A stretch of DNA of 64,000 bases, taken from Rubrobacter indicoceani. Its GTDB lineage: Bacteria; Actinomycetota; Rubrobacteria; Rubrobacterales; Rubrobacteraceae. A program made the position numbers and the translations under genes. Within the stretch, counting starts at the first letter, position 1, and each line of letters starts with the position of its first letter. Below the pieces are notes generated by a model. That model saw only the letters and a program-made list of their open reading frames with translations. It did not search any database and was not told where the DNA came from. The stretch spans positions 868,001 through 932,000 of the forward strand of contig NZ_CP031115.1 of assembly GCF_003568865.1 (NCBI RefSeq), written 5' to 3'. This document shows, one piece after another, positions 1 through 64,000 of the stretch.

Positions 1-1
1 G

Positions 2-400
2 GACATGGAAGCCTCCATCGAACACATGAGCCGGGCGACCATCCGCCACGTAGACGCGGTGCTCATGGTGACCGAGCCGTATTTCCGGTCGCTGGAGACC
101 GTCGGACGGATGGCGCCGCTGGCGAAGGAGCTCGGCATCCCGCACATCTGGGCGGTTGCAAACAAGGTGCGGAGCGCGAGGGACGAGGAGATCATCCACT
201 CGTACTGCGCGGAGCACGGGATCGAGGTCGGTGGCCTCGTCCCGTGGGACGAGGCGATACAGGAGGCCGACCGGGAAGGACGGGCTCTGATGGACTACGA
301 ACCCGCCGCCCCGGCGGTCGTATCCATCGAGGGGATCGCTGACCTCTTAGAAGGTCGGGTCGGCGGCAACGGGGGTAACGGAACGGGAGGGCAGGGATGA
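2..400 (+). CDS. CooC/MinD-like nickel-insertion ATPase, C-terminal part
   Basis: The reading frame is already open at the window edge, so this is the 3' end of a gene; 132 residues are visible. The stretch around DMEASIEHMSRAT, followed by VLMVTEPYFRSLET and WAVANKVRS, resembles the second half of CooC-type P-loop ATPases (SIMIBI class), which help insert nickel into CO dehydrogenase. The Walker A motif would lie upstream and cannot be checked. The stop overlaps the hhyS start (ATGA), so the two are probably translationally coupled. Because it sits directly before a [NiFe]-hydrogenase, it may serve nickel delivery or maturation there; this is inference. The Gly/Asn-rich tail (GGNGGNGTGG) is probably disordered. 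Another MinD/ParA-like ATPase is the main alternative. Confidence 0.75.
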   Translation, partial: DMEASIEHMSRATIRHVDAVLMVTEPYFRSLETVGRMAPLAKELGIPHIWAVANKVRSARDEEIIHSYCAEHGIEVGGLVPWDEAIQEADREGRALMDYEPAAPAVVSIEGIADLLEGRVGGNGGNGTGGQG

Positions 401-1710
401 CCACTCACGCGCCGGCAGGCGCACCAGCAGGCGTCGAGGAGGCCCCGCCGGGACGGGTTCAGGAGCCGGAGGCCGAACGGAGAAGGGTTCCAGAAGGTCC
501 GGTGAAGGTGGTCCACGCCTTCTGGATGGCGGGGATGAGCTGCGACGGATGCTCCATCTCCGTGACCGGGGCGACGAACCCGAAGGTGGAGGATCTCCTG
601 GCGGGGATCATCCCCGGCCTTCCGAAGGTCGTGCTGCACCACCCGGTCCTTGCAGAAGCGGTCGGGGAGGAGTTCATACACCCCTTCAAGCTGGCCGAAG
701 AGGGGAAGCTCGACGCCCCGTACGTGTGCGTCTACGAAGGCTCCATAGCGGACGAGCGGATCGCCGCCGCGACCGGCGGGTACTTCTCGGCGATGGGCAT
801 GCAGGCCCTAGGGGACGATGAGGAGGAAGGCGGCACGCCACTCTCGACCGCCGACCGGATGAGGCGGATGGCGCCGGGTGCGGCGGCGGTTATAGCGATC
901 GGGACCTGCGCGACGTGGGGCGGTATCCCGGCCGCCGCCGGCAATCCGACCGGTTCGATGAGCCTTATGGACTTTCTCGGCAAGGATTACCGGAGCGCGC
1001 TGGGGTTGCCGATCATCAACATACCCGGCTGCGCCCCCGTAGGGGACAACTTCACCGAGACGGTAGCTGCGATCCTGATGTTCCTGCAGGGCATCGGGCC
1101 GCTGCCGGAGTTCGACGAGCTCGGTCGTCCGGCCTGGCTTTTCGGCGAGACCGTCCACCGCGGCTGCACGCGGGCGGGCTACTACGAAGAAGGTGTCTTC
1201 GCCGAGAACTTCGGCGACAAGGAGTGCCTGGTCGAGATCGGCTGCTGGGGGCCGGTGGTGAACTGCAACATCGTCTCCCGAGGGGCTCAGTCACACATGG
1301 GCGGCTGTATGGCGGCGGGCGGACCGTGCATTGGATGCACCATGCCGGGCTTCCCGGACAAGTTCGCCCCGTTCTACACGGCCCCGCCCGGCTCCGCAGT
1401 CTCAAGCACGGCCTCGCGGACGCTCGGGTTCGGCATCCGACGGCTCCGCGCCCTGAGCAACCACGACCGGAACCGGGAGCCCCGGTGGGACGCGGTGGCC
1501 GGCGGCGAAGTCCCTTCGGGTTGGGGTGAGATCGAGAAGCCGGGCTTGTTAGATAAGACGATGCACTTCTTCTACGAGAAGTTGCAGTTTTCCGGCAACA
1601 AGAGGAAGCCGGGGCGAAACGACTCACGCAAGTACTTCATGGATATGCCGCCCCGAACGGAGGGTATGGAAGCCCTCCGCGACACCGACGAGACGGCGGA
1701 GAGGAGCTAG
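397..1710 (+). CDS. hhyS: [NiFe]-hydrogenase small subunit, group 1h (HhyS/HucS-like)
   Basis: Electron-transfer subunit that would carry the iron-sulfur clusters wiring the Ni-Fe site to the quinone pool. Visible ligands include C49 and C52 in GMSCDGCS (proximal cluster), C171 in GTCATWGG, C212 in IPGCAPVGD, H254 and C257 in HRGCTRAG, and a Cys-rich medial/distal region from about residue 270 to 320 (CWGPVVNC, GGCMAAGGPCIGC). No twin-arginine signal or C-terminal membrane helix is present, unlike classical group 1 small subunits but as expected for the actinobacterial group 1h enzymes that oxidise atmospheric H2. The first 35 residues are Pro/Glu-rich and poorly conserved in character. The start overlaps the upstream ATPase stop. 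Five small membrane proteins follow before the large subunit and may supply the membrane link. Confidence 0.95.
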   Translation: MTTHAPAGAPAGVEEAPPGRVQEPEAERRRVPEGPVKVVHAFWMAGMSCDGCSISVTGATNPKVEDLLAGIIPGLPKVVLHHPVLAEAVGEEFIHPFKLAEEGKLDAPYVCVYEGSIADERIAAATGGYFSAMGMQALGDDEEEGGTPLSTADRMRRMAPGAAAVIAIGTCATWGGIPAAAGNPTGSMSLMDFLGKDYRSALGLPIINIPGCAPVGDNFTETVAAILMFLQGIGPLPEFDELGRPAWLFGETVHRGCTRAGYYEEGVFAENFGDKECLVEIGCWGPVVNCNIVSRGAQSHMGGCMAAGGPCIGCTMPGFPDKFAPFYTAPPGSAVSSTASRTLGFGIRRLRALSNHDRNREPRWDAVAGGEVPSGWGEIEKPGLLDKTMHFFYEKLQFSGNKRKPGRNDSRKYFMDMPPRTEGMEALRDTDETAERS

Positions 1711-1713
1711 GCC

Positions 1714-2022
1714 GTGACGGACGCGCAACTTTACGCGGTATGGGGCTGGAGCCTGGTCGTGGCGGCGGTCGTGGTGGTTCTCGCTGCGGCCCTGCTTATA
1801 GCCATCCTGATCGTCACCCGGCGCATCCTGGCCCACGCCCGTCAGGCGCTCGCGGCGGCGGAGGCCATCGCCGAGGATACGAGGATCATCTGGAAGCTGG
1901 ACGACACCAACCGCCTCGCCGAGGAAGTCCTCGACGCGGCAAAGAGCATCGAGGAACGCGGTGGACACATCGCGGGAACATTGCAGGGTGACCGGGCGGC
2001 GAGCGGGGGAGGCACGGGATGA
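1714..2022 (+). CDS. small single-pass membrane protein, hydrogenase array member 1 (type A)
   Basis: A 102-residue protein beginning with GTG three bases after the hhyS stop. One hydrophobic helix (about residues 10-36, ending ILIVTRR) is followed by an amphipathic helical tail with the pattern ARQA...AEAIAEDT..I..LDDTNRLAEEVLDAAKSIE. This pattern recurs in the second and fourth proteins of the array, so I call it type A. The N-in/C-out topology is not determined; the basic RR after the helix suggests a cytoplasmic tail. No known domain is recognised. Position between the subunit genes suggests a structural or membrane-anchoring subunit analogous in role to HucM of the mycobacterial enzyme, though sequence homology to HucM cannot be judged here. 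It ends in an ATGA overlap with the next gene. Confidence 0.8.
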   Translation: MTDAQLYAVWGWSLVVAAVVVVLAAALLIAILIVTRRILAHARQALAAAEAIAEDTRIIWKLDDTNRLAEEVLDAAKSIEERGGHIAGTLQGDRAASGGGTG

Positions 2023-2321
2023 CGCTGGCGCTTGTGAGCGAAGGGGCGGGCTACACGGTCTGGTTGGCATCGCTCGGGATCGGGGTCGTGGTGATCGTGG
2101 TCGTGGCGGTTCTGCTCGCCCTGATCCTGCGTACCGCCCGGCAGATAGACGGGGCGGTCTCTGAGATCTGGACCGTCGGGCAGAGGATAGCGAACAATAC
2201 CATCCACATCCCGCTCCTCAACCACACAAACCGGGTAGTGGACGACATACTGGACCGGGCCGGCGGGATAGACGGCGCAACGGCGGCGATCGAGGAACAC
2301 GCCCTCGACTGCCCCGGGTGA
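2019..2321 (+). CDS. small single-pass membrane protein, hydrogenase array member 2 (type A)
   Basis: A 100-residue protein with a start that overlaps the previous stop (ATGA). A strongly hydrophobic Val/Ile/Leu helix spans about residues 14-40, followed by RTARQIDGAVSEI, then GQRIANNTIHI and LLNHTNRVVDDILDRAGGID. These blocks align by eye with member 1 (ARQ, NT, DTNR, IL-A-IE) and with member 4, indicating tandem duplication. The tail is predicted helical and amphipathic, without catalytic or cofactor-binding motifs apart from a lone Cys near the C terminus. Likely a membrane-attached accessory or scaffold subunit of the hydrogenase; function is inferred from position only. A 37-base gap, the largest inside the array, separates it from the next gene. 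Confidence 0.8.
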   Translation: MTLALVSEGAGYTVWLASLGIGVVVIVVVAVLLALILRTARQIDGAVSEIWTVGQRIANNTIHIPLLNHTNRVVDDILDRAGGIDGATAAIEEHALDCPG

Positions 2322-2358
2322 CCACACTGCGTTCTCGGTCGAGGACAGGGGGTATGAA

Positions 2359-2673
2359 ATGGTAGTTCTGCTCGCGGTACTTTCGGCGCTTGCGGTTGTG
2401 GCGCTCTTCGGGGCGCTGGTCTTTTACCTGATCAAGATCATAGAGGCTCTGGAAAGCATCGGGGGCGAGACGCCGAGAGGATACAGCAGCCGCTCCAGCT
2501 ACCTCTCCAAGATCGCCTTCGGCGTGCGGGCCATCGAGCAACAGACGGGCCACCTCGGCCCGGAGGTTACCCGCCTGAACGAGAGCCTCGGACAGGCCGC
2601 CGGGGGGCTGAAGAGCATAGACGACCATCTGGGGCGGACCATCGAGGCCGCCGGACGGCAGGAAGGAGCGTAG
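2359..2673 (+). CDS. small single-pass membrane protein, hydrogenase array member 3 (type B)
   Basis: A 104-residue protein preceded by a purine-rich GGGGG ribosome-binding segment. The N-terminal helix (residues 1-28, ending LVFYLIKII) leads into a helical tail with LSKIAFGVRAIEQQTGHL, then LNESLGQ and LKSIDDHLG. This resembles member 5 (YLIGI, LVKLAGGLEAIQGHAGPL, INGALKALRDDL, DRHLEGV) and not members 1, 2 or 4, so the array contains a second paralogue type, here called B. The tail has heptad-like spacing of hydrophobic residues, suggesting a coiled coil. No Cys or His metal sites are seen. Probably part of a membrane stalk or anchor for the hydrogenase; this is inference from location. Confidence 0.8.
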   Translation: MVVLLAVLSALAVVALFGALVFYLIKIIEALESIGGETPRGYSSRSSYLSKIAFGVRAIEQQTGHLGPEVTRLNESLGQAAGGLKSIDDHLGRTIEAAGRQEGA

Positions 2674-2674
2674 A

Positions 2675-2977
2675 ATGGAGATACCGGTCGCCGTGTACGT
2701 AGTCTGGTGGGCAACGCTTATCGTCGCCGTGGTGCTTGTGCTGCCGCTGGCCGTCTACCTACTCAACCGCGCCCTGCGGGCCGCCCGTCAGATAGAACGC
2801 TACGCCGCACGGGCACTCGAAGCAGGCGTGGGGATAGCTGGCAATACCGAGAACATCTCCGCCCTCGAAGGGACCATCTCGACGGCGACGGGCATTCTGC
2901 AGACGGCGCGCTCGATAGAGAAGCGAACCGGGGCCGTCGAGAGAGTGTTCGAGCTTCGGGCGGGGGGCGCGAGATGA
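2675..2977 (+). CDS. small single-pass membrane protein, hydrogenase array member 4 (type A)
   Basis: A 100-residue protein one base after the previous stop, with GGAAGGAG just upstream as ribosome-binding site. The transmembrane helix covers about residues 6-31 (VVWWATLIVAVVLVLPLAV). The tail LRAARQIERYAARALEAGVGIAGNTENISALEGT and ILQTARSIEKRTG repeats the type A layout of members 1 and 2 (ARQI, NT, L--T, IL--A--IE). It has charged, helical character with no enzymatic motif. Its stop overlaps the next start (ATGA), so production is probably coupled with member 5. It is likely to form a hetero-oligomer with its paralogues in the membrane, but no stoichiometry can be read from sequence. Confidence 0.8.
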   Translation: MEIPVAVYVVWWATLIVAVVLVLPLAVYLLNRALRAARQIERYAARALEAGVGIAGNTENISALEGTISTATGILQTARSIEKRTGAVERVFELRAGGAR

Positions 2978-3255
2978 GCACTCTGACGCTTTTGACCCTG
3001 ATCGCCGTAGCGATAGTGGTGCTGGTGCTGGTCGTGTACCTGATCGGGATCGCCTACTACCTGAACAAGGCCGACCGGCATCTGGTGAAGCTGGCCGGGG
3101 GGCTCGAGGCCATTCAGGGGCACGCCGGGCCGCTTCCGGAGCATCTCGGAGCTATAAACGGGGCGCTGAAGGCGCTCCGGGACGACCTGCGCGGTACCGA
3201 CCGGCATCTCGAAGGCGTGGGCCGGGTACTGAGACGAGATCAGGAGGGGGCTTAG
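2974..3255 (+). CDS. small single-pass membrane protein, hydrogenase array member 5 (type B)
   Basis: A 93-residue protein; ATG at 2974 is chosen because it overlaps the preceding stop and puts the hydrophobic helix (about residues 5-30, TLIAVAIVVLVLVVYLIGI) at the N terminus. A longer in-frame opening upstream lies inside the previous gene in another frame and is not credible. The tail LVKLAGGLEAIQGHAGPL...LKALRDDLRGTDRHLEGV matches member 3, the other type B protein. AGGAGGGGG at 3242-3250, inside the end of this gene, serves as the ribosome-binding site of hhyL, which starts one base after this stop. Presumed membrane-anchor or scaffold component. Confidence 0.8.
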   Translation: MSTLTLLTLIAVAIVVLVLVVYLIGIAYYLNKADRHLVKLAGGLEAIQGHAGPLPEHLGAINGALKALRDDLRGTDRHLEGVGRVLRRDQEGA

Positions 3256-3256
3256 A

Positions 3257-5143
3257 ATGTGTTTCAAGAACCTGCCGGTGGAGTTCGACTCCGAAGGTAA
3301 GCCCTATCTGAGGGATGATGTTCCGGACCCGTACGCAACGTCGCATAGTCCGGAGTTGAACGGGAGCTCGGTCGCGACGCTGAGCCGGGATCAGATCGAA
3401 GACCTCCTCGTCCGCAACGGCCACATCCAGCAGAAGAACTTCGACCCCGTAACGCGCGTCGCCGGGGCGCTCGCGTTCCACTCGGTCGTGGACCTTGAGG
3501 AGCGGAAGGTCCTGGAGAGCCGTTCGGTGGCGACGCTCTTCCGGGGGTACGAGATCATCATGATGGGTCGCGATCCGCGCGACGCCATCTATATCACGAG
3601 CCGGGCCTGCGGGGTCTGCGGCGGGACACACTCCGGTACCGCCGCCCTGGCGACCGAGATGGCGATAGGCATCAAGCCACCTCCTTTGGGCATAGTGACC
3701 CGGAACATGCTCTCCGTCCTTGAATACCTACTCGACCTGCCGCTGCACCTGTTCATGCTCGCCGGACCGGACTTCTCGGAGAACGTTATCCGCAAGACAA
3801 ACCCCGAGGTGTGGGAGCTTGCAACGAGGACCGAAGCCCCGCACGCGGGCGTCCACGGCTACGCCACGATGGGCGAGCTCATGACGGACATGAACGCGCT
3901 CTCCGGGTCACTGTACCTGGAGGCTCTCGGCATGACCCGTGTGGCGAAGGAGGCCTACGCGCTTATCGGGGGCAAGTTTCCGCACCCGCAGACGATGGTT
4001 CCGGGGGGTGTGAGCGCGACGGTCAACCTCTCGACGATGAACGAGATCTACTTGCGGTTGCAGCAGTTCTTCGACTACGCGAAAAAGACAGCGGCGATCT
4101 ACGACGACATCTGCGACTTCTTCTACGACGCGAACCCCCGGTACCGCGATGTGGGCCGTACGCCCGCGAACCTCGTGGATCTCGGCGTCTGGGACGATCC
4201 GTACGCCTACGACGCGACCTACGAGAACTGCAACGAGTGGGGCGAGAAGCGGTGGGCCACGCCGGGCGTCATAGTTGACGGCCAGCTCGTGACCACGAAG
4301 CTCCAGAACATCAACCTCGGGATGGAGGAGTTCATAGACCACTCCTTCTACGAGGGATGGGAGGGCCAGACCTTCAAGACCGACCCGCTCGGCGCGCCCT
4401 TGAGCCCGCACCATCCGTGGAACAAGGAGACGAAGCCCCGACCTCAGGCCCCGAACTGGCGGGAGAAGTACACTTGGTCCACGTCTCCCCGGTGGGACCG
4501 GATGCCGATGGACGCCGAATGTACGGCCCGGATGTGGACGACGGCGGCGGCCCAGCTCCTCCCCGACAACCCGTACATCGAGCCGACCGGACACAGCCTC
4601 AAGCTGCTCTTGCCCAAGGGCCGGCTGCCGGAGATGGAGCTTGAGTGGAGGATCCCCGACGTCTGGAACGCCTTCGAGCGCAACCGTGGCCGGGCCTACT
4701 GCGTCGCCTACACCGCGCTTGTCGGGCTGAACACCTGGCATCAGGGGATGCAGCTCATGAAGGAGGGCAAGACCGAGATAAGCGTGGAGTACAAGGTGCC
4801 GAAGGGCCAGCGGCTCGGGGTCGGGTTCTGGGGGGCCGGGCGCGGCTACGTCAGCCACCATATGATGCTGGATGACGGCGTCGTCACGAACTACCAGATC
4901 ATCACCCCCTCGACCATCAATGCCTCGCCGCGCGACCCGTGGGGGACGCCGGGGATGTACGAGATAGCCGCCCTGAACACCCCGATCCTCGAGAACAGCC
5001 CCGAGGGCAGGTTCCAGGGCATAGACATCCAGCGTTCCATCCGGGCGTTCGACCCGTGCATGCCCTGCACGACCCACGTCCACACCGACGAGGGCATCGT
5101 GACGCGCGAGGTCAATACCTGCGCCTGCGGGGCGGACGACTAG
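3257..5143 (+). CDS. hhyL: [NiFe]-hydrogenase large subunit, group 1h (HhyL/HucL-like)
   Basis: Catalytic subunit holding the Ni-Fe(CN)2CO centre that splits H2. The N-terminal nickel motif is R116-A-C118-G-V-C121-G-G-T-H125; the C-terminal one is D599-P-C601-M-P-C604-T-T-H607. The four cysteines bind the metals. Large subunits are normally trimmed after the residue equivalent to H607, which here would remove a 21-residue tail containing C-A-C. Length (628 residues) is typical of actinobacterial group 1h enzymes. A strong ribosome-binding site lies directly upstream. The maturation protease encoded at 7001 and the HypCDEF set downstream supply the processing and the cofactor. Predicted location is the cytoplasmic face of the membrane, linked through the small membrane proteins encoded just before it. 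Confidence 0.96.
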   Translation: MCFKNLPVEFDSEGKPYLRDDVPDPYATSHSPELNGSSVATLSRDQIEDLLVRNGHIQQKNFDPVTRVAGALAFHSVVDLEERKVLESRSVATLFRGYEIIMMGRDPRDAIYITSRACGVCGGTHSGTAALATEMAIGIKPPPLGIVTRNMLSVLEYLLDLPLHLFMLAGPDFSENVIRKTNPEVWELATRTEAPHAGVHGYATMGELMTDMNALSGSLYLEALGMTRVAKEAYALIGGKFPHPQTMVPGGVSATVNLSTMNEIYLRLQQFFDYAKKTAAIYDDICDFFYDANPRYRDVGRTPANLVDLGVWDDPYAYDATYENCNEWGEKRWATPGVIVDGQLVTTKLQNINLGMEEFIDHSFYEGWEGQTFKTDPLGAPLSPHHPWNKETKPRPQAPNWREKYTWSTSPRWDRMPMDAECTARMWTTAAAQLLPDNPYIEPTGHSLKLLLPKGRLPEMELEWRIPDVWNAFERNRGRAYCVAYTALVGLNTWHQGMQLMKEGKTEISVEYKVPKGQRLGVGFWGAGRGYVSHHMMLDDGVVTNYQIITPSTINASPRDPWGTPGMYEIAALNTPILENSPEGRFQGIDIQRSIRAFDPCMPCTTHVHTDEGIVTREVNTCACGADD

Positions 5144-5155
5144 GGAGATTTCGAG

Positions 5156-5674
5156 ATGATCCTCGTCGCCGGCGTCGGCTACCAGCACCTGAGCGACCTC
5201 TCCTTCGGATCGGTCATAGTCGAACGGATGCGGGAGATGGAGTGGCCCGAGAACGTGCGAATAGAGGACTTCGGGTGGGGGCCGATCTCCATCCTGCACT
5301 GGTTTGAGGCGAGCCCCGGCAAGAAGTTCGACCGGGCTGTTTTCGTCGGGGCGATCGAGCGCGGTCGGGGGCCGGGGAAGTTGTATTTCTATCCCTGGCC
5401 CGCCGAAAAGCCCGACCCGGAGATCGTGCAGGAGCGCATCTCGGAGGCGCTCACCGGGGTCATAAGCCTTGAGAACCTGCTCATCATCGCCCAGCACTTC
5501 GACGCGCTCCCGCCCGATACCCTCGTTGTAGAACTCGAACCGGTGGAGCGGGAATGGGGATCGGGTATGGGTGAGATCGGTCGGCAGAGGATGACGGAGA
5601 CTATCGCCTGGATCCGTAAAGAAGTCCACGCGAGACCTTATCCGAACGGCCGCAAGGAGGTACGGAACAGATGA
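5156..5674 (+). CDS. divergent hydrogenase protease-like protein lacking metal ligands
   Basis: A 172-residue protein with the fold signature of the HybD/HycI (M52) maturation peptidases: an N-terminal strand MILVAGVGY, then SDLSFGSVIVERM, and an EDFGWGPISIL segment corresponding to the DGGT loop. The three nickel-sensing residues of E. coli HybD (E16, D62, H93) appear to be replaced: L15 at the first position, Gly in VFVGAIERG at the second, and no His in TGVISLENLLIIA at the third. The invariant Asn of GxGN is Tyr9. An intact protease of the same family is encoded at 7001. I infer a non-catalytic paralogue, perhaps a chaperone that holds the large-subunit precursor. It lies 12 bases after hhyL and overlaps the next gene (ATGA). 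Confidence 0.75.
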   Translation: MILVAGVGYQHLSDLSFGSVIVERMREMEWPENVRIEDFGWGPISILHWFEASPGKKFDRAVFVGAIERGRGPGKLYFYPWPAEKPDPEIVQERISEALTGVISLENLLIIAQHFDALPPDTLVVELEPVEREWGSGMGEIGRQRMTETIAWIRKEVHARPYPNGRKEVRNR

Positions 5675-6072
5675 CCGACAACGACGGCAAGGGCTTCGAC
5701 CCGGTGAGCGCCCTGCGCTGCCGGGACGATATTCTGCAGGCGATGTACTGGATGCGTGGGGAGGGCTTCGGCGAAGACGCCGACGTGGGCAGCCTGGTCA
5801 GCTTTCTGGCTCTGGATGAGGACCTGCTGCGCGAGCAACTGGATATCCTCACCGAGGAGGGTCACCTGGAAGAGACCGGGGGACGATACCGGCTCAGCGA
5901 ACTCGGAGCGAAAGAGGGCGGGAGGCGCTTCGCCGACGAGTTCTCCGGGTTGCAGGACACCGCCCACGGTGAATGCGGCCCCGAATGCCCGCACTGCCAG
6001 GGCGTCTCGCGCGACGACTGCGTCCATTGCGCCCCGGACGAAGAGCCGGCCCCAGCAGGTCCCCGGCGCTGA
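5671..6072 (+). CDS. small winged-helix-like protein with Cys-rich tail, hydrogenase operon
   Basis: A 133-residue protein not assigned to a named family. Residues 1-80 (CRDDILQAMYWMRGEG, VSFLALDEDLLREQLDILTEEGHLEE, YRLSELGAKEGGRRF) look like a winged helix, with the final strand-turn typical of MarR/ArsR-like wings. The tail has a compact cluster of five cysteines and two histidines (HGECGPECPHC then DDCVHC), which suggests a zinc or iron-sulfur site. It is coupled by overlaps to the protease-like gene before it and the NifU-Rieske gene after it. It could be a redox- or metal-responsive regulator of the operon or an assembly factor; no evidence separates these. Confidence 0.7.
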   Translation: MTDNDGKGFDPVSALRCRDDILQAMYWMRGEGFGEDADVGSLVSFLALDEDLLREQLDILTEEGHLEETGGRYRLSELGAKEGGRRFADEFSGLQDTAHGECGPECPHCQGVSRDDCVHCAPDEEPAPAGPRR

Positions 6073-7004
6073 TGTCCGACCGTCCGAAAAAACGGATCCC
6101 GGTCGTTCAGACAACCCAACCCACGCAGACGACGAGCGAGGCGCCGGGGTTGCCCTCCGAGTTTCAGCACCTGCTGGAGTGGCTCGGGACCGGCGTCGAG
6201 CGGATGGAGGAGATAGAGGACGAGAAGACCCGCGAAGAAGTCTTCGCCCTCCTCGAAGGCATAGACGTTCTGCACCGGCAGGGGATCGGACGGATCTTCG
6301 ACCTCATCGCCGGCCTCGGGGGGCCGAAGGCCGTGGAGCAGATCTCACAGGACCCGATCGTCCACACCCTCCTTGAGATGTACGACCTGCCGGAAGAGGA
6401 CGAGCAGACCCAGGTCGAGCGCGCCCTCGAAGGCGTCTACCCGTACTTCGAGTCTCACGGCGGCAGGCTGGAGGTGCTCGGGGCCGAGAACGGGCGTGTG
6501 CGCGTCCGGCTCTCCGGCTCCTGTGAGGGGTGTCCCGGCACGACGACGACCCTCGGACGGGTTGTCGAGGAAGCCCTGAGGGAGGGTTTCCCCGGCTTTA
6601 CGGAGCTGGTGGCCGAGGAACCGATACCCCCCGCGCCGAAGAGCATCGTCCAGCCTGGCCGCCGACCCTTGCGTCGCCCCCGGTGGGCCTCCGCCATGCG
6701 GGTGAAAGGCTTCGAGCCGGGAACCTTGCTGCCGCTGCGCCTGGAAAACGTTCCGTTGCTCCTGACCCTTCTGGACGGTGAGGTCTACGCTTATCGGGAT
6801 GGCTGCCCACCGGGGAGCGTCCTCACCCTGCAACTCGGTGGCGTGGAGGGCACGACGCTCGTCTGTCCCTGGCACGGTTGCCGCTACGACCTCAGAACCG
6901 GAAGGCGCGAGGACGGCGAGGGAAAGCTCGAAGCGGTTCCGGTCGCGGTGCAGGACGGGGAAGTGAAGGTCGCCCTCGGTACCGAAGAGGTGGCATCGGG
7001 ATGA
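6072..7004 (+). CDS. NifU-domain / Rieske-like fusion protein, hydrogenase operon
   Basis: 310 residues; ATG at 6072 overlaps the previous stop (TGATG). The N-terminal part (about 30-105) is helical and unassigned (EWLGTGVERMEEIE, DLIAGLGGPKAVEQI). Residues about 115-185 form a NifU C-terminal domain with C151-E-G-C154, used to carry or transfer Fe-S clusters. Residues about 210-310 resemble a Rieske domain: the second half-site C265-P-W-H268-G-C is intact, but the first site reads C245-P-P-G where C-P-H is expected, so one histidine ligand is missing. It may assemble or relay electrons from the many clusters of HhyS. The next gene overlaps its stop (ATGA). Confidence 0.85.
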   Translation: MSDRPKKRIPVVQTTQPTQTTSEAPGLPSEFQHLLEWLGTGVERMEEIEDEKTREEVFALLEGIDVLHRQGIGRIFDLIAGLGGPKAVEQISQDPIVHTLLEMYDLPEEDEQTQVERALEGVYPYFESHGGRLEVLGAENGRVRVRLSGSCEGCPGTTTTLGRVVEEALREGFPGFTELVAEEPIPPAPKSIVQPGRRPLRRPRWASAMRVKGFEPGTLLPLRLENVPLLLTLLDGEVYAYRDGCPPGSVLTLQLGGVEGTTLVCPWHGCRYDLRTGRREDGEGKLEAVPVAVQDGEVKVALGTEEVASG

Positions 7005-7504
7005 AGCCCCATGTGCTGGTGGCTGGGATGGGCAACGACCTGCGTCAGGACGACGGCTTCGGGATAGCGGTCGTACGCCGGTACGAGAAGATGGGCGTCG
7101 CGGAGGGCGTTGTGGTGTATGAGGCCGGTATCGCCGGTATCGGGCTCGTACAGGAGCTGATGGACGGTTACGAGGCCCTCGTTATCGTGGACGCCACCGA
7201 CCGGGGCGAGGAGCCGGGCACCGTATTCCTGCTGGAGGTGGAGGTCCCCGAGACAGAAGAGTTGACCGAGAAGGAGCGGCAGGAGTTTCTGGCCGACACG
7301 CACCTGACGGTCCCCTCGCAGGCCCTGACCCTGGCCCGCGCTCTGGGCATCCTGCCTCGAAAGGCTTATATCCTGGGCTGTCAGCCGAAGGAGTGCGGGT
7401 TGGGTATGGAGCTCAGCGAACCGGTCGAAAGAGGCGTCGCAGAGGCCCTCGAGCGTCTTAGAGGGCTAACCGTCCGTCTTGCAGCAGGGCGGATCTCATC
7501 ATGA
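7001..7504 (+). CDS. [NiFe]-hydrogenase maturation protease (HybD/HycI family)
   Basis: 167-residue endopeptidase that should cut the C-terminal tail of HhyL after nickel insertion. The metal-sensing residues are all present: D18 in RQDDGFG (E16 in HybD), D64 in VIVDATDRG, and H101 in DTHLTVPSQAL. The GxGN motif (GMGND) is also intact. ATG at 7001 is chosen because it overlaps the upstream stop and begins directly at the conserved first strand (KPHVLVAGMGN); a longer opening upstream has no family support. It is the catalytically competent member of the two protease-like genes in this operon. Its stop overlaps the hypF start (ATGA). Confidence 0.93.
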   Translation: MKPHVLVAGMGNDLRQDDGFGIAVVRRYEKMGVAEGVVVYEAGIAGIGLVQELMDGYEALVIVDATDRGEEPGTVFLLEVEVPETEELTEKERQEFLADTHLTVPSQALTLARALGILPRKAYILGCQPKECGLGMELSEPVERGVAEALERLRGLTVRLAAGRISS

Positions 7505-9855
7505 GCGCATCCACCCGCGAACGCCGCACCGTCTCCGTGCGCGGCATCGTGCAGGGCGTAGGGTTCCGGCCCTTCGTCTACGCGCTCGCCCGGAGGCACG
7601 GCCTCGCCGGGCTGGTCCGAAACGACGCCGATGGGGTCCACATCGAGGTGGAGGGAACGCCGGAGAAACTGGAGCGTTTCCTTTGCGGGGTCGAGGCCGA
7701 GGCCCCGCCTCTCGCGGTGGTCGAGTCTGTCGGGTGGGCTCTGCTCGGCGTTCGGGGCGGGTCGGGGTTTTACATAGAGGAGAGCCGGAAAGGTCTGAAG
7801 CGACAGGCCCTTGTCTCCCCGGACGTGGCGACCTGCGAGGAATGCCTCGCCGAGATCCTTGACCCGCACGACCGGCGCTACCGTTACCCGTTTACGAACT
7901 GCACGAACTGCGGACCACGCTTTACCATCACCCGCTCCGTCCCCTACGACCGGGCCACGACCACCATGTCGGGCTTCACGATGTGCCCCGCGTGCCAGCG
8001 GGAGTACGACGACCCGGGGGATCGTCGCTTCCACGCCCAGCCGAACGCCTGCCCGGTCTGCGGACCCCGCGTTCGGCTGCTGGACAGGTTCGGCCACGAG
8101 CTACGCGGCAAGCCGGACGACCCGATCCTCCGCGCGGCGCAGGTACTTCGCGGGCGGTCCATCGTCGCCATAAAGGGCCTCGGCGGATACCATCTCGCCT
8201 GTGACCCCTTCGACGAGCGGGCGGTGAAGACGCTCCGGGGGCGCAAGTTCCGTCAGGACAAGCCCTTCGCCCTTATGGCGCGTGATGTCGAGCAGGCGCG
8301 GAAACTCTGCCACGTCGGCCCGGAAGAGGAGAGGCTCCTCACCTCAGCGGCGCGTCCAATAGTCCTGCTCGAACGCCGGGGGGACAGCGGCGTCGCGGAA
8401 GACGTGGCTCCTAGACAGAAGGCCCTCGGCGTAATGCTGGCGTACACGCCGCTTCACCACCTGCTCCTCGGCGATGCGGAGGGGCCGCTCGTCATGACGA
8501 GCGGAAACAACGCCGACGAGCCCATCGCCTACCGGGACGAAGTTGCTTGCGAGCACCTCGGGGGCATCGCCGACTACTTCCTGCTTCACGACCGCCCCAT
8601 CCACATGCGCTGCGATGACTCCGTGGTCCGGGTCGCGAGCACAAAGACGTACTACCTCCGGCGCTCGCGCGGCTACGCTCCGGCCCCGCTCGGTGTCGCG
8701 GAGGACTTCGGGTGTCATACCCTCGCCTGCGGCGGGGAGCTCAAGAATACCTTTTGCGTAACGAAGGGGCGCCGTGCCTTCCTGAGCCACCACATCGGGG
8801 ACCTCGAGAACTACGAGACGCTCCACTCCTTCCGGGAGGGGATCGAACACTACTGTGACCTCTTCGACGTGCGGCCGGAGCTCGTGGCCTGCGACCTCCA
8901 CCCCGAGTATCTCTCGACGAAATACGCCCGCGAACTGGAGGAGGCCGGGATGCCGGTCGTGGGCGTTCAGCACCACCACGCGCACATCGCAAGCTGCCTC
9001 GCGGACAACAGGCGGCCCTCGGGGGAGCGGATAATCGGGGTCGCCCTCGACGGGACCGGATACGGGACGGACGGGGCGATCTGGGGCGGGGAGTTCTTCT
9101 GCGGAAGCATTGAGGGCGGCTTTGAGCGGCGGGGGCATCTGGAGTACGCGGCCCTTCCGGGCGGGTCGGCGGCCATCCGGGAGCCGTGGCGGATGGCGGT
9201 CTCACACCTCGTAACGCTATACGGCGAAGAAGCGGCCCTGAAGCTCCCCATCCCGGCGCTCCGGCAGGCCGAGGAGCGGAACGTGCGCTTGATCTCCCGC
9301 CTCGTCGAGCGAAAGCTGAACACCCCGCCGACCTCCAGCGCGGGCCGCCTCTTCGACGCGATTGCCGCGCTCGTCGGGGTGCCGGGCTCCCGGCGGAGCA
9401 CCTACGAAGGACAGCCCGCCATAGAGCTGGAACTGGTCGCAAACGGGGCTGTGGATCGCGGCTATCCCTTCCGGCTCCTGCCCGAAGGCGAGGGCTGGGT
9501 AGTCGAGACGCGGGGGATCGTAAAGGGAGTCGTGGAGGACTTCCTGTCGGGGTGCGGAGCGGGGAAGGTCTCCGCGAAGTTCCACCGGACGATGGCCGAG
9601 GTGATCGTCCGCGGGTGCGAGAGGGTCCGGGAGCAGGGCGGCACGAGTTCCGTCGCGCTCTCGGGCGGGACGTTTCAGAACATGCTCCTTCTGCGTCAGG
9701 CGTCGGAGTTGCTTGAAGAGGGGGGTTTCACGGTCTACCGGCACCGGCGAGTGCCGACAGGCGACGGGGGGTTGGCTCTGGGACAGGCGGTGCTCGGGGA
9801 TGCGATGTCCGGGAAGTCCGGGGGGTTCGAGAAGAACGGGGTAGCGGGTCGTTGA
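7501..9855 (+). CDS. hypF: HypF carbamoyltransferase
   Basis: 784-residue maturation enzyme that activates carbamoyl phosphate and loads the carbamoyl group onto the C-terminal cysteine of HypE, the first step to the cyanide ligands. Domains in order: acylphosphatase (about 10-95, SVRGIVQGVGFRPFVY), paired zinc fingers (about 118-190, CEECLAEILD, NCTNCGPRFT, CPACQREYDD, ACPVCGP), YrdC-like nucleotide-binding domain (about 205-395, IVAIKGLGGYHLACD), and a Kae1/HypF C-terminal domain with the metal-binding VQHHHAHIASCLADN. The length is typical. The start overlaps the protease stop (ATGA). A 31-base gap separates it from hypC. Confidence 0.97.
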   Translation: MSASTRERRTVSVRGIVQGVGFRPFVYALARRHGLAGLVRNDADGVHIEVEGTPEKLERFLCGVEAEAPPLAVVESVGWALLGVRGGSGFYIEESRKGLKRQALVSPDVATCEECLAEILDPHDRRYRYPFTNCTNCGPRFTITRSVPYDRATTTMSGFTMCPACQREYDDPGDRRFHAQPNACPVCGPRVRLLDRFGHELRGKPDDPILRAAQVLRGRSIVAIKGLGGYHLACDPFDERAVKTLRGRKFRQDKPFALMARDVEQARKLCHVGPEEERLLTSAARPIVLLERRGDSGVAEDVAPRQKALGVMLAYTPLHHLLLGDAEGPLVMTSGNNADEPIAYRDEVACEHLGGIADYFLLHDRPIHMRCDDSVVRVASTKTYYLRRSRGYAPAPLGVAEDFGCHTLACGGELKNTFCVTKGRRAFLSHHIGDLENYETLHSFREGIEHYCDLFDVRPELVACDLHPEYLSTKYARELEEAGMPVVGVQHHHAHIASCLADNRRPSGERIIGVALDGTGYGTDGAIWGGEFFCGSIEGGFERRGHLEYAALPGGSAAIREPWRMAVSHLVTLYGEEAALKLPIPALRQAEERNVRLISRLVERKLNTPPTSSAGRLFDAIAALVGVPGSRRSTYEGQPAIELELVANGAVDRGYPFRLLPEGEGWVVETRGIVKGVVEDFLSGCGAGKVSAKFHRTMAEVIVRGCERVREQGGTSSVALSGGTFQNMLLLRQASELLEEGGFTVYRHRRVPTGDGGLALGQAVLGDAMSGKSGGFEKNGVAGR

Positions 9856-9886
9856 CGACGGACAGAGAAGATCAAAGGCGGACGAC

Positions 9887-10165
9887 ATGTGTTTAGGGAT
9901 ACCGGGTCGGATAGTCGAGATCATCGACGAGGACATCATGCTCGCCAAGGCGGAGGTGAGCGGGGTCCGAAGGAACATAAACATCGGCCTCGTCCACTAC
10001 GACGAGCATCGGGTGAAGGTCGGAGACTGGGTCCTGATCCACGTCGGCTTCGCGATGTCGAAGCTCGACGAGGCGGAGGCGGAGGCCGCCCTGCAGGCCC
10101 TTCAGGAGATCGGCGACGAGTACGAGCAGGAGCTGGAGGAACTCAAAGCCTCCAGGATCGAATGA
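9887..10165 (+). CDS. hypC: HypC/HupF-family chaperone
   Basis: 92-residue chaperone that carries the Fe(CN)2CO unit with HypD and then holds the large-subunit precursor. The N terminus MCLGIPGRIVEI contains the essential Cys2 left exposed after Met removal. The OB-like core RRNINIGLV and VGDWVLIHVGFAMSKLDE is typical. The C terminus is acidic and helical (YEQELEELKASRIE). It is one of two adjacent HypC-like genes; its stop overlaps the start of the second by ATGA. Confidence 0.95.
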   Translation: MCLGIPGRIVEIIDEDIMLAKAEVSGVRRNINIGLVHYDEHRVKVGDWVLIHVGFAMSKLDEAEAEAALQALQEIGDEYEQELEELKASRIE

Positions 10166-10425
10166 CGATAAACAGGGAGCCGACACTTTCAAGCTACTGC
10201 ACCCTGGACCACGACGGCTGCATCACCTGCTCCGACGCGGGAATCCCGGTGCGAGTACTGGCCACCGCCGGAGACGACGCCCTGTGCGAAGACGCGGCTG
10301 GCAACCGGGCCGAGATAGCCGTGGAGCTCGTCTCCCCGGTGCGGACCGGTGAGGTGCTCCTGACGCACGGGGGCGTCGCCATAGGCCGGATCACGGAGAG
10401 AGAAGCCGACGGGAGGAACGCATGA
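10162..10425 (+). CDS. second HypC/HupF-like small protein
   Basis: 87 residues; ATG at 10162 overlaps the hypC stop. The sequence YCTLDHDGCITCSDAGIPVRVL followed by AEIAVELVSPVRTGEVLLTHGGVAIGRI has the HypC/HupF beta-barrel layout, but the family's N-terminal MC motif is absent. Instead a D-G-C-I-T-C pair and another Cys (DALCED) are present. Similar proteins lie between hypC and hypD in other actinobacterial hydrogenase loci and are usually annotated HupF or hydrogenase assembly protein. It may be a HypC paralogue that partners HypD or one of the subunits. Its stop overlaps hypD by ATGA. Confidence 0.75.
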   Translation: MTINREPTLSSYCTLDHDGCITCSDAGIPVRVLATAGDDALCEDAAGNRAEIAVELVSPVRTGEVLLTHGGVAIGRITEREADGRNA

Positions 10426-11555
10426 GATTCGTGAGCGAGTTCCGAAACGCAGACCTCGCGCGGGCTATCTCCGCGGAGATAGCCTCGACGATAGACCCGA
10501 ACCGCCACTACAAGCTGATGGAGGTCTGCGGGGGGCATACGCACACCATCTACCGCCACGGCATAAAGGACCTTCTGCCGGAAAAGATAGAGCTCGTGCA
10601 CGGCCCCGGTTGTCCGGTCTGCGTCCTGCCGATGGGCCGGGTGGACGAGGGCATCTCGATTGCCGAGCGTCCCGAGGTGATCTTTACCTGCTTCGGGGAT
10701 ATGATGCGCGTCCCCGGCTCAAAGGGGAACCTTCTCGAAGTAAAGGCCGGTGGTGCGGATATCCGCATGGTCTATTCGCCGCTCGACGCCCTCCGCATCG
10801 CGCGCGAGAACCCGGGCCGGGAGGTCGTCTTCTACGCTATCGGCTTCGAGACCACGGCCCCCTCGACCGCCCTCACGCTGCAGCGTGCGAAGAGAGAAGG
10901 CATCGGGAACTTCTCGGTCTTCTGCAACCACGTCACGATCGTGCCCCCGGTGCGGGCGCTGCTCGACTCGCCGGACCTCCGCCTCGACGGCTTTATCGGG
11001 CCGGGACACGTCTCGACGGTCATCGGCTGCAGGCCGTACGAGTTCATGCCGAAGGACTACGGCAAGCCGTGCGTGGTCGCGGGCTTCGAGCCGCTCGACC
11101 TGCTGCAAGCGGCCCTCATGCTGATCCACCAGCTTGACGAGGGTCGTTGCGAGGTCGAGAACCAGTACGGACGCGCCGTGCCCTGGGAGGGGAACCTGAA
11201 GGCCCTTGAGAGCATGTCCGAGGTCTTCGAGCTAAGGCCGTACTTCGAGTGGCGCGGCCTCGGGTTTATCGCCCAGTCGGCCCTGAAGCTCTCCTCCGAG
11301 TACGCGGACTTCGACGCCGAGCTTCGCTACTCCACGCCGGGCGTCCGCGTCGCCGACCCGAAGGCCTGTCAGTGCGGCGAGGTCCTCAAGGGTGTCCTCA
11401 AGCCGCACGAGTGTCGGGTCTTCGGGACCGCCTGCACGCCGGAGCGGCCTCTGGGCGCGCTCATGGTCTCGTCCGAGGGGGCGTGCGCGGCGTACTTCAA
11501 CTTCGGGCGGAGATCGTCCGGGAATCAGAAGGTCGAGATAGGGTCCCGCAGATGA
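10422..11555 (+). CDS. hypD: HypD Fe-(CN)2CO assembly protein
   Basis: 377-residue iron-sulfur scaffold where the Fe(CN)2CO group is built together with HypC. Key motifs are present: MEVCGGHTHTIYRHG, GPGCPVCVLP, the GFETTAPSTA loop, CNHVTIVPP, GFIGPGHVSTVIG, and a C-terminal cysteine set (KACQCGEVLKG, PHECRVFGTAC, CAAYF) expected to bind a [4Fe-4S] cluster. The length is normal. The gene overlaps both neighbours by four bases, so hypC, the HypC-like gene, hypD and hypE form one translational unit. Confidence 0.97.
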   Translation: MRFVSEFRNADLARAISAEIASTIDPNRHYKLMEVCGGHTHTIYRHGIKDLLPEKIELVHGPGCPVCVLPMGRVDEGISIAERPEVIFTCFGDMMRVPGSKGNLLEVKAGGADIRMVYSPLDALRIARENPGREVVFYAIGFETTAPSTALTLQRAKREGIGNFSVFCNHVTIVPPVRALLDSPDLRLDGFIGPGHVSTVIGCRPYEFMPKDYGKPCVVAGFEPLDLLQAALMLIHQLDEGRCEVENQYGRAVPWEGNLKALESMSEVFELRPYFEWRGLGFIAQSALKLSSEYADFDAELRYSTPGVRVADPKACQCGEVLKGVLKPHECRVFGTACTPERPLGALMVSSEGACAAYFNFGRRSSGNQKVEIGSRR

Positions 11556-12628
11556 CGGGCCGCGAGCAGCGCGTCCTCGACGCCCTCGAAAGGGGCCGGC
11601 GGCGTCCCCCGAAGTTCGACGCCGAGCGCATAGACATGAGCCACGGCGCGGGCGGCAAGGCGACGCACAAGCTTATAGAGGGCCTGCTGCTCCCCGCCTT
11701 CGCCGACCCCGCGCTCGCCCCGCTCTCGGACGCGGCCGTGATCCCGTTCGCAGACGCCAGGCTGGCGATAACGACCGACTCCTTTGTCGTGCGGCCGCTC
11801 TCTTTCCCCGGCGGCTCCATCGGGGAGCTCGCCGTCAACGGGACCGTGAACGACCTCGCCGTCTCCGGGGCGACCCCGCTCGCCCTCTCCTGCGCCTTCA
11901 TCATCGAGGAGGGGCTGGAGACGGAGGTGCTCCGGCGCGAGGTCGCGGCGATGGCCGACGCCGCCGGACGCGCCGGGGTCTCCATCGCCACCGGAGACAC
12001 CAAGGTCGTCGAGCGGGGAAAGGGCGACGGGCTCTACGTCATCACGACCGGGGTAGGCCTCGCTGACGCCGGGCTGGACCTCTCCACCGCCGCCGTAAAA
12101 CCGGGGGATAAGATAATCTGCTCCGGGACGCTCGGGGATCACGGCACGGCCATCCTTATAGCGCGCGGCGACCTCGACCTCGAAGCCGAAGTTCTCTCGG
12201 ATACCCGGTGCCTAACACCGCTCGTCGAGGCGTTGAAGAGCGCCGCCGGGCCGGGGCTGCGTTTCATGCGCGACCCGACGCGCGGCGGCGTAGGGACCGT
12301 TCTCAACGAGCTCGCTCGCGATTCCGGGCTCGGCGTCGTGCTGTGGGAAGAGAAGATGCCCGTTCGGGAAGCCGTCAACGGGGCGTGTGAGATCCTCGGC
12401 ATAGACCCGCTCTACGTAGCCAACGAGGGCAAGCTGCTAGCGGTTGTCTCCCCCGAGACCGCCGACACCGCTCTTGAAGCTCTCCGGAACGTCGAGGGCG
12501 GGAAGGAGGCAGAGATCATCGGCGAGGTCCGCGAAGAACCCGCCCGGATGGTCCTCATGCACACCGGCTTCGGCGGCACCCGCATGATAGACATGCTAGT
12601 CGGCGACCCGCTGCCTAGGATCTGTTGA
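11552..12628 (+). CDS. hypE: HypE carbamoyl dehydratase
   Basis: 358 residues; ATG at 11552 is chosen by the ATGA overlap with hypD. A longer in-frame opening upstream runs through hypD in the wrong frame. HypE dehydrates the S-carbamoyl group placed by HypF into a thiocyanate on its own C-terminal cysteine; that residue is present in the terminal PRIC. PurM-like ATP-binding motifs are visible (MSHGAGGKATHKLIEG, ITTDSFVVRPL, GDLAVSGATP-like NDLAVSGATPLAL, ATGDTKVVERGKGD, RDPTRGGVGTVLNEL). It is the last clear hyp gene here; no hypA or hypB is seen in the window. Confidence 0.97.
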   Translation: MTGREQRVLDALERGRRRPPKFDAERIDMSHGAGGKATHKLIEGLLLPAFADPALAPLSDAAVIPFADARLAITTDSFVVRPLSFPGGSIGELAVNGTVNDLAVSGATPLALSCAFIIEEGLETEVLRREVAAMADAAGRAGVSIATGDTKVVERGKGDGLYVITTGVGLADAGLDLSTAAVKPGDKIICSGTLGDHGTAILIARGDLDLEAEVLSDTRCLTPLVEALKSAAGPGLRFMRDPTRGGVGTVLNELARDSGLGVVLWEEKMPVREAVNGACEILGIDPLYVANEGKLLAVVSPETADTALEALRNVEGGKEAEIIGEVREEPARMVLMHTGFGGTRMIDMLVGDPLPRIC

Positions 12629-12688
12629 AAGCAGGGCTACTTGCTGCAAGACTGGACGAAGTCTCTAAATGAGAAAGGGAGAACTGAG

Positions 12689-12997
12689 ATGACGAAGTAC
12701 GGCCTGATCGGGAGGATGCTCGCCGCCCCGGGGAAGCGGGACGAGTTGATCGACGTTCTCCTCGGCGGCGTTTCCGGGATGCCGGGATGCCTGAGCTACG
12801 TCGTCGCCCGCGACTCGGAGGACCCTGACGCGCTGTGGGTCTCGGAGGTGTGGGAGAGTAAGGAGGCCCACGAGACGTCGCTCTCGCTTCCACCGGTTCA
12901 GGAGGCGATCTCGAAGGGACGTCCCATGATCGCGGGCTTCGGCGAGCGGTTCGAGACGGAGCCGGTGGGCGGACACGGACTGACCACAGGGTCGTAG
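12689..12997 (+). CDS. ABM-domain (antibiotic biosynthesis monooxygenase-like) protein
   Basis: 102 residues starting at ATG 12689, preceded by AAAGGGAG; a longer opening from 12641 lacks a ribosome-binding site. The sequence YGLIGRMLAAPGKRDELIDVLLGG, CLSYVVARDSEDPDALWVSEVWESKEAHETSL and PVQEAI is the ferredoxin-like ABM fold found in small quinol monooxygenases (YgiN type) and haem-degrading proteins. The VWESKEAHETSL stretch is diagnostic. A substrate cannot be assigned. It follows hypE by 60 bases and may be its own unit or the tail of the hydrogenase operon. Confidence 0.85.
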   Translation: MTKYGLIGRMLAAPGKRDELIDVLLGGVSGMPGCLSYVVARDSEDPDALWVSEVWESKEAHETSLSLPPVQEAISKGRPMIAGFGERFETEPVGGHGLTTGS

Positions 12998-13054
12998 TAT
13001 GCGGCAGAACCCCCGCTACAGGCCAGTTAGCGACCGCATTGTGATGTTGGTGAA

Positions 13055-13079
13055 AGACGGCATCCGGAGCGTGCCGTCT
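13055..13079 (+). terminator. hairpin after ABM gene, possible terminator
   Basis: AGACGGC (13055-13061) pairs with GCCGTCT (13073-13079) around an 11-base loop; an extra A-T pair extends the stem. The downstream tract is not T-rich, so intrinsic termination would be weak. It separates the hydrogenase genes from the toxin-antitoxin promoter. Confidence 0.4.
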
Positions 13080-13094
13080 CTGTAAAGATAGGGA

Positions 13095-13133
13095 TAACGT
13101 ACTGTTTGACGCACGTACGTTATAGCGTACGAT
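13095..13133 (+). promoter_or_regulatory. promoter and repeat operator of the yefM-yoeB module
   Basis: A -35-like TTGACG (13106-13111) and a -10-like TACGAT (13128-13133) are separated by 16 bases. An inverted repeat TAACGTAC (13095-13102) / GTACGTTA (13115-13122) flanks the -35, and a third GTAC (13127-13130) overlaps the -10. E. coli YefM binds palindromes with a TGTACA core, so these GTAC units are good candidates for autoregulatory sites of the antitoxin encoded 29 bases downstream. Confidence 0.6.
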
Positions 13134-13161
13134 ATTGGCAACAACCTAGTGGAGGTTTGCC

Positions 13162-13404
13162 ATGACTGCGATAACGGCCAGTGAAGCTCGCGCCAACCTG
13201 TATCGTCTGATCGACGAGGCGGCGTCCTCCCATCAGCCGTTGCTTATCTCGGGCAAGAGGAACAACGCGGTGTTGGTGTCCGAGGAGGACTGGACGGCCA
13301 TACAGGAGACCCTTTTCCTTCTGTCCGTGCCTGGCATGCGAGAATCTATCCGGGAAGGGATGGATACGGCTGTTGGGGAGTGCGACGAGGACCCGGGTTG
13401 GTGA
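13162..13404 (+). CDS. yefM: YefM-type antitoxin (Phd/YefM family)
   Basis: 80-residue antitoxin. The N-terminal half (MTAITASEARANLYRLIDEAASSHQPLLIS then NNAVLVSEEDWTAIQETLFLL) is the DNA-binding YefM/Phd fold; the C-terminal part (MRESIREGMDTAVGE) is the toxin-neutralising segment. GTGGAGGTTTGCC supplies the ribosome-binding site. The stop overlaps the toxin start by GTGA, giving coupled translation. Repeats at its promoter suggest autoregulation. Confidence 0.95.
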   Translation: MTAITASEARANLYRLIDEAASSHQPLLISGKRNNAVLVSEEDWTAIQETLFLLSVPGMRESIREGMDTAVGECDEDPGW

Positions 13405-13664
13405 GTTGGCGACTCGTATACACAAAACAAGCGCAAAAAGATGCAAGGAGGCTGTCTTCGAGCGGACTGAAGCCGAAAGCGCGAGAGTTGCTGGACGTAC
13501 TCGCCGAAGACCCTTTTCAGAAACCACCTCCTTTCGATAAGCCTGTGGGAGACCTTTCGGGCGCGTACTCGCGACGGATCAACATACAGCACCGGTTGGT
13601 GTATCAGGTGCTGGAGGAGGTGCCGACCGTGAAGGTTCTGCGAATGTGGAGTCACTACGAATAG
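13401..13664 (+). CDS. yoeB: YoeB-type mRNA interferase toxin
   Basis: 87 residues from GTG 13401, which overlaps the antitoxin stop. YoeB cleaves mRNA in the ribosomal A site. Family residues are visible: WRLVYTKQAQKDARRL at the start, FQKPPPFDKPVGDLSGAYSRRINIQHRLVYQV in the middle (catalytic Glu is not certain by eye, Arg-rich ribosome contact visible), and the invariant C-terminal LRMWSHYE with His and Tyr needed for activity. It seems intact. The module interrupts the stretch between the hydrogenase operon and the SIS-domain gene. Confidence 0.95.
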   Translation: MSWRLVYTKQAQKDARRLSSSGLKPKARELLDVLAEDPFQKPPPFDKPVGDLSGAYSRRINIQHRLVYQVLEEVPTVKVLRMWSHYE

Positions 13665-13722
13665 CGCCGGTTTGCAGCCATCGCCCGCGCTGGCCGGGCT
13701 CGCATTGAGGAGATAGCGATCC

Positions 13723-15027
13723 ATGAAGACAGATAACTTCGACCGAAAGCTCGAGGAGGGGGAAGATATCGCGGCGGATCCAGATCCCTCAGAAACTCGC
13801 GGTTCCGCCCGCAAGCGGCGACTGGCCAGCCTCGGCCGCGAAGCCCTGCTGCGGCGCAACGAGGTCTTCGAAGCCTTCTTCAGGGCCGAAGCTTCCCGGC
13901 TCGCCGAGGCCTGCTACGAGATGTCGCGCCGGTTTACGAACGGAGGGCGGCTCCTCGCTTTCGGGAACGGTTCAGCCGCCACGGAGGCGGAGCATGTCTC
14001 GGTGGAGTTCGTGCATCCCGTGATCGTAGGCAAGCGGGCGCTTCCGGCGCTCGATGTCGGCCCGCAGTTCGAGAGGCGCTTCCCGGTCGTCCTTCGGCCC
14101 GAGGATATGGTGATGGGCTTCTCGTTTCCCGGCGGGGACGAGGCGGTCGAACGGACGCTCAGGCTCGCCCGGGGGCGCGGGGCAATGACCTTTGCGCTGG
14201 CGGGAGAGGCCGGTGAGTATTCGTTCGACCTGCCGGATGATGATCTCTTCGTCTCGCAGGAGATCTTCGAGGTCCTCTATCACATGCTCTGGGAGACGGT
14301 CCACGTCTTTTTCGAGCACCGGGAGCAGGGGCATGACGTGGGGGCTTCTTCTTTTCTGTATCCGATGCTTGGCTCTCGGGAGCAGAAACTGGAGAAGGTC
14401 GTCGAGGAGGTGCAGGTCTCGATGTTCCAGAAGCTGGAGGAAGTGAATAGCATGCGGGCCGCCGTCGCGGAGACGGAGGCGGGCGCTATCGCCGGGGCGG
14501 CACTCGCTATCGCGGGGCGGCTGGAGCGCGGGGGCAAGATCGTCGCCTTCGGCAACGGTGGTTCGGCGACGGATGCGAACGACCTCGTAGCCGACCTCGT
14601 CGCTCCGCCGCCGGGTCTTGTGCCTGTGCCGGCGATCTCACTCTCAGCCGAGGCTGCGAACATAACGGCGATCGCAAACGACATCGGCGCCGAGGCTATC
14701 TTCACCCGACAACTCATCGCTCATGCGAGGCCGGAGGACGTGGCGGTCGGGATCTCGACGAGCGGGGGTTCGGCGAATATTCTTGCCGCGCTCGCCGAGG
14801 CCCGGAAGCTAGGGCTGCTCACGGTCGCGTTCGTCGGCTACGATGGCGGGCGGGTGGTGAGCGAGGGGCTCGCCGATCACGCCCTCGTCGTTCGCTCGGA
14901 CTACATCCCTCGCATCCAGGAGGTCCAGGCCTCCGTCTACCATGTGCTGCTCGGCCTTCTGCGGGATATGCTCGCCGGAGACCCGGCTCACGGGAGGACG
15001 CCGGACGCAAGGTGGAAGAACCCGTAG
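13723..15027 (+). CDS. double SIS-domain protein (GmhA-like repeat)
   Basis: 434 residues containing two phosphosugar-binding SIS domains of the GmhA/DiaA type. The first (about 35-215) carries RLLAFGNGSAATEAEHVSVEF; the second (about 235-425) carries KIVAFGNGGSATDANDLVADL, SAEAANITAIANDIG and VGISTSGGSANIL, close to sedoheptulose-7-phosphate isomerase. GmhA is usually about 190 residues and tetrameric; here two copies are fused. The second copy looks the more canonical, the first lacks the usual STSG-type serine loop (GFSFPGGDEAV instead). GmhA-like genes are often annotated near actinobacterial hyp genes, so a link to the hydrogenase is possible but unproven. A ribosome-binding GAGGAGAT precedes the start. 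Confidence 0.85.
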   Translation: MKTDNFDRKLEEGEDIAADPDPSETRGSARKRRLASLGREALLRRNEVFEAFFRAEASRLAEACYEMSRRFTNGGRLLAFGNGSAATEAEHVSVEFVHPVIVGKRALPALDVGPQFERRFPVVLRPEDMVMGFSFPGGDEAVERTLRLARGRGAMTFALAGEAGEYSFDLPDDDLFVSQEIFEVLYHMLWETVHVFFEHREQGHDVGASSFLYPMLGSREQKLEKVVEEVQVSMFQKLEEVNSMRAAVAETEAGAIAGAALAIAGRLERGGKIVAFGNGGSATDANDLVADLVAPPPGLVPVPAISLSAEAANITAIANDIGAEAIFTRQLIAHARPEDVAVGISTSGGSANILAALAEARKLGLLTVAFVGYDGGRVVSEGLADHALVVRSDYIPRIQEVQASVYHVLLGLLRDMLAGDPAHGRTPDARWKNP

Positions 15028-15037
15028 AATCCGGCTC

Positions 15038-15517
15038 ATGGTCAACGTACTCTTCGTCTGCATGGGCAACATCTGCCGCTCGCCGACCGCTCAGGGCGTG
15101 TTCGAGGGGCTCGTCCGGGAGAAGGGTCTTGAGGGCCAAATCTCCGTCGACTCCGCCGGGACCGGAGCGTGGCACCTCGGCCACCCGCCGGACGAGCGAG
15201 CGCAGGAGAGCGCGAGGCTGCGCGGCATAGACCTCGCCTCCCAGCGGGCGCGGAGGATCTCTGGCGACGACTTCGAGGCCTTCGACTACATCCTCACGAT
15301 GGACGAGGAGAACTACCGGCGGGTAACGAGGCTCGGCTCGGGGCGGGCGGAGGTCCGGCGTTTCCTGGACTTCCACCCGGACCCGGCGCTGACGGAGGTG
15401 CCGGACCCGTACTTCGGCGAGAGCGACGGTTTCGAGCGGGTTCTGGACCTCGTCGAGGAGGCATCGGAGGGACTTCTGGAAGACATCCGGGAGAGGCGAC
15501 TCTCCCGGGACGGCTGA
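15038..15517 (+). CDS. low-molecular-weight phosphotyrosine phosphatase family protein
   Basis: 159 residues from ATG 15038; upstream in-frame sequence overlaps the SIS gene and is not conserved in character. The P-loop C8-M-G-N-I-C-R14-S and the general acid in VPDPYFG are both intact, so it should be an active LMW phosphatase. Members of this family also act as protein-ribulosamine-5-phosphate phosphatases and are often genomic neighbours of fructosamine-kinase homologues. One such homologue is encoded at 16239, supporting a role in protein deglycation, though a tyrosine phosphatase role is equally possible. Confidence 0.93.
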   Translation: MVNVLFVCMGNICRSPTAQGVFEGLVREKGLEGQISVDSAGTGAWHLGHPPDERAQESARLRGIDLASQRARRISGDDFEAFDYILTMDEENYRRVTRLGSGRAEVRRFLDFHPDPALTEVPDPYFGESDGFERVLDLVEEASEGLLEDIRERRLSRDG

Positions 15518-15610
15518 GGTGTTTATTGGCCGGCTTCGGGGAATCAACGTGAGGACTGGCTCCGAGCCCGTCTCGAGGTTGCGCACGTAGCCGGTATAGA
15601 GAAGAGGAAG

Positions 15611-16255
15611 ATGAACGCCGTTGATATCGCCCAGATCGCAGCCCCCATACTCCAGACCGTTTTTATAGTCGTGATCGGCCTCGGCTACTACTTCTCCATC
15701 AAGGAGACGCAGCGGATGGCGAAGGCTTCTCAGGATACGGTAGAGGAGATGCGCCAGGTACGCACCACCGGCGGCAGGCCGCTTGTAACGGTCTCCGAGG
15801 ACTACGAGAGCCTCCCGAGCCTCAACCTCGTCGTTCAGAACATCGGCTCCGGTCCGGCCCGCAACATCCGCTTCGAGTTCTCCTCGGACGTGGTGAGCTC
15901 GGACGGGTTCGTCCTCTCCGACCTCCCGATCTTCCACGAAGGCATAACCGACCTTGCACCACAAGCGAAGATAGTTACTTACTGGGACCGCCTCGGAAAC
16001 CTTCTCCCGATGATGAAGGACGGACGCCTGCAGCGCGAGACCTCCGTAACGGTGGGTTACGAAGACCTGCTCGGCATAGCCTACTCGCACACCTGGGCCA
16101 TCGCCCCCTGGCGGTACGAGGGGATCCGCAACGTAGACTACGGCGGCATGAGCGACCTCGTGGAGGCCGTCCAGCGCCTCGCCGAGCAGCAGCGGATAGC
16201 AAACGAAGGCGTCCCGGACCGAGACAGCCGGAGAGACCGTGAAGAGCCCGCCTGA
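15611..16255 (+). CDS. membrane-anchored hypothetical protein
   Basis: 214 residues with no recognised family. One N-terminal transmembrane helix (about 7-30, IAAPILQTVFIVVIGLGYYF) is followed by a short coiled-coil-like stretch (KETQRMAKASQDTVEEMRQV) and a beta-rich domain (residues 55-165: RPLVTVSEDYESLPSLNLVVQNIG, GPARNIRFEFSSD, ETSVTVGYEDLLG), which resembles immunoglobulin-like or transthyretin-like sheets found in similar hypothetical proteins. The charged tail ends RDREEPA. It lies between the phosphatase and kinase of the putative deglycation pair and overlaps the latter by 17 bases. Confidence 0.75.
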   Translation: MNAVDIAQIAAPILQTVFIVVIGLGYYFSIKETQRMAKASQDTVEEMRQVRTTGGRPLVTVSEDYESLPSLNLVVQNIGSGPARNIRFEFSSDVVSSDGFVLSDLPIFHEGITDLAPQAKIVTYWDRLGNLLPMMKDGRLQRETSVTVGYEDLLGIAYSHTWAIAPWRYEGIRNVDYGGMSDLVEAVQRLAEQQRIANEGVPDRDSRRDREEPA

Positions 16256-17108
16256 ACCGCTCCTCGCCCGCAGAGTAGAAGCCGCGACCGGATGCAGGAT
16301 AGCCGCCTCCGAACCGCTCTACGGCGGGATGATCGGGGAAGTCCACCGCGTCCGCTTCGACGACGGTTCCTTGGCCGTCGCGAAGCTCGATCGCACCGGA
16401 GAAGCTGACCTTGAACCTGAGGGATATATGCTCCTTTACCTTCAGGTTCACTCCGATCTCCCCGTACCGGGGGTACTTCACAGCTCCGGCGACCTGCTCC
16501 TGGTGGAGTTCGTCGAGGGTGAGAGCGCGTTCCCCGGCGGGGCCGAGCGACACGCCGCCGAGCTTCTGGCGGGGCTGCACGGTGTGACCGGCGAACACTT
16601 CGGTCACGAGCGGGATACTTTGATCGGCTCTCTTCGGCAGCCGAACCCGCAGTCGGACAGCTGGGTTGAGTTTTTCCGCGAGCATCGCCTGCTGCACTTC
16701 GCGGGCGTGGCGCACGGGGCCGGGCGGCTGCCGACGGAGGTGCGGGGCAGGGTGGAGGACCTTGCCGGAAGGCTGCGCGAGTTCATCGCTGAGCCGGAGC
16801 GGCCGTCTCTTGTACACGGCGACGTGTGGGCTCAGAACGTGCTGGCGAAGGACGGGCGGATAACGGCCTTTATAGACCCGGCCATCTACCACGCCGACCC
16901 GGAGATGGAGCTTGCCTACATCTCGCTCTTCGATTCGTTCGGGGACGAATTCTTCCGCCGCTACAACGAGTTGCGGCCCGTCCCGCCGGAGTTCTACAGT
17001 GTCCGGCGCCACGTTTACGCGCTCTACCCGCTGCTGGTACACGCGTACTTCTTCGGCGGAGGATACGCGGGGATGATCGAGCGTACGCTCTCACGCCTGG
17101 GGGTTTAG
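16239..17108 (+). CDS. fructosamine kinase family protein (FN3K/ribulosamine-kinase-like)
   Basis: 289 residues starting at GTG 16239 (a normal N terminus, LLARRVEAATG). The kinase core includes IGEVHRVRFDDGSLAVAKLD (ATP-binding strand), LLVEFVEGE, the catalytic loop LVHGDVWAQNVL, and AFIDPAIYHADPEMELAY (metal-binding DPA, as in FN3K). Bacterial members mostly phosphorylate ribulosamine or erythrulosamine adducts on proteins, which then break down spontaneously. The nearby LMW phosphatase would remove 5-phosphates first. Start overlaps the membrane protein gene by 17 bases. Confidence 0.9.
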   Translation: MKSPPEPLLARRVEAATGCRIAASEPLYGGMIGEVHRVRFDDGSLAVAKLDRTGEADLEPEGYMLLYLQVHSDLPVPGVLHSSGDLLLVEFVEGESAFPGGAERHAAELLAGLHGVTGEHFGHERDTLIGSLRQPNPQSDSWVEFFREHRLLHFAGVAHGAGRLPTEVRGRVEDLAGRLREFIAEPERPSLVHGDVWAQNVLAKDGRITAFIDPAIYHADPEMELAYISLFDSFGDEFFRRYNELRPVPPEFYSVRRHVYALYPLLVHAYFFGGGYAGMIERTLSRLGV

Positions 17109-17354
17109 GTTGGACCTCCCGCCGACGTACGCAACAGGGACGTTGTATCGGGTCTTCGGAAAGACAGGCTCTCCGAGCGAATCCGAACGCCTCGCCGGTG
17201 CGTGAGGCCCCGCCCGTCGGCCTGTTCGCCCGATACCCGGCGGCAGCTCGGGCGGGCCGGGAGCTCTGGTCTGCCCACGCTGCCGGGCGTGGTCGCGGCG
17301 CTTCGACGTGCTTGCTTGCAGTCCTCTATGCGGAAGGGTCCGGGGACCGCGCTA

Positions 17355-17861
17355 TCAGCTCTGTTCGGCGTCTTTGCGCGTCAGGGTGCTCCCGGCCAGC
17401 AGCACAAGGATATCCTCCAGCACGCCCCAGAGGGGGTCGGGAAGGTGCTTTGCGGCCTGTTTGCGCGCCCGGTTTGCAGCGTAGAGGCCCGCGAGCGCCG
17501 AGACTCCGCCCGAGACCGCCCCCGGCGCGCCCCTCCGGCCATCGGCTGCGAACATCGCCGCCCCGACAAAGGCGCCGGAGAGCGCGCGCCCGATTGCCGG
17601 TCCGGCAGAGGTGCGCGCCGGGACAAGGGAAGTCTTGTCGGCGAGCATCTCCCCGGCCATAAGGATGAGCAGCGCGTTCGCAGCGGGCCCGAGCCGGTTG
17701 AAGGGCGGGCTGTCGAGGCCGCCGACTCGGCCTCTCTGCACGGACCTGGCCAGAAGGGCCGGCGGGCCGAGCGACCGGACGCCGCAGAGGGCGGCAAGCC
17801 CCAGGGTCTTCAAGGTCCTGTAGGAGACAGCAAACTCTATTCTCGGGCGGGAGCTAGGCAA
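17355..17861 (-). CDS. DUF4126 family membrane protein
   Basis: 168 residues with several short hydrophobic segments (TLGLAALCGVRSLGPPALL, AANALLILMAGEMLADKT, AIGRALSGAFVGAAMFA, AVSGGVSALAGLYAANRA, LEDILVLLAG). The R-S-L-x-x-P-A and GEMLADK...P-A-R-T patterns match DUF4126 proteins of unknown function. It overlaps the 3' end of the dehydrogenase gene upstream on the same strand by 8 bases, so the two are probably co-transcribed. The 246 bases between it and the kinase gene (17109-17354) hold nothing I can recognise. Confidence 0.8.
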   Translation of the reverse strand: MPSSRPRIEFAVSYRTLKTLGLAALCGVRSLGPPALLARSVQRGRVGGLDSPPFNRLGPAANALLILMAGEMLADKTSLVPARTSAGPAIGRALSGAFVGAAMFAADGRRGAPGAVSGGVSALAGLYAANRARKQAAKHLPDPLWGVLEDILVLLAGSTLTRKDAEQS

Positions 17862-18948
17862 GGGCGCTCCAGACCTCGATCTTGGTCTTGAGGCTGCGTA
17901 TCACCTCGTCCACGAACTCCGTTGTCCCGGTCGAGCCGCCGAGGTCCGCGGTGCGCGTGCCGTTCAGGATAGTCTCGAAGGTCGCCTCGTAGATGGCGCG
18001 GCTTGCGCGGCTCGCCTCCTCGTCGTCGAAGTAGTTCAGGAGGGCCGCCCCGGCGAGGATCATGGCGAGCGGGTTGGCGATGTTCTTGCCTTCGAGCGAC
18101 GGGGCGGTTCCGTGCGGGGCTTCGGCCATCACCGTCTCGGGGTTCTCTTCGTCGTCGAGCGAGATAAGCAGCGACTCCGCCCCGGCGATGGAGCCGAACA
18201 TCTGCATCACCATGTCGGAGAGACAGTCGCCGTCGCGGTTGAGGGTCGGGATAACGAGCGGTTCGCCGTAGGTCGTGAGCAGCAGCGCGTAGGTTGCGTC
18301 TATAAGCTGCGGCTCGTAGCGGATGTCGCGGTTGTTCTCCGCCGCCCGGTCCATCTCTTCCTTCAGCATCCCCTCGTAGGTCGGGGAGACCGTCCACTTC
18401 GGGCCGCCGAAAACCTTTGCCCGCATCTTCCGGGCGTGGACAAAGGCGAACTCCGAAACGCCCCGGCAGACCCTGCGGGAGATCTTCTCCGTCCGGTACG
18501 CTATTTCGTCCAGCCCCTCGCCCTCGCGTCTCTCCTCCGCCCCGTAGGCATCGTCAACCGCCATCCTGACGACCGAGATAGGCGCGTGAACGCCCGGCAG
18601 CGGGTTTACGCCGGGGATGCGCCTGCCCGTACGAACGATGACCGTTCCGTTTATGCCCTTGCGGAGGATGGCGTTCGGGGAACCTACATCGCCCGCTTTT
18701 TCGGGGGTAACGGTGGCCGCCTTGTAGCCGAAGCCGTGCTCGCGCATGGCGGCGGCGGCTTCGTGGACCACCTCGTTCCCTGTTTTTCGGCGGTTTTCGA
18801 GGGAGAGGTCGTAGCGCAGGAAGTTCACGTCTATCCCGGTTACGGAGGGGTCGAGGATGCGCAGGGCTTCTTCAAGGAGTTCCTGCCCCGTCTGGTCGCC
18901 CTCGGCGACTACGATCGTCTTCGGGTCCCGCTCTCGGATGTAGTCCAT
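17854..18948 (-). CDS. isocitrate/isopropylmalate dehydrogenase family protein, probable isocitrate dehydrogenase
   Basis: 364 residues of the decarboxylating beta-hydroxyacid dehydrogenase family. Visible are VAEGDQTGQELLEEAL (start of the nucleotide fold), NAILRKGINGTVIVRTGRRIPG, RTEKISRRVCRGVSEFAFVHA, the metal-binding NRDGDCLSDMVMQMFG and the adenine-binding EAPHGTAPSLEGKNIANP. The substrate loop does not settle isocitrate versus isopropylmalate or tartrate; PHGTAP favours isocitrate. Glyoxylate shunt genes for malate synthase and isocitrate lyase lie 5-8 kb away on the other strand. The first codon is preceded by GGAGGCCAGGCG. Confidence 0.85.
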   Translation of the reverse strand: MDYIRERDPKTIVVAEGDQTGQELLEEALRILDPSVTGIDVNFLRYDLSLENRRKTGNEVVHEAAAAMREHGFGYKAATVTPEKAGDVGSPNAILRKGINGTVIVRTGRRIPGVNPLPGVHAPISVVRMAVDDAYGAEERREGEGLDEIAYRTEKISRRVCRGVSEFAFVHARKMRAKVFGGPKWTVSPTYEGMLKEEMDRAAENNRDIRYEPQLIDATYALLLTTYGEPLVIPTLNRDGDCLSDMVMQMFGSIAGAESLLISLDDEENPETVMAEAPHGTAPSLEGKNIANPLAMILAGAALLNYFDDEEASRASRAIYEATFETILNGTRTADLGGSTGTTEFVDEVIRSLKTKIEVWSALA

Positions 18949-19027
18949 CGCCTGGCCTCCGGTCTGTTAGATCTGGGCTTTCGTGGGCTAGTATACGCGC
19001 CGGTGGTGGGGGATTTCGGAGGCCGGT

Positions 19028-22000
19028 TCACGCCGATGCCCGGGCGGAGAGCAGGTCCCGGGCTTTGTCGGCGGGGAGCGGGCGGTGCCAGTAGTAGCCC
19101 TGCCCCTCGTCGCATCCGAGGGTGCGGACCTGCGCGCTCTCCTGCGGGGTCTCGACGCCCTCGGCGACGACCGTCAGCCCCAGCGAGTGGGCGAGCGTAA
19201 CGACCGAGTGGACGATGGCGCGGTTGCTCGGGTCGAGGTTGATGTCGCTGATAAGCGAGCGGTCCACCTTGAGGATGTCTACCGGAAGGTTCTTCAGGTA
19301 GGCGAGCGAGGAGTAGCCGGTGCCGAAGTCGTCCAGGGCCGTTCTGACCCCGAGGCTGCGGAGTCGGCGCAGCACGCCGATGGCGGCGGGGGAGTCCTTG
19401 AGAATGGTGCTCTCCGTTACCTCCAGCGTCAGGCCGGAGGCTTCGAGGCCGGATTCCCTCAGGCACTCCTCGACCTCACGGGCGAAGCGCGGGTCCTGCA
19501 CCTGATGGGCCGAGGCGTTGACGTTTATCGTAAGGGACTGGTTTCCGGGGTGCAGTCCCCGCCACTCCTTTAGCCGGCGGCAGGCTTCCCGGAGAACGTG
19601 GCGGCCGATCTTCTTTACAAGGCCGGTCTCTTCGGCGAGGGGGATGAAGTCGCCCGGCGAAAGCAGGCCGCGCTCGGGGTGTTGCCAGCGCACGAGCGCC
19701 TCGAACCCTACGAGGCTTTGCGTCTCGATGTCGACCCGGGGCTGGTAGTGAAGGACGAACTCCTCGCGGGTGATGGCTCGGCGGAGGTCGTTCTCGAGGC
19801 CGAGTCGCCTGGCGGAGCGTTCGCTCATGGAGGGCTCGAAGACAGAATAGCGGTCTTTCCCGGACCTCTTGCTCGTGTACATGGCGACATCGGCGTCGCG
19901 GAGTATCTCCTCTGCGGAACGCTGTTCGCCGGGGTCGGTCGCAACGACGCCGATGCTTGCGGTGACAAAGAGCTCGCGGTCTTCGAGGTGGAACGGCTCG
20001 TACAGGCTGGCGGAGATCCTTTTTGCGGTCGTGGTCGCGCAGTCAGGGTTCTCTACCTCGTCGAGCAGGACGACGAACTCGTCGCCGCCGAGCCGGGCTA
20101 CGGTGTCTTCGGCCCGGACGCAGCCCCGGAACCGCGCGGCGACCTCGGTGAGCAGGGTGTCGCCCGCTGCGTGTCCGAGGGAGTCGTTTACGTACTTGAA
20201 GTTGTCCAGATCCAGGTAGAGCAGGGCGACGGCGTCGCCCCGCCTCCGGGCGCGGGAGAGGCTCTGATCGAGCCTGTCCAGAAGCAGCGCGCGGTTGGCA
20301 AGCCCGGTCAGGCCGTCGTGGAGGGCCTGATGCGAGAGCTTCTCTTCAAGCTTCTTGCGCTCCGTGATGTCGACGGCCAGCCCGGCGACGCCGATCTGCT
20401 CGCCGGCCTCGTCCCTTGTCGGGGTGTACCGGATTTCAAAGACGCGTCCCGAGTACTCCTCTTCCGTCGTGACCTCCTCGCCGTCGAGCGCCCGGTATAT
20501 CTTGGTCGGGTGGGAGGCTGCGCTTGGGGGGATAAGGTCGTACACGGACTTTCCTAGGTAATCCTCCGGGGTAGCGTCGAGGACTTCGAGACCCCGACCT
20601 TCCACAAAGGTCAGCACCCCGAGGGGATCCAGCATGAAAAGGATGACGGGCGCGTTGGTTATAACGGTCTTGAGCCGCGCCTCGCTGGCCTTCAGGGCTT
20701 CCTCCGCCAGCCGACGCTCGGTAATATCGCGGATTATGCCGGTGAAGAGCGTCCCCCTGCCGGTGTCCACCTCGGTGATCGTAAGCTCTATCGGGAACTC
20801 CTCACCGCTTTTTCTGACCCCGGCTAGCTCGACGGTGCTGCCGATGACGCGCCGCTCGCCGGTCCTCAGGTAGCGTGCCAGGCCGCCTGTGTGGGCGTCC
20901 TTGAACCGTTCGGGCATCAGGAGCTCCAGCCGCCGACCGACTATCTCCCCGACCCGGTAGCCGAAGATGCGTCGTGCGCCCTGATTGAAGGAGAGGATCT
21001 CCCCCGAGGCGTCTATGGTGAGGATGGCGTCGTGAGCGGTGTCCACGACGGCCCGGTGGCGGGCTTCGCTCTCGCGGACGGCTTCTCTTGACTTTATGCG
21101 CCGGGTTATATCCCGACAGGAGGCGAGGATGAGCCGCCGCCCGCCGTAGTCTATGGAGCCTATGCCGACTTCGACCGGGAAGGTCGTCCCGTCTTTTCTG
21201 CGGTGGGCGTTTTCGTGGAAGCTCACGACCGTTCCGGCCGTCGCCTTTTGCGCCCGCTTCCAGGGCGTATCTTCCCGCCCTGTCTGCTCTGCTTCCGGGA
21301 TCACGTCCACGGCAAGATCGCAGACCTCAAGGGCAAGCATCTCCTTTTTCGTGTACCCGAACGAGCGCAGAGCCTCGGCGTTGCAGTCCACGATGCGTCC
21401 CGCTTCGTCGTGGATGAGCAGCGCGTCGACGGACTGGTCGAAGATCTGCTCGAAGCGCTCCCGGCTTTCGCGGAGCGCGATCTCGTACTCCTTGTACTCG
21501 GTGGCGTCCTCTATGAATAGCGTGATCTCCTTGAGGCTTCCGCCCGCGTCGAGGACGGGGTTTATAAGCGCCCGGATCCACCGGGGCTCACCCTCCCGGT
21601 CGACCTGTCCGGGGTCGAAGTACATCGGCGGGGCCATTATCGCCTCGCTATCTTTGATGCTCTGCTCTATGTACGGGATCAACCCCATGACGCGCAGGTT
21701 CTCATCTTCAAAGATGTTTGGCCGGGCCTCGCCCTCTCGAAGACACCAGAGTTCGTCCCAGGCCCGGTTGCAGAGCAGCGAACCCCCGTCCGGGTCAAGG
21801 ATGTGCACCCCGATGGGCAGCTGGTCTATGATCCCCCGCAGCCGCCGCTCGAAGGCGTGCGAGCCGCTGTTGAGGTCCTCGGCGACAAGCGTTCGGGCCT
21901 CCCGCAGCCGGTCTCCGTTTGCACCGCTTTCGGTACCGAATTTGTCTATCATGCCCGCGAAAACCCGACCTCGCTCATCAGGGCCGTAGACCGGGGGAAA

Positions 22001-22033
22001 GCCTCCGGGTCCTCGACCCCGATGCCCGAACAT
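19028..22033 (-). CDS. multi-PAS GGDEF-EAL protein (cyclic-di-GMP turnover)
   Basis: About 1000 residues. Four PAS/PAC sensor units fill roughly residues 40-560 (for example ERFEQIFDQSVDALLIHDEA, RHRAVVDTAHDAILTIDASG, PVILFMLDPLGVLTFVEGRG). A diguanylate cyclase domain follows with the intact GGDEF motif near residue 649 (RLGGDEFVVLLDE), then an EAL phosphodiesterase domain with EALVRW near 776, plus the later DDFGTGYSSLAYL motif. Both catalytic motifs look active, so the net effect on c-di-GMP cannot be predicted. No transmembrane segment is obvious. The start is uncertain: TTG 22060, ATG 22033 and ATG 21952 are all possible and none has a strong ribosome-binding site. Confidence 0.93.
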   Translation of the reverse strand: MFGHRGRGPGGFPPVYGPDERGRVFAGMIDKFGTESGANGDRLREARTLVAEDLNSGSHAFERRLRGIIDQLPIGVHILDPDGGSLLCNRAWDELWCLREGEARPNIFEDENLRVMGLIPYIEQSIKDSEAIMAPPMYFDPGQVDREGEPRWIRALINPVLDAGGSLKEITLFIEDATEYKEYEIALRESRERFEQIFDQSVDALLIHDEAGRIVDCNAEALRSFGYTKKEMLALEVCDLAVDVIPEAEQTGREDTPWKRAQKATAGTVVSFHENAHRRKDGTTFPVEVGIGSIDYGGRRLILASCRDITRRIKSREAVRESEARHRAVVDTAHDAILTIDASGEILSFNQGARRIFGYRVGEIVGRRLELLMPERFKDAHTGGLARYLRTGERRVIGSTVELAGVRKSGEEFPIELTITEVDTGRGTLFTGIIRDITERRLAEEALKASEARLKTVITNAPVILFMLDPLGVLTFVEGRGLEVLDATPEDYLGKSVYDLIPPSAASHPTKIYRALDGEEVTTEEEYSGRVFEIRYTPTRDEAGEQIGVAGLAVDITERKKLEEKLSHQALHDGLTGLANRALLLDRLDQSLSRARRRGDAVALLYLDLDNFKYVNDSLGHAAGDTLLTEVAARFRGCVRAEDTVARLGGDEFVVLLDEVENPDCATTTAKRISASLYEPFHLEDRELFVTASIGVVATDPGEQRSAEEILRDADVAMYTSKRSGKDRYSVFEPSMSERSARRLGLENDLRRAITREEFVLHYQPRVDIETQSLVGFEALVRWQHPERGLLSPGDFIPLAEETGLVKKIGRHVLREACRRLKEWRGLHPGNQSLTINVNASAHQVQDPRFAREVEECLRESGLEASGLTLEVTESTILKDSPAAIGVLRRLRSLGVRTALDDFGTGYSSLAYLKNLPVDILKVDRSLISDINLDPSNRAIVHSVVTLAHSLGLTVVAEGVETPQESAQVRTLGCDEGQGYYWHRPLPADKARDLLSARASA

Positions 22034-22096
22034 ACCGTATAATTGCGGTACACGATTCAAACCCCCGATGCCACGATCGTTTAAAGAGATGTTTCC

Positions 22097-22116
22097 TTCC
22101 GTAATCTTCCGTAATC
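22097..22116. repeat. tandem 10-bp direct repeat upstream of the c-di-GMP gene
   Basis: TTCCGTAATC occurs twice in perfect tandem (22097-22106 and 22107-22116) in the AT-richer 170-base space between the PAS-GGDEF-EAL gene and the LysR gene. It may be a direct-repeat regulator site for the former, whose start lies about 70 bases away. No other function is evident. Confidence 0.5.
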
Positions 22117-22229
22117 GGATGTTCGACCCGATGCGTGTTTACTTGAACTTTTCAAAGAGAATCAAACGCCTTTTTATGGGTTGAACGCAAAAATTGCACC
22201 GAAAGATGTACGGGCACCGTGTGCAGAGG

Positions 22230-23192
22230 CTACGTGAACAGGTCTATAAGCTGCAGGCTCTCGAATTCGGCGGCGAGCGCGGGGGAGAGGTGTTCGCGCG
22301 TCTCGGCCTCGGCCATCTGGTCCGCAAGCTCGAGAAAAGCCGCGACGGGGCCGCTGGCCGGAACGTCGCGTCTCTTCAGCGCGACCATCTGACGACTCAT
22401 GGGGGGGATGTCTTCGACCCCGATCATGGAGAGGTTGCCCGCCGAGACGCTCCGCAGGATCGCGGACTGCGGCAGGAAAGCTATGCCGAGCCGGTGTTCG
22501 ACCATCCTTTTGGCCGCCTCGATGTTGTCCACCTCCATCGAGCGGAGCTCCTCCCTAAGCCCGGCGTTCCTGAACATCTCGCTTGTCTGCTCGTAGTAGC
22601 TCGACTGCGTGTCGTAGAAGATAAGCTGCTCTTCGGCTAGCTCCGGTAACTCCGCCGAACCCCTTGCGGTGAACCGGTGGCCGGGGTCCACGACCAGCAC
22701 CAGCTCGTCGTCGTAGAGCGGCAGGCTCTCTATCTCCGGGTGACGCATCGAACGCGTCAGCCCGAGCTGGACCTCCTCGGCAAGGGTCATCGCGAGTATC
22801 TCCTCCGAGTGCCCCGTCCTGACCGAGACCGAGACGTTCGGATACGCCCCGACAAACCGCTCCAGAAGCCCCGGCAGCGCGTACGTCCCGACCCCCGGCG
22901 ACGCCCCGAGCACGAGCCGCCCGCCCGAACCCCCGCGCATCTCCGCCAGGCGACGCTTGCCGTCCTTGAAGCTCTCTACGGACCGCTCCGCAAACGGTAC
23001 GAACTCCCGCCCCGCATCCGTCAGGCGCATCCCCCGGCTCGTGCGGACAAAGAGCTGATCCCCGACCTCCTCTTCAAGACCTTTGAGCCGCGCCGTCAAC
23101 GTCGGCTGCGTCAGAAACATCTCCTCCGCCGCCCGACTCAGGTTCCCGAGCCGCGCCACCGCAAGAAAACACTCCATCTGCCGGTACAGCAT
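22230..23192 (-). CDS. LysR family transcriptional regulator
   Basis: 320 residues. The N-terminal winged helix-turn-helix (MECFLAVARLGNLSRAAEEMFLTQPTLTARLKGLEEEVGDQLFVRTSRG) is classic LysR; the rest is the two-lobed effector-binding domain (LVLGASPGVGTYALPGLLERF, GHSEEILAMTLAEEVQLGLTR). The effector is unknown. It is transcribed away from a small gene and malate synthase. A perfect T-N11-A palindrome lies 17 bases upstream of its start, consistent with autoregulation and control of the divergent genes, possibly the glyoxylate shunt. Confidence 0.93.
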   Translation of the reverse strand: MLYRQMECFLAVARLGNLSRAAEEMFLTQPTLTARLKGLEEEVGDQLFVRTSRGMRLTDAGREFVPFAERSVESFKDGKRRLAEMRGGSGGRLVLGASPGVGTYALPGLLERFVGAYPNVSVSVRTGHSEEILAMTLAEEVQLGLTRSMRHPEIESLPLYDDELVLVVDPGHRFTARGSAELPELAEEQLIFYDTQSSYYEQTSEMFRNAGLREELRSMEVDNIEAAKRMVEHRLGIAFLPQSAILRSVSAGNLSMIGVEDIPPMSRQMVALKRRDVPASGPVAAFLELADQMAEAETREHLSPALAAEFESLQLIDLFT

Positions 23193-23208
23193 CCGAACCC
23201 CCTGAAAT

Positions 23209-23223
23209 ATAGACGTTATCTAT
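23209..23223. promoter_or_regulatory. LysR-type T-N11-A operator
   Basis: ATAGA (23209-23213) and TCTAT (23219-23223) form perfect inverted arms around five bases, containing the T-N11-A core typical of LysR boxes. It lies between the LysR gene (start 23192) and the divergent small gene (start 23333). Confidence 0.65.
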
Positions 23224-23332
23224 CGAAATAATTTAAGCAAGTGATTGGACTTATATCAAGGCGAAGGTTATCTTTCTGGCACGTTAAACGAGAGGCCGCC
23301 GGGGAGCCGGGGTCGGAACAGGAGATTCACCT

Positions 23333-23542
23333 ATGATCACCGTACAGTATCGCGACTCGCAGACCGAAGAGATCCTCGACCGTCGTTCTGAGCCCGGGAT
23401 GCCGGCCATAGGCCAGTCCGTCAGGATAGGCTTCGAGGAGCATCGGGTGCTGTACCGGTGGCGGACCGTCCCGACGTGCTGCATCGTTTACGTGCAGCGG
23501 GTTCCGAGGGAATCCCGCCGGGGCGAACAGGTCGCCGCCTAG
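23333..23542 (+). CDS. small hypothetical protein divergent from LysR
   Basis: 69 residues with a good ribosome-binding site (AGGAGATTCACCT before ATG). The sequence ITVQYRDSQTEEILDRRSEPGMPAIGQSVRIGFEEHRVLYRWRTVPTCCIVYVQRV suggests a compact beta-rich domain; no family is recognised. A paired Cys-Cys lies near residue 50. It is followed by a strong hairpin, so it is probably a monocistronic transcript controlled by the divergent LysR protein. Function unknown. Confidence 0.65.
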   Translation: MITVQYRDSQTEEILDRRSEPGMPAIGQSVRIGFEEHRVLYRWRTVPTCCIVYVQRVPRESRRGEQVAA

Positions 23543-23563
23543 ACAACTCCGTCGCACCAACCG

Positions 23564-23597
23564 CAGGCCCGGCCCCGGTTCTCGGAAGCCGGGCCTG
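23564..23597 (+). terminator. probable terminator after the small gene
   Basis: Perfect 10-bp stem CAGGCCCGGC (23564-23573) / GCCGGGCCTG (23588-23597) with a 14-base loop, followed by AATTCTCCTT. It would isolate the small gene from the malate synthase transcript. Confidence 0.65.
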
Positions 23598-23739
23598 AAT
23601 TCTCCTTACTTCGAGACCTGGAAAGCAGAGGTCGGGCGGGGCGAGTCTCTGTCGTGCAAGCGATCAACGCTTCGGCTGGGTAGGATACTCACCGACAGCT
23701 GTTTTTTGTGCGCGATCAGGAGAGGAGCCTGAAATACTT

Positions 23740-25350
23740 ATGGCAAACCAGAACTACGGTGAAGGGGTAGAGTTCACCACCGAAATCCCGGCGGAGTTCG
23801 ATCACGTTCTAACGCCCGAAGCCGTTGCTTTCGTTGCAAAGCTGGCGCGGCTCGCGACCGACCGCAACCGGGAGAACCTCGCGGCGAGAAAAGAGCGTCA
23901 GAAGCGCATAGACGCGGGCGAGCTGCCGGACTTCCTGCCCGAGACAAAAGAGATAAGGGACGGCGACTGGACCGTCGCCCCGTATCCGCAGGACATCGCC
24001 GACCGGCGCGTCGAGATCACCGGGCCGCCCGACCGCAAGATGCTTATAAACGCGCTGAACTCCGGCGCGTCGAGCTACATGACGGACTTCGAGGACGCCA
24101 ACTGCCCGACGTTCTACAACATGCTCGACAGCCAGCGGAACCTGATGGACGCAATCGACGAGACCATCACCTTCGACGATGAGAAGAGCGGCAAGCACTA
24201 CGAACTGAACGGCAGGCTCACCGAGCTTGCAAACCTTATGCCGAGGCCGCGCGGGTGGCATCTCGACGAAGCGCACATGATCGTTGACGGCAAGCCCGTG
24301 CCGGGCGGCGTCTTCGACTTCGGGCTGTACTTCTTTCACAACGCAAAGAAGCTTCTGGATATGGGGAGCGGCCCGTACTTCTACCTGCCGAAGATGGAGA
24401 GCCACAAAGAGGCGCGGCTCTGGAACGACATCTTCGTCATGGCGCAGGACGAGCTGGGCATCCCGCAGGGGACGATCAAGGCAACGGTGCTTATAGAGAC
24501 GATCCTCGCCACGTTTGAGATGAACGAGATCCTCTGGGAGCTTCGCGAGCATTCGGCGGGTCTGAACTGCGGTCGGTGGGACTACATCTTCAGCTACATA
24601 AAGAAGCTCCAGAAGCACGACCGCCTGCTCCCCGACCGGTCCGAGATCACGATGACCGTCCCGTTTATGCGCGCCTACTCGCTTCTGACCATCAAGACCT
24701 GTCACAGGCGCGGCGCGTTCGCGATGGGTGGGATGGCGGCCCAGATCCCGGTCAAGGGCGACACCGAGCAGAACGAGAAGGCCTACGCCGCCGTCTACGC
24801 GGACAAGGAGCGCGAGGCCAAAGACGGCCACGACGGAACGTGGGTCGCGCATCCGGGCATGGTCCCGACGGCTAAAGAAGCCTTCGACAAGTACATGCCG
24901 CAGCCCAACCAGATAGATAAGCAGCGCGACGACGTTGACCCGACCGCCGAGCAGCTTCTGGAGAAGCCCGAAGGTCATATAACCGAGCAGGGTTTCAGGA
25001 ACAACATCTCGGTCGGCATTCAGTACATGGCGGCGTGGCTTGCGGGCCGCGGGGCGGTTCCGGTCTTCAACCTCATGGAAGATGCGGCGACGGCGGAGAT
25101 CAGCCGGGCGCAGGTGTGGCAGTGGATCCACGACGACCGCGCAGTCTTCGAGGATGGCACGGAGATCACGGAAGAACTCTTCGACCGCATCCTCCCCGAA
25201 GAACTCGACCGGATCAAGAACGAGATAGTCGGCCCGGAACGCTTCGAGACGGACGCTTTCGGTGAAGCCTCGGAACTCTTCGCAGAGCTCTCCAAGCGCG
25301 ACTCGTTCGAGGACTTCCTGACCCTCCCGGCCTACGAAATGATCAAGTAG
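23740..25350 (+). CDS. aceB: malate synthase A
   Basis: 536 residues; condenses glyoxylate with acetyl-CoA to malate in the glyoxylate shunt. The family core is present: RRVEITGPPDRKMLINALNSG, YMTDFEDANCPTFYN (metal and glyoxylate site), MPRPRGWHLDEAHM, LPKMESHKEARLWNDIF, IKATVLIETILATFEMNEIL, and GAFAMGGMAAQIPVK; the catalytic Asp lies in the conserved C-terminal plug around NLMEDAATAEISRAQVWQW. The length matches the bacterial A isoform, not the 720-residue G form of many actinobacteria. GAGGAGCC gives the ribosome-binding site. Isocitrate lyase follows 277 bases later behind its own promoter. Confidence 0.97.
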   Translation: MANQNYGEGVEFTTEIPAEFDHVLTPEAVAFVAKLARLATDRNRENLAARKERQKRIDAGELPDFLPETKEIRDGDWTVAPYPQDIADRRVEITGPPDRKMLINALNSGASSYMTDFEDANCPTFYNMLDSQRNLMDAIDETITFDDEKSGKHYELNGRLTELANLMPRPRGWHLDEAHMIVDGKPVPGGVFDFGLYFFHNAKKLLDMGSGPYFYLPKMESHKEARLWNDIFVMAQDELGIPQGTIKATVLIETILATFEMNEILWELREHSAGLNCGRWDYIFSYIKKLQKHDRLLPDRSEITMTVPFMRAYSLLTIKTCHRRGAFAMGGMAAQIPVKGDTEQNEKAYAAVYADKEREAKDGHDGTWVAHPGMVPTAKEAFDKYMPQPNQIDKQRDDVDPTAEQLLEKPEGHITEQGFRNNISVGIQYMAAWLAGRGAVPVFNLMEDAATAEISRAQVWQWIHDDRAVFEDGTEITEELFDRILPEELDRIKNEIVGPERFETDAFGEASELFAELSKRDSFEDFLTLPAYEMIK

Positions 25351-25387
25351 AAAAGGGAGAGTATCCAGCAAACCCACGACATCCCAC

Positions 25388-25419
25388 GCGGCGGCTCTGT
25401 TTCTCACCCGCCGCTTTTC
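25388..25419 (+). terminator. intrinsic terminator after aceB
   Basis: GCGGCGG (25388-25394) pairs with CCGCCGC (25408-25414) and is followed directly by TTTTCT. The position 38 bases after the aceB stop supports factor-independent termination. Confidence 0.7.
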
Positions 25420-25522
25420 TCTGCCTCTAAACCGGACGCAACCGATGCCGGAGGCGCGCCGGAAGCCCGCCACGCCGAACCCATTCCGTTTCTTACCCGC
25501 CGTGAAAAAGTCCATCCGATGG

Positions 25523-25552
25523 TTGTCTGCAAAGTGCATGTATGTGTATGAT
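25523..25552 (+). promoter_or_regulatory. candidate promoter of aceA
   Basis: TTGTCT (25523-25528) and TATGAT (25547-25552) are spaced by 18 bases, about 75 bases upstream of the isocitrate lyase start and after the aceB terminator. It is the best sigma-70-like match in this interval. Confidence 0.45.
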
Positions 25553-25627
25553 GCAGAGTAGATAGGCAAGGGGTTGCCGGAGACCATCGGGCAGTCAACA
25601 CCGGATCATCGGTTAGAAGGAGCAGAC

Positions 25628-26932
25628 ATGGAGAACGGAAGCAACGGTCGCATGAACGGCCTGAACGGGTCGGACGCTGCGGCGCAGATAGAGAAGCTGT
25701 GGCAGGAGGAACGTTGGGCCGGGGTCGAGAGGCCGTACACGGGGGCCGACGTTGCGAAGCTGCGGGGATCGGTGCAGATAGAGCACACGCTGGCCCGGCT
25801 CGGGGCGGAGCGGTTGTGGAAGCTGATGGGCGAGCGTCCGTTTGTCCGGGCGCTTGGCGCGCTGACGGGCAATCAGGCCGTGCAGCAGGTCAAGGCCGGG
25901 CTCGAGGCGATATACCTCTCGGGCTGGCAGGTCGCGGCGGACGCGAACATATCGGGACAGATGTACCCGGACCAGAGCCTCTACCCGGCGAACAGCGTGC
26001 CGCACGTTGTCAAGAGGATCAACCAGGCTCTGACCCGCGCCGATGAGATAAACCACTCCGAGGGTAAAAACGGAACGTACTGGTTTGCGCCGATCATGGC
26101 CGACGCGGAGGCCGGGTTCGGGGGTGCGCTGAACGTCTTCGAGCTTATGAAGGCGATGATCGAAGCCGGAGCGGCGGGCGTTCACTTCGAGGATCAGCTC
26201 TCAAGCGAGAAGAAGTGCGGTCACCTCGGCGGCAAGGTGCTGCTCCCGACCGCGCAGGCCGTCCGCAACCTTATTTCAGCGAGGCTCGCAGCGGACGTCA
26301 TGGGCGTCCCGACCGTGCTCGTGGCCCGTACAGACGCCGACGCCGCCGATCTGATGACGAGCGACATAGACCCGGACGACGCCGAGTTTCTTACCGGCGA
26401 GCGCACCTTTGAGGGTTTCTACCGGGTGAAGGCCGGGCTCGATCAGGCCATAGCCCGCGGCCTGTCCTACGCGCCGTACGCCGACGTTGTGTGGTGTGAG
26501 ACGAGCAAGCCGGACATCGGGGAGGCGCGGGAGTTCGCCGAGGCCATCCACGAGAAGTTCCCCGGCAAGCTTCTGGCGTACAACTGCTCGCCGTCGTTCA
26601 ACTGGAAGGCCAAGCTCGGGGAGGACGAGATCGCAACCTTCCAGGAGAGGCTCGGGGAGATGGGCTACAAGTTCCAGTTCATCACCCTCGCCGGGTTCCA
26701 CGCGCTCAACTACGGCATGTTCGACCTCGCCGACCGGTACCGCGATCACGGCATGGCCGCTTACTCGAAGCTTCAGGAGCTTGAGTTCGCCGCCGAGGAG
26801 CGTGGCTACACCGCGACCAAGCACCAGCGCGAGGTCGGGGCCGGGTACTTCGACGAGGTGGCGCAGGTCGTCGCCGGGGGCATGGCCTCCACGACCGCCC
26901 TCACCGGCTCGACCGAAGAGTCTCAGTTCTAG
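25628..26932 (+). CDS. aceA: isocitrate lyase
   Basis: 434 residues from ATG 25628, chosen because AGAAGGAG lies 7 bases upstream; a TTG 54 bases earlier has no support. Cleaves isocitrate to glyoxylate and succinate. The catalytic KKCGH motif is intact (C197), with [18 protein letters not shown] and VARTDADAA also present. The length suits the short bacterial type. Together with aceB it gives a complete glyoxylate shunt for growth on acetate or fatty acids, matching the beta-oxidation genes found later in the window. Confidence 0.97.
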
Positions 26933-26957
26933 AGAACGGGCCGAAAGTAGTAGCACG

Positions 26958-26992
26958 GAGGGGCCGGGGATTTCCCCGGCCCCTCTTTCTTT
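26958..26992 (+). terminator. strong intrinsic terminator after aceA
   Basis: A perfect 12-bp GC-rich stem, GAGGGGCCGGGG (26958-26969) with CCCCGGCCCCTC (26974-26985), a 4-base ATTT loop, then TTTCTTT. This is the clearest terminator in the window. Confidence 0.9.
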
Positions 26993-27010
26993 GCCCGGCG
27001 GGGCGCTGGT

Positions 27011-28549
27011 ATGCTTCCCCGTGTGATGTCGAGGAAAGCGTCTGCCGGTTCCGACCGCACCCCGCAGGATAAGGGAGGGGTGGGGGATCTCAGCCGCGCG
27101 CGAAAGAAAAAGAAGTTCCGTCGCCGCAGGGCTGCCCTTCGAAGCGCCCTGACGTTCTGGCGTGGCGTCGGTGGGCCCGGAAGAGAGACAGGAGAGCGTG
27201 AGTCCGGGTCGGGAACCGAAGGGTCGGGTTCCGGGGGGCGTGACGGAGGTTCTTCGGGCGGACGGCTGCTCAGACGCGGTTCGGGGGCCGGGGAGCCCGC
27301 CCGGTGGAACAGGAGCCTCTACTCGGACCTCGTCAGGCTCGGGGTCGTTGCGCTGTGCGCCGGGATCTCGCTGCTCGTCGCCCTCGACGGGTGGAAGAAC
27401 TCCGGCGGCGTTTACGGCGGGGTGGAGGTCGGCGGGGTCAACGTCGGCGGCGAGAGCCGAACCGGGGCTGAGCAGAGGCTCGTCAGCAGCGCCGCAGACC
27501 TCCCGGGTGAGATCACCTTCGTGGCGGGCGACGAGTCCGTTACGTTCGGTCGGGAAGAACTCGGCCTCCGACTCGATACCCGCCGGAGCGCGAACCGGGC
27601 CTACGCCGTCGGTCGCGAGGGCGGCTTCCCCGAGCGTCTCGGCGAGCGGCTTGAGTCCTCGGTCCGGGCTGCCGAAGCCCGGCCCGAGGTCGCCTATGAA
27701 AAGGCCGCTATCCGCAAAGCATTCGAGGTCGAAGCCGTAGAGGCCGGCTACCGTACCACAAACAGTCCGAACGCCCCCGTAAGCGTTACACCCTCGCGGA
27801 AAGGAGTCAGAATAGCCGACTCCTTCTGGAACGGCCTCGGGGCCAGGATCATCTCCGGAGAGCGAACCATCACCGTGCCGCTGAGGACCGTCACGCCCGA
27901 GCTCACGACCGCCGAAGCCGAGAGACTCCGGCCGACGGAGTCTCTCTCCTCGTTCTCGACCAACTACCTGTCCTACGACGACACGCCGGGGCGCACGGCG
28001 AACCTCCAGATCGCCTCCGAAGCCGTTAACGGGACGCTCGTCGCGCCCGGAGAGGTTTTTTCGTTCAACGGGCTGGCCGAGCCGCTCGACTACGAGGCCG
28101 CGAAGGTGATAATCCGGGGAAAGGCCGACGAGGCCGACGGCGGCGGGCTGTGTCAGGTGTCGAGCACGCTCTACGTCGCGGCCAACCTCGCCGGGCTCGA
28201 GATAGTCGAGCGTCATCCGCACATGGCCGAACTTCCCTACATACAGCCCGGCCTCGACGCAACGGTCTGGTTCGGGGCGCTCGACATGCGGTTCAGGAAC
28301 ACCTCGCCCGGATACCTCTACCTGGAGCAGTGGGTGGATACAACGACGGGAAACGTGAACGCCGCTATTTATGGCATCCCGACTGGACGCGCCGGGACAA
28401 TGGACTCCGAGAGGGTGGCTCGCTACAAAGACGCCGACAAAAACACCGTAACCGAGTGGGTTACCTACCGTACGATCACCCAGGACGGTGAGGTCGTAGA
28501 GAGCGGCCCCATCCACACCGACACCTACACGAGCCTCGAAGAAGAGTGA
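27011..28549 (+). CDS. VanW family protein with PG-binding-like domain
   Basis: 512 residues (ATG 27026 is an equally good start). A basic, Gly/Ser-rich N-terminal 95 residues precedes one transmembrane helix (LVRLGVVALCAGISLLVALDG). The region from about 135 to 255 is a peptidoglycan-binding-4-like domain (VGGVNVGGESRTGAEQRLVSS, ESVTFGREELGLRLD). The VanW domain follows (PGEVFSFNGLAEPLDYEAAK, DGGGLCQVSSTLYVAANLAGLEIVERHPH, DATVWFGALDMRFRNTSPG). VanW proteins occur in cell-wall and vancomycin-resistance loci, but their biochemical role is not settled; no vanHAX genes are near. Expected to sit in the membrane facing the wall. Confidence 0.9.
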   Translation: MLPRVMSRKASAGSDRTPQDKGGVGDLSRARKKKKFRRRRAALRSALTFWRGVGGPGRETGERESGSGTEGSGSGGRDGGSSGGRLLRRGSGAGEPARWNRSLYSDLVRLGVVALCAGISLLVALDGWKNSGGVYGGVEVGGVNVGGESRTGAEQRLVSSAADLPGEITFVAGDESVTFGREELGLRLDTRRSANRAYAVGREGGFPERLGERLESSVRAAEARPEVAYEKAAIRKAFEVEAVEAGYRTTNSPNAPVSVTPSRKGVRIADSFWNGLGARIISGERTITVPLRTVTPELTTAEAERLRPTESLSSFSTNYLSYDDTPGRTANLQIASEAVNGTLVAPGEVFSFNGLAEPLDYEAAKVIIRGKADEADGGGLCQVSSTLYVAANLAGLEIVERHPHMAELPYIQPGLDATVWFGALDMRFRNTSPGYLYLEQWVDTTTGNVNAAIYGIPTGRAGTMDSERVARYKDADKNTVTEWVTYRTITQDGEVVESGPIHTDTYTSLEEE

Positions 28550-28839
28550 GCCTGCGCAGTCGCAAGGAACGGCTCCTCCCCGGCGGCGTCCCCCTGAACG
28601 CCTGAATCTACAGCCCCGGGGGCGTCGCCTCCGCCGGCGAAAACCGCTACACCGTCGTGCTGACCGGGCGTTACGGCGACGGGCGGAGCTACCTTGTCGT
28701 GGACGGTGACGGTAACTACAGGGAGTTTGCCGGCTACCCTCCGCCGGAGATGATCCGGGGTGAGATCTCCTTCTCCGACCTGCCCGACGGCGCAAGGCGG
28801 AAGGTCCTGGAGGTCTACCGCAAAGCGTGGAACCTGTAG
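28546..28839 (+). pseudogene. small ORF broken by an in-frame TGA, or a 60-residue gene from GTG 28657
   Basis: From GTG 28546, which overlaps the VanW stop by GTGA, the frame reads 19 codons (SLRSRKERLLPGGVPLNA) to TGA at 28603-28605, then continues open for 77 codons to 28839. The second part (YTVVLTGRYGDGRSYLVVDGDGNYREFAGY, RGEISFSDLPDGARRKVLEVYRKAW) looks protein-like. Either a nonsense mutation has broken a small gene, or a shorter 60-residue product starts at GTG 28657. The TGA is not in a redox motif, so selenocysteine is unlikely. No family is recognised. Confidence 0.45.
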
Positions 28840-28906
28840 CTCTGGAACGCGGACGATGAAAAGACCACCCACGACCCGCGACCACCCACGACCCGCTCGA
28901 TGTCGT

Positions 28907-29524
28907 CTATTTCGTATCGTGTTCGTCCGCGCCGCTCACCCCGCGCCTGCGCCGGGTGAAATGCCGGCTCATCATAGCGTGGGCCTCCCTGATGCCGTCC
29001 GGCGATGAGATGAAGGCAAATGAGTTCTGCGGCTCTATGGAGACGCTCTTTGCGGTAGAGATCGCATCCTGGTTTGCGGCAAGAAAGATAAACTCCCAGC
29101 CGTACTTCTCCTGCTGGTGTTGGATCATCTCCGAGACCCGTGCGTTGCTGTAGTCCCGGCTGGCGTTCTCCAGCCCGTCGGTCAGGATGGAGACTACAAC
29201 TCTGGACGGCCTCCTGTTCTCCGGGGTCCTGCGGAGCCTGTCCCCGACGTCGTCTATGGTGCGCCCTATGGCGTCGAGCAGGGCGGTCGTACCGCGAGGG
29301 GCGTAGGAGTTCTCGGCAAGGGCGGGGACGCTGTGGATGTCCACCCCGTCGTGAACGAGCTTGTAGCAGTGATCGAACAGCACGAGCGTCAACCGCGCCT
29401 CTCCGGGCTCCCTTTTCTGGTCGTCGAGAAAGCCGTTGAAGCCCCCGACCGCATCCGAGCGAATAGCCTCCATCGAGCCGGAGCGGTCCAGCACGCAGAC
29501 TATCTCCGTCAGATCCTTTTTCAT
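28907..29524 (-). CDS. von Willebrand factor A domain protein
   Basis: 205 residues almost entirely forming one vWA domain. The metal-ion-dependent adhesion site is complete: DRSGSM near residue 13, the threonine loop APRGTTALLDAIG and the distal Asp in SILTDGLEN. The C-terminal tail is basic (HFTRRRRG). No signal peptide is present, so it should be cytoplasmic. Such stand-alone vWA proteins often mediate protein assembly with ATPases or phosphatases; no such partner is adjacent. GGAACCACC precedes the start. Confidence 0.9.
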   Translation of the reverse strand: MKKDLTEIVCVLDRSGSMEAIRSDAVGGFNGFLDDQKREPGEARLTLVLFDHCYKLVHDGVDIHSVPALAENSYAPRGTTALLDAIGRTIDDVGDRLRRTPENRRPSRVVVSILTDGLENASRDYSNARVSEMIQHQQEKYGWEFIFLAANQDAISTAKSVSIEPQNSFAFISSPDGIREAHAMMSRHFTRRRRGVSGADEHDTK

Positions 29525-29594
29525 GGTGGTTCCTTTCCGGGGACGACGTTGCCTGTACCCGGAAGATATCCGCCGGGGTGGACGGATGTTCCGT

Positions 29595-30002
29595 CTACCC
29601 GTCCACCTGACGCAGGATGTCCCACAGGTCCGGGCCGCCCCACTGCTCCGCGAAACGTCCGTTCGCTATGCGGACCAGATCCATCAGCGCGACCGAGATA
29701 CGCCTGCCCGTCGGTGCGATGCTCATGAAATCCCCCTCGTGTGTCCCGAGAAGAACGGCCCGGAACACCACCCGGTCGCCGTCCGCCACGATATCCTCGA
29801 CCCTGAAGCGGATGTCCGGGAAAGCGGCCCGGAAGCCGACTATCCTCTCCCGCTGACCTTCAAGGTCAAGCGGCTCGTCGGCGGGGGAGAGGTGCCGCCT
29901 GTAGTCCGGTGCGAACAACTCGTCGAGAAGCCGGACGTTTCCATCGTGCCAGACCTCCTCGATGTAGCGGTTGACGAGGTCGACGTTCGCTTTCTCGCTC
30001 AC
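29595..30002 (-). CDS. SnoaL-like / ester cyclase family protein
   Basis: 135-residue alpha+beta barrel of the NTF2-like superfamily. Diagnostic stretches are NVDLVNRYIEEVWHDGNVRLLDELFAPDYRRH, GFRAAFPDIRFRVEDIVADGDRVVFRAVLLGTHEG, and GRRISVALMDLVRIANGRFAEQWGGPD. These resemble the SnoaL-like proteins annotated as ester cyclases. Substrate is unknown. It is encoded 12 bases after the PPOX gene on the same strand, so the two are likely co-transcribed. Confidence 0.85.
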   Translation of the reverse strand: MSEKANVDLVNRYIEEVWHDGNVRLLDELFAPDYRRHLSPADEPLDLEGQRERIVGFRAAFPDIRFRVEDIVADGDRVVFRAVLLGTHEGDFMSIAPTGRRISVALMDLVRIANGRFAEQWGGPDLWDILRQVDG

Positions 30003-30014
30003 CCGGTGTCCTTC

Positions 30015-30515
30015 CTACTCGCCGCCGAAGGTGACTATCTTCTCGGCCTTGACGTAGAAAAGGACCCTGACCTCGTCCTTTTCGCGGAACGGGTAGGGAC
30101 GCTCTCCGAGGTAGACCTCCGCGAAGTCGTCTATGCTCTCGGTGGCGAGGTAGCCGCGCCCGGCGTCCTCTTCGTCCACCATATCAACGACCCTGCCGTA
30201 GACCGTCATCCAGTGGTACGGGTTCTCCGGGTCTATGGCCTGTATGGAGACCTCGGGGTGGTTGATCAGGTTTTTGTACTTGAGCCGACCCTTCTTGGTG
30301 TTTATGTGGATGTGGTCGCCGTCCGTTCCCCACCACATCGGGGTGAGGCGGGCGATGCCCTTCGAGTCATAGGTTCCGACGGTGGCCGTCACCGCACCCT
30401 CTATAAGCCTCAGATGGTCGGGGGGCAGGTCGCCCGGACCCTTTACCGTGCCGCGAGAACCCACCGTGAAAGCACCTTCTTTACCGGGGGTGGTGATGTC
30501 CGTTATCTCCGTCAT
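30015..30515 (-). CDS. pyridoxamine 5'-phosphate oxidase family / PPOX-class F420-dependent protein
   Basis: 166 residues from ATG 30515, preceded by GGGAGG; an upstream ATG (30551) is less well placed. The split-barrel flavin fold is shown by LPPDHLRLIEGAVTATVGTYDSKGIARLTPMWWGTDGDHIHINTKKGRLKYKNLINHPEVSI and WMTVYGRVVDMV. Actinobacterial proteins of this form commonly bind F420 or FMN and reduce unknown substrates. The W-W-G-x-D and K-x-R-x-K-x-x-N-L pattern matches the TIGR-type PPOX F420 group. Confidence 0.85.
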   Translation of the reverse strand: MTEITDITTPGKEGAFTVGSRGTVKGPGDLPPDHLRLIEGAVTATVGTYDSKGIARLTPMWWGTDGDHIHINTKKGRLKYKNLINHPEVSIQAIDPENPYHWMTVYGRVVDMVDEEDAGRGYLATESIDDFAEVYLGERPYPFREKDEVRVLFYVKAEKIVTFGGE

Positions 30516-30643
30516 GCGAGAGCCTCCCTCTGCTGGTTCCGTGTATTCCACACCCTGCTATACCATCCGGCATACGTACGCAAACCGTCCAGGAGATCGT
30601 TGTAGACTTCCATTTCACGGGGAAACCGGACTCCGGAGGACGC

Positions 30644-31096
30644 ATGAAGGCGAAAAGCATAACGCACCTTTCCATAAGCGCGCACGACCTCGACAGGTCG
30701 GTCGATTTCTACACGGAACTCTTCGGTATGGAGGAGGTTCCCGCCCCTGAATTCCCCTTCGAGGTAAGGTGGCTCCGCATCGGGGGGTTGCAGATCCACC
30801 TCTTCCAGAGCGAAGGCCCGGCCCCGTCCGGCCACCACTTCGGCCTCGACGTGGACGACTTCGTGGGCTTCTACGAGCGAGTAAAGGAGCTTGGCCTCGC
30901 CGACAGCTCCGCCTACTTCCAGCACGTCTACGAACTGCCGGAAGGTGCGCTGCAACTCTACATCCGGGATCCGGCCGGCAACATGGTCGAGCTCAACTAC
31001 CCCGACGTAGAGGAGATAGACCGCTCCAGGATAGACGGGATACGCAAGCTCGAGGCAAAGCCCGGCGAGTCACCGGCGATCTACATGGACCGCTGA
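30644..31096 (+). CDS. VOC (glyoxalase/bleomycin-resistance) family protein
   Basis: 150 residues forming two beta-alpha-beta-beta-beta modules of the vicinal oxygen chelate fold: ITHLSISAHDLDRSVDFYTELFGMEEV, GGLQIHLFQ, HHFGLDVDDFVGFYERVKELGL and LQLYIRDPAGNMVELNYPD. Metal-ligand candidates are H8, H-residue in HHFG and the Glu of NMVEL. The substrate (methylglyoxal, an aromatic diol or an antibiotic) cannot be told. A good ribosome-binding site (GGAGGACGC) precedes ATG. The 264 bases after it (31097-31360) show nothing recognisable. Confidence 0.88.
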   Translation: MKAKSITHLSISAHDLDRSVDFYTELFGMEEVPAPEFPFEVRWLRIGGLQIHLFQSEGPAPSGHHFGLDVDDFVGFYERVKELGLADSSAYFQHVYELPEGALQLYIRDPAGNMVELNYPDVEEIDRSRIDGIRKLEAKPGESPAIYMDR

Positions 31097-31360
31097 GCGG
31101 AGCAGACCACCGACCGTGCGGCCCGGCATGAAGCCCCGCGATCGACCCGGGGTGACCCACCCCGACGTACCCGGGACCGCAGGGCAAGGACGGGCCACTC
31201 GACGGTGGCGCGTGCCGGCATCGCCGCCGGAGCAAGAACATCCCACCAGAAGACCCCCGCGGGAAGTTGCAGCACCTCTATCGGCGATGACCGCCAGAGC
31301 CCGGAGCCCCGGACGGTCCGCGTGTTCCGTTTCCGGGCCTGATCAGACCCTCTGAAAGCG

Positions 31361-32380
31361 TTACGCGATGTTGAGGATTATCTTGCCGATCCCCTTGCCT
31401 TCTTCCATGTGCCGCTGGGCCGCCGCTGCGTCTTCGAGCGCGAACTGCTCGTTGATGACGGGCTTCAGGTCGTGCCTTTCGTAGAGCGCGAGCATGTCTG
31501 CGAACTCCGGCGCGCTCCCCATCGCCGTCCCGAGTACGTCCAGCTGCTTGAGAAAGATCTTCGGCATCACGAGCTTCGGGACCGGCCCCGCCGTCGCCCC
31601 GAAGGTGACGATGCGCCCGGCCGGTCTGGCTATCGTTGCGAGCGTATCGAAGACCTCCCCGCCGATGGAGTCAACCGAGAGGTCCACCGGCCCGGCCAGG
31701 CTCCGAAGCTCCTTTGACCAGTTCTCCGAGTTGTAGTTGACCCCGCCCTCGGCGCCAAGCTCCTTTGCTTTCTCGATCTTCTTATCCGATCCGCTCGTCA
31801 CGAAGACCCTCGCCCCGAGCGCGGCGGCCATCTGCACAAGGAAGGTCGCGACCCCGCCCCCGATACCCGGTACGACGACCGTCTGACCGCTCTGGACCTG
31901 CCCCCGTGTAACGAGCGCCCGGTACGCCGTCAGCGCGGCGAGCGGGAGCGCGGCGGCCTCCTCGTGAGAGAGGTTGGCAGGCTTCGGGTAGACGTGATCC
32001 GCTGGCACCTTTATGTACTCCGCGTAGGTCCCGTCCTCCGGCAGCCCGAGTATCCTGTAGTTCTTGCCGCTGATGCGGAGGTCGTCGCCCCAGTAGAGCG
32101 CGGGGTTTACGACGACCTCGCTCCCGACGGTCGGCCCCGAAACCTCCTCCCCGACCGCCGAGACCTCCCCCGAACCGTCCGAGCCGAGGATGACCGGGAG
32201 CGCGTCCGGCTTTGCACCGGGGTACATCCCGTACGTCACGAACACGTCGCGCCGGTTCAGCGCGGCGGCGTGGAGTTTTATAACTACCTCGCCCCTCCCC
32301 GGCTCCGGGGTCGGAGCATCTTCGTACTTCAGGCCGTCCGGGCCGCCCTTGCCTATCTCGTGCAGGACTACAGCCTTCAT
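31361..32380 (-). CDS. zinc-type MDR alcohol dehydrogenase / quinone oxidoreductase family
   Basis: 339 residues of the medium-chain dehydrogenase/reductase superfamily. The N-terminal GroES-like domain (GEVVIKLHAAALNRRDVFVTYG) lacks the catalytic-zinc cysteine, having NRRD where zinc enzymes have CxxD, which favours NADPH:quinone reductase-like activity. The nucleotide fold carries VVVPGIGGGVATFLVQMAAALGARVFVTSGSDKK. A structural-zinc cysteine cluster is absent. Expected to be cytoplasmic and monocistronic. GGGAGATTTC precedes the start. Confidence 0.88.
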   Translation of the reverse strand: MKAVVLHEIGKGGPDGLKYEDAPTPEPGRGEVVIKLHAAALNRRDVFVTYGMYPGAKPDALPVILGSDGSGEVSAVGEEVSGPTVGSEVVVNPALYWGDDLRISGKNYRILGLPEDGTYAEYIKVPADHVYPKPANLSHEEAAALPLAALTAYRALVTRGQVQSGQTVVVPGIGGGVATFLVQMAAALGARVFVTSGSDKKIEKAKELGAEGGVNYNSENWSKELRSLAGPVDLSVDSIGGEVFDTLATIARPAGRIVTFGATAGPVPKLVMPKIFLKQLDVLGTAMGSAPEFADMLALYERHDLKPVINEQFALEDAAAAQRHMEEGKGIGKIILNIA

Positions 32381-32572
32381 GAAATCTCCCTCTGCTCGCG
32401 AACCGTCAGTCTGTGCCGTTCATCTTACGCGAGATAGAACCGGAGATACGTGCGCTCCCGCCCCCGGTGGTAAAAAGGTCTTACGGGGATTTCCCGAAAA
32501 GTCGGCAGAGGAGTATGGTTGGAGGATAGCAAGGGACATAGAGCAGACGGGCCCGCACGGAACGCCGAGTCG

Positions 32573-32695
32573 GTGAGCATCCGGTGGGCGTGCACCCTGT
32601 GCGGTTACCACGTGGACGGAGAGGCCCCCGTGGCCTGCCCCGAGTGTGGGGCGGCCCGCGAGGAGTTCGAGGTGGTGCCGATTCCGGCGGGGTAA
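32573..32695 (+). CDS. 40-residue rubredoxin-like zinc/iron ribbon protein
   Basis: A tiny gene. From GTG 32573 the product is about 40 residues with W-A-C-T-L-C-G-Y-H then C-P-E-C-G-A-A-R-E-E-F-E-V-V, the two CxxC knuckles of the rubredoxin domain that ends rubrerythrins. The frame stays open upstream to TTG 32519, giving up to 58 residues. It could bind a single Fe as an electron carrier, or Zn. No rubrerythrin ferritin-like domain is nearby. It is convergent with the small membrane-protein gene that ends at 32703. Confidence 0.65.
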   Translation: MSIRWACTLCGYHVDGEAPVACPECGAAREEFEVVPIPAG

Positions 32696-32702
32696 CGGAC
32701 GT

Positions 32703-32906
32703 CTAGAGAAGGCGGCGGACGATAATCGAGGCGGTGATCGTCGAGACGGCGGTCGTCACACCCTTGAGCGTCGCCTCCAGCACGTCGTCCTTTATGCCGC
32801 GCTCGTCGGGCAGGTCTATGTAGCGCGAGGTGAGGTAGTGGCTTATACCGTAGGCGATAGCCGCCGCGAGGATGGTTATCGCCTGTTGCCTTGTGTTGTC
32901 GTTCAT
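32703..32906 (-). CDS. small hypothetical membrane protein
   Basis: 67 residues from ATG 32906, preceded by GAGGGAGAA. The sequence ends in VTTAVSTITASIIVRRLL and contains a hydrophobic N-terminal helix (AITILAAAIAYGISHYLTS), with a charged middle (DLPDERGIKDDVLEATLKG). No family recognised. It lies 29 bases after the BrkB-family gene on the same strand and is probably co-transcribed with it. Confidence 0.7.
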   Translation of the reverse strand: MNDNTRQQAITILAAAIAYGISHYLTSRYIDLPDERGIKDDVLEATLKGVTTAVSTITASIIVRRLL

Positions 32907-32935
32907 GCGGTTCTCCCTCTGTTCGGGTCGTCTGT

Positions 32936-33889
32936 TCAGGACGGCGAGGCGTCCGGGGTCTTCTCGCCCTCGTTTTTGCCACCGGGGATATGCTCCTCGA
33001 TAACCTGATTCATCTCCGCGCCTATAAGGACGATCAGGGCAGAGTAGTAGATATACAGCATCAGGACAACGACGCCCGCAAGCGATCCGTAGGTGGCGTT
33101 GTAAGAGCCGAAGTTCCCGACGTAGAGCGAGAAGATAAGCGAGAACACCAGCCAGAATACGAAGGCGAAGATCGAGCCGATGCTGATCCAGCGCCACTGC
33201 TGCTCGGCGGCGGGCGCGAAGTAGTAGACGAGGGCGAAGGCAAAGAGGACGACGAGCGCGAGGATCGGCCACTGCACCACGCTCCAGACAACCTCGAAGA
33301 CGGAGCCAAGCCCCACGATATCGGCCAGACCGCCCCCGACCGAACCGCCGAAGACCACGAGGACGAGCGCAAGGAGCAGGAGCGAGACGACAAGCAGGGA
33401 GATAAAGATCGAGATCCCGTACACTTTCCAGAAGGGCCGGTCCTCCTCGACCCCGTACATGACGTTCATGGCCTCCATGACGGACCGGAACGCCCCCGAG
33501 ATGCCGTAGAGCGCGAGCAGCACGGAGATTATGGCCCCGAAGGTGAACGCCCCCTGCGCCTGACTGCCGGTGATGTCGAGGAGTTGATCCTGCACGAGCT
33601 CGGTGGCCGAGGCGGGCATGACCCGCGAGAGCCCGTCCGTGAAGGCCCGGACGAGATCGGTGGCGTTGAAGAGCCCGAGCAGCGAGAGCACGAAGGTGAA
33701 GAACGGGAAGATGGCGAAGAGACCCCTGTAGGTGAGGTTCCCGGCAAAGGCCATTACGTGGTCTTCGTTTATCTCCTTGTAGGTCTGCTTTAAAAGGTCG
33801 GTGAGCCCGAGCTGCCGGGCAAGCGGAACCTCGACCGCGTTGCCCGCCCTCTCCGCCCGGTTCAAGAGCCTCATGCCCGGTATCTTCAA
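32936..33889 (-). CDS. YihY/BrkB family integral membrane protein
   Basis: 317 residues with about six transmembrane helices. Family motifs include AFAGNLTYRGLFAIFPFFTFVLSLLGLF (first core helix), GISGAFRSVMEAMNVMYGVEEDRPFWKV (the conserved AMNxxY...RPFWK loop), and the last helices GVVVLMLYIYYSALIVLIGAEMNQV. The tail is charged (GGKNEGEKTPDASPS). These proteins were misannotated ribonuclease BN in the past; the real function is unclear. A conserved membrane or envelope role is likely. Confidence 0.92.
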   Translation of the reverse strand: MKIPGMRLLNRAERAGNAVEVPLARQLGLTDLLKQTYKEINEDHVMAFAGNLTYRGLFAIFPFFTFVLSLLGLFNATDLVRAFTDGLSRVMPASATELVQDQLLDITGSQAQGAFTFGAIISVLLALYGISGAFRSVMEAMNVMYGVEEDRPFWKVYGISIFISLLVVSLLLLALVLVVFGGSVGGGLADIVGLGSVFEVVWSVVQWPILALVVLFAFALVYYFAPAAEQQWRWISIGSIFAFVFWLVFSLIFSLYVGNFGSYNATYGSLAGVVVLMLYIYYSALIVLIGAEMNQVIEEHIPGGKNEGEKTPDASPS

Positions 33890-34255
33890 CTTCGACTCCC
33901 TTGTTTCCTGGCCGCAATGAACGAGATACCCGTCTATCCCGATTCCTCCGGTATCGTACCCTTTATGCGGAGCTTCGTTGCCCGTCGAGAGCGCAAAGCA
34001 GCCGGTCTGTGCAGCCGGCCCTGAAGTATCATCCCGCTTCGGGGCTCACAAACGTAAGGGTCGGACCCCCGCGGTTCTCCGGCCTTTTGCAGCCCCCCGG
34101 CATACGCCTCCGTCCGAATCCGGTTCCGCAGTCAGCGCATCTCGTGCCTCAGGCCGTCTAGGGTCGATCCTGCCCGTTTCCTGGAGAACCGCCCCCGCAG
34201 AGAAAGCCCCCCTCTCACCGCCACCGACCGGCCGCAAACGGTTCGCCTGAATATA
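33890..34255. other. non-coding stretch between BrkB and XRE-cupin genes
   Basis: About 370 bases with no credible gene: open frames here are short, Pro/Arg-rich and lack ribosome-binding sites. Base composition shifts from GC-rich to AT-rich only in the last 20 bases, where the promoter of the XRE-cupin gene begins. Nothing else is recognised. Confidence 0.5.
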
Positions 34256-34285
34256 TTGACAAATATTTTGCCAATATGATAAAAC
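34256..34285 (+). promoter_or_regulatory. promoter with near-palindromic operator of the XRE-cupin gene
   Basis: TTGACAAATATTTTGCCAA (34256-34274) is a near-palindrome, with 7 of 9 arm bases matching, and contains a perfect -35 (TTGACA). A -10 may be GATAAA (34278-34283, spacing 16) or TATGAT (34275-34280). The XRE start codon at 34293 is only 9-12 bases from the -10, so the transcript is probably leaderless. The half-site TTGnCAAA recurs at 39266. Confidence 0.55.
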
Positions 34286-34292
34286 ATGAGCT

Positions 34293-34952
34293 ATGGAAGA
34301 GATCGGGAACGCCGTGGATGTGTCGAGGATGCTGGCGGAGGTCGGCCCGAAGGTGCGTCGGGCGCGCTCGGAGCGGGGGATGACGCTGGAGGGTCTGTCG
34401 GAGGCAAGCGGGGTGTCGGTGGGGCATCTGTCACGGCTGGAGAGCGGGGGACGGCAGCCGTCGCTGGCGACGCTTCTGAACGTGGCGGCGGGGCTCGAGG
34501 TTTCCATCTCGGAGCTTGTAGAGGAGAGGCCGAGGCCGCCCATCGTGGTTCGGGGTGATTCCCCGTTTTTCGATGCTCACGGTACAAAGGTGCAGAGCCT
34601 TACGCCGCCCGCCGGGCCTGCGGGGCTTTCGGCGGTGCGGGTTGTCTTCCCGGCGGGGCTCAAGCAGGACGAGCATCGTCGCCCGGACGAGCCGGAGTTT
34701 CACAGGCACGAGGGCGAGGAGTGGCTTTTCGTTGTCTCCGGGCAGCTCAGGCTGACGCTCGGGGAGGAGGTCGTGGAGCTCGGTGCGGGGGACGCGGCGT
34801 ACTTTGACGGGATGCTCCGGCACGCCTTCGAGGTCGTCGGCCCGGAGGACGCGCATCTGCTGATGGTATCGGGGGCTCTGGGCCGGGACCTGACAAAGCT
34901 TCACCACCGGCATTCGCAGCACGAAACGGACGCAGGAACACGCCATCGGTAA
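34293..34952 (+). CDS. XRE-family regulator with C-terminal cupin domain
   Basis: 219 residues. An N-terminal helix-turn-helix (about 12-66, VRRARSERGMTLEGLSEASGVSVGHLSRLESGGRQPSLATLLNVA) is followed by a cupin (about 130-205) with EHRRPDEPEFHRHEGEEWLFVVSGQLRLTLGEEVVELGAGDAAYFDG. Similar proteins sense small metabolites through the cupin (amino-acid or polyamine regulators). No Shine-Dalgarno sequence precedes the ATG, and the promoter lies right against it. The palindrome over the -35 suggests autoregulation. The gene ahead on the same strand, a flavoprotein, may be its target. Confidence 0.93.
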   Translation: MEEIGNAVDVSRMLAEVGPKVRRARSERGMTLEGLSEASGVSVGHLSRLESGGRQPSLATLLNVAAGLEVSISELVEERPRPPIVVRGDSPFFDAHGTKVQSLTPPAGPAGLSAVRVVFPAGLKQDEHRRPDEPEFHRHEGEEWLFVVSGQLRLTLGEEVVELGAGDAAYFDGMLRHAFEVVGPEDAHLLMVSGALGRDLTKLHHRHSQHETDAGTRHR

Positions 34953-34987
34953 AGAAGGAGAGGCGCACGAAGGACAGGTACGATGCG

Positions 34988-35917
34988 GTGATAGTCGGGG
35001 CGGGGACGGCGGGGCTCTCGGGCGCGCTCTCCCTGGGGCGGGCGTTGCGGAAGGTGCTGGTGCTTGACGGCGGCGCACCGCGAAACGTCCGGGCGGAGCA
35101 CAGCCACAACCTGTTCACCAGAGACGGGGCCGCGCCGGATGAGTTGCTCGGGATCGCAAAGAAAGACCTCGAGAAGTACGAGACCGTCGAAGTTCGGAGA
35201 GGGGTCGCGGTCGGAGCATCCGGCGAGGACGGCGACTTCAGGATAGAGCTGGACGGTGGAGAGACGGTCGCAACGCGGAAGGTGCTGCTCGCCTCCGGGG
35301 TCGTGGACGTGATGCCGGAGATACCGGGCTTTGCGGAGGCTTGGGGGCGGGGGATACACCACTGCCCGTTCTGTCACGGGTGGGAGTTGCGGGGGAGGCC
35401 GCTCGCCGTCTACGGCAGCGGAGACATCGTTCTGTCGAGGGTCGAGTTGATCCGGAACTGGAGCCGGGACCTTGTAGTCATAACCGACGGAACCGGAATC
35501 CCCGACGGAGACCGCGAAAAGCTTGCCGCGCTCGGCGTGCCGTTCTGCGAGATGGGGATCTCCCGTATCGAGGCCGCCGGGGAGAGCGGGAAGCTTCTGC
35601 GCATAACCCTCGGAAGCGGGTCCGAGGTCGAGCGCGAAGGAATCTTTGCAAACCCGCCGCAGGAGCAGCGCTCCAGCCTCGCCGAGATGCTCGGCTGCGA
35701 AAGGGAGTACGTCGAGATGATGCGCGTCTACACCGTCAAGGCACACCCCATGACCCGCGAAACCACCGTAAAAGGAATCTTCTGCGCCGGAGACGCCTCC
35801 ATCCCCCCGGCGCAGTCGCTCCCTAACTCCGTCGCGACGGGCTCCAACGCCGGGGCGTTCATGGCGCACGCGCTCTGCTCCGAAGACCTCGCGGCGGAGC
35901 TGGTCCCCGCCGGGTGA
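34988..35917 (+). CDS. thioredoxin-reductase-like FAD oxidoreductase with CxxC
   Basis: About 309 residues. FAD motif VIVGAGTAGLSGALSLGRA, redox pair in HHCPFCHGWELRG near residue 122, NAD-like VYGSGDIVLSRVELIRNW, and FCAGDASIPPAQSLPNSVATGSNAG at the C terminus mark the TrxB/AhpF-like pyridine nucleotide-disulfide fold. GTG 34988 is the first accepted start, but the conserved YDAV lies just upstream with no ATG in frame and AAGGAGAGG at 34955, so the true start may be unusual. No thioredoxin is adjacent, so the partner is unknown. Confidence 0.88.
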   Translation: MIVGAGTAGLSGALSLGRALRKVLVLDGGAPRNVRAEHSHNLFTRDGAAPDELLGIAKKDLEKYETVEVRRGVAVGASGEDGDFRIELDGGETVATRKVLLASGVVDVMPEIPGFAEAWGRGIHHCPFCHGWELRGRPLAVYGSGDIVLSRVELIRNWSRDLVVITDGTGIPDGDREKLAALGVPFCEMGISRIEAAGESGKLLRITLGSGSEVEREGIFANPPQEQRSSLAEMLGCEREYVEMMRVYTVKAHPMTRETTVKGIFCAGDASIPPAQSLPNSVATGSNAGAFMAHALCSEDLAAELVPAG

Positions 35918-35969
35918 AGTACGGCGAAGGACTTTGCGCCGGGCACGGACGGGGCATAAGATAGCCGGC

Positions 35970-36863
35970 ATGGACGCTTTCCGCACCCCCGAAGAACGCT
36001 TCACCGACATACCGGACTTCCCGTACGGACCGCGCTACCGCGAGTGGCAGGGTCTGCGCCTCGCGCACCTTGACGAGGGCAATGAGTCTCGGCCCGCGAT
36101 CGTGCTGCTGCACGGCGAACCGACGTGGTCGTATCTCTGGCGTAAGGTGATGGGACCGCTTCTCGAGGCGGGCCACCGGTGCGTCGTACCGGACCTCCCG
36201 GGCTTCGGGCGCTCGGACAAGCCCACCGACCCGGCCTGGTACTCGTACGGGCGGCACACGGCGGCGCTAACAGACCTCTTCGAGACGCTTGACCTGAGGG
36301 CCGTTACGCTCGTAGTGCACGACTGGGGCGGGCCGATAGGTCTAAGGGCCGCGACGCTGAGCGTACCAGAGCGCGTCTCGCGGTTCGTAGTCATGGATAC
36401 CGGTGTCTTCGACGGGCGGCAGCGCATGACCGACGACTGGCTCCGGTTCAAGGCTTTCGTGAAATGGTCCCCCGCCCTTCCGATAAAGCGCCTCGTGCGG
36501 GCGGGCTGCCACGGCACGCCGACCGATGAGACGCTCGCCGCCTACAAAGCACCTTTCCCGACAGAGGGATCCAAAGCGGGGGCCAGGACTTTTCCGGAGA
36601 TGATCCCGCTCGCCCCCGAGGAAGAAGGCGCGGACGCCGGGGCTTCGGTGAAAGAGGCGCTGCTCTCCAGCAGGCGACCCGCTCTTGTTTTCTGGGGCGA
36701 CTCGGACCGGGTGCTGCCGCTGGAATCCGCCGGGCGGGAGATGGCGAAGCTCATGACCGGCTCGGAATCCCTGACCACGGTCGAGGGGGCCGGACATTTC
36801 CTTCAGGAGGACCGGGGCGAGTTTATCGGGGAGGAGATAACGCGGTGGCTGGCGTCCGGGTAG
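35970..36863 (+). CDS. haloalkane dehalogenase-like alpha/beta hydrolase (HLD-I type)
   Basis: 297 residues from ATG 35970, the start that begins the family-like DAFRTPEERFTDIPDFPY segment. Alpha/beta-hydrolase signatures: H48-G-E-P-T-W53 oxyanion-hole motif, nucleophile D118-W119 in VHDWGGPIG, an acid region, and the histidine in GAGHFLQED. The arrangement matches class I haloalkane dehalogenases, which hydrolyse C-halogen bonds, but epoxide or ester hydrolysis by homologues is possible. The start of the next gene overlaps its last 19 bases. Confidence 0.88.
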   Translation: MDAFRTPEERFTDIPDFPYGPRYREWQGLRLAHLDEGNESRPAIVLLHGEPTWSYLWRKVMGPLLEAGHRCVVPDLPGFGRSDKPTDPAWYSYGRHTAALTDLFETLDLRAVTLVVHDWGGPIGLRAATLSVPERVSRFVVMDTGVFDGRQRMTDDWLRFKAFVKWSPALPIKRLVRAGCHGTPTDETLAAYKAPFPTEGSKAGARTFPEMIPLAPEEEGADAGASVKEALLSSRRPALVFWGDSDRVLPLESAGREMAKLMTGSESLTTVEGAGHFLQEDRGEFIGEEITRWLASG

Positions 36864-37873
36864 CGGAGACGGTGTTCCGGGTAGCCATACTGAGCTTCTG
36901 GCACGTTCACGCCGCAGACTACGCCGCCGAGGCGGAGGCGCATCCCGGGGCCGAGGTCGTCTGCGTCTGGGATGAAGACCGGGAGCGCGGCAGGGAAGAG
37001 GCCGGGAAACGCGGAGTCCCTTTTTACTCTGAGCTGGGCGAACTACTGGCGCGCAGAGACGTGGATGGGGTAATCGTAACCACCCCGACGACCGCTCACC
37101 GGACCGTGATACCGGCCGCAGCAGAAGCAGGAAAGCCAGTGTTCACCGAGAAGGTCATCACCCCGACCCTGCGCGAGGCCCGCGAGGTCGCGGCCGAAGT
37201 CGAAAGGGCGGGCGTTACCTTTGTCGTCTCGTTGCCGAGGCTGTATACGGGGTACACGAAGGCCGTAAAAGAAGCTCTGTTCGGGGGCGCGATCGGGGAG
37301 CCGACCTACCTGCGCGTCCGTGTCTCTCACGACGGCGCGCTCCCGACGGAGGCGCACCCGCGAGGCTGGCTTCCGGAGCGTTTCTACAGCCCGGCGGCGT
37401 CCGCCGGCGGCGTAACGGTGGATTTCGGGGCGCACCCGCTCTACCTCACGGCTCACCTGCTCGGAAAACCGGAAGAGGTGAGCGCGACCTACGGACGCTT
37501 TACGGGCCGGAACGTGGAGGACCACTCCGTAGCCACCCTGCGCTACGCGGACGGAGCCGTAGCCGTGGCCGAAGCGTCGTTTCTCGGGGGCTCCTCCCCG
37601 TTCGTGATCGAAGCACACGGCACCGAAGGAAGCCTCCTCTACAGCCCCGAAGACGGTCTTGAGGTGCGCCGGACCGGGGAAGGCTGGAACAGACTCGATG
37701 TCCCGCCCGACGGCCCGACCCCTTTCGAGCGGTGGGTGGACGGGGCATCGAAAGGCAGAGCCGACCCGGAGAACGTCCGCGCCGCGCTCGACCTGAGCGC
37801 GCTAGCGGAGGCCGCCGAGGTCTCTGCGACGGAGGGAAGGTCGGTTGTCCCGGAGTGGCCCGGACAGAGATAA
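36845..37873 (+). CDS. Gfo/Idh/MocA family oxidoreductase
   Basis: 342 residues; GTG 36845 overlaps the dehalogenase end. The Rossmann half holds FRVAILSFWHVHAADYAAEAEAHPGAEVVCVWDEDRERG, VDGVIVTTPTTAHRTVIPAAAEAGKPVFTEKV (the EKP-type motif reads FTEKV), and the C-terminal half has substrate-domain residues GGVTVDFGAHPLYLTAHLLG (DxGxHxxD-like). The NAD(P)-dependent substrate, likely a sugar or inositol derivative, is not known. Translational coupling to the dehalogenase suggests one transcript. Confidence 0.88.
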   Translation: MAGVRVAETVFRVAILSFWHVHAADYAAEAEAHPGAEVVCVWDEDRERGREEAGKRGVPFYSELGELLARRDVDGVIVTTPTTAHRTVIPAAAEAGKPVFTEKVITPTLREAREVAAEVERAGVTFVVSLPRLYTGYTKAVKEALFGGAIGEPTYLRVRVSHDGALPTEAHPRGWLPERFYSPAASAGGVTVDFGAHPLYLTAHLLGKPEEVSATYGRFTGRNVEDHSVATLRYADGAVAVAEASFLGGSSPFVIEAHGTEGSLLYSPEDGLEVRRTGEGWNRLDVPPDGPTPFERWVDGASKGRADPENVRAALDLSALAEAAEVSATEGRSVVPEWPGQR

Positions 37874-37922
37874 ACGACGCGTACCGGCTTGACCGATACG
37901 CGCCGCCGTCCTCCCTGTAGCT

Positions 37923-39122
37923 CTAGCCCTTGCGGGACGGGGCCATCGCCTGGACGCCCGTTATCTCGCGCCCGACGATAAGCGACTGGACGATATCCGT
38001 GCCTTCGTAAGTGTAGACGATCTCCATGTCCGCCAGGTGCTTGGCGACGTGGTACTCAAGAAGCACGCCGTTGCCGCCGAGGATATCGCGGGCGTCCGAG
38101 CAGATCTGCTTGCACTTCTTTGCGATGCTCATCTTCGCTATGGACGCCTGCCCGCCGGTCATCTTGCCTTCCTCGAAAAGCTCCGCGAGCCGGAACGCCA
38201 TAAGCTGGCAGTGCGTAAGCTCCGCAAGCATGTTCGCCAGCTTGTTCTGGATAAGCTGGAAGGTTTCGAGCGGCTTGTTGAAGACTTTGCGATCCTTCGC
38301 GTACTGCACGGCGGCCTCGTAAGAGGCGACCGCGTGCCCGATGCCTTCCCACGCAACGCCGTAGCGCGTCGCCGTCAGCACCTTCGACGTGTCGGCAAAC
38401 GAGTTCGCCTTCTCCAGCTTGTTCTCTACCGGGATGCGGACGTTCTCGAAGGTAAGCTCCGCCTGATAAACGGCCCGCTTCGCCATCTTGCCGGTCTGGA
38501 CCTCGGCGGTGAAGCCCTCCGCGCCCTTTTCCAGAAGGAAGCCCTTGACCTGCATGTCCGAGGCGTCCCTGGCCCAGACGACTATTACGTCGGAGTACGA
38601 ACCGCCGCCGATCCACTTCTTCTTTCCGTTCAGCACGTACTCGTCGCCGTCGCGCATAACGTAGCTCTCGAGCATGACGGCGTCGGAGCCGTGATCCGGC
38701 TCGGTCAGCGCGAACGCCCCGAGCTTCTCCATCTTCGCCATCTGAGGCAGCCACTTCTCTTTCTGCTCCTCGGAACCGAGTATGGCGATAGATCCCATCG
38801 CAAGCCCGGAGTGAACCCCGAAAGCGGTGTTCAGAGAACCGTCGCCCCTTGCAAGCTCCACGGCGAGCAGACCCTCGGCGAGCCGGCTCATGCCGGGGCA
38901 GCCGTAGCCCTTTATGCCGCCGCCGGAGATGTTGAGGTCGGCGAACTTCATGAAGAGGTCGAACGGGAACTCGGCCCGGTCCCAGTACTCGCCCATGACG
39001 GGGATGACCTCGCGGTCGCAGAACTCCCGGACCTTGTCCCGAATGGCCCGCTCCTCATCCGTCAGCTTGTCCTCGAGCAGATAGAAGTCCGTCCCCAGAG
39101 AGGTCGATACGTCGGCGATCAT
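37923..39122 (-). CDS. acyl-CoA dehydrogenase
   Basis: 399 residues, all of the acyl-CoA dehydrogenase family. FAD and substrate motifs: GAFALTEPDHGSDAVMLES, KKKWIGGGSYSDVIVVWARD, the middle beta domain, and the C-terminal helices RDILGGNGVLLEYHVAKHLADMEIVYTYEGTDIVQSLIVGREITG, with the catalytic Glu in TYEGTD. GAGGAGGAC precedes the start. It reads away from the fadD-like/fadN/fadA operon across a 182-base intergenic space that carries a perfect palindrome, so it is likely the fadE partner of that pathway and co-regulated. Confidence 0.94.
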   Translation of the reverse strand: MIADVSTSLGTDFYLLEDKLTDEERAIRDKVREFCDREVIPVMGEYWDRAEFPFDLFMKFADLNISGGGIKGYGCPGMSRLAEGLLAVELARGDGSLNTAFGVHSGLAMGSIAILGSEEQKEKWLPQMAKMEKLGAFALTEPDHGSDAVMLESYVMRDGDEYVLNGKKKWIGGGSYSDVIVVWARDASDMQVKGFLLEKGAEGFTAEVQTGKMAKRAVYQAELTFENVRIPVENKLEKANSFADTSKVLTATRYGVAWEGIGHAVASYEAAVQYAKDRKVFNKPLETFQLIQNKLANMLAELTHCQLMAFRLAELFEEGKMTGGQASIAKMSIAKKCKQICSDARDILGGNGVLLEYHVAKHLADMEIVYTYEGTDIVQSLIVGREITGVQAMAPSRKG

Positions 39123-39265
39123 GCGTCCTCCTCTTTTCCTTGCCCTTGTCGGTCCCTGTTACCGGAAACCCTAGCACAGCCCCGCCCGATCCCCCGCAAA
39201 CCCGAACGCAAGACCGGAAAACCATACTTCCGTCCCCGATTTTCTCTGTGCTATCATACTCGCAG

Positions 39266-39281
39266 TTGTCAAATTTGACAA
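39266..39281. promoter_or_regulatory. perfect 16-bp palindrome in divergent fatty-acid promoter region
   Basis: TTGTCAAATTTGACAA is a perfect palindrome lying between the acyl-CoA dehydrogenase gene (start 39122) and the acyl-CoA synthetase gene (start 39305). It sits 24 bases before the latter and downstream of a possible -10 (TATCAT, 39252-39257). The PadR-family protein encoded in the same operon is the obvious candidate binder. Confidence 0.7.
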
Positions 39282-39304
39282 TATCAGAGAGGGAAAGACT
39301 GTTT

Positions 39305-41200
39305 ATGGAGAACAGGGAGAACGCGGGGCGCGGCGGGCGGACTTCGGAGGGTTTGCCGGAGGGGTTCGATCATTCGCGGCACCTCGCCGGGATGCGGGGT
39401 TCAACGGGTGAGTCGGGGTCGCGGTCGGGGGCGAAGAGCCTGGTCGGGATGCTCCGGCGGAGCGTCGAGCGGCGCGGCGGGAACCCGGCGTACGGGTGGA
39501 AGCTCGGCGGCGAGTGGCGGACGCTCTCCTACGTCGGGCTGTGGACGCGGGTAAAGAACACGGCGGCGGGTCTGTCCCGGCTCGGCATCGGGCGGGGGGA
39601 TAAAGTCGCGCTCGTCTCCGCGAACCGCGTGGAGTGGCCGGTTGTGGACTTCGCGGTGCAGAGCCTCGGGGCGGTGACGGTCCCGGTGTATCCGACCGTC
39701 GAGGCGTCGCAGGTCGCGCACATACTGGGCAACTCCGGGGCGAAGGTCGTGTTCGTTGAGAACGCGGAGATCCTCGGCCGGGTTCGGAGCGTCCGCGACG
39801 ACGCCCCGAACCTGGAGAACATCATCCTTATAGAGGGACCAGAAGGCTCCGCGCCGGACGGAAGCGTTCTGCGCTTCGGGGACGTGGAGCGCGCGGGGCG
39901 GGACAATCCGCTCGACGGGTGGGAAGAGGGCTGGAAGTCTCTGAGTAGGGACGACCTCGCGACGATCATCTACACGAGCGGTACGACCGGGCTTCCGAAG
40001 GGCGCGATGCTCCTGCACGGGAACATCCTTGCAAACGTCGAGGGGATTCAGGCCGCGCTGCCGACGGACGAGACGGATACCTTTCTCTCGTTTCTGCCGC
40101 TCTCGCACGTCTTCGAGCGCACGGCGGGGCAGTACAATGCCCTCTACGCGGGCGCTGCGACGTACTATGCCGAGTCCATAGACACCGTCCCGGAGAACCT
40201 GCGCGAGGTCAAACCGACCGTTATGTCAAGCGTCCCGCGCCTCTACGAGAAGATGTACGACCGCGTGCGGGCGATGGTCGCCGAAGGGCCGGAGTCCCGG
40301 CAGAAGATCTTCGCCGCCGCCATACAAGCGGGCAGGCAACGCTACGAGCACGAGACGCACGGCGGAAAAGTCCCGCTCTCCTTAAAGATAAAGATGGCCG
40401 TCTACGACCGGCTCGTCTTCAGAAAGCTCAGGGAGGCCGTCGGCGGGAGGCCGAGGTTCTTTGTCTCGGGCGGAGCGAAGCTCGACGGCGAGGTCGGGAA
40501 GTTCTTCCACGCAGCCGGGATCAAGGTAATGGAGGGCTACGGCCTGACCGAGACCTCACCCGTTATAGCGTGCAACCGCCTCGACTCGGTGCGCTTCGGG
40601 ACGGTCGGCCGGCCGCTCGAAAACCTCGAAGTGCGCATCGGGGAGTCCGGCGAGGTGCAGGTAAAGGGGCCGAGCATCTTCGGCGGCTACCTCGGGCTGC
40701 CGGAGGCCGACGGGGAGGCGTTCACGCCGGACGGCTTCTACCGGACGGGGGACATCGGTGAGCTCGACAATGAGGGATACCTGACGATCACGGACAGGCT
40801 CAAGAACCTTATAGTCCTCTCGACCGGCAAGAACGTCGCCCCCCAGCCCGTCGAGGCCGCGCTTGCAACGGCGAAGCATATCTCTCAGGCCATCGTTATC
40901 GGGGACGGAAGGAAGTTCGTGTCGGCCCTGATCGTCCCGGACTACAGAGCGGTCAGAAAGTCGCTCCGGACGGAGAGCAGCGATGGAGAACTCTCCGGAG
41001 ACGAGCGTACAGTTGAACTGGTACAAAAAGACATCGAGGCGGCGTGCGGCAGGTTCTCGTCATACGAGGTCCCGAAGAAGTTCGAGTTGCTCTCGCGGGA
41101 GTTGTCTCAGGAGGAGGGTGAGTTGACGCCGACGCTGAAGGTAAAGAACCGGGTAGTTGCGGCGCGCTACAAGGAGTCCATCAGAAAGCTCTACTCGTGA
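39305..41200 (+). CDS. long-chain acyl-CoA synthetase (AMP-binding)
   Basis: 631 residues from ATG 39305, preceded by GAGAGGGAAAG. An opening from 39140 is upstream of the palindrome and not credible. The AMP-forming core motifs are present: ATIIYTSGTTGLPKGAMLLHGN (P-loop), FLPLSHVFERTAGQYNALYAG, GYGLTETSPVIACNR, YRTGDIGELDNEGYLTITDRLKNLIVLSTGKNVAP. It should activate fatty acids for the beta-oxidation genes that follow. The N-terminal 50 residues are Gly/Arg/Ser-rich and probably disordered. The stop overlaps the padR-like start (GTGA). Confidence 0.94.
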   Translation: MENRENAGRGGRTSEGLPEGFDHSRHLAGMRGSTGESGSRSGAKSLVGMLRRSVERRGGNPAYGWKLGGEWRTLSYVGLWTRVKNTAAGLSRLGIGRGDKVALVSANRVEWPVVDFAVQSLGAVTVPVYPTVEASQVAHILGNSGAKVVFVENAEILGRVRSVRDDAPNLENIILIEGPEGSAPDGSVLRFGDVERAGRDNPLDGWEEGWKSLSRDDLATIIYTSGTTGLPKGAMLLHGNILANVEGIQAALPTDETDTFLSFLPLSHVFERTAGQYNALYAGAATYYAESIDTVPENLREVKPTVMSSVPRLYEKMYDRVRAMVAEGPESRQKIFAAAIQAGRQRYEHETHGGKVPLSLKIKMAVYDRLVFRKLREAVGGRPRFFVSGGAKLDGEVGKFFHAAGIKVMEGYGLTETSPVIACNRLDSVRFGTVGRPLENLEVRIGESGEVQVKGPSIFGGYLGLPEADGEAFTPDGFYRTGDIGELDNEGYLTITDRLKNLIVLSTGKNVAPQPVEAALATAKHISQAIVIGDGRKFVSALIVPDYRAVRKSLRTESSDGELSGDERTVELVQKDIEAACGRFSSYEVPKKFELLSRELSQEEGELTPTLKVKNRVVAARYKESIRKLYS

Positions 41201-41604
41201 GCGAACAGTCCGGCTCGACAACGGAGACGACTACAGAGACAACCGCCACGCCGAAGGAGCTTTTCCTGGGCGAGGTCAAGTCAAAGGACATCTTCCCGGT
41301 GCTTATCCTGCACATGGTCAGCGTCAAACCGGAGTACGGCAACAGCATAATCCGCAAGATGAAGGAGATGTCGGACGGGGTAATGGTCGTCTCCCCGAAC
41401 ACCGTTTATCCGCTGCTCCGGCGGCTGGAGGAGAAGGGGTATCTGACGGCGGAGTGGGAGGACCCGGACACCCGGACGCGGCGGTTCTACACCATCACCC
41501 CGGCGGGGGAGGCGAAGTACGCGGAGATGAAGGAGCGTTTCGGGGAGCACCTCACGCGGGTCAGGCGGGCGATAGACGCCATACAGCGGGAGCTTTTCGA
41601 GTAG
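41197..41604 (+). CDS. PadR family transcriptional regulator
   Basis: 135 residues; GTG 41197 overlaps the preceding stop. The PadR winged helix starts at about residue 22 (ELFLGEVKSKDIFPVLILHMVSVKPEYGNSIIRKMKEMSDGVMVVSPNTVYPLLRRLEEKGYLTAEWEDPDTRTRRFYTITPAGEAKYAEM), with a short dimerisation helix after it. Repressors of this family often sense phenolic or lipid ligands. Located inside the operon it may regulate through the palindrome at 39266, by analogy with autoregulated PadR proteins. Ser/Thr-rich N terminus. The next gene starts one base before its end (TAGTG). Confidence 0.92.
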   Translation: MSEQSGSTTETTTETTATPKELFLGEVKSKDIFPVLILHMVSVKPEYGNSIIRKMKEMSDGVMVVSPNTVYPLLRRLEEKGYLTAEWEDPDTRTRRFYTITPAGEAKYAEMKERFGEHLTRVRRAIDAIQRELFE

Positions 41605-42134
41605 TGGGGACGACCGCAGGCAGGAAAGAATCGTGGACGACGTGGTTTTACCGGCTCGCCGTCAACGTTTATCCGTCGTACCGGGGGAGCGGCGGTCGGG
41701 TGAAGTACATCGCCCCGGACTGGCTGGAGGTTCGGATGGAGCTGCCGCTGAGCTGGCGCACGAAGAACAGCGCCGGGACGATCTTCGGCGGCTCGCTCTA
41801 CTCGGCGATAGACCCGTTTTTCGCGCTGATGGTCGCAAAGAACCTCGGGCGCGAGTACGTTGTGTGGGACAAGGCCGCAAAGATCCGGTACAGGAGGCCC
41901 GGCGACGCGAAGCTCTACGCAAGGTTCGTGCTGGACCGGTCGGAGATAGAAGGGATACGGCGTGAGATGGAACATCGAAGGTCCACCGACCGGGTATATA
42001 CCGTTGAGCTGGTGGACGGGTTAGGGGACGTGAAGACGCGCATCGAAAAAACCATCTACGTCGGGTGGCGGGACATGAGACGCTCTGACGCGGAAAAGCG
42101 ACGCGGGTTTGTACACGAAAAGGAGGCAGGATGA
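41604..42134 (+). CDS. DUF4442 hotdog-fold protein, possible acyl-CoA thioesterase
   Basis: 176 residues from GTG 41604, which shares a base with the padR stop. The sequence IAPDWLEVRMELPLSWRTKNSAGTIFGGSLYSAIDPFFALMVAKNLG resembles DUF4442/PaaI-like hotdog proteins, with the central G-T-I-F-G-G-S helix that binds CoA thioesters. The rest (KIRYRRPGDAKLYARFVLDRSEIEGIRREMEH) is conserved in form. It may release fatty acids or acyl intermediates in the beta-oxidation pathway. The next gene overlaps its stop (ATGA). Confidence 0.82.
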   Translation: MGTTAGRKESWTTWFYRLAVNVYPSYRGSGGRVKYIAPDWLEVRMELPLSWRTKNSAGTIFGGSLYSAIDPFFALMVAKNLGREYVVWDKAAKIRYRRPGDAKLYARFVLDRSEIEGIRREMEHRRSTDRVYTVELVDGLGDVKTRIEKTIYVGWRDMRRSDAEKRRGFVHEKEAG

Positions 42135-44509
42135 GGCAGATAGGGAAAGTAGCAGTTCTCGGGGCGGGCACGATGGGCGCCGCGATAGCGGGCCACTGCG
42201 CCAACGCCGGGCTTGAGGTGGAGCTTCTCGACATCGCCCCCGGCGACGGCTCCGACGACAACTACGCCGTTGTAAAGGGCGGCTACGACCGGATGAGCAA
42301 GGCCCGCCCGCCCGCGCTTATGGCGAAGTCCGTCCCCGACAGGATAAGGCTCGGTAACTTCGAGGACGACTTCGACCGCATCTCAGGCGCCGACTGGATC
42401 GTCGAGGCGATCATCGAAAAGCTACAGCCGAAGCGCGAACTCTGGGAACGCGTCGAGGCGACGGCGAAGCCCGATGCAATTCTTTCTTCGAACACCTCGG
42501 GCATCCCGCTGCATCAGGTATCGGAGGGGCGTTCGGACGGGTTCAGGAGGCGGTTTCTCGGGACGCACTTCTTTAACCCGCCGCGCTACCTGAAGCTGCT
42601 CGAGATAATCCCGACCGAAGACACCGACCCCGAAGTCGTCGAGTTCGTCCGGACTTTCGGGGAGCGCGTGCTCGGCAAGGGCGGCGTCATAGCCAAGGAC
42701 ACCCCGAACTTCATCGGCAACCGGCTCGGCTCCTTTGCCGGGATGCAGTCCGTAACCTACGCCTTCGAGAACGGCTACACGACCGAGGAGATAGACGCCA
42801 TAACCGGGCCTCTGGTGGGACACCCCAAAACGGCGACCTTCCGGCTGAACGACACCGTCGGGCTGGATATCGCGGTCGGTGTCGCGGAGAACCTGTACGA
42901 GGCCGTCCCGGAGGACGAGTCCCGTGAAGACCTCAAGCCGCACCCGAAGCTGAACGAGATGCTCGATAAAAAGCTTCTCGGCAATAAGACCGGGAGCGGC
43001 TTCTACAAGCGGGACAGGCGCGACGGCAAGACCGTCTTCGACGTTCTGGACCTTGAAACCTTTGAGTACCGGCCCGCCGAAGACCCGGATGTGCCGCTCG
43101 TCTCGCAGGCGCGGGAACAGGGCGACCTCGCCGAGCGGCTGCGGTTCATCATGGACAGTGCGGAGAAGGACCGTCACGCGAAGTATCTGCGCGACACGAT
43201 GCTGCCGTACCTGGCGTACTCGGCGCGGCGCATCCCGGAGATAAGCGACACGCTCGTGGACGCCGACCACGCGATGGAGTGGGGCTTCGGGCACAAGGCC
43301 GGACCGTTCAGGACGTGGGACATGCTCGGGGTCGAGGAGACCGTCAACCGGATGAAGTCGCTGGATATAGAGGTCGCGCCCTGGGTCGAGACTATGCTCG
43401 GCGCGGGCAACGAGAGCTTCTACAAGACCGACGAGGGCGGCCACGAGCTTGCCTACAGCCCGGGGTCGGGGAAGTACGAGGCTGTCTACAGGGACCCGAT
43501 GGTCGTCTCGCTCGACGCGCTGCGCGGTGAAGGCAGGGAACTGGAGCGGAACGATTCGGCGAGCCTGCTCGACCTCGGGGACGGGGTGCTCTGTCTGGAG
43601 TTCCACTCGCGGGGCAACTCGATAGACGGGAACACGCTCGAGATCGGCAAGAAGGCCCTCGCCGCCCTGGAGCGGGACGACGTGGTCGGCCTCGTTATCG
43701 GGAACGAGGGACAGAACTTCTGCGTCGGGGCGAACCTCGGGGAGGTTGCTTTCGCGGCGAAGGGCGGGATGCTCGACATGATCGAGAAAAGAGTCACCGC
43801 GCTTCAGGACCTCCTGATGGCCTTCAAGTACGCCCCGAAGCCGGTCGTCAGCGCGCCGAAGGGCCAGACGCTCGGGGGCGGGCTCGAGATCTGCCTCCAC
43901 TCCGACCGGGTGGTCGCGGCGGGGGAGACGTACATGGGCCTCGTCGAGGCGGGCGTCGGCCTGATCCCGGCGGGCGGCGGCACAAAGGAGCTTGCCCGGC
44001 GCATCGTCTCCCGGCCGCTCAGCAGGGTCGGGGACGTGCCGGTCCTGCCGTTTTTGCAGAAGGCCTTCGAGACCATCGCGATGGCGAAGGTGTCGGCGAG
44101 CGGGCTGGAGGCGCGGGAGATCGGCTTCCTCGACAGGGACGACGTGGTCCTGATGAACCCGGAGCACTTGATCTCGACGGCGAAGCGCGAGGTGCTCGAC
44201 CTGTTGCAGAACTACGCTCCGCCGGAGCGCGGCAAGAACGTTTTTGCCGCCGGGCGCACGGCGCGGGCCGCGCTGGAAGTCGGGGTGAAGTCGCTTCAGT
44301 GGGGCCGTTTCGCCTCGGAGTACGACGGTGTGGTGGCCGGGCAGGCCGCCCGCGTGCTGACCGGCGGGGACCTCTCGCTCGGGCAGTGGGTCCCCGAAGA
44401 GTACCTCCTGAAGCTGGAGCGCGAGGGCTTCCTCGCGCTGCTTGAAAACAGTCAGACCCACGAGCGGATCGAGGCGATGCTCAAGACCGGCAAGCCGCTT
44501 CGCAACTAG
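42131..44509 (+). CDS. fadN: 3-hydroxyacyl-CoA dehydrogenase / enoyl-CoA hydratase fusion (FadN-like)
   Basis: 792 residues in FadN order: dehydrogenase first, hydratase last. The NAD fold AVLGAGTMGAAIAGHCANAGLEV starts at residue 8, followed by the conserved NTSGIPL, THFFNPPRYLKLLEIIP, DTPNFIGNRLG and DTVGLDIAVGVAENL, then a second dehydrogenase-like helical domain. The hydratase domain (about 475 on) has VGLVIGNEGQNFCVGANLGE and PKGQTLGGGLEICLHSDRVVA, EAGVGLIPAGGG. The length and layout match B. subtilis FadN (about 789). It works with FadA and the divergent acyl-CoA dehydrogenase in beta-oxidation. ATGA overlap with the gene before. Confidence 0.94.
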   Translation: MRQIGKVAVLGAGTMGAAIAGHCANAGLEVELLDIAPGDGSDDNYAVVKGGYDRMSKARPPALMAKSVPDRIRLGNFEDDFDRISGADWIVEAIIEKLQPKRELWERVEATAKPDAILSSNTSGIPLHQVSEGRSDGFRRRFLGTHFFNPPRYLKLLEIIPTEDTDPEVVEFVRTFGERVLGKGGVIAKDTPNFIGNRLGSFAGMQSVTYAFENGYTTEEIDAITGPLVGHPKTATFRLNDTVGLDIAVGVAENLYEAVPEDESREDLKPHPKLNEMLDKKLLGNKTGSGFYKRDRRDGKTVFDVLDLETFEYRPAEDPDVPLVSQAREQGDLAERLRFIMDSAEKDRHAKYLRDTMLPYLAYSARRIPEISDTLVDADHAMEWGFGHKAGPFRTWDMLGVEETVNRMKSLDIEVAPWVETMLGAGNESFYKTDEGGHELAYSPGSGKYEAVYRDPMVVSLDALRGEGRELERNDSASLLDLGDGVLCLEFHSRGNSIDGNTLEIGKKALAALERDDVVGLVIGNEGQNFCVGANLGEVAFAAKGGMLDMIEKRVTALQDLLMAFKYAPKPVVSAPKGQTLGGGLEICLHSDRVVAAGETYMGLVEAGVGLIPAGGGTKELARRIVSRPLSRVGDVPVLPFLQKAFETIAMAKVSASGLEAREIGFLDRDDVVLMNPEHLISTAKREVLDLLQNYAPPERGKNVFAAGRTARAALEVGVKSLQWGRFASEYDGVVAGQAARVLTGGDLSLGQWVPEEYLLKLEREGFLALLENSQTHERIEAMLKTGKPLRN

Positions 44510-44575
44510 AAAAGCGGTGAGGCGGCGGAAAGAGACCCGCCCGCCGTCCACCGGGACAATCGAAGGGAGAGACAG

Positions 44576-45754
44576 ATGAAGGAAGCAGTGATCGTCAGCG
44601 GAGCGAGGACCGCCGTAGGGCGCGCCCCGCGGGGGACGCTTCGGGGGATACACCCGGTCGACATGACCGCCGCCGCCATCCGCGAGAGCGTGCGCCGGGT
44701 CGAAGGACTCGACCCGGCTGAGGTGGAGGACGTGATCCTCGGCTGCGCGATGCCGGAGGGGACGCAGGGCAACAACGTCGCCCGTCTCGCCTCGCTCGCC
44801 GCCGGGATGCCCGATACCGTCCCGGCCCAGACCGTAAACCGGTTCTGCTCCTCGGGGCTTCAGACCATCGCGCTGGCCGCCGAGCGGATAATGGTCGGAC
44901 ACGCGACCACGATAGTCGCCGGGGGCCTGGAGCACATGTCCTCGACCATCGAGATGCCGACCTTCGCTCCGGCCCCGACGCTGATGGAGTCCAGCCCGGC
45001 GGTCTACATGGGGATGGGCCTGACCGGGGAGCAGGTCGCAAGGGAGTTCGAGGTAAGCCGCGAGGACCAGGACGAGTTCGCCCTCCGAAGCCACACCCGC
45101 GCTCAGGAGGCCGTCGAGAACGGACGCTTCGACGAGCAGATAGTCCCCCTGAACGTGGACTACGAGTGGGTGGACGACGACGGCGAGGTACACCGCCGGG
45201 ACGTGACCTTCGAGCGCGACGAGGGACCGCGCGATACCTCGCTTGAGAAGCTCGCCAGGCTCCCGACCGTCTTTCAGCAGGGCGGCACCGTCACGGCGGG
45301 CAACTCCAGCCAGCGTTCGGACGGCTCGGCCGCCGTCGTTGTAATGGAGCGCGAAGAGGCCGAGCGACGCGGCCTTACGCCGCTGGCGCGCTTCGTCGGG
45401 TTCGCCCTCGGCGGCGTCCGGCCCGAGGTCATGGGCATCGGCCCGTCCGTCGCCATCCCGAAGGTTCTGGAGCAGACCGGCCTCACGATGGACGACATAG
45501 ACCTCATCGAGTTCAACGAAGCCTTCGCCGCGCAGGCCCTCGCCGTGATCCGCAAGGTCGGCATGGACCTCGAGAAGACCAACGTCAACGGCGGTGCCAT
45601 CGCCCTCGGCCACCCCATGGGCGCTACGGGCACCAAGCTCACCGTTCAGCTCATGAGCGAGATGAAGCGGCGGAACTCGCGCTACGGCATGGTCACCATG
45701 TGCATCGGCGGCGGCATGGGGGCTGCGGGCATCTTCGAAAACCTGCAGAACTAG
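44576..45754 (+). CDS. fadA: acetyl-CoA acyltransferase (thiolase, FadA)
   Basis: 392 residues; final thiolytic step of beta-oxidation. Thiolase residues present: nucleophile Cys in NRFCSSGLQTIALAAERI (about residue 91), FNEAFAAQALAVIRK, NVNGGAIALGHPMGATGTKLTVQL (His), and the C-terminal CIGGGMGAAGIFE Cys. GAAGGGAGAGAC precedes ATG 66 bases after fadN. A strong hairpin follows 22 bases after the stop. Confidence 0.95.
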   Translation: MKEAVIVSGARTAVGRAPRGTLRGIHPVDMTAAAIRESVRRVEGLDPAEVEDVILGCAMPEGTQGNNVARLASLAAGMPDTVPAQTVNRFCSSGLQTIALAAERIMVGHATTIVAGGLEHMSSTIEMPTFAPAPTLMESSPAVYMGMGLTGEQVAREFEVSREDQDEFALRSHTRAQEAVENGRFDEQIVPLNVDYEWVDDDGEVHRRDVTFERDEGPRDTSLEKLARLPTVFQQGGTVTAGNSSQRSDGSAAVVVMEREEAERRGLTPLARFVGFALGGVRPEVMGIGPSVAIPKVLEQTGLTMDDIDLIEFNEAFAAQALAVIRKVGMDLEKTNVNGGAIALGHPMGATGTKLTVQLMSEMKRRNSRYGMVTMCIGGGMGAAGIFENLQN

Positions 45755-45776
45755 CCGACCGGCAACGGGAACAACG

Positions 45777-45816
45777 AACGTCCGTCCGAGGTCCATATCG
45801 GACGGACGTTTCTATC
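45777..45816 (+). terminator. terminator after fadA
   Basis: A perfect 13-bp stem, AACGTCCGTCCGA (45777-45789) with TCGGACGGACGTT (45798-45810), an 8-base loop, then TCTATC. This ends the fadD-padR-hotdog-fadN-fadA transcript. Confidence 0.85.
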
Positions 45817-45884
45817 TCCGATCCTGCTATCGGTTCACAGAAGCGGGTCAAGCCCCCGCCGGTCAGACGGGTACTCCGGGCCTT

Positions 45885-46583
45885 TCAGTCACCTGCGAAC
45901 ACCCCGTCTATGAGGCGTGGTACGACCGGAACCTTGTTGAGTGCCAGACAGTAGTCCAGATCCCTCTCGTATTCGAGGCGTTTGAGCCTCCGGGCGGCAC
46001 TGTTCGAGCGCAGGGAACTTCCGGAACGCTTGAGGTGCGCCTCTATGATGCGCTCGGCAGGCTCTTCCAGATGTACGCCCCCTTCGCGCAGGCGGGCGAG
46101 GATCTCGGCGGCGGCCGACTCGTCCTCGGAGGCCCGGTTCCCCCTCCATCCGCACCCGATCACCGCGATGCGCGAGCCTGGATCTCCACCGGTGACGATC
46201 GCGTCGGCGACGGCGTGGGCATTGACGAAAGCCCCGGCCAGGATAAAAGGGGAACCTTTAGCGGCTTCGATGATCCTGGTTCCGTTTGTGCTGGAGAGAA
46301 CCACCGTAGATCCGGGCACAATGCCTGCTTTTTCGATTTCCGTAGGTGAATTACCAAAATCGAAGCCCCGTACCTTTGCGCTGCCACGTTCCCCGATCCG
46401 GTAGTCCGCTCCAGGGTAAGAAGCCGCTTCCTCTACCGAGGCGACCGGGATCACGCGAGCGCCCTTTTGTATCAGGACTGCGATCGTAGTGCTCGCCCGG
46501 TAAGCGTCTACCACCACCACCGTCGCACCTTCACGCGCTGCCCGGCGGGCACCTTTTTCTCCTGCGGCGTACGTGGCGATCAC
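45885..46583 (-). CDS. comB: 2-phosphosulfolactate phosphatase family protein (ComB-like)
   Basis: 232 residues starting at GTG 46583 with AAAGGA upstream. The family pattern VVVVDAYRASTTIAVLIQKGARVIPVASVEEA, GFDFGNSPTEI and VVLSSTNGTRIIEAAKG matches ComB, which removes phosphate from 2-phosphosulfolactate in coenzyme M synthesis. ComB-like genes are widespread in bacteria without a known coenzyme M pathway, so the true substrate here is uncertain. It is divergent from a FadR-like regulator across 252 bases, which hints at co-regulation. No ComA or ComC is present. Confidence 0.82.
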   Translation of the reverse strand: MIATYAAGEKGARRAAREGATVVVVDAYRASTTIAVLIQKGARVIPVASVEEAASYPGADYRIGERGSAKVRGFDFGNSPTEIEKAGIVPGSTVVLSSTNGTRIIEAAKGSPFILAGAFVNAHAVADAIVTGGDPGSRIAVIGCGWRGNRASEDESAAAEILARLREGGVHLEEPAERIIEAHLKRSGSSLRSNSAARRLKRLEYERDLDYCLALNKVPVVPRLIDGVFAGD

Positions 46584-46757
46584 GTTGTTGATCCTTTTCT
46601 TTTGTTCATAACGGTCCTGCGCCTCAAATTACTACACTCAAAATAGAGACGCGCAAACCGCAAGCGACTGGGAGGCCGATGCTTGCTGGGCAAGGGAGAC
46701 AGCAGGGAGTTCTTTCTGATGCAGCTAAAATCCGGGACAAATGCAATCGTCGCAGGC

Positions 46758-46777
46758 TGGTTGTAAGATTACAAACA
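46758..46777. promoter_or_regulatory. GntR/FadR-type operator candidate
   Basis: TTGTAA (46761-46766) and TTACAA (46769-46774) form perfect arms; the outer T-G and C-A also pair, giving a near-palindrome of 20 bases with one mismatch. The GT-N-AC form fits GntR-family operators. It lies 59 bases upstream of the FadR-like gene and in the space shared with the comB-like gene. Confidence 0.5.
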
Positions 46778-46835
46778 ATATTGAGTGCCGCTGGAGTGTT
46801 AGCGGAGAAGGACTTAACGAGGAGATCATCCAAGC

Positions 46836-47615
46836 GTGAAGCCCATACAGAGAGCCTCCCTTGCCGACGTAGTATCCGAGAGGATACTGTCGTTGATCGA
46901 GGACGGAGAGTATCGTGCCGGGGACCGGCTGCCGAGTGAGCGAGAGCTGGGCGAGCAGCTGGGCGTCGGTAGAACTTCGATACGCGAGGGCCTGAGCTAT
47001 CTGGACAAGCTCGGCGTTCTGGACATCCATCAGGGTCGGGGAATGGTAGTCCGCTCCTTTTCGCTTGAAGACCTCTTCGCGAGTCCGGCACTTGTATCGG
47101 GGATAGTGGAGCTGCCCGAAAAGCAGATCCGGAATCTCATGCATACCAGGCGTGTTCTTGAGCAGGAGGCGGCACGCCTCGCTGCGGTCAGCCGCACCTC
47201 CGGTGACCTCGAACAGATAAGAGAAATCATCGAAGCGATGAAGCGCAGCGGTGGTCACCCCGAACAGTGGTTCAAGCTGGATCGACGCTTTCACGTCGCG
47301 GTCGTCACCGCATCCGACAACTCGGCACTAATCGAGCTGGTCAAGCTGCACTGGGATCTGTTCTCAAGGTTTTCCAGGCACTCACATGTCGTCCGGCACA
47401 TCCCCTTGTTCGTGACCAACGCCACCCGCTTCCACGAGCAGATCTACCTTGCAATAGCGGCGGCGGACCCGATACAAGCGGGTGAGAAGATGTGCGTCCA
47501 CCTCAAGAACAGCGAGGCTATCGTGCTGGATAGAATCGAGGCCTCTGAGGAAGAGCCTCCCACCCTGGATTACGAACCAGGTACCGACGAACACGAGCCA
47601 CACATCAAAGGCTGA
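46836..47615 (+). CDS. FadR/GntR family transcriptional regulator (FCD domain)
   Basis: 259 residues from GTG 46836, with GAGGAG upstream. The winged helix (IQRASLADVVSERILSLIEDGEYRAGDRLPSERELGEQLGVGRTSIREGLSYLDKLGVLDIHQGRGMVV) and an all-helical FCD effector domain with metal-binding Asp/His residues (RRFHVAVVTASDNSALIELV, NATRFHEQIYLAIAAADP) are complete. FCD regulators sense small carboxylates or sugars. It is followed by a dha/aldolase cluster and preceded divergently by comB, so it most likely controls one or both. The 311 bases after it form a leader for that cluster. Confidence 0.93.
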   Translation: MKPIQRASLADVVSERILSLIEDGEYRAGDRLPSERELGEQLGVGRTSIREGLSYLDKLGVLDIHQGRGMVVRSFSLEDLFASPALVSGIVELPEKQIRNLMHTRRVLEQEAARLAAVSRTSGDLEQIREIIEAMKRSGGHPEQWFKLDRRFHVAVVTASDNSALIELVKLHWDLFSRFSRHSHVVRHIPLFVTNATRFHEQIYLAIAAADPIQAGEKMCVHLKNSEAIVLDRIEASEEEPPTLDYEPGTDEHEPHIKG

Positions 47616-47926
47616 CACCTCTTCCCACACCGACTGAAGAATTATCTCACCGAGGCTCGGGTTCTTGTTCTTCGTGTCTTGCAAAGGTCTCGTTGCGAAA
47701 CGTCTGATGACCTGATAATCTGCTGACGCTCGATTTCGTATAGTGGAGAGCGGCGGGGTCGGAATGCGGCAGAAGCTCGCGAGTTGAAGAGGTCGGTTGT
47801 GGCTTGGCGGGCTGGCCTTCCGAGGCTTTGCGGCAGCGTCATCGCAGCGACACGGACTCCAGAAACCAGTGGTTAAGAGAACGAGGAGCGGTTCGCAGAC
47901 GTCGTAAAGAAACGTTCGAGGAGGCA
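47616..47926. other. leader region before the transaldolase-like gene
   Basis: About 310 bases without a gene. It contains CTGAT units repeated at 8-base spacing (47704-47708, 47712-47716, and a related CTGCTGAC at 47720-47727) followed by a TATAGT at 47739-47744 that could be a -10. The repeats might be an operator for the upstream FadR-like protein. Everything else is unremarkable. Confidence 0.4.
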
Positions 47927-47932
47927 ATGCCG

Positions 47933-49309
47933 ATGACGCATATCGCAAGTACTACTATAGGAACGTTAGCAGGTGGTCAGAAGGGTCTCAGGACTGTAAC
48001 GGGGGACGAGAAGTACCTGGACCGGGTCCGGGGCCACGCCCTCGGCCTGGAGGATCTCATAACCCTCAGAGGTCTTGCAACGAGCGTCGGTGTAACGGGG
48101 CGGTTCAAGGAGATAGTCGACTACTTCGGAACCCCCGAAGGTGAGACACCGGCTGGGTTCAGGGTCGAGAAGGTTCTGGCGGACGATGGTGCGTTGAGCT
48201 TTGACCTTGTGCGCGACATCGGCTACGACAAAAACGGACAGAAGCGGCCGACGGGTCTGGTCTTCTCGGTTGACAGCGCGAACCCGTACGAGATCGAGCC
48301 GGCCGCCGGGCTGATCGGGAACCTCACGTGCAACCCGGGCATCGTATACGACCTGTTCCTCAACAACCCCGAGGCCAACGTGGGCAACAAGTTCGGGACG
48401 CTTGAAGAGGTACTGGAGGAGATCGGGCGCATCGTGGGGCCGGGTACGGACGTCAGCGTCGAGCTGAACAACCCCTTTGAAGAAGATTTCGGGAAGATCC
48501 TCGAACAGATCCACGTCTACGAGGAGATACTCAGCAAGCATCGCCTGGTGGTAAAAGTGCCGCATACCGGGCCTGTGAACCCTCAGAACGTCCGGCAGCT
48601 CCTCGAAGGCGACGGGCGGCTGGACGTCCGTTATGATCAGGGAACGACCGCTGACTACCTGCGCGGCCACAACCTCGCGCTCAAGCTGCACGAGCACGGA
48701 TACCGCGTGAACTTCACGCTTATGTTCGCACCGCATCAGGCCGCGCTCGCTCTGCAGGCCCGCCCGTACTTTATCAACGCCTTTCTGCGTAACCGCATAA
48801 CCGCCACCCGCACGTTCCGGGGGTTGTTCGCGGCCTACGAGAGCAGTGAGGATATCGGGTTCATCAAGCAGTTGCGCGACTTCATGGTCGCCAACGATTA
48901 CCTCGCCGCCGGTGAAAGCAACATGGATCTTCTGGAAGTGGTCGAGCGAGCCAAAGTGATCATGCACAACCGGCGGCACGACACCGAGGGTGCTGACGGT
49001 CTGGACAGCGCGCGGCACGCTCTGCGCTGGCTGCGTACGACTAACCTGTCTGATACGCGCCTGATCCTGTGCAGCATGCAGGGGCCTCTTAACTACCCGG
49101 ACATAATGCGGATGCTCACCGAAGAGGAGTTTATCGGGATGCACGACCGGGTCGTCATAACGACCGAGCCAAACTACCTGGCCCGCTGGACGAGCCACCC
49201 GCAGGTAGTCTCCTACCAGCGACGCTTTATGCGGGCGGCACGCGCCGTGAACGAGGGCGAGGCCAACTCGCCCCTCGAAGAGAAGCTACAGGAGGGAGCC
49301 CCTTCATGA
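47933..49309 (+). CDS. transaldolase-like protein (long form)
   Basis: 458 residues from ATG 47933, chosen because GAGGAGG lies 8 bases upstream; an in-frame ATG six bases earlier is too close. The TIM-barrel transaldolase pattern is clear: DSANPYEIEPAAGLIGNLTCNPGIVYDLF, the Schiff-base lysine in RLVVKVPHTGPV (K208), and VNFTLMFAPHQAALALQARPYFINAFLRNR. The N-terminal 100 residues and the C-terminal 100 residues (helical) extend it beyond the usual 220-340 residue enzymes. It is not a typical TalB or F6P aldolase, so its substrate is open. The stop overlaps the aldolase start (ATGA). Confidence 0.82.
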   Translation: MTHIASTTIGTLAGGQKGLRTVTGDEKYLDRVRGHALGLEDLITLRGLATSVGVTGRFKEIVDYFGTPEGETPAGFRVEKVLADDGALSFDLVRDIGYDKNGQKRPTGLVFSVDSANPYEIEPAAGLIGNLTCNPGIVYDLFLNNPEANVGNKFGTLEEVLEEIGRIVGPGTDVSVELNNPFEEDFGKILEQIHVYEEILSKHRLVVKVPHTGPVNPQNVRQLLEGDGRLDVRYDQGTTADYLRGHNLALKLHEHGYRVNFTLMFAPHQAALALQARPYFINAFLRNRITATRTFRGLFAAYESSEDIGFIKQLRDFMVANDYLAAGESNMDLLEVVERAKVIMHNRRHDTEGADGLDSARHALRWLRTTNLSDTRLILCSMQGPLNYPDIMRMLTEEEFIGMHDRVVITTEPNYLARWTSHPQVVSYQRRFMRAARAVNEGEANSPLEEKLQEGAPS

Positions 49310-50175
49310 CCATCGTCCCGGCAAAGGAAATAATGGATCGCGCCTTCGAGGAGGGTTACGGGGTCGCGGCGTTCAACTTTTTCAACGACCTTACTCTGGA
49401 GGCCATCCTCGCCGCTGCAACCGAGCTGGAGTCACCCCTGATCGCCCAGACTTCCCTTAAAACAGTGAAGGCTTACGGGGCGAAGCAACTCTACGGAATG
49501 TTCCGGGCGATGGCCGATGAGGTTCCGGTTCCCGTGACGCTGCATCTCGATCACTGTCCGGACAGGGAGTGGCTTACGACCTGTCTTGAAACCGGCTGGA
49601 ACTCCGTTCTCTTTGACGGGTCACACCTCGATGTCGAAGACAACACCCGCCAGACCCGCGAGGTCGTCGAGGAGGCAAACGGGTACGGGGCGCAGGTAGA
49701 GGGCGAGATCGAGAGCGTAACCGGTGTGGAGGATGATATCGGCTCCGACGAGGAGGCTTTTGTCCATCCGGTTGAGGTTTCCATAGACTTTATCGAGGAG
49801 ACCGGCATCTACTCCTTTGCCACTGCGGTCGGCACCGCTCACGGCATGTACGCTGCGGAGCCTGACCTCAAGCCTGAAAGGGTAACCGAGATAAAGGAGA
49901 AGAAGCCCGTCCCGCAGGTGCTGCACGGAGGCACGGGCCTTGAGGAGGGGCAGTTCAGGGATCTTATCTCACGGGGCTGCGCCAAGGTGAACATCTCAAC
50001 AGCGATCAAGATCTCCTTTATGGAGGCGACCCGCGAGTTTCTTGACGAGAACCCCGGCAAGCACGACCCGCCCTCCCTGTTCACGCACGTGCGCGGGCGG
50101 GTTCAGAGAACGGCGGCGGAGCACATCCAGATGTTCGGATCCGCCGGGAAGTCTCAAGGGGTGGCGGCCCGGTGA
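49306..50175 (+). CDS. class II fructose/ketose-bisphosphate aldolase family protein
   Basis: 289 residues. Zinc-dependent aldolase residues are visible: VTLHLDHCPDREWL, EGEIESVTGVEDDI, VGTAHGMYA, VPQVLHGGTGLEEGQFRDLI, and CAKVNISTAIKI. The length fits GatY/KbaY or FbaA-like enzymes that cleave ketose 1-phosphate or 1,6-bisphosphates into DHAP and an aldehyde. Combined with dhaK/dhaL and a transaldolase-like partner, it suggests entry of a sugar phosphate into triose metabolism. Overlaps both neighbours (ATGA before, GTGA after). Confidence 0.9.
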   Translation: MTIVPAKEIMDRAFEEGYGVAAFNFFNDLTLEAILAAATELESPLIAQTSLKTVKAYGAKQLYGMFRAMADEVPVPVTLHLDHCPDREWLTTCLETGWNSVLFDGSHLDVEDNTRQTREVVEEANGYGAQVEGEIESVTGVEDDIGSDEEAFVHPVEVSIDFIEETGIYSFATAVGTAHGMYAAEPDLKPERVTEIKEKKPVPQVLHGGTGLEEGQFRDLISRGCAKVNISTAIKISFMEATREFLDENPGKHDPPSLFTHVRGRVQRTAAEHIQMFGSAGKSQGVAAR

Positions 50176-50957
50176 GCGTGCTGTTCTTTGACTGCGACGG
50201 GGTGTTGGCCGATACAGAGCGTCACGGTCACCTGCCAGCCTTCAACAAAACCTTTGAAGACTTCGGGCTGCCGGTGCGCTGGTCCGACGAGGACTACGCC
50301 GAGCTGGTCAGGATAGGGGGCGGCAAGGAGCGCATGGCGACCCTGTTCGCCGACCGGGAGCTTGTCGAGAAGGCCGACTTGCCCACCGACCCGCAGGGTC
50401 AGAAAGAGACCCTGCTTGAGTGGCACAAGCGCAAGACCGCTGCCTACAAGGATCTGGTCTTTTCCGGTGCGATGCCCGCACGGCCCGGCATCGACCGCAT
50501 CGTGGACGAGGCTATCGAGGCCGGCTGGATTCTGGCGGTCGCTTCGACGTCGGCCGAGGAGTCGGTGAGGGCCGTGCTGGAACACGCCGTAGGCAAAGAG
50601 AAGGCGCGCCATTTCTCGGTCTTCGGCGGAGACGTCGTGCCGGCCAAAAAGCCCGACCCGGCGATCTACACGCTGGCACTGGAGCGCACCGGCGCAAACC
50701 CGGACGAGACCATCGTCGTAGAGGACTCGCGTAACGGACTGCTCGCGGCGGTGGGCGCGGGTCTGCGCTGTCTGGTGACGGTCAGCAGCTATACGCAGGA
50801 GGAAGACATGAGCGAGGCCATCCTTGTGGTTTCGAGCCTCGGAGACCCGGGGGAGCCTGCGCGGGTTCTGGCGAATCGAAGCCCGGCCAAGCCAGGGGAG
50901 TACATAACTTTGGGGGATCTCGAAGCGTGTCTGCGGGCACCTTCGATTCGGGGATAG
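50172..50957 (+). CDS. HAD-IA family phosphatase, CbbY-like
   Basis: 261 residues from GTG 50172. Motif I is FFDCDGVLADTE with the nucleophile Asp and DGV as in CbbY/beta-phosphoglucomutase-type HADs; a helical cap follows; motif II is VASTSAEESVRAVL; the Lys in VPAKKPDPAIYTLAL and motif IV EDSRNGLLAAVGAGLR are intact. CbbY removes phosphate from xylulose 1,5-bisphosphate, so a pentulose or related bisphosphate is a plausible substrate here. The C-terminal 70 residues extend beyond the usual family. Translationally coupled with the aldolase. Confidence 0.88.
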   Translation: MSVLFFDCDGVLADTERHGHLPAFNKTFEDFGLPVRWSDEDYAELVRIGGGKERMATLFADRELVEKADLPTDPQGQKETLLEWHKRKTAAYKDLVFSGAMPARPGIDRIVDEAIEAGWILAVASTSAEESVRAVLEHAVGKEKARHFSVFGGDVVPAKKPDPAIYTLALERTGANPDETIVVEDSRNGLLAAVGAGLRCLVTVSSYTQEEDMSEAILVVSSLGDPGEPARVLANRSPAKPGEYITLGDLEACLRAPSIRG

Positions 50958-50983
50958 TAAGAAAACCAGGGATAGGAGGAGTG

Positions 50984-51625
50984 ATGGGTCACTCAGGTAT
51001 GCAGAACACCGAGTTGGTGGTGAAGACCATCGCCCAGACGGCGATGGATAACGAGAAATACTTCTGCGAGCTGGACGCGGCGGCCGGGGACGGAGACTTC
51101 GGGTACTCGCTCGCGCGCGGCTTCGGGAAGCTGCTCGAAGACTGGGACAACATGGAACGCTCCGACCCCGGCACGTTTCTGAAGAAGTCGGGGATGACGA
51201 TCACCAGCCGCATCGGCGGTACCTCCGGACCGATCTGGGGAACGGGCTTCCTGAAGGCCGGCATGGTTCTCGGCGACAAGGAGAACCCCACGCCCGACGA
51301 CGTGGTCGCCGCCCTGCGCTCCGCCATCGACGGTATCAAGCAGCGGGGCAACGCCGACGTTGGCGACAAGACCCTGCTCGATGCCCTGGTGCCGGCGGTG
51401 GACAGGCTGGAGGAGTCCCTCAAGAACGGCTCGGACCCCTCGGATGCTCTGGAGGCGGCGGCAAAGCAGGCTCGCGAGAGCGCCGAGGCGACAAAGGGCA
51501 TGGTCGCCCAGCGCGGTCGGGCCTCGTATACGGGGGACCGGAGCCGCGAATCCGTGGACGCCGGGGCGATAGGCGTCGCGGTTATGGCCGAGCAGATTAG
51601 CAAAGCGTGGAAGGAGGCCCATTGA
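50984..51625 (+). CDS. dhaL: dihydroxyacetone kinase subunit DhaL
   Basis: 213 residues; ATG 50984 follows AGGAGGA by three to four bases. DhaL is the nucleotide-binding subunit. Mg-nucleotide ligands are visible in LDAAAGDGDFGYSLARGF, and the conserved RIGGTSGPIWGTGFLKAG, GNADVGDKTLLDALVPA and AQRGRASYTGDRSRESVDAGA are present. In E. coli DhaL holds ADP that is re-phosphorylated by the PTS subunit DhaM; no dhaM or other PTS gene is in this window. Order here is dhaL before dhaK, unlike the usual dhaKLM. Confidence 0.95.
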   Translation: MGHSGMQNTELVVKTIAQTAMDNEKYFCELDAAAGDGDFGYSLARGFGKLLEDWDNMERSDPGTFLKKSGMTITSRIGGTSGPIWGTGFLKAGMVLGDKENPTPDDVVAALRSAIDGIKQRGNADVGDKTLLDALVPAVDRLEESLKNGSDPSDALEAAAKQARESAEATKGMVAQRGRASYTGDRSRESVDAGAIGVAVMAEQISKAWKEAH

Positions 51626-51698
51626 AAAGATAAAGCGCGGTTACATCTACGAAAGACGATAGAAATTCGCTAGACCTGACTGGGAAAGGAGGGGTCTT

Positions 51699-52694
<996 letters not shown>

Positions 52695-52705
52695 AACGAC
52701 GCAAC

Positions 52706-52742
52706 CAGGGACGTGGCGCGGAAACAGCCCGCCACGTCCCTG
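52706..52742 (+). terminator. hairpin between dhaK and the GlcG-like gene
   Basis: CAGGGACGTGGCG (52706-52718) and CGCCACGTCCCTG (52730-52742) form a perfect 13-bp stem with an 11-base loop, without a T-run. It may stop, attenuate, or protect the dhaK mRNA rather than end the operon. Confidence 0.5.
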
Positions 52743-52779
52743 CGGAACAATCGGGAAAACCAACGAGAAAGGGGAAAAC

Positions 52780-53199
52780 ATGGCGGATCCCAGGGTCAAG
52801 GACACCATCACGCTCGAGGAAGCCAAGAGGGTGATCGAGGCGGCCGAGAAGAAGGCGACCGAGATCGGGCAACCGATGGACATCGCGGTGGTGGACGCGG
52901 GCGGCAACCTCAAGGCTCACCACCGCATGGACGAAGCACACGTGGGGAGCATCACCATCTCCATAAACAAGGCGTACACGGCGATCGCCTTCCAGGGCGA
53001 GACCGCCGGCCTGCAGGAGCCGACCCGCCCGGACGGGCCGATCTACGGCCTCTCCGACGCTCACGGCGGACGCCTCGTCGTCTTCCCCGGCGGCATCCCG
53101 CTGGTGCGCGACGGTGCCATCGTCGGTGCTATCGGCGTATCGACCGGAACCATTGAAGAGGATCAGGAAGTTGCCGAAGCCGGCGTAGCAGCCTTCTAG
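52780..53199 (+). CDS. GlcG/HbpS family (haem-binding-like) protein
   Basis: 139 residues with the family sequence ITLEEAKRVIEAAEKKATEIGQPMDIAVVDAGGNLKAHHRMDEAHVGSITISINKAYTAIAFQGET and GGIPLVRDGAIVGAIGVSTGTIEEDQEVAEAG. GlcG/HbpS/PduO-C proteins bind haem or cobalamin and recur in glycolate, propanediol and DHA operons, often with unknown role. GAGAAAGGGGAAA precedes the ATG. The last gene of the cluster; a long hairpin follows. Confidence 0.9.
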   Translation: MADPRVKDTITLEEAKRVIEAAEKKATEIGQPMDIAVVDAGGNLKAHHRMDEAHVGSITISINKAYTAIAFQGETAGLQEPTRPDGPIYGLSDAHGGRLVVFPGGIPLVRDGAIVGAIGVSTGTIEEDQEVAEAGVAAF

Positions 53200-53230
53200 G
53201 CATCAGCCTTCCAACCAGCAGCTCTGCAGG

Positions 53231-53267
53231 CGGAACGCGGCGCGAACGGTTTTCGTGTCGCGTTCCG
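53231..53267 (+). terminator. long hairpin after the GlcG-like gene
   Basis: A 16-bp stem with two G-T wobbles: CGGAACGCG (53231-53239) pairs with CGCGTTCCG (53259-53267), and CGCGAA (53241-53246) with TTCGTG (53252-53257), enclosing a 5-base loop CGGTT. T-tract weak. Likely transcription end of the cluster. The rest of the 317-base interval to the next gene (53200-53516) shows nothing else. Confidence 0.55.
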
Positions 53268-53516
53268 GCCTACAATGGATTCAGCAGTAGATCGTGCCGA
53301 AGCATCCAGAAGAGAGCGCAAAGAGTATAGAGATAGAATCGCGTAACCAACCTCATCGTTTAGCCTCAACAGAAGAAACCGGGCATTTACGGTGAGGGAT
53401 GTATCGCTCAAGCGCAGCTTCTCAATCCCGGTACGATGCTGCTGCGGAATTCTTACCGGTGGTTCTACGTCACGGCACAGTACATCCGGTCTAGGCTTCG
53501 CACTGACTCGACGTAC

Positions 53517-54653
53517 TCACATCTCCTGCATCAGCCTCGCCAACAAGGCGGCCCGTTTTGGCAAATGATCCACGATGATCTGCTCGTGCGTCGCGTGCGC
53601 TCCCTGTCCGACCGCGCCGAGGCCATCGAGGGTCGGCGTTCCCACATCGGCGCAGAAGCTGCCGTCCGAGCCGCCGCCGGACTTTGTCTCGCCTAGAGCG
53701 TCGAAACCGAGTTCGGAGGTCGCTATCTCCCTCGCCTTTTCGTAGAGGGCGGTTACATCCGGGGAGCGGAGCATTGGCGGACGGACGATGCCGCCGCTTA
53801 CTTCCACCAGTGCTTCGGGGTGATGCGGTTTCAGGTTTCTTATCACGGCGTCCATGCGCCCGGCTTCCACCTCATCCATGACGCGGAGGTTTACTTTCGC
53901 CTTCGCTTTTCCGGCTATGACGTTCACGCGGGTGCCGCCGCTTATCGTCCCGACGTTCACGGTCGTACCGGTCTCTGCGTCCGTGTTGGAGTGGAGTTCG
54001 AGGACGTGGCGGGCCAGCTCGTCTACCGCGCTTACGCCCTTGAACGGGTTGGAACCGGCGTGTGATTCGCGCCCCGTAACCTCTACATCATAGACCCCGA
54101 CGCCCTTGCGGCTCGTCGTCATGTTGCCGCCGTTGGACGATTCGAGGACGAGGGCGGCGCGGGCGTTTCGGGCTTCTTTTTCTATGAGATCCCGACTGTA
54201 GAAGCTGTGAACCTCCTCGTCGGAGTTGCAGAAAAAGACGACGGGCCGGTCGAAATCGGTGAGCTCCCGCAAGGCGCGTATCGCCCAGAAACCCTGTACG
54301 AGGCCGCCCTTCATATCGAAGACACCGGGGCCGTAGGCGACGCCGTCCTCGATGCGGAACGGGTCCTTCCCGAAAGAGCCGACCGGCCAGACGGTGTCGA
54401 AGTGTCCGACGAGGAGGATCGGCTTTTCGCCGTCTGAGTGATCCCCCCACGTTATTCGAAGGTGGTTGCCGCGCTCCTTTACCGGGATAACCTCCACCTC
54501 GCCGCCGAAACCTTTCGCGTATCCGGCGAGAAACTCACAGAAGGCATCCATGCGCGCCTTGTCGTCCGAGGGGGACTCGCGGGTTACGAAGTCCTCCACA
54601 TCGCCCAGGATGTCGTTCCGGCGTTCGGTCAGGTACTGGAGGAGCTTGCTCAC
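53517..54653 (-). CDS. M20 family metallopeptidase (carboxypeptidase G2-like)
   Basis: 378 residues from GTG 54653. The dinuclear zinc ligands are visible in order: GHFDTVW (His, Asp), GPGVFDMKGG (bridging Asp), CNSDEEVHS (Glu pair), and a C-terminal His in GQGAHATHEQI. A dimerisation lid is in the middle (VTGRESHAGSNPFKGVSAVDELA). It resembles glutamate carboxypeptidase and ArgE/DapE-like amidohydrolases; substrate unknown, cytoplasmic, no signal peptide. It follows the AhpD-like selenoprotein candidate by 59 bases on the same strand, so the two may be co-transcribed. Confidence 0.92.
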   Translation of the reverse strand: MSKLLQYLTERRNDILGDVEDFVTRESPSDDKARMDAFCEFLAGYAKGFGGEVEVIPVKERGNHLRITWGDHSDGEKPILLVGHFDTVWPVGSFGKDPFRIEDGVAYGPGVFDMKGGLVQGFWAIRALRELTDFDRPVVFFCNSDEEVHSFYSRDLIEKEARNARAALVLESSNGGNMTTSRKGVGVYDVEVTGRESHAGSNPFKGVSAVDELARHVLELHSNTDAETGTTVNVGTISGGTRVNVIAGKAKAKVNLRVMDEVEAGRMDAVIRNLKPHHPEALVEVSGGIVRPPMLRSPDVTALYEKAREIATSELGFDALGETKSGGGSDGSFCADVGTPTLDGLGAVGQGAHATHEQIIVDHLPKRAALLARLMQEM

Positions 54654-54712
54654 GTAGGTTCCCTTCGTTTCACTTCGTCTCGCTCTGCTGCCCGTCTGTG
54701 ATGGAGGTCGGT

Positions 54713-55333
54713 CTACGCCCGTCTGCCGCCCTGCGTCGCCGCCGGGCTCGGGAGGGGGCAGGCCCCGAACTCCGAATCCCCGGCCTCCACCGCATCGAGG
54801 ACTTCCTTATCAACGTCGGTGTGAAAGGTCGCGTGGAAGCGGTTGATCATATTGCTCACCCCTACAAGCGCCCAGATCTCGAGCAACGCCTCCCGCTCGT
54901 AATGCGAGGCTAGCTCTTCGTATAACTCATCGTCTATCGCGATGGTCTCGGACGAGACGCGGGCGTACCGCACGAGCGCGGCTTCTTTCGCGGTATAAAC
55001 GCCCTCCGGCGGGACCCTGTCCAGCAGATGGGAGAGTTGATCCTCCGACAACCCGACGCTCCGACCGAGCATCGTGTGGGTCGGCATTCAGTAGTGGCAG
55101 TTGTTCGCCGCAGACGCCGCCGTGTAGGCAAGCTCGGCCTCCTGCTCCGAGAGGTGGCCGCTCCTCGCGCGAACGTACAGGCTCGCAACAAGGCCCGCGA
55201 TCTCGGGGTGGTTCGCCATCCCCCGGTAGACGTTCAGAACTCGTCCGCGCTTTTTCTCTATGACCTTCAGAATCTCCCGCGCCTCGGGGGCGGCGTTCGG
55301 GTCGTTCTCATCAACCAGCGGTATACGTCCCAT
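54713..55333 (-). CDS. AhpD-like / carboxymuconolactone decarboxylase family protein, candidate selenoprotein (CxxU, TGA at 55088-55090)
   Basis: Read through TGA, this is a 206-residue protein. Residues 1-81 end AASAANNCHY, the TGA is codon 82, and the frame continues MPTHTMLGRSVG to a stop at 54713-54715. In AhpD/carboxymuconolactone-decarboxylase proteins the redox site is C-x-x-C-x-x-x-H; here it reads C79-H-Y-TGA-M-P-T-H86, so TGA takes exactly the second cysteine position. Both halves are good family sequence (AELAYTA upstream; LSEDQLSHLLD, AALVRYARVSSETIAIDDELYEELASHY downstream). A hairpin with a GGTCG loop lies 14-34 bases after the TGA, as expected of a bacterial SECIS. GGAAGG precedes ATG 55333. 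Without selenocysteine insertion it would be two broken ORFs. Confidence 0.75.
55054..55074 (-). promoter_or_regulatory. candidate bacterial SECIS hairpin
   Basis: On the coding strand CGATGCTC, loop GGTCG, GAGCGTCG form an 8-bp stem (one U-G wobble) starting 14 bases after the TGA, with the loop at +22 to +26. A G at the first loop positions and a spacing of this size fit the bacterial SECIS pattern; the GGTC loop resembles that of E. coli fdhF. Confidence 0.65.
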
Positions 55334-55451
55334 CTCAATCCTTCCGCTCGTCACCAATAGAAGGCATGTATACCCGCAGAACAAGCTCTTTATCTGCATC
55401 CGATCACAGCCCCGGCCCGTATATATACATAGAATCCAGTCCAGGACGATC

Positions 55452-56654
55452 ATGTGGAAGCGACCCGCCAGGAGCGTACCTTTGCCCCGCGCCAACCCCA
55501 AAACCCGCCTTACTCTTAAACTCGCCGGAGGAACCTTGATCCTCTCCGCGCTCTTCGCCGCCGGATGCGGGGCCGGTGACGCCGGATCCGGTGATGCCGG
55601 GTCGTCGTCCGTAAGCGAAGGCCGAACAACGGTCGTCGCGCAGGGTGAAGAGCCCACCGAAGAGACGGCCGCAGCCTCCGACGCCTCTCCGGTAGAAGTG
55701 CGGGCGACGACGCTCGCCTCCGGCCTCGAGCTCCCCTGGGACGTTGCGTTTCTGCCCGAGGGCGACGCGCTCGTGACGGAGCGCGACTCCAACCGGCTGC
55801 TGCGCGTAACCCCCGAAGGTGAGGTTTTGGAAGTCCAGACAGTAGACGAGGCTACGGGCGGCGGCGAGGGTGGTCTGCTCGGGGTCGCGCTCTCCCCGGA
55901 CTACGAATCCGACGGCTACGTCTACGCCTACTACACCACCGACGACGACAACCGCATCGGGCGTTTTCAGTTGGGCGAATCGCCGGAGCCGGTCTTTACC
56001 GGCATCCCGAAGGCCGGAAACCACAACGGCGGGCGCATGGAATTCGGGCCGGACGGGATGCTCTACGTCGGGACGGGTGATGCTTCGGAAGGCGCCCTCT
56101 CGCAGGACAGGGACTCGCTCGCCGGGAAGATCCTCCGCATAACCCCCGAGGGCGAGGTTCCCGACGACAACCCGGTAGACGGCAACCCGCTCTACTCCCT
56201 CGGTCACCGCAACGTACAGGGTCTTGCGTGGGACGCCGAAGGCCAGCTCTATGCTTCGGAGTTTGGGCAGAATACCTACGATGAAGCAAACAGGATAGTC
56301 GCCGGGGAGAACTACGGCTGGCCCGAGGTCGAGGGCGACGGGGGAGAGCCGGAGTACGTTGACCCGATCTCCACCTGGGCGACAAGCGAGGCATCCCCGT
56401 CCGGAGCAGCCTTTCTGACGGACGGCGCAATTCCCCAGTGGGACGGGGATTTCTTTATGGCGGCCCTGCGCGGCGAGAGGCTCTGGAGGCTTGAGATAGA
56501 GAACGGCGAGGTAACGGACCGGGAGGCGTTGCTGGAAGGCGAGTACGGCAGGATGCGCCACGTGGCGCAGGCGCCGGACGGCTCGCTCTGGGTGCTTACC
56601 TCAAACGGTCAGGATGATGAGATCGTCCGCCTCGCCCCCGCCGAAGAGTCCTGA
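55452..56654 (+). CDS. PQQ-dependent sugar dehydrogenase-like lipoprotein (Asd/YliI family)
   Basis: 400 residues from ATG 55452. A basic N terminus, hydrophobic helix and lipobox (LFAAGC) show a secreted lipoprotein. After a Ser/Thr/Glu-rich linker, the six-bladed propeller of soluble aldose/sorbosone dehydrogenases follows: LELPWDVAFLPEGDALVTERD, GEGGLLGVALSPDYESDGYVYAYYT, NHNGGRMEFGPDGMLYVGTGD, YSLGHRNVQGLAWDAEGQLYASEFG, and DEANRIVAGENYGWPEVEGD. The catalytic His lies in the NHNGG or GHRN motif. It should oxidise sugars outside the membrane with PQQ. Divergent from the selenoprotein candidate. Confidence 0.9.
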   Translation: MWKRPARSVPLPRANPKTRLTLKLAGGTLILSALFAAGCGAGDAGSGDAGSSSVSEGRTTVVAQGEEPTEETAAASDASPVEVRATTLASGLELPWDVAFLPEGDALVTERDSNRLLRVTPEGEVLEVQTVDEATGGGEGGLLGVALSPDYESDGYVYAYYTTDDDNRIGRFQLGESPEPVFTGIPKAGNHNGGRMEFGPDGMLYVGTGDASEGALSQDRDSLAGKILRITPEGEVPDDNPVDGNPLYSLGHRNVQGLAWDAEGQLYASEFGQNTYDEANRIVAGENYGWPEVEGDGGEPEYVDPISTWATSEASPSGAAFLTDGAIPQWDGDFFMAALRGERLWRLEIENGEVTDREALLEGEYGRMRHVAQAPDGSLWVLTSNGQDDEIVRLAPAEES

Positions 56655-56704
56655 GAGCGGGCGCAGGACCGGACCCCGAGACCGGACCCCGAGCCCCGGC
56701 GGGG

Positions 56705-57028
56705 TCAGCCCGCCCGCTCCACCACCGCGCTCATCGAGCCCTTGCTGCGCGGCATCAGCGGGTCGGGGCCGAAGGCGTGAACCTCGTCACGCTTGAGTTC
56801 CGCGACTTCGAGGTTCGTCGTCATCACTATTACCCGCCCGTTTTTATCGACCTCCGTGGCAAGCTCGAAGCCCTTCTCCGGCGGGTGTCCAAAGACCTTG
56901 TTCAGCATCTCTATAACGTAGCCGTAGGTATGATCGTCATCATCGAGCAGCACGACGTTGTACGGTGGCATGCCCTGTGTGCGGCTCTGCCTTTTTGTCT
57001 TCGGCTTTGCGGGTGCTGCGCTCGGCAT
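56705..57028 (-). CDS. clpS: ATP-dependent Clp protease adaptor ClpS
   Basis: 107 residues from ATG 57028, which overlaps the enoyl-CoA hydratase stop as TGATG; a GTG at 57043 inside that gene is a weaker option. The ClpS core PPYNVVLLDDDDHTYGYVIEMLNKVFGHPPEKGFELATEVDKNGRVIVMTTNLEVAELKRDEVH contains the N-degron-binding DDDDHT and the ClpA/C-binding region. ClpS passes N-end-rule substrates to ClpC or ClpA. It is the last gene of a fatty-acid-type operon, which is an unusual position. Confidence 0.92.
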   Translation of the reverse strand: MPSAAPAKPKTKRQSRTQGMPPYNVVLLDDDDHTYGYVIEMLNKVFGHPPEKGFELATEVDKNGRVIVMTTNLEVAELKRDEVHAFGPDPLMPRSKGSMSAVVERAG

Positions 57029-57831
57029 CAGCGGTTCTGCCACCCCGGCTGGCGCTTTTCAAGGAAAGCGCCCATGCCCTCCTGAGCGTCCGCAAGCGTT
57101 GCGTTGTGCGACATGACCTCTCCTGTGTAGGCGTAGGCTTCGGAGGTCGGCATCTCGTGCTGGCGGTAGAAGGCCAGCTTGCCGATCCCGACGACCATCC
57201 GGCTCGCCTCGGAGATCTTACGGGCAAGCTCGCGGGTCGTGGACCGCAGCCTGTCCGCCGGGACGACGCGGTTTGCGAGACCGATCCTCCCGGCCTCCTC
57301 CGCCCCGACGAACTCCCCGGTCAGGAGCATCTCCATGGATTTCTTCTGGCCGACGGCCCGGCTCAGGGCGACCATCGGGGTGGAGCAAAACAGGCCGATC
57401 CTGACGCCCGGTGTCGCGAACTTCGCCTCTTCGGCAGCAACCACAAGGTCGCAGGTCGCGGCGAGCTGGCATCCGGCGGCGGTCGCGATGGAGTGGACCT
57501 CCGCGATCACGGGCTGCGGGATGGCCTGAACCTTCGTCATAAGCTCCGTGCAGACGTCGAAGGTTCTGCGGTAGAACTCGTGGTCGCGGCCGAGCATCTC
57601 CTTCAGGTCGTGTCCGGCGCAGAAGGCCGGGCCGTTCCCGGCGAGTATGACGGCCTGAACGCTCCTGTCGGACTCGACCTGCGTGAAGGCGTGGATCAGA
57701 TCCTCCATGTGCGAGAGCGACAGGGCGTTCCGCTTTTTCGGGCGGTTCATGGTCACGCGGACAATGGAATCGAGTTCCCCGTCGCGCTCGACGGTGATGT
57801 TTTCGTAGGTCTGTTTTTCGGCTCCGATCAC
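57028..57831 (-). CDS. enoyl-CoA hydratase/isomerase family protein
   Basis: 267 residues from GTG 57831, which overlaps the PhzF stop (GTGA). Crotonase motifs are present: IVRVTMNRPKKRNALSLSHMEDLIHAF, QAVILAGNGPAFCAGHDLKEM (oxyanion hole), and CQLAATCDLVVAAEEAKFATPGVRIGLFCSTPMVALSRAVG. The CAGHDLKE stretch is typical of enoyl-CoA hydratases. It shares the operon with an acyl-CoA synthetase. Substrate chain length unknown. Confidence 0.92.
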   Translation of the reverse strand: MIGAEKQTYENITVERDGELDSIVRVTMNRPKKRNALSLSHMEDLIHAFTQVESDRSVQAVILAGNGPAFCAGHDLKEMLGRDHEFYRRTFDVCTELMTKVQAIPQPVIAEVHSIATAAGCQLAATCDLVVAAEEAKFATPGVRIGLFCSTPMVALSRAVGQKKSMEMLLTGEFVGAEEAGRIGLANRVVPADRLRSTTRELARKISEASRMVVGIGKLAFYRQHEMPTSEAYAYTGEVMSHNATLADAQEGMGAFLEKRQPGWQNR

Positions 57832-58526
57832 GGCTTGCCTCCGTATTCCCGTTCCTCGACTATCTCGACCTTTCCGCCGATCTCAACCATACCATCCGGC
57901 TTCGGCTCGGCGACGATGATCGAACCAACCCCCTGACGGATTACGAGCGTTCTTCCGAGCTTCGCCGCCAGCCTCACGGCGTGCGCCCCGGTCGCCTCGT
58001 CCTCCGCCACGCCAAGCTCCGGCACGAAGACCCGCGCCCGCACGCGCCCCGCCGCCTCGTCCTCCCAGGCCCACACCCCGACGTCTACCTCCCCGTAACC
58101 GTCCGGCGCTCCGGGGAGAGCCTCGACCTCACCGGGCAGATCCAGCCGCAGATGCCCGAAGGGCGGCGCCCACTCCGGCCTGCCGGAGATGTAGGTCATC
58201 CCGCCCGACTGCCTGACGGGGACTTCTCCGGCGGGTGGATTCAGTATCTCAAGAGGAAAACCCTCCCCGAGCATCAGCCACGCCGTCCCGACAAGCGGAT
58301 GCCCGGCGAACGGTAGCTCCGAAGCGGGCGTGAAGATACAGAGCTCGCCCCGCTCGAGGTCGTCCACAAAGACCGTCTCCGAGAAGCCGAGGTCGCGGGC
58401 AACGGCCTGCCGCTCGGAGGGCGGTATCTCCGGGCCGTCCAGAAACACGCCGAGCGGGTTCCCTCCAACCGCAGCACCGTTCTCATCCTCCCCGACAAAG
58501 ACCTTCAAAACGTGCAGGTTCGACAT
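57828..58526 (-). CDS. PhzF family isomerase-like protein
   Basis: 232 residues from ATG 58526. The PhzF/diaminopimelate-epimerase fold is seen as LHVLKVFVGEDENGAAVGGNPLGVFLDG, FSETVFVDD, the active-site FTPASELPFAGHPLVGTAWLM, and DEATGAHAVRLAAKLGRTLVIRQGVGSIIVA. The catalytic Glu is in ASELPFAGHP. PhzF-like proteins isomerise a range of small compounds and often have no phenazine link. It lies between the acyl-CoA synthetase and enoyl-CoA hydratase genes with an 8-base gap before it. Confidence 0.9.
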   Translation of the reverse strand: MSNLHVLKVFVGEDENGAAVGGNPLGVFLDGPEIPPSERQAVARDLGFSETVFVDDLERGELCIFTPASELPFAGHPLVGTAWLMLGEGFPLEILNPPAGEVPVRQSGGMTYISGRPEWAPPFGHLRLDLPGEVEALPGAPDGYGEVDVGVWAWEDEAAGRVRARVFVPELGVAEDEATGAHAVRLAAKLGRTLVIRQGVGSIIVAEPKPDGMVEIGGKVEIVEEREYGGKP

Positions 58527-58534
58527 CCTCGCCC

Positions 58535-60112
58535 CTAGTTCACCTGCTTGTCGCGCCCCGACCATTCCTTTTCGCGCAGGACGTATTTCTGGATCTTCCC
58601 GGTGGAGGTCTTCGGCAGCTCGTCCACGAAGTCCACCGCCGCCGGGGCTTTGTAGCGGGCGATCTTCTCCTTGCAGAACGCAATGATCTCCCCCTCGGAG
58701 GCCTCTTTGCCGCGCTTCAACGTGACGAACGCCTTCGGACGCTCGCCCCACTTCTCGTCCGGTATCGCCACGACGGCGGCCTCCAGAACGGCCTCGTGCC
58801 TGGCTATTGCCTGCTCCACCTCGATCGTCGAGATGTTCTCCCCGCCGGAGATGATCACGTCCTTGCTCCGATCCCGGATCTCGATGTACCCATCGTCGTG
58901 CCACAACGCCACATCGCCGGTATGATACCAGCCGCCCTCGAAAGCCTCGGCGGTCGCTTCCGCATTGTCCAGATAGCCCTTCATCACCATGTTGCCGTGA
59001 AAGACGATCTCACCCATAGTCTCGCCGCCCTGCGGTATGTCTTTGTTTTTATCGTCCACGACCCGGGCGAGGTCCGATGTAACGTAGGCCTGTCCCTGAC
59101 GCGCCATCAGCGCGGCGCGTCTGTCTGCGTCGAGCGTTTCCCAACTCTTTCTCGGGGCGCTCGTGGTGATGGGGCCGTAGGTCTCGGTCAGGCCGTAGAT
59201 GTGGACCGGGTCTATGTTGAGTTCCGAGAGCTGGGAGAGAAGGGTGGGGGAGGGTGGCGCGCCCGCGATCATGGCCCGCACGCGCCCATCCAGCTCGTGC
59301 TTCTCGTCGGCGTTGACGATGGCTATCTGAACCGTCGGGGCGGCGCAGTAGTGGGTTATCCCCTCCGACTCGAACATCTCCCAGATTCTCGGCGCCTCGA
59401 CCTTTCTGAGGCAGACGTGCGTCCCGGCGATCGCCGTCACGGCCCAGGGGTACGTCCAGCCGTTGCAGTGGAACATCGGGAGCGTCCAGAGGTAGCGCGT
59501 CCTGTAGTCTATCCCGGCCTCGATAACGTTCCCGAGCGCGGAGAGGTACGCCCCCCGGTGCGTGTACATAACGCCCTTCGGGCGGCCCGTCGTCCCGGAG
59601 GTGTAGTTGATCGTGATCGTCTCCTCCTCGTCTTCGAGGACGCTCTCGGGGGCTTCCGGCGATCCCCCGGCGAGGTAGTCCTCGTAGGGGTCGCCCGCCT
59701 CCCCGGTGTCGTCTATCCTGACCTTCTCGATCTCGACCCCGGCGGCGAGGTGCTCTAGTTCGTGGTCCACGAAGAGCATCTTCGCCTGTGAGTGTTCAAG
59801 GATATAGGCGACCTCGTCGGCGGAGAGCCGGGTGTTTATGGCGACAAGGACTATCCCGGCGGCGGGCAGGGCGAAGTGGGCTTCGAGGAGCGGCGGGATG
59901 TTCGGGCAGAGAAAGGCCACCCGGTCGCCTTTTTCGAGGTCGGCGTCGCGCAGGCGGTTCGACAGCCGGTTGACGCGCCCCTCGAGCTCGCGGTAGGAGT
60001 AGCGGTGCTCCGCGTTGACGACGGCGGTGTGGTCGGGGAACATGTACGAGGCGCGTCTCAGGAAGCTCACGGGTGTCAGCTCGCTGCGGTAGACCTTCTC
60101 CTGGTGGCTCAT
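58535..60112 (-). CDS. acyl-CoA synthetase (AMP-binding, medium/long-chain)
   Basis: 525 residues from ATG 60112 with AGGAGGAG upstream. Core motifs: TINYTSGTTGRPKGVMYTHRGAY, MFHCNGWTYPWAVTAIAGTHVCLRK, YGLTETYGPITTSA, WYHTGDVALWHDDGYIEIRDRSKDVIISGGENIS, and ELPKTSTGKIQKYVLR with the catalytic Lys. The W-x-Y-P-W motif is typical of the actinobacterial AcsA/fatty-acyl-CoA ligase group that includes AMP-ligases for medium-chain and cinnamic-type acids. It begins an operon with phzF, enoyl-CoA hydratase and clpS. Confidence 0.94.
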   Translation of the reverse strand: MSHQEKVYRSELTPVSFLRRASYMFPDHTAVVNAEHRYSYRELEGRVNRLSNRLRDADLEKGDRVAFLCPNIPPLLEAHFALPAAGIVLVAINTRLSADEVAYILEHSQAKMLFVDHELEHLAAGVEIEKVRIDDTGEAGDPYEDYLAGGSPEAPESVLEDEEETITINYTSGTTGRPKGVMYTHRGAYLSALGNVIEAGIDYRTRYLWTLPMFHCNGWTYPWAVTAIAGTHVCLRKVEAPRIWEMFESEGITHYCAAPTVQIAIVNADEKHELDGRVRAMIAGAPPSPTLLSQLSELNIDPVHIYGLTETYGPITTSAPRKSWETLDADRRAALMARQGQAYVTSDLARVVDDKNKDIPQGGETMGEIVFHGNMVMKGYLDNAEATAEAFEGGWYHTGDVALWHDDGYIEIRDRSKDVIISGGENISTIEVEQAIARHEAVLEAAVVAIPDEKWGERPKAFVTLKRGKEASEGEIIAFCKEKIARYKAPAAVDFVDELPKTSTGKIQKYVLREKEWSGRDKQVN

Positions 60113-60228
60113 GGTGCTTCTCCTCCTGATCCTGTTTCCCTGAACTTCCCGGGACCAAGTATAGGTCGAGACTTCCGGCGGCGTTTGGCCTAACCTGAGC
60201 GGGGTGTCCTGCAAGCGAGAGGAGAGAG

Positions 60229-61578
60229 ATGGCGTTTCCGAAAGGCTTTCTGTGGGGCGCGGCGACGGCTTCGTACCAGATCGAGGGCGCGGTGGACAGA
60301 GACGGGCGCGGTGCGTCTATCTGGGATACGTTCAGCCACACCCCCGGCAAGGTCTACCGGGGAGACACCGGAGACATCGCCTGCGACCACTACCATCGTC
60401 TGGAGGAAGACCTCGACCTCATGGCAAGGCTCGGCCTGAAAGCCTACCGCTTCTCTGTTGCGTGGCCCCGCGTTCAGCCCGACGGAACCGGCCCGGCGAA
60501 CCGCAAAGGTCTGGACTTCTACAGACGGCTCGTGGACGGCCTGCGCAGGCGGGACATCGAGCCGATGCCGACGCTCTATCACTGGGACCTGCCGCAGGCC
60601 CTGGAGAACCGGGGCGGCTGGACGGTTCGGGAGACAAGCGAGCGGTTTGCGGAGTACGCGGGGCTTGTCTACAAAGGGTTGTCCGACTCGGTTTCGTTCT
60701 GGATCACCCTGAACGAACCCTGGGTTGCCGCCTGGCTCGGGCACGCAGCCGGGGTTCATGCGCCGGGCCGCAAAAGCGTCAAAGACGCCCTTCTCGCAAC
60801 CCATCACCTCCTGCTCGGGCACGGCCTCGCCGTGGAGACCATGCGACAAGGCGACGGAAACCGGCTCGGGATCACCTTCAGCCTCTCCCCGGCCAGACCC
60901 TCCCGCGACCGCGACAAAGAGGCCGCCCGCCTCGTGGACGGCAACGCAAACCGGCTCTACCTCGACCCGGTGCTGAAGGGTCGTTATCCCGAAGACCTGC
61001 TGGAGCACTACGCGCCGGTAACGGACTTCTCCTTTGTCTACGACGGCGACCTCGGCGTTATCGCCGCCCCGGTGGACTTCGTCGGGGCTAACTTCTACAT
61101 GCGCCACCTCGTTCGCCACGACCCGGAGCCGCAGAGAGACTCGATGTTCGCCAGCGTAAACGCCCGCATCGTCATACCACACGCCGTGGAGCGGACCGCG
61201 ATGGGCTGGCCCGTCGAGCCGGAAGGTCTGAAGGAGCTGCTCGTCCGGCTCAAGGACGAGTACGGCAACCCCCCCGTCTACATCACCGAGAACGGCATCG
61301 CCGTCCACGACTACCCGGACCAGGCCGGTGAGATCAACGATGAAGAGCGCGTCCGCTACCTCGGTTCCCACTTCCGGGCCGCCGAAGACGCCATCTCCGA
61401 GGGCTCGGACCTGCGCGGCTACATGGTCTGGTCGCTTCTCGACAACTTCGAGTGGGCGGAGGGCTACTCTAAGCGGTTCGGTCTCGTCTACGTTGACTAC
61501 CCGACCCTGAAGCGCACCCTGAAGAAGAGTGCGGGCTGGTACTCGGAGGTAATCCGGAGAAACGGCCCGGCCGGTTGA
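60229..61578 (+). CDS. family 1 glycoside hydrolase (beta-glucosidase)
   Basis: 449 residues; intracellular beta-glucosidase/beta-galactosidase. The N terminus FPKGFLWGAATASYQIEGAVD, acid/base Glu in FWITLNEPWVAAWLGH, and nucleophile Glu in PVYITENGIAVHD are intact, as is GYMVWSLLDNFEWAEGYSKRFGLVYVDY for aglycone recognition. GAGAGGAGAGAG precedes ATG. The stop overlaps the TTG start of the nuclease lipoprotein. No sugar transporter is near. Confidence 0.96.
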   Translation: MAFPKGFLWGAATASYQIEGAVDRDGRGASIWDTFSHTPGKVYRGDTGDIACDHYHRLEEDLDLMARLGLKAYRFSVAWPRVQPDGTGPANRKGLDFYRRLVDGLRRRDIEPMPTLYHWDLPQALENRGGWTVRETSERFAEYAGLVYKGLSDSVSFWITLNEPWVAAWLGHAAGVHAPGRKSVKDALLATHHLLLGHGLAVETMRQGDGNRLGITFSLSPARPSRDRDKEAARLVDGNANRLYLDPVLKGRYPEDLLEHYAPVTDFSFVYDGDLGVIAAPVDFVGANFYMRHLVRHDPEPQRDSMFASVNARIVIPHAVERTAMGWPVEPEGLKELLVRLKDEYGNPPVYITENGIAVHDYPDQAGEINDEERVRYLGSHFRAAEDAISEGSDLRGYMVWSLLDNFEWAEGYSKRFGLVYVDYPTLKRTLKKSAGWYSEVIRRNGPAG

Positions 61579-62138
61579 AGCACTTTATCCCGGTCCTGTT
61601 CCTGCTGCTTGCGGCCGCCGGCTGCGCAAGCGCGGGGGGCGGCCTGAACCAGCTTCTCGACGAGGGGACGACGGCTGCGGACAACTCCACAGCCGCGACC
61701 GTAACCCGCGTAACCGACGGCGACACGGTGGAGATATCCTCCGGCATAGACGGCGTGGAAGACGTGCGCCTGATCGGCATAGACACCCCCGAACCATACG
61801 CTTCGGGCTCCCCCGAGCCGCTCTCGGCGGAGGCTTCTGAGTTCGCCCGCGAGACGCTCGACGGGGAGAGAGTCCGGCTCGAATTCGACCGGGAGACGAC
61901 CGACGACTACGGCAGGCTCCTTGCTTACGTCTACGTCGGGGACGAGATGTTCAATGAGCGGGCGGTCCGGGAGGGCTACGCTCAGGTAGCGACTTTCCCG
62001 CCGAACACCCGCTACGTCGAGCGGTTCGAGGCCGCGCAGGAGGAGGCCCGGGGGGGCGGGCGCGGAATCTGGGGGCTGCCGGAGGACGAGGCGTGTCTGC
62101 TTCGTGACCGGGGCAACGGTCTCGGGGGCGGGTGCTAG
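61575..62138 (+). CDS. thermonuclease family lipoprotein
   Basis: 187 residues; TTG 61575 overlaps the beta-glucosidase stop. A lipoprotein signal (LLLAAAGC) places it outside the membrane. The staphylococcal nuclease fold has TRVTDGDTVEIS, VRLIGIDTPEP (Arg and Asp of the calcium site), DDYGRLLAYVYVGDEMFNERAVREGYAQV and a Cys-rich tail. Active-site residues are visible. It may degrade extracellular nucleic acid. Association with the glucosidase may be chance. Confidence 0.9.
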   Translation: MKHFIPVLFLLLAAAGCASAGGGLNQLLDEGTTAADNSTAATVTRVTDGDTVEISSGIDGVEDVRLIGIDTPEPYASGSPEPLSAEASEFARETLDGERVRLEFDRETTDDYGRLLAYVYVGDEMFNERAVREGYAQVATFPPNTRYVERFEAAQEEARGGGRGIWGLPEDEACLLRDRGNGLGGGC

Positions 62139-62142
62139 GGGA

Positions 62143-62439
62143 TCAGGAACGTTCCTCTATCTGATCCACCTTCGCCGCCAGCTCGATGTCGCGCTCGGTC
62201 AGGCCGCCGGAGTCGTGTGACGTCAGAGAGACTTCGGCCCTGCCCCAGCCGAACGCTATGTCCGGGTGGTGGTTGTGCTGTTCGGCGAGCTCCCCGACGC
62301 GGTTCACAAAGGCTAAAGCGCCCGCGAAGTCGTTAAACGCAAAGGAGCGGGAGATACCGACCTCGTCGTCGGATAACTCCCAGTCCGGGATGCGGTTCGT
62401 GTGTTCCCTGAGTTCTTCACCCTTCAACGTGTCGGCCAT
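62143..62439 (-). CDS. phhB: 4a-hydroxytetrahydrobiopterin dehydratase (pterin carbinolamine dehydratase)
   Basis: 98 residues from ATG 62439 with AAGGAGAAG upstream. The PCD signature is HNHHPDIAFGWGRAEVSLTSHDSGGLTERDIELAAKVDQI, with the catalytic histidines in HNHHPD. It regenerates tetrahydrobiopterin for aromatic amino-acid hydroxylases or stabilises other pterin cofactors. Convergent with the nuclease gene, 4 bases apart. Confidence 0.93.
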   Translation of the reverse strand: MADTLKGEELREHTNRIPDWELSDDEVGISRSFAFNDFAGALAFVNRVGELAEQHNHHPDIAFGWGRAEVSLTSHDSGGLTERDIELAAKVDQIEERS

Positions 62440-62535
62440 GGATCTTCTCCTTGCTCGTGACCAGTAGCTTTCTGACGTACCCGGCATCCGCCGCCGGATA
62501 ACGGTTTTCCGGCCTTCCTCAAGGCTATGCCCGCC

Positions 62536-63996
62536 TCAAGTCCCCGTTCCCTGGCCCGCCGGGTTGCGGTAGAGAAACGCCCCGGCGTCGTAGAGGTCTC
62601 TGTGCGTGACGGGTCTGTACTCTTCGGACATCGCCCGGAGCAGCTCTTCGGAGGGCCGCAGGTGAGCGTAGACAAGGATGATCTCCCCGTGCTCCGCACC
62701 CGCGCTCAGCACGGCGGCCATCCTCTCGGCCTCACACGCCCCGACCTGGGAGAACTCCGAGCGGTCTGAGCCCTGCGCCCGATAGTAGTAGTTCGCCTCC
62801 CGCCCGACCCCGCAGTGCACCACGAGCGGGTCGTTCTCCCGGCGGTCCGTAACAAAGGCGACGGCCTCCCGGACCTGCTGCTTGTGGACCCGCGAGTAGA
62901 GTTCGTCCGTGAACACCACCTGATACAAAGACAAACCCGCCACCCCGACGGCGAGCGCGGTCTGAAGGCGTGCGTTCGGTGCGAGCACGACGATGGCCCG
63001 GGCAAGGAGCAGGTACGCGGCGGGAGAGGCGACGATCATGTTCCTCGCGGAGAGTATCGGGGTTGCGTACTCCGAGATGATCCAGGCAACCCCGAACGGT
63101 ACGGTGAGCCACCCGACGAGCAGAAGCCCCGGCATGAACCTCCCGAAGCCCTCGACGGACCTCACGGCCCCGAGAGCCGGGAGCGAGACGGCGAAGAGGC
63201 CGAAGAACAGAAGGGCGGCGATAAGCGTCATGGCCGGAGAGCTGTTGAACAGGAAGTCCGCGTAAAGCCCCGGCGCGGTCGCGCCCGGCTCCCGGTCGCG
63301 GGCCTGCCCCGGCATCACGAACGCCCAGGGCAGGTAGGCTAGACCGATCGGGACGTACACAACGATAACCCCGAACACGCTTCGCAACCGGAAGACCCCG
63401 ACCGCCCAGAACATCGCCGCCCCCTGAAAGGCTACGATGAACAGCCCGAAATAGTGGAGGTAGCAGCAGATGGTCGCCGCCGCAACGTACCCGAGAACCG
63501 TCCATCCGCCGGGCCTGCCGCCCTCCGTAAAGCCCCGGAAGACCCGCCACCAGAGCAGGGCCGTCAGCGCGGAGAAGAGCAGCAGCAGAGAGTAGGATCG
63601 GGCCTCCTGAGCGTAGTAGACCGGGGAAAAGAAAACGGCGGTCAGAAGCGCGCCCGCAAGCCCCTCCCGCGTCGAGTAAAGCTCCCGACCGAGCAGGAAG
63701 ACCACGTACACGGCCAGCCACCCGGCGACCGCCGACGGCAGTCGAACGGCCCACTCCGCATCCCCGAAAACGGTCATCGAGAGGTGCAGCACAAGGTGAT
63801 AACCCGGTGGATGAACGTCCCCGACCGTGCGTTCTACAACCTCAGCGACGGAACCCGGCCCGGCAAACCACACGCTCGCGAGCTCGTCCACCCACAGCGA
63901 CTGGATGCCGAGCCCGTAGAACCTCAGGCCCCCGGCCAGCAGCAGCACCCCGAAAAGGGCGAGCGGTATGCGGGACTTCAGGACCGCGCCCCTCAA
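62536..63996 (-). CDS. ArnT/GT39-like membrane glycosyltransferase
   Basis: At least 486 residues: TTG 63996 is the visible candidate start, but the frame stays open to the window edge, so the true start may lie beyond. An N-terminal helix precedes a GT39/ArnT-like loop SLWVDELASVWFAGP with the catalytic Asp (WVDE), then VHPPGYHLVLHL. About ten more hydrophobic helices follow and the C-terminal domain (VTDRRENDPLVVHCGVGREANYYY) is soluble. These enzymes use lipid-linked sugars at the outer face. The acceptor is unknown. Confidence 0.88.
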   Translation of the reverse strand: MRGAVLKSRIPLALFGVLLLAGGLRFYGLGIQSLWVDELASVWFAGPGSVAEVVERTVGDVHPPGYHLVLHLSMTVFGDAEWAVRLPSAVAGWLAVYVVFLLGRELYSTREGLAGALLTAVFFSPVYYAQEARSYSLLLLFSALTALLWWRVFRGFTEGGRPGGWTVLGYVAAATICCYLHYFGLFIVAFQGAAMFWAVGVFRLRSVFGVIVVYVPIGLAYLPWAFVMPGQARDREPGATAPGLYADFLFNSSPAMTLIAALLFFGLFAVSLPALGAVRSVEGFGRFMPGLLLVGWLTVPFGVAWIISEYATPILSARNMIVASPAAYLLLARAIVVLAPNARLQTALAVGVAGLSLYQVVFTDELYSRVHKQQVREAVAFVTDRRENDPLVVHCGVGREANYYYRAQGSDRSEFSQVGACEAERMAAVLSAGAEHGEIILVYAHLRPSEELLRAMSEEYRPVTHRDLYDAGAFLYRNPAGQGTGT

Positions 63997-64000
63997 GCGT

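What the first reader, a model, noticed from the sequence alone, without database searches (positions are those of the whole stretch)
54713..55333. Probable selenoprotein: AhpD-like protein with TGA at the second redox cysteine (C-x-x-U)
Two open frames in the same phase are split by one TGA at 55088-55090. The split falls exactly where the second Cys of the AhpD C-x-x-C-x-x-x-H motif belongs: C79-H-Y-[TGA]-M-P-T-H86. Sequence on both sides is convincing family sequence. A hairpin with a GGTCG loop starts 14 bases after the TGA, meeting the spacing and loop expectation for a bacterial SECIS. AhpD-like selenoproteins with CxxU are known in bacteria.
Basis: partly seen in the sequence, partly recalled or inferred. 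Interest (0 to 1): 0.9.

Follow-up and report, generated by a model that had tools for sequence, protein, structure and literature searches.

The report
AhpD-like selenoprotein with a CxxU site
A bacterial antioxidant-type enzyme gene contains a TGA 'stop' codon that is almost certainly read as the rare amino acid selenocysteine, because the genome has the full selenium-insertion machinery and ten related genes from three bacterial phyla keep both the TGA and the RNA hairpin needed to read it; such proteins are already known.

Summary
Confirmed, with the gene placed on the minus strand (55333->54713, 206 codons, TAG stop). The single in-frame TGA (55090-55088) is codon 82, in C79-H-Y-U82-M-P-T-H86 of an AhpD/CMD-fold protein, where distant relatives have the second catalytic Cys. 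The genome encodes selA, selB, tRNA-Sec and selD. Three of its five detected CMD genes carry a TGA at this column. All ten close members found (at least 35% identity; Rubrobacter relatives, an Eremiobacterota genome, three marine proteobacterial genomes) have TGA there; none has Cys. The hairpin meets every term of the published bacterial SECIS model, its codons CTC-GGT-CGG-AGC are synonymously frozen, and one stem pair switches G-C to C-G in concert. In Eremiobacterota the gene sits beside selB-selA. The likely function is a CxxU peroxidase or thiol-dependent reductase using the AhpD relay E67/C79/Y81/U82/H86; the substrate is unknown. AhpD-like CxxU selenoproteins have been described since 2005, so this is a new member of a known kind. 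Mildly new: this subfamily looks selenocysteine-only in the data searched, with a nearly invariant SECIS across phyla. No selenium-labelling data were available.

The parts
54713..55333 (-). AhpD-like (CMD/COG2128-type) selenoprotein gene, 206 codons plus TAG stop, one internal TGA
   Evidence: orthologues
55088..55090 (-). Sec codon TGA (codon 82, U of C-H-Y-U)
   Evidence: TGA conserved in 10 of 10 close relatives
55054..55074 (-). SECIS-type hairpin: 8-bp stem 55074-55067 with 55061-55054, apical loop GGTCG at 55066-55062
   Evidence: bSECIS model read in PMC13188914
55076..55135 (-). Codons 67-86, holding the AhpD relay residues E67, C79, Y81, U82 and H86
   Evidence: relay defined in PMC3141380
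55334..55348 (-). Shine-Dalgarno-like GGAAGG a few bases upstream of the ATG
   Evidence: read directly (reverse complement ...CGGAAGGATTGAGATG)
53517..54653 (-). M20-family metallohydrolase starting about 60 nt downstream on the same strand, possible co-transcribed neighbour
   Evidence: co-transcription is inferred only

Best explanation
The gene makes a full-length 206-residue AhpD-fold protein in which TGA codon 82 is translated as selenocysteine. SelB-GTP carrying Sec-tRNA-Sec would bind the GGTCG-loop hairpin just 3' of the codon and deliver Sec in place of termination. Sec82 replaces the second, reactive Cys of the AhpD CxxC site and works with the relay residues E67, C79, Y81 and H86. 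The selenolate would attack a peroxide or another reducible substrate, and Cys79 would resolve the selenenyl intermediate as a Se-S bond that a cellular thiol reductant reopens. Shown by sequence: frame, motif position, machinery, conserved TGA and hairpin. Inferred: actual Sec incorporation, peroxidase/reductase chemistry and substrate.
For: One TGA only, at the catalytic column, with CMD-family sequence on both sides. tRNA-Sec 62.9 bits, over the Rfam cut-off, and ARAGORN calls tRNA-SeC with tca anticodon. selA 500.7 and selB 322.4 bits, both over equivalog cut-offs and adjacent in the genome. selD 345 bits with its own in-frame TGA, KAGUASK. Three of five CMD genes found in this genome carry TGA. 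Ten of ten close homologues have TGA here. selA is found in the host genomes of nine of the ten genes; the exception, G038, is a 79%-complete draft. In Eremiobacterota the gene lies beside selB and selA. Codons 89-92 are invariant as CTC GGT CGG AGC in 8 of 8 aligned genes from three phyla, while every invariant-residue column outside the hairpin with four or more synonymous codons varies (permutation p = 0.005 for codons 89-94). Pair 18-36 changes G-C to C-G in 3 of 10 with no broken pair. Amino-acid changes are depleted relative to silent ones on both sides of the TGA: pN about 0.25-0.45 against pS about 0.6-0.88 downstream. Hairpins after the Sec codon are more stable than those after Cys codons in relatives (mean -14.5 against -10.2 kcal/mol). 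Predicted fold has pLDDT 88.8 and matches AhpD-like structures 3lvy, 6e8l and 6ohi at TM 0.7-0.8. E67, C79, Y81, U82 and H86 fall exactly on the AhpD proton relay.
Against: No protein or selenium data. The hairpin of this one sequence is only z = -1.9 against shuffles. Only one of eight stem pairs shows a compensatory change, because six never vary. The protein scores below the NCBIfam cut-off for TIGR01926 (54.3 against 81.8). The permutation test on silent sites treats columns as exchangeable although residues differ in degeneracy.
Confidence: 0.95

Rival explanations
1. The TGA is an ordinary nonsense mutation or sequencing error and the gene is a decaying pseudogene.
For: A close paralogue is frameshifted at a G-run and one relative has an internal deletion, so copies of this gene can decay.
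Against: TGA is at the same codon in ten of ten close homologues from independent assemblies and three phyla; amino-acid changes stay well below silent ones downstream of the TGA; the hairpin is conserved.
Confidence: 0.02
2. Two separate products are made: termination at TGA and re-initiation at the ATG that directly follows it (codon 83).
For: In the window TGA is followed at once by ATG, and ORF-listing runs a 124-aa ORF from it.
Against: Eight of ten close relatives have ATA or ATT at that place, ATA in seven of them. The split would cut the CxxU site in two, and the hairpin would be unexplained.
Confidence: 0.02
3. TGA is read through by another amino acid (for example Trp or Cys by near-cognate suppression) without SelB.
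For: None specific; TGA read-through is possible in principle.
Against: TGA is a common stop in the sampled genes of this genome (11 of 14 stops), so it is not reassigned. Full Sec machinery, the SECIS hairpin and the catalytic column fit Sec.
Confidence: 0.01

Closest known systems
AhpD-like selenoproteins, CxxU (AhpD-like COG2128 / TIGR01926; AhpD-like 2 / PF02627) of the Sargasso Sea, GOS and later surveys (PMC1088965, PMC2398784, PMC13188914)
   Same: CMD/AhpD fold, Sec at the second position of CxxC, SECIS hairpin directly downstream
   Different: This subfamily scores below the TIGR01926 cut-off, has the motif CHYU(I/M)PTH...MLGRSVG, and is found here in Rubrobacter relatives, Eremiobacterota and marine proteobacteria with no Cys form found
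NCBIfam NF053654 'YciW-related (seleno)protein' and NF041238 'AhpD_rel_CFYUT (seleno)protein'
   Same: Same superfamily and same Sec column
   Different: Scores are far under the equivalog cut-offs (40 against 310 and 27 against 175), so it is not a member of either
AhpD of Mycobacterium tuberculosis and PA0269 of Pseudomonas aeruginosa (PMC3141380)
   Same: Relay Glu-x11-Cys-x-(His/Tyr)-Cys-x3-His matches E67, C79, Y81, U82, H86
   Different: Cys rather than Sec; different chain order in M. tuberculosis AhpD
Debrominase Bmp8 (PDB 6ohi, 6ohj)
   Same: Top structural match, about 190-residue AhpD-like fold
   Different: 19-20% identity; solved in complex with a brominated pyrrole, a reminder that the substrate need not be a peroxide

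Membership tests
Bacterial selenoprotein | In-frame TGA at a column that is Cys or Sec in homologues | tested here: met
Bacterial selenoprotein | Sec machinery selA, selB, selC, selD in the genome | tested here: met
Bacterial selenoprotein | bSECIS: apical loop 3-9 nt, stem 4-16 bp, G in first two loop bases, 16-37 nt from UGA, MFE at most -7.5 kcal/mol (PMC13188914) | tested here: met
   loop GGTCG (5 nt), 7-8 bp, 21 nt, -17.7 kcal/mol for the window hairpin
Bacterial selenoprotein | Selenium present in the protein product | not testable with these tools
   needs selenium-75 labelling or mass spectrometry
AhpD-like / CMD superfamily | CMD domain with C-x-x-C/U-x-x-x-H core and helical AhpD fold | tested here: met
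   PF02627 42.5 bits over cut-off 23; TIGR00778 30.1 over 27.8; fold matches
AhpD-like / CMD superfamily | Five-residue proton relay of AhpD | tested here: met
NCBIfam TIGR01926 peroxidase-related enzyme | Score at or above curated cut-off 81.8 | tested here: not met
   54.3 bits; nearest named subfamily but not a member by this rule
NCBIfam NF053654 YciW-related (seleno)protein | Score at or above curated cut-off 310 | tested here: not met
   40.1 bits
NCBIfam NF041238 AhpD_rel_CFYUT | Score at or above curated cut-off 175 | tested here: not met
   27.4 bits
AhpD alkylhydroperoxidase (function) | Peroxidase activity or reduction of AhpC | not tested
   biochemistry; no ahpC was seen next to the gene, though AhpC-TSA family genes exist elsewhere in the genome

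The most novel reading that the evidence does not exclude
This is a distinct, selenocysteine-only subfamily of AhpD-like enzymes whose SECIS element is almost frozen in sequence across phyla. It may spread by horizontal transfer, sometimes beside selA-selB, and may act on a substrate that Cys cannot handle well.
Probability: 0.35. Interest if true: 0.45.

Novelty: new member of a known kind. Interest (0 to 1): 0.3.

Why it matters
Standard gene callers split or truncate this gene at the TGA, so the enzyme and its relatives are likely to be missed or annotated as broken. The set found here gives a clean example of a SECIS conserved at the RNA level across three phyla. It also gives a small family without a known Cys form, useful for asking why some enzymes do not swap Sec for Cys.

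Tried and rejected
Reading the coordinates on the plus strand gave two further stops and no AhpD-like sequence, so the gene is on the minus strand. A gathering-threshold Rfam scan of the window found nothing. The fold of the window hairpin alone is not strong evidence. The pseudogene and re-initiation readings were considered and rejected on conservation. A plasmid search returned only distant relatives, all below 60% identity and the best rows at 27-32%, annotated as peroxidase-related or CMD proteins. A search of papers for Bmp8 debrominase returned nothing. A best-hairpin script picked an alternative hairpin for L014, and its test 'G in the first two loop bases' does not separate Sec from Cys genes (21 of 21 against 15 of 18), so only hairpin stability is used from that call. 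Gene neighbourhood gives no shared partner among the subfamily: an M20 hydrolase here, a VTT-domain protein in G004, selB-selA in Eremiobacterota, fatty-acid oxidation genes in the marine genomes.

Full report
What is there. The gene lies on the minus strand, 55333 to 54713. It starts with ATG behind a GGAAGG motif and ends in TAG, with a single internal TGA at 55090-55088. Read with TGA as selenocysteine it gives 206 residues. A CMD-family match (PF02627, 6.5e-11) runs from residue 56 to 105, across the TGA at residue 82. The motif is C79-H-Y-U82-M-P-T-H86.

Machinery. The genome is a near-complete 3.1-Mb assembly in three contigs; its closest named relatives in this search are Rubrobacter. 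It has tRNA-Sec (62.9 bits, over the Rfam cut-off; ARAGORN names it tRNA-SeC with tca anticodon), selA and selB side by side, both over equivalog cut-offs, and selD. selD itself has a TGA in KAGUASK. A peroxiredoxin-like gene in the same genome has GDW-TGA-PYC, a UxxC site. Two further CMD genes have TGA at the same catalytic column. TGA is also an ordinary stop here (11 of 14 genes sampled), so the code is not reassigned. Rubrobacter xylanophilus was already listed with five selenoproteins in 2006 (PMC1794560).

Homologues. Searches of 99 relatives, 396 genomes of the phylum and one genome for each of 84,980 species gave ten close members counting this one, at 35% identity or more. These are the window gene, its paralogue, four in genomes of the same family, one in Eremiobacterota and three in marine proteobacteria. 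All ten have TGA at codon 82. The species-wide scan used patterns that would also have caught Cys forms (C[HF]YC[IM]PTH), and found none; a Cys form with a diverged motif would be missed. Distant relatives at about 25-31% identity carry either TGA or TGC/TGT there. selA was found in the host genomes of nine of the ten genes; the exception, G038, is a 79%-complete draft. In Eremiobacterota the gene is next to selB and selA.

SECIS. The published bacterial model asks for a 3-9 nt loop, a 4-16 bp stem, a G in the first two loop bases, 16-37 nt from UGA, and at most -7.5 kcal/mol (PMC13188914). Here the loop is GGTCG, the stem 7-8 bp, the spacing 21 nt, and the hairpin -17.7 kcal/mol. Codons for L89-G90-R91-S92 are CTC GGT CGG AGC in all eight genes compared, from three phyla. 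Outside the hairpin, every invariant-residue column with four or more synonymous codons varies. GGT is a minority glycine codon in this genome (11%), and the four codons together would be drawn by local codon usage with probability 0.004 in one gene. Counting from the T of the TGA, the stem pair between bases 18 and 36 is G-C in seven sequences and C-G in three, with no broken pair. The outer pair 17-37 is U-G or C-G. The slid-register control of that call gave 100% paired cells for the true register and at most 57.5% for slid ones.

Coding on both sides. Pairwise comparisons show fewer amino-acid than silent changes both before and after the TGA, so the downstream half is under protein-level selection. 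Silent sites are near saturation, so ratios are approximate. Eight of ten relatives have ATA or ATT rather than ATG directly after the TGA, which argues against re-initiation.

Mechanism. AhpD uses Glu118, Cys130, His132, Cys133 and His137 in M. tuberculosis and Glu36, Cys48, Tyr50, Cys51 and His55 in P. aeruginosa PA0269 (PMC3141380). The spacing maps exactly to E67, C79, Y81, U82 and H86. The predicted structure (pLDDT 88.8, computed with Cys in place of Sec) matches AhpD-like enzymes at TM 0.7-0.8, with debrominase Bmp8 ranked first. A peroxidase or other thiol-dependent reductase with Sec82 as the attacking group and Cys79 as the resolving thiol is the best guess. The substrate and the electron donor are unknown.

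Known or new. AhpD-like CxxU selenoproteins were described in the Sargasso Sea data in 2005 and counted in the hundreds in the GOS data (PMC1088965, PMC2398784). A 2026 review lists several forms, among them TIGR01926 and CMD-like PF02627 (PMC13188914). This protein falls below the cut-off of every named NCBIfam subfamily model it matches, passing only the AhpD core domain model, so it is an unnamed subfamily of a known kind. That is worth an annotation fix and a family model; it is not a surprise.

Noticed in passing
L012:1495-1947 (genome C1:2705560-2706006): Close paralogue with the same CHYU motif and SECIS; its N-terminal part is out of frame at a run of six G near L012:1950, either a sequencing error or a real frameshift.
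   Followed up: partly
L015:912-1418 (G015:C147:6733-7233): A second CMD gene just upstream of the orthologue has EAEY-TGA where CxxU is expected: Sec apparently kept while the first Cys is lost, with a stable GGCG-loop hairpin.
   Followed up: partly
L019:1447-1680 (G021): Copy in a relative with an in-frame internal loss of about 120 codons that removes the Sec site and joins the N-terminal 25 codons to the C-terminal 60.
   Followed up: partly
L013:1486-2025 (genome C1:2173651-2174175): Third CMD selenogene of this genome, motif CNYUQSHG, with no His at the AhpD relay position and its own G-containing hairpin.
   Followed up: partly
L085:1501-1869 (genome C1:519700-520068): Peroxiredoxin-like gene with in-frame TGA, GDWUPYC (UxxC), a further probable selenoprotein.
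   Followed up: partly
L043:1480-2440 (genome C1:1785967-1786893): selD with in-frame TGA at KAGUASK, a probable Sec-containing selenophosphate synthetase.
   Followed up: partly
window 54749-54766, minus strand (residues 190-195, GACPLP): A C-terminal G-x-C-x-(L/I)-P motif is shared by five of the close members but absent in G015 and the marine ones; possibly a third thiol.
   Followed up: no
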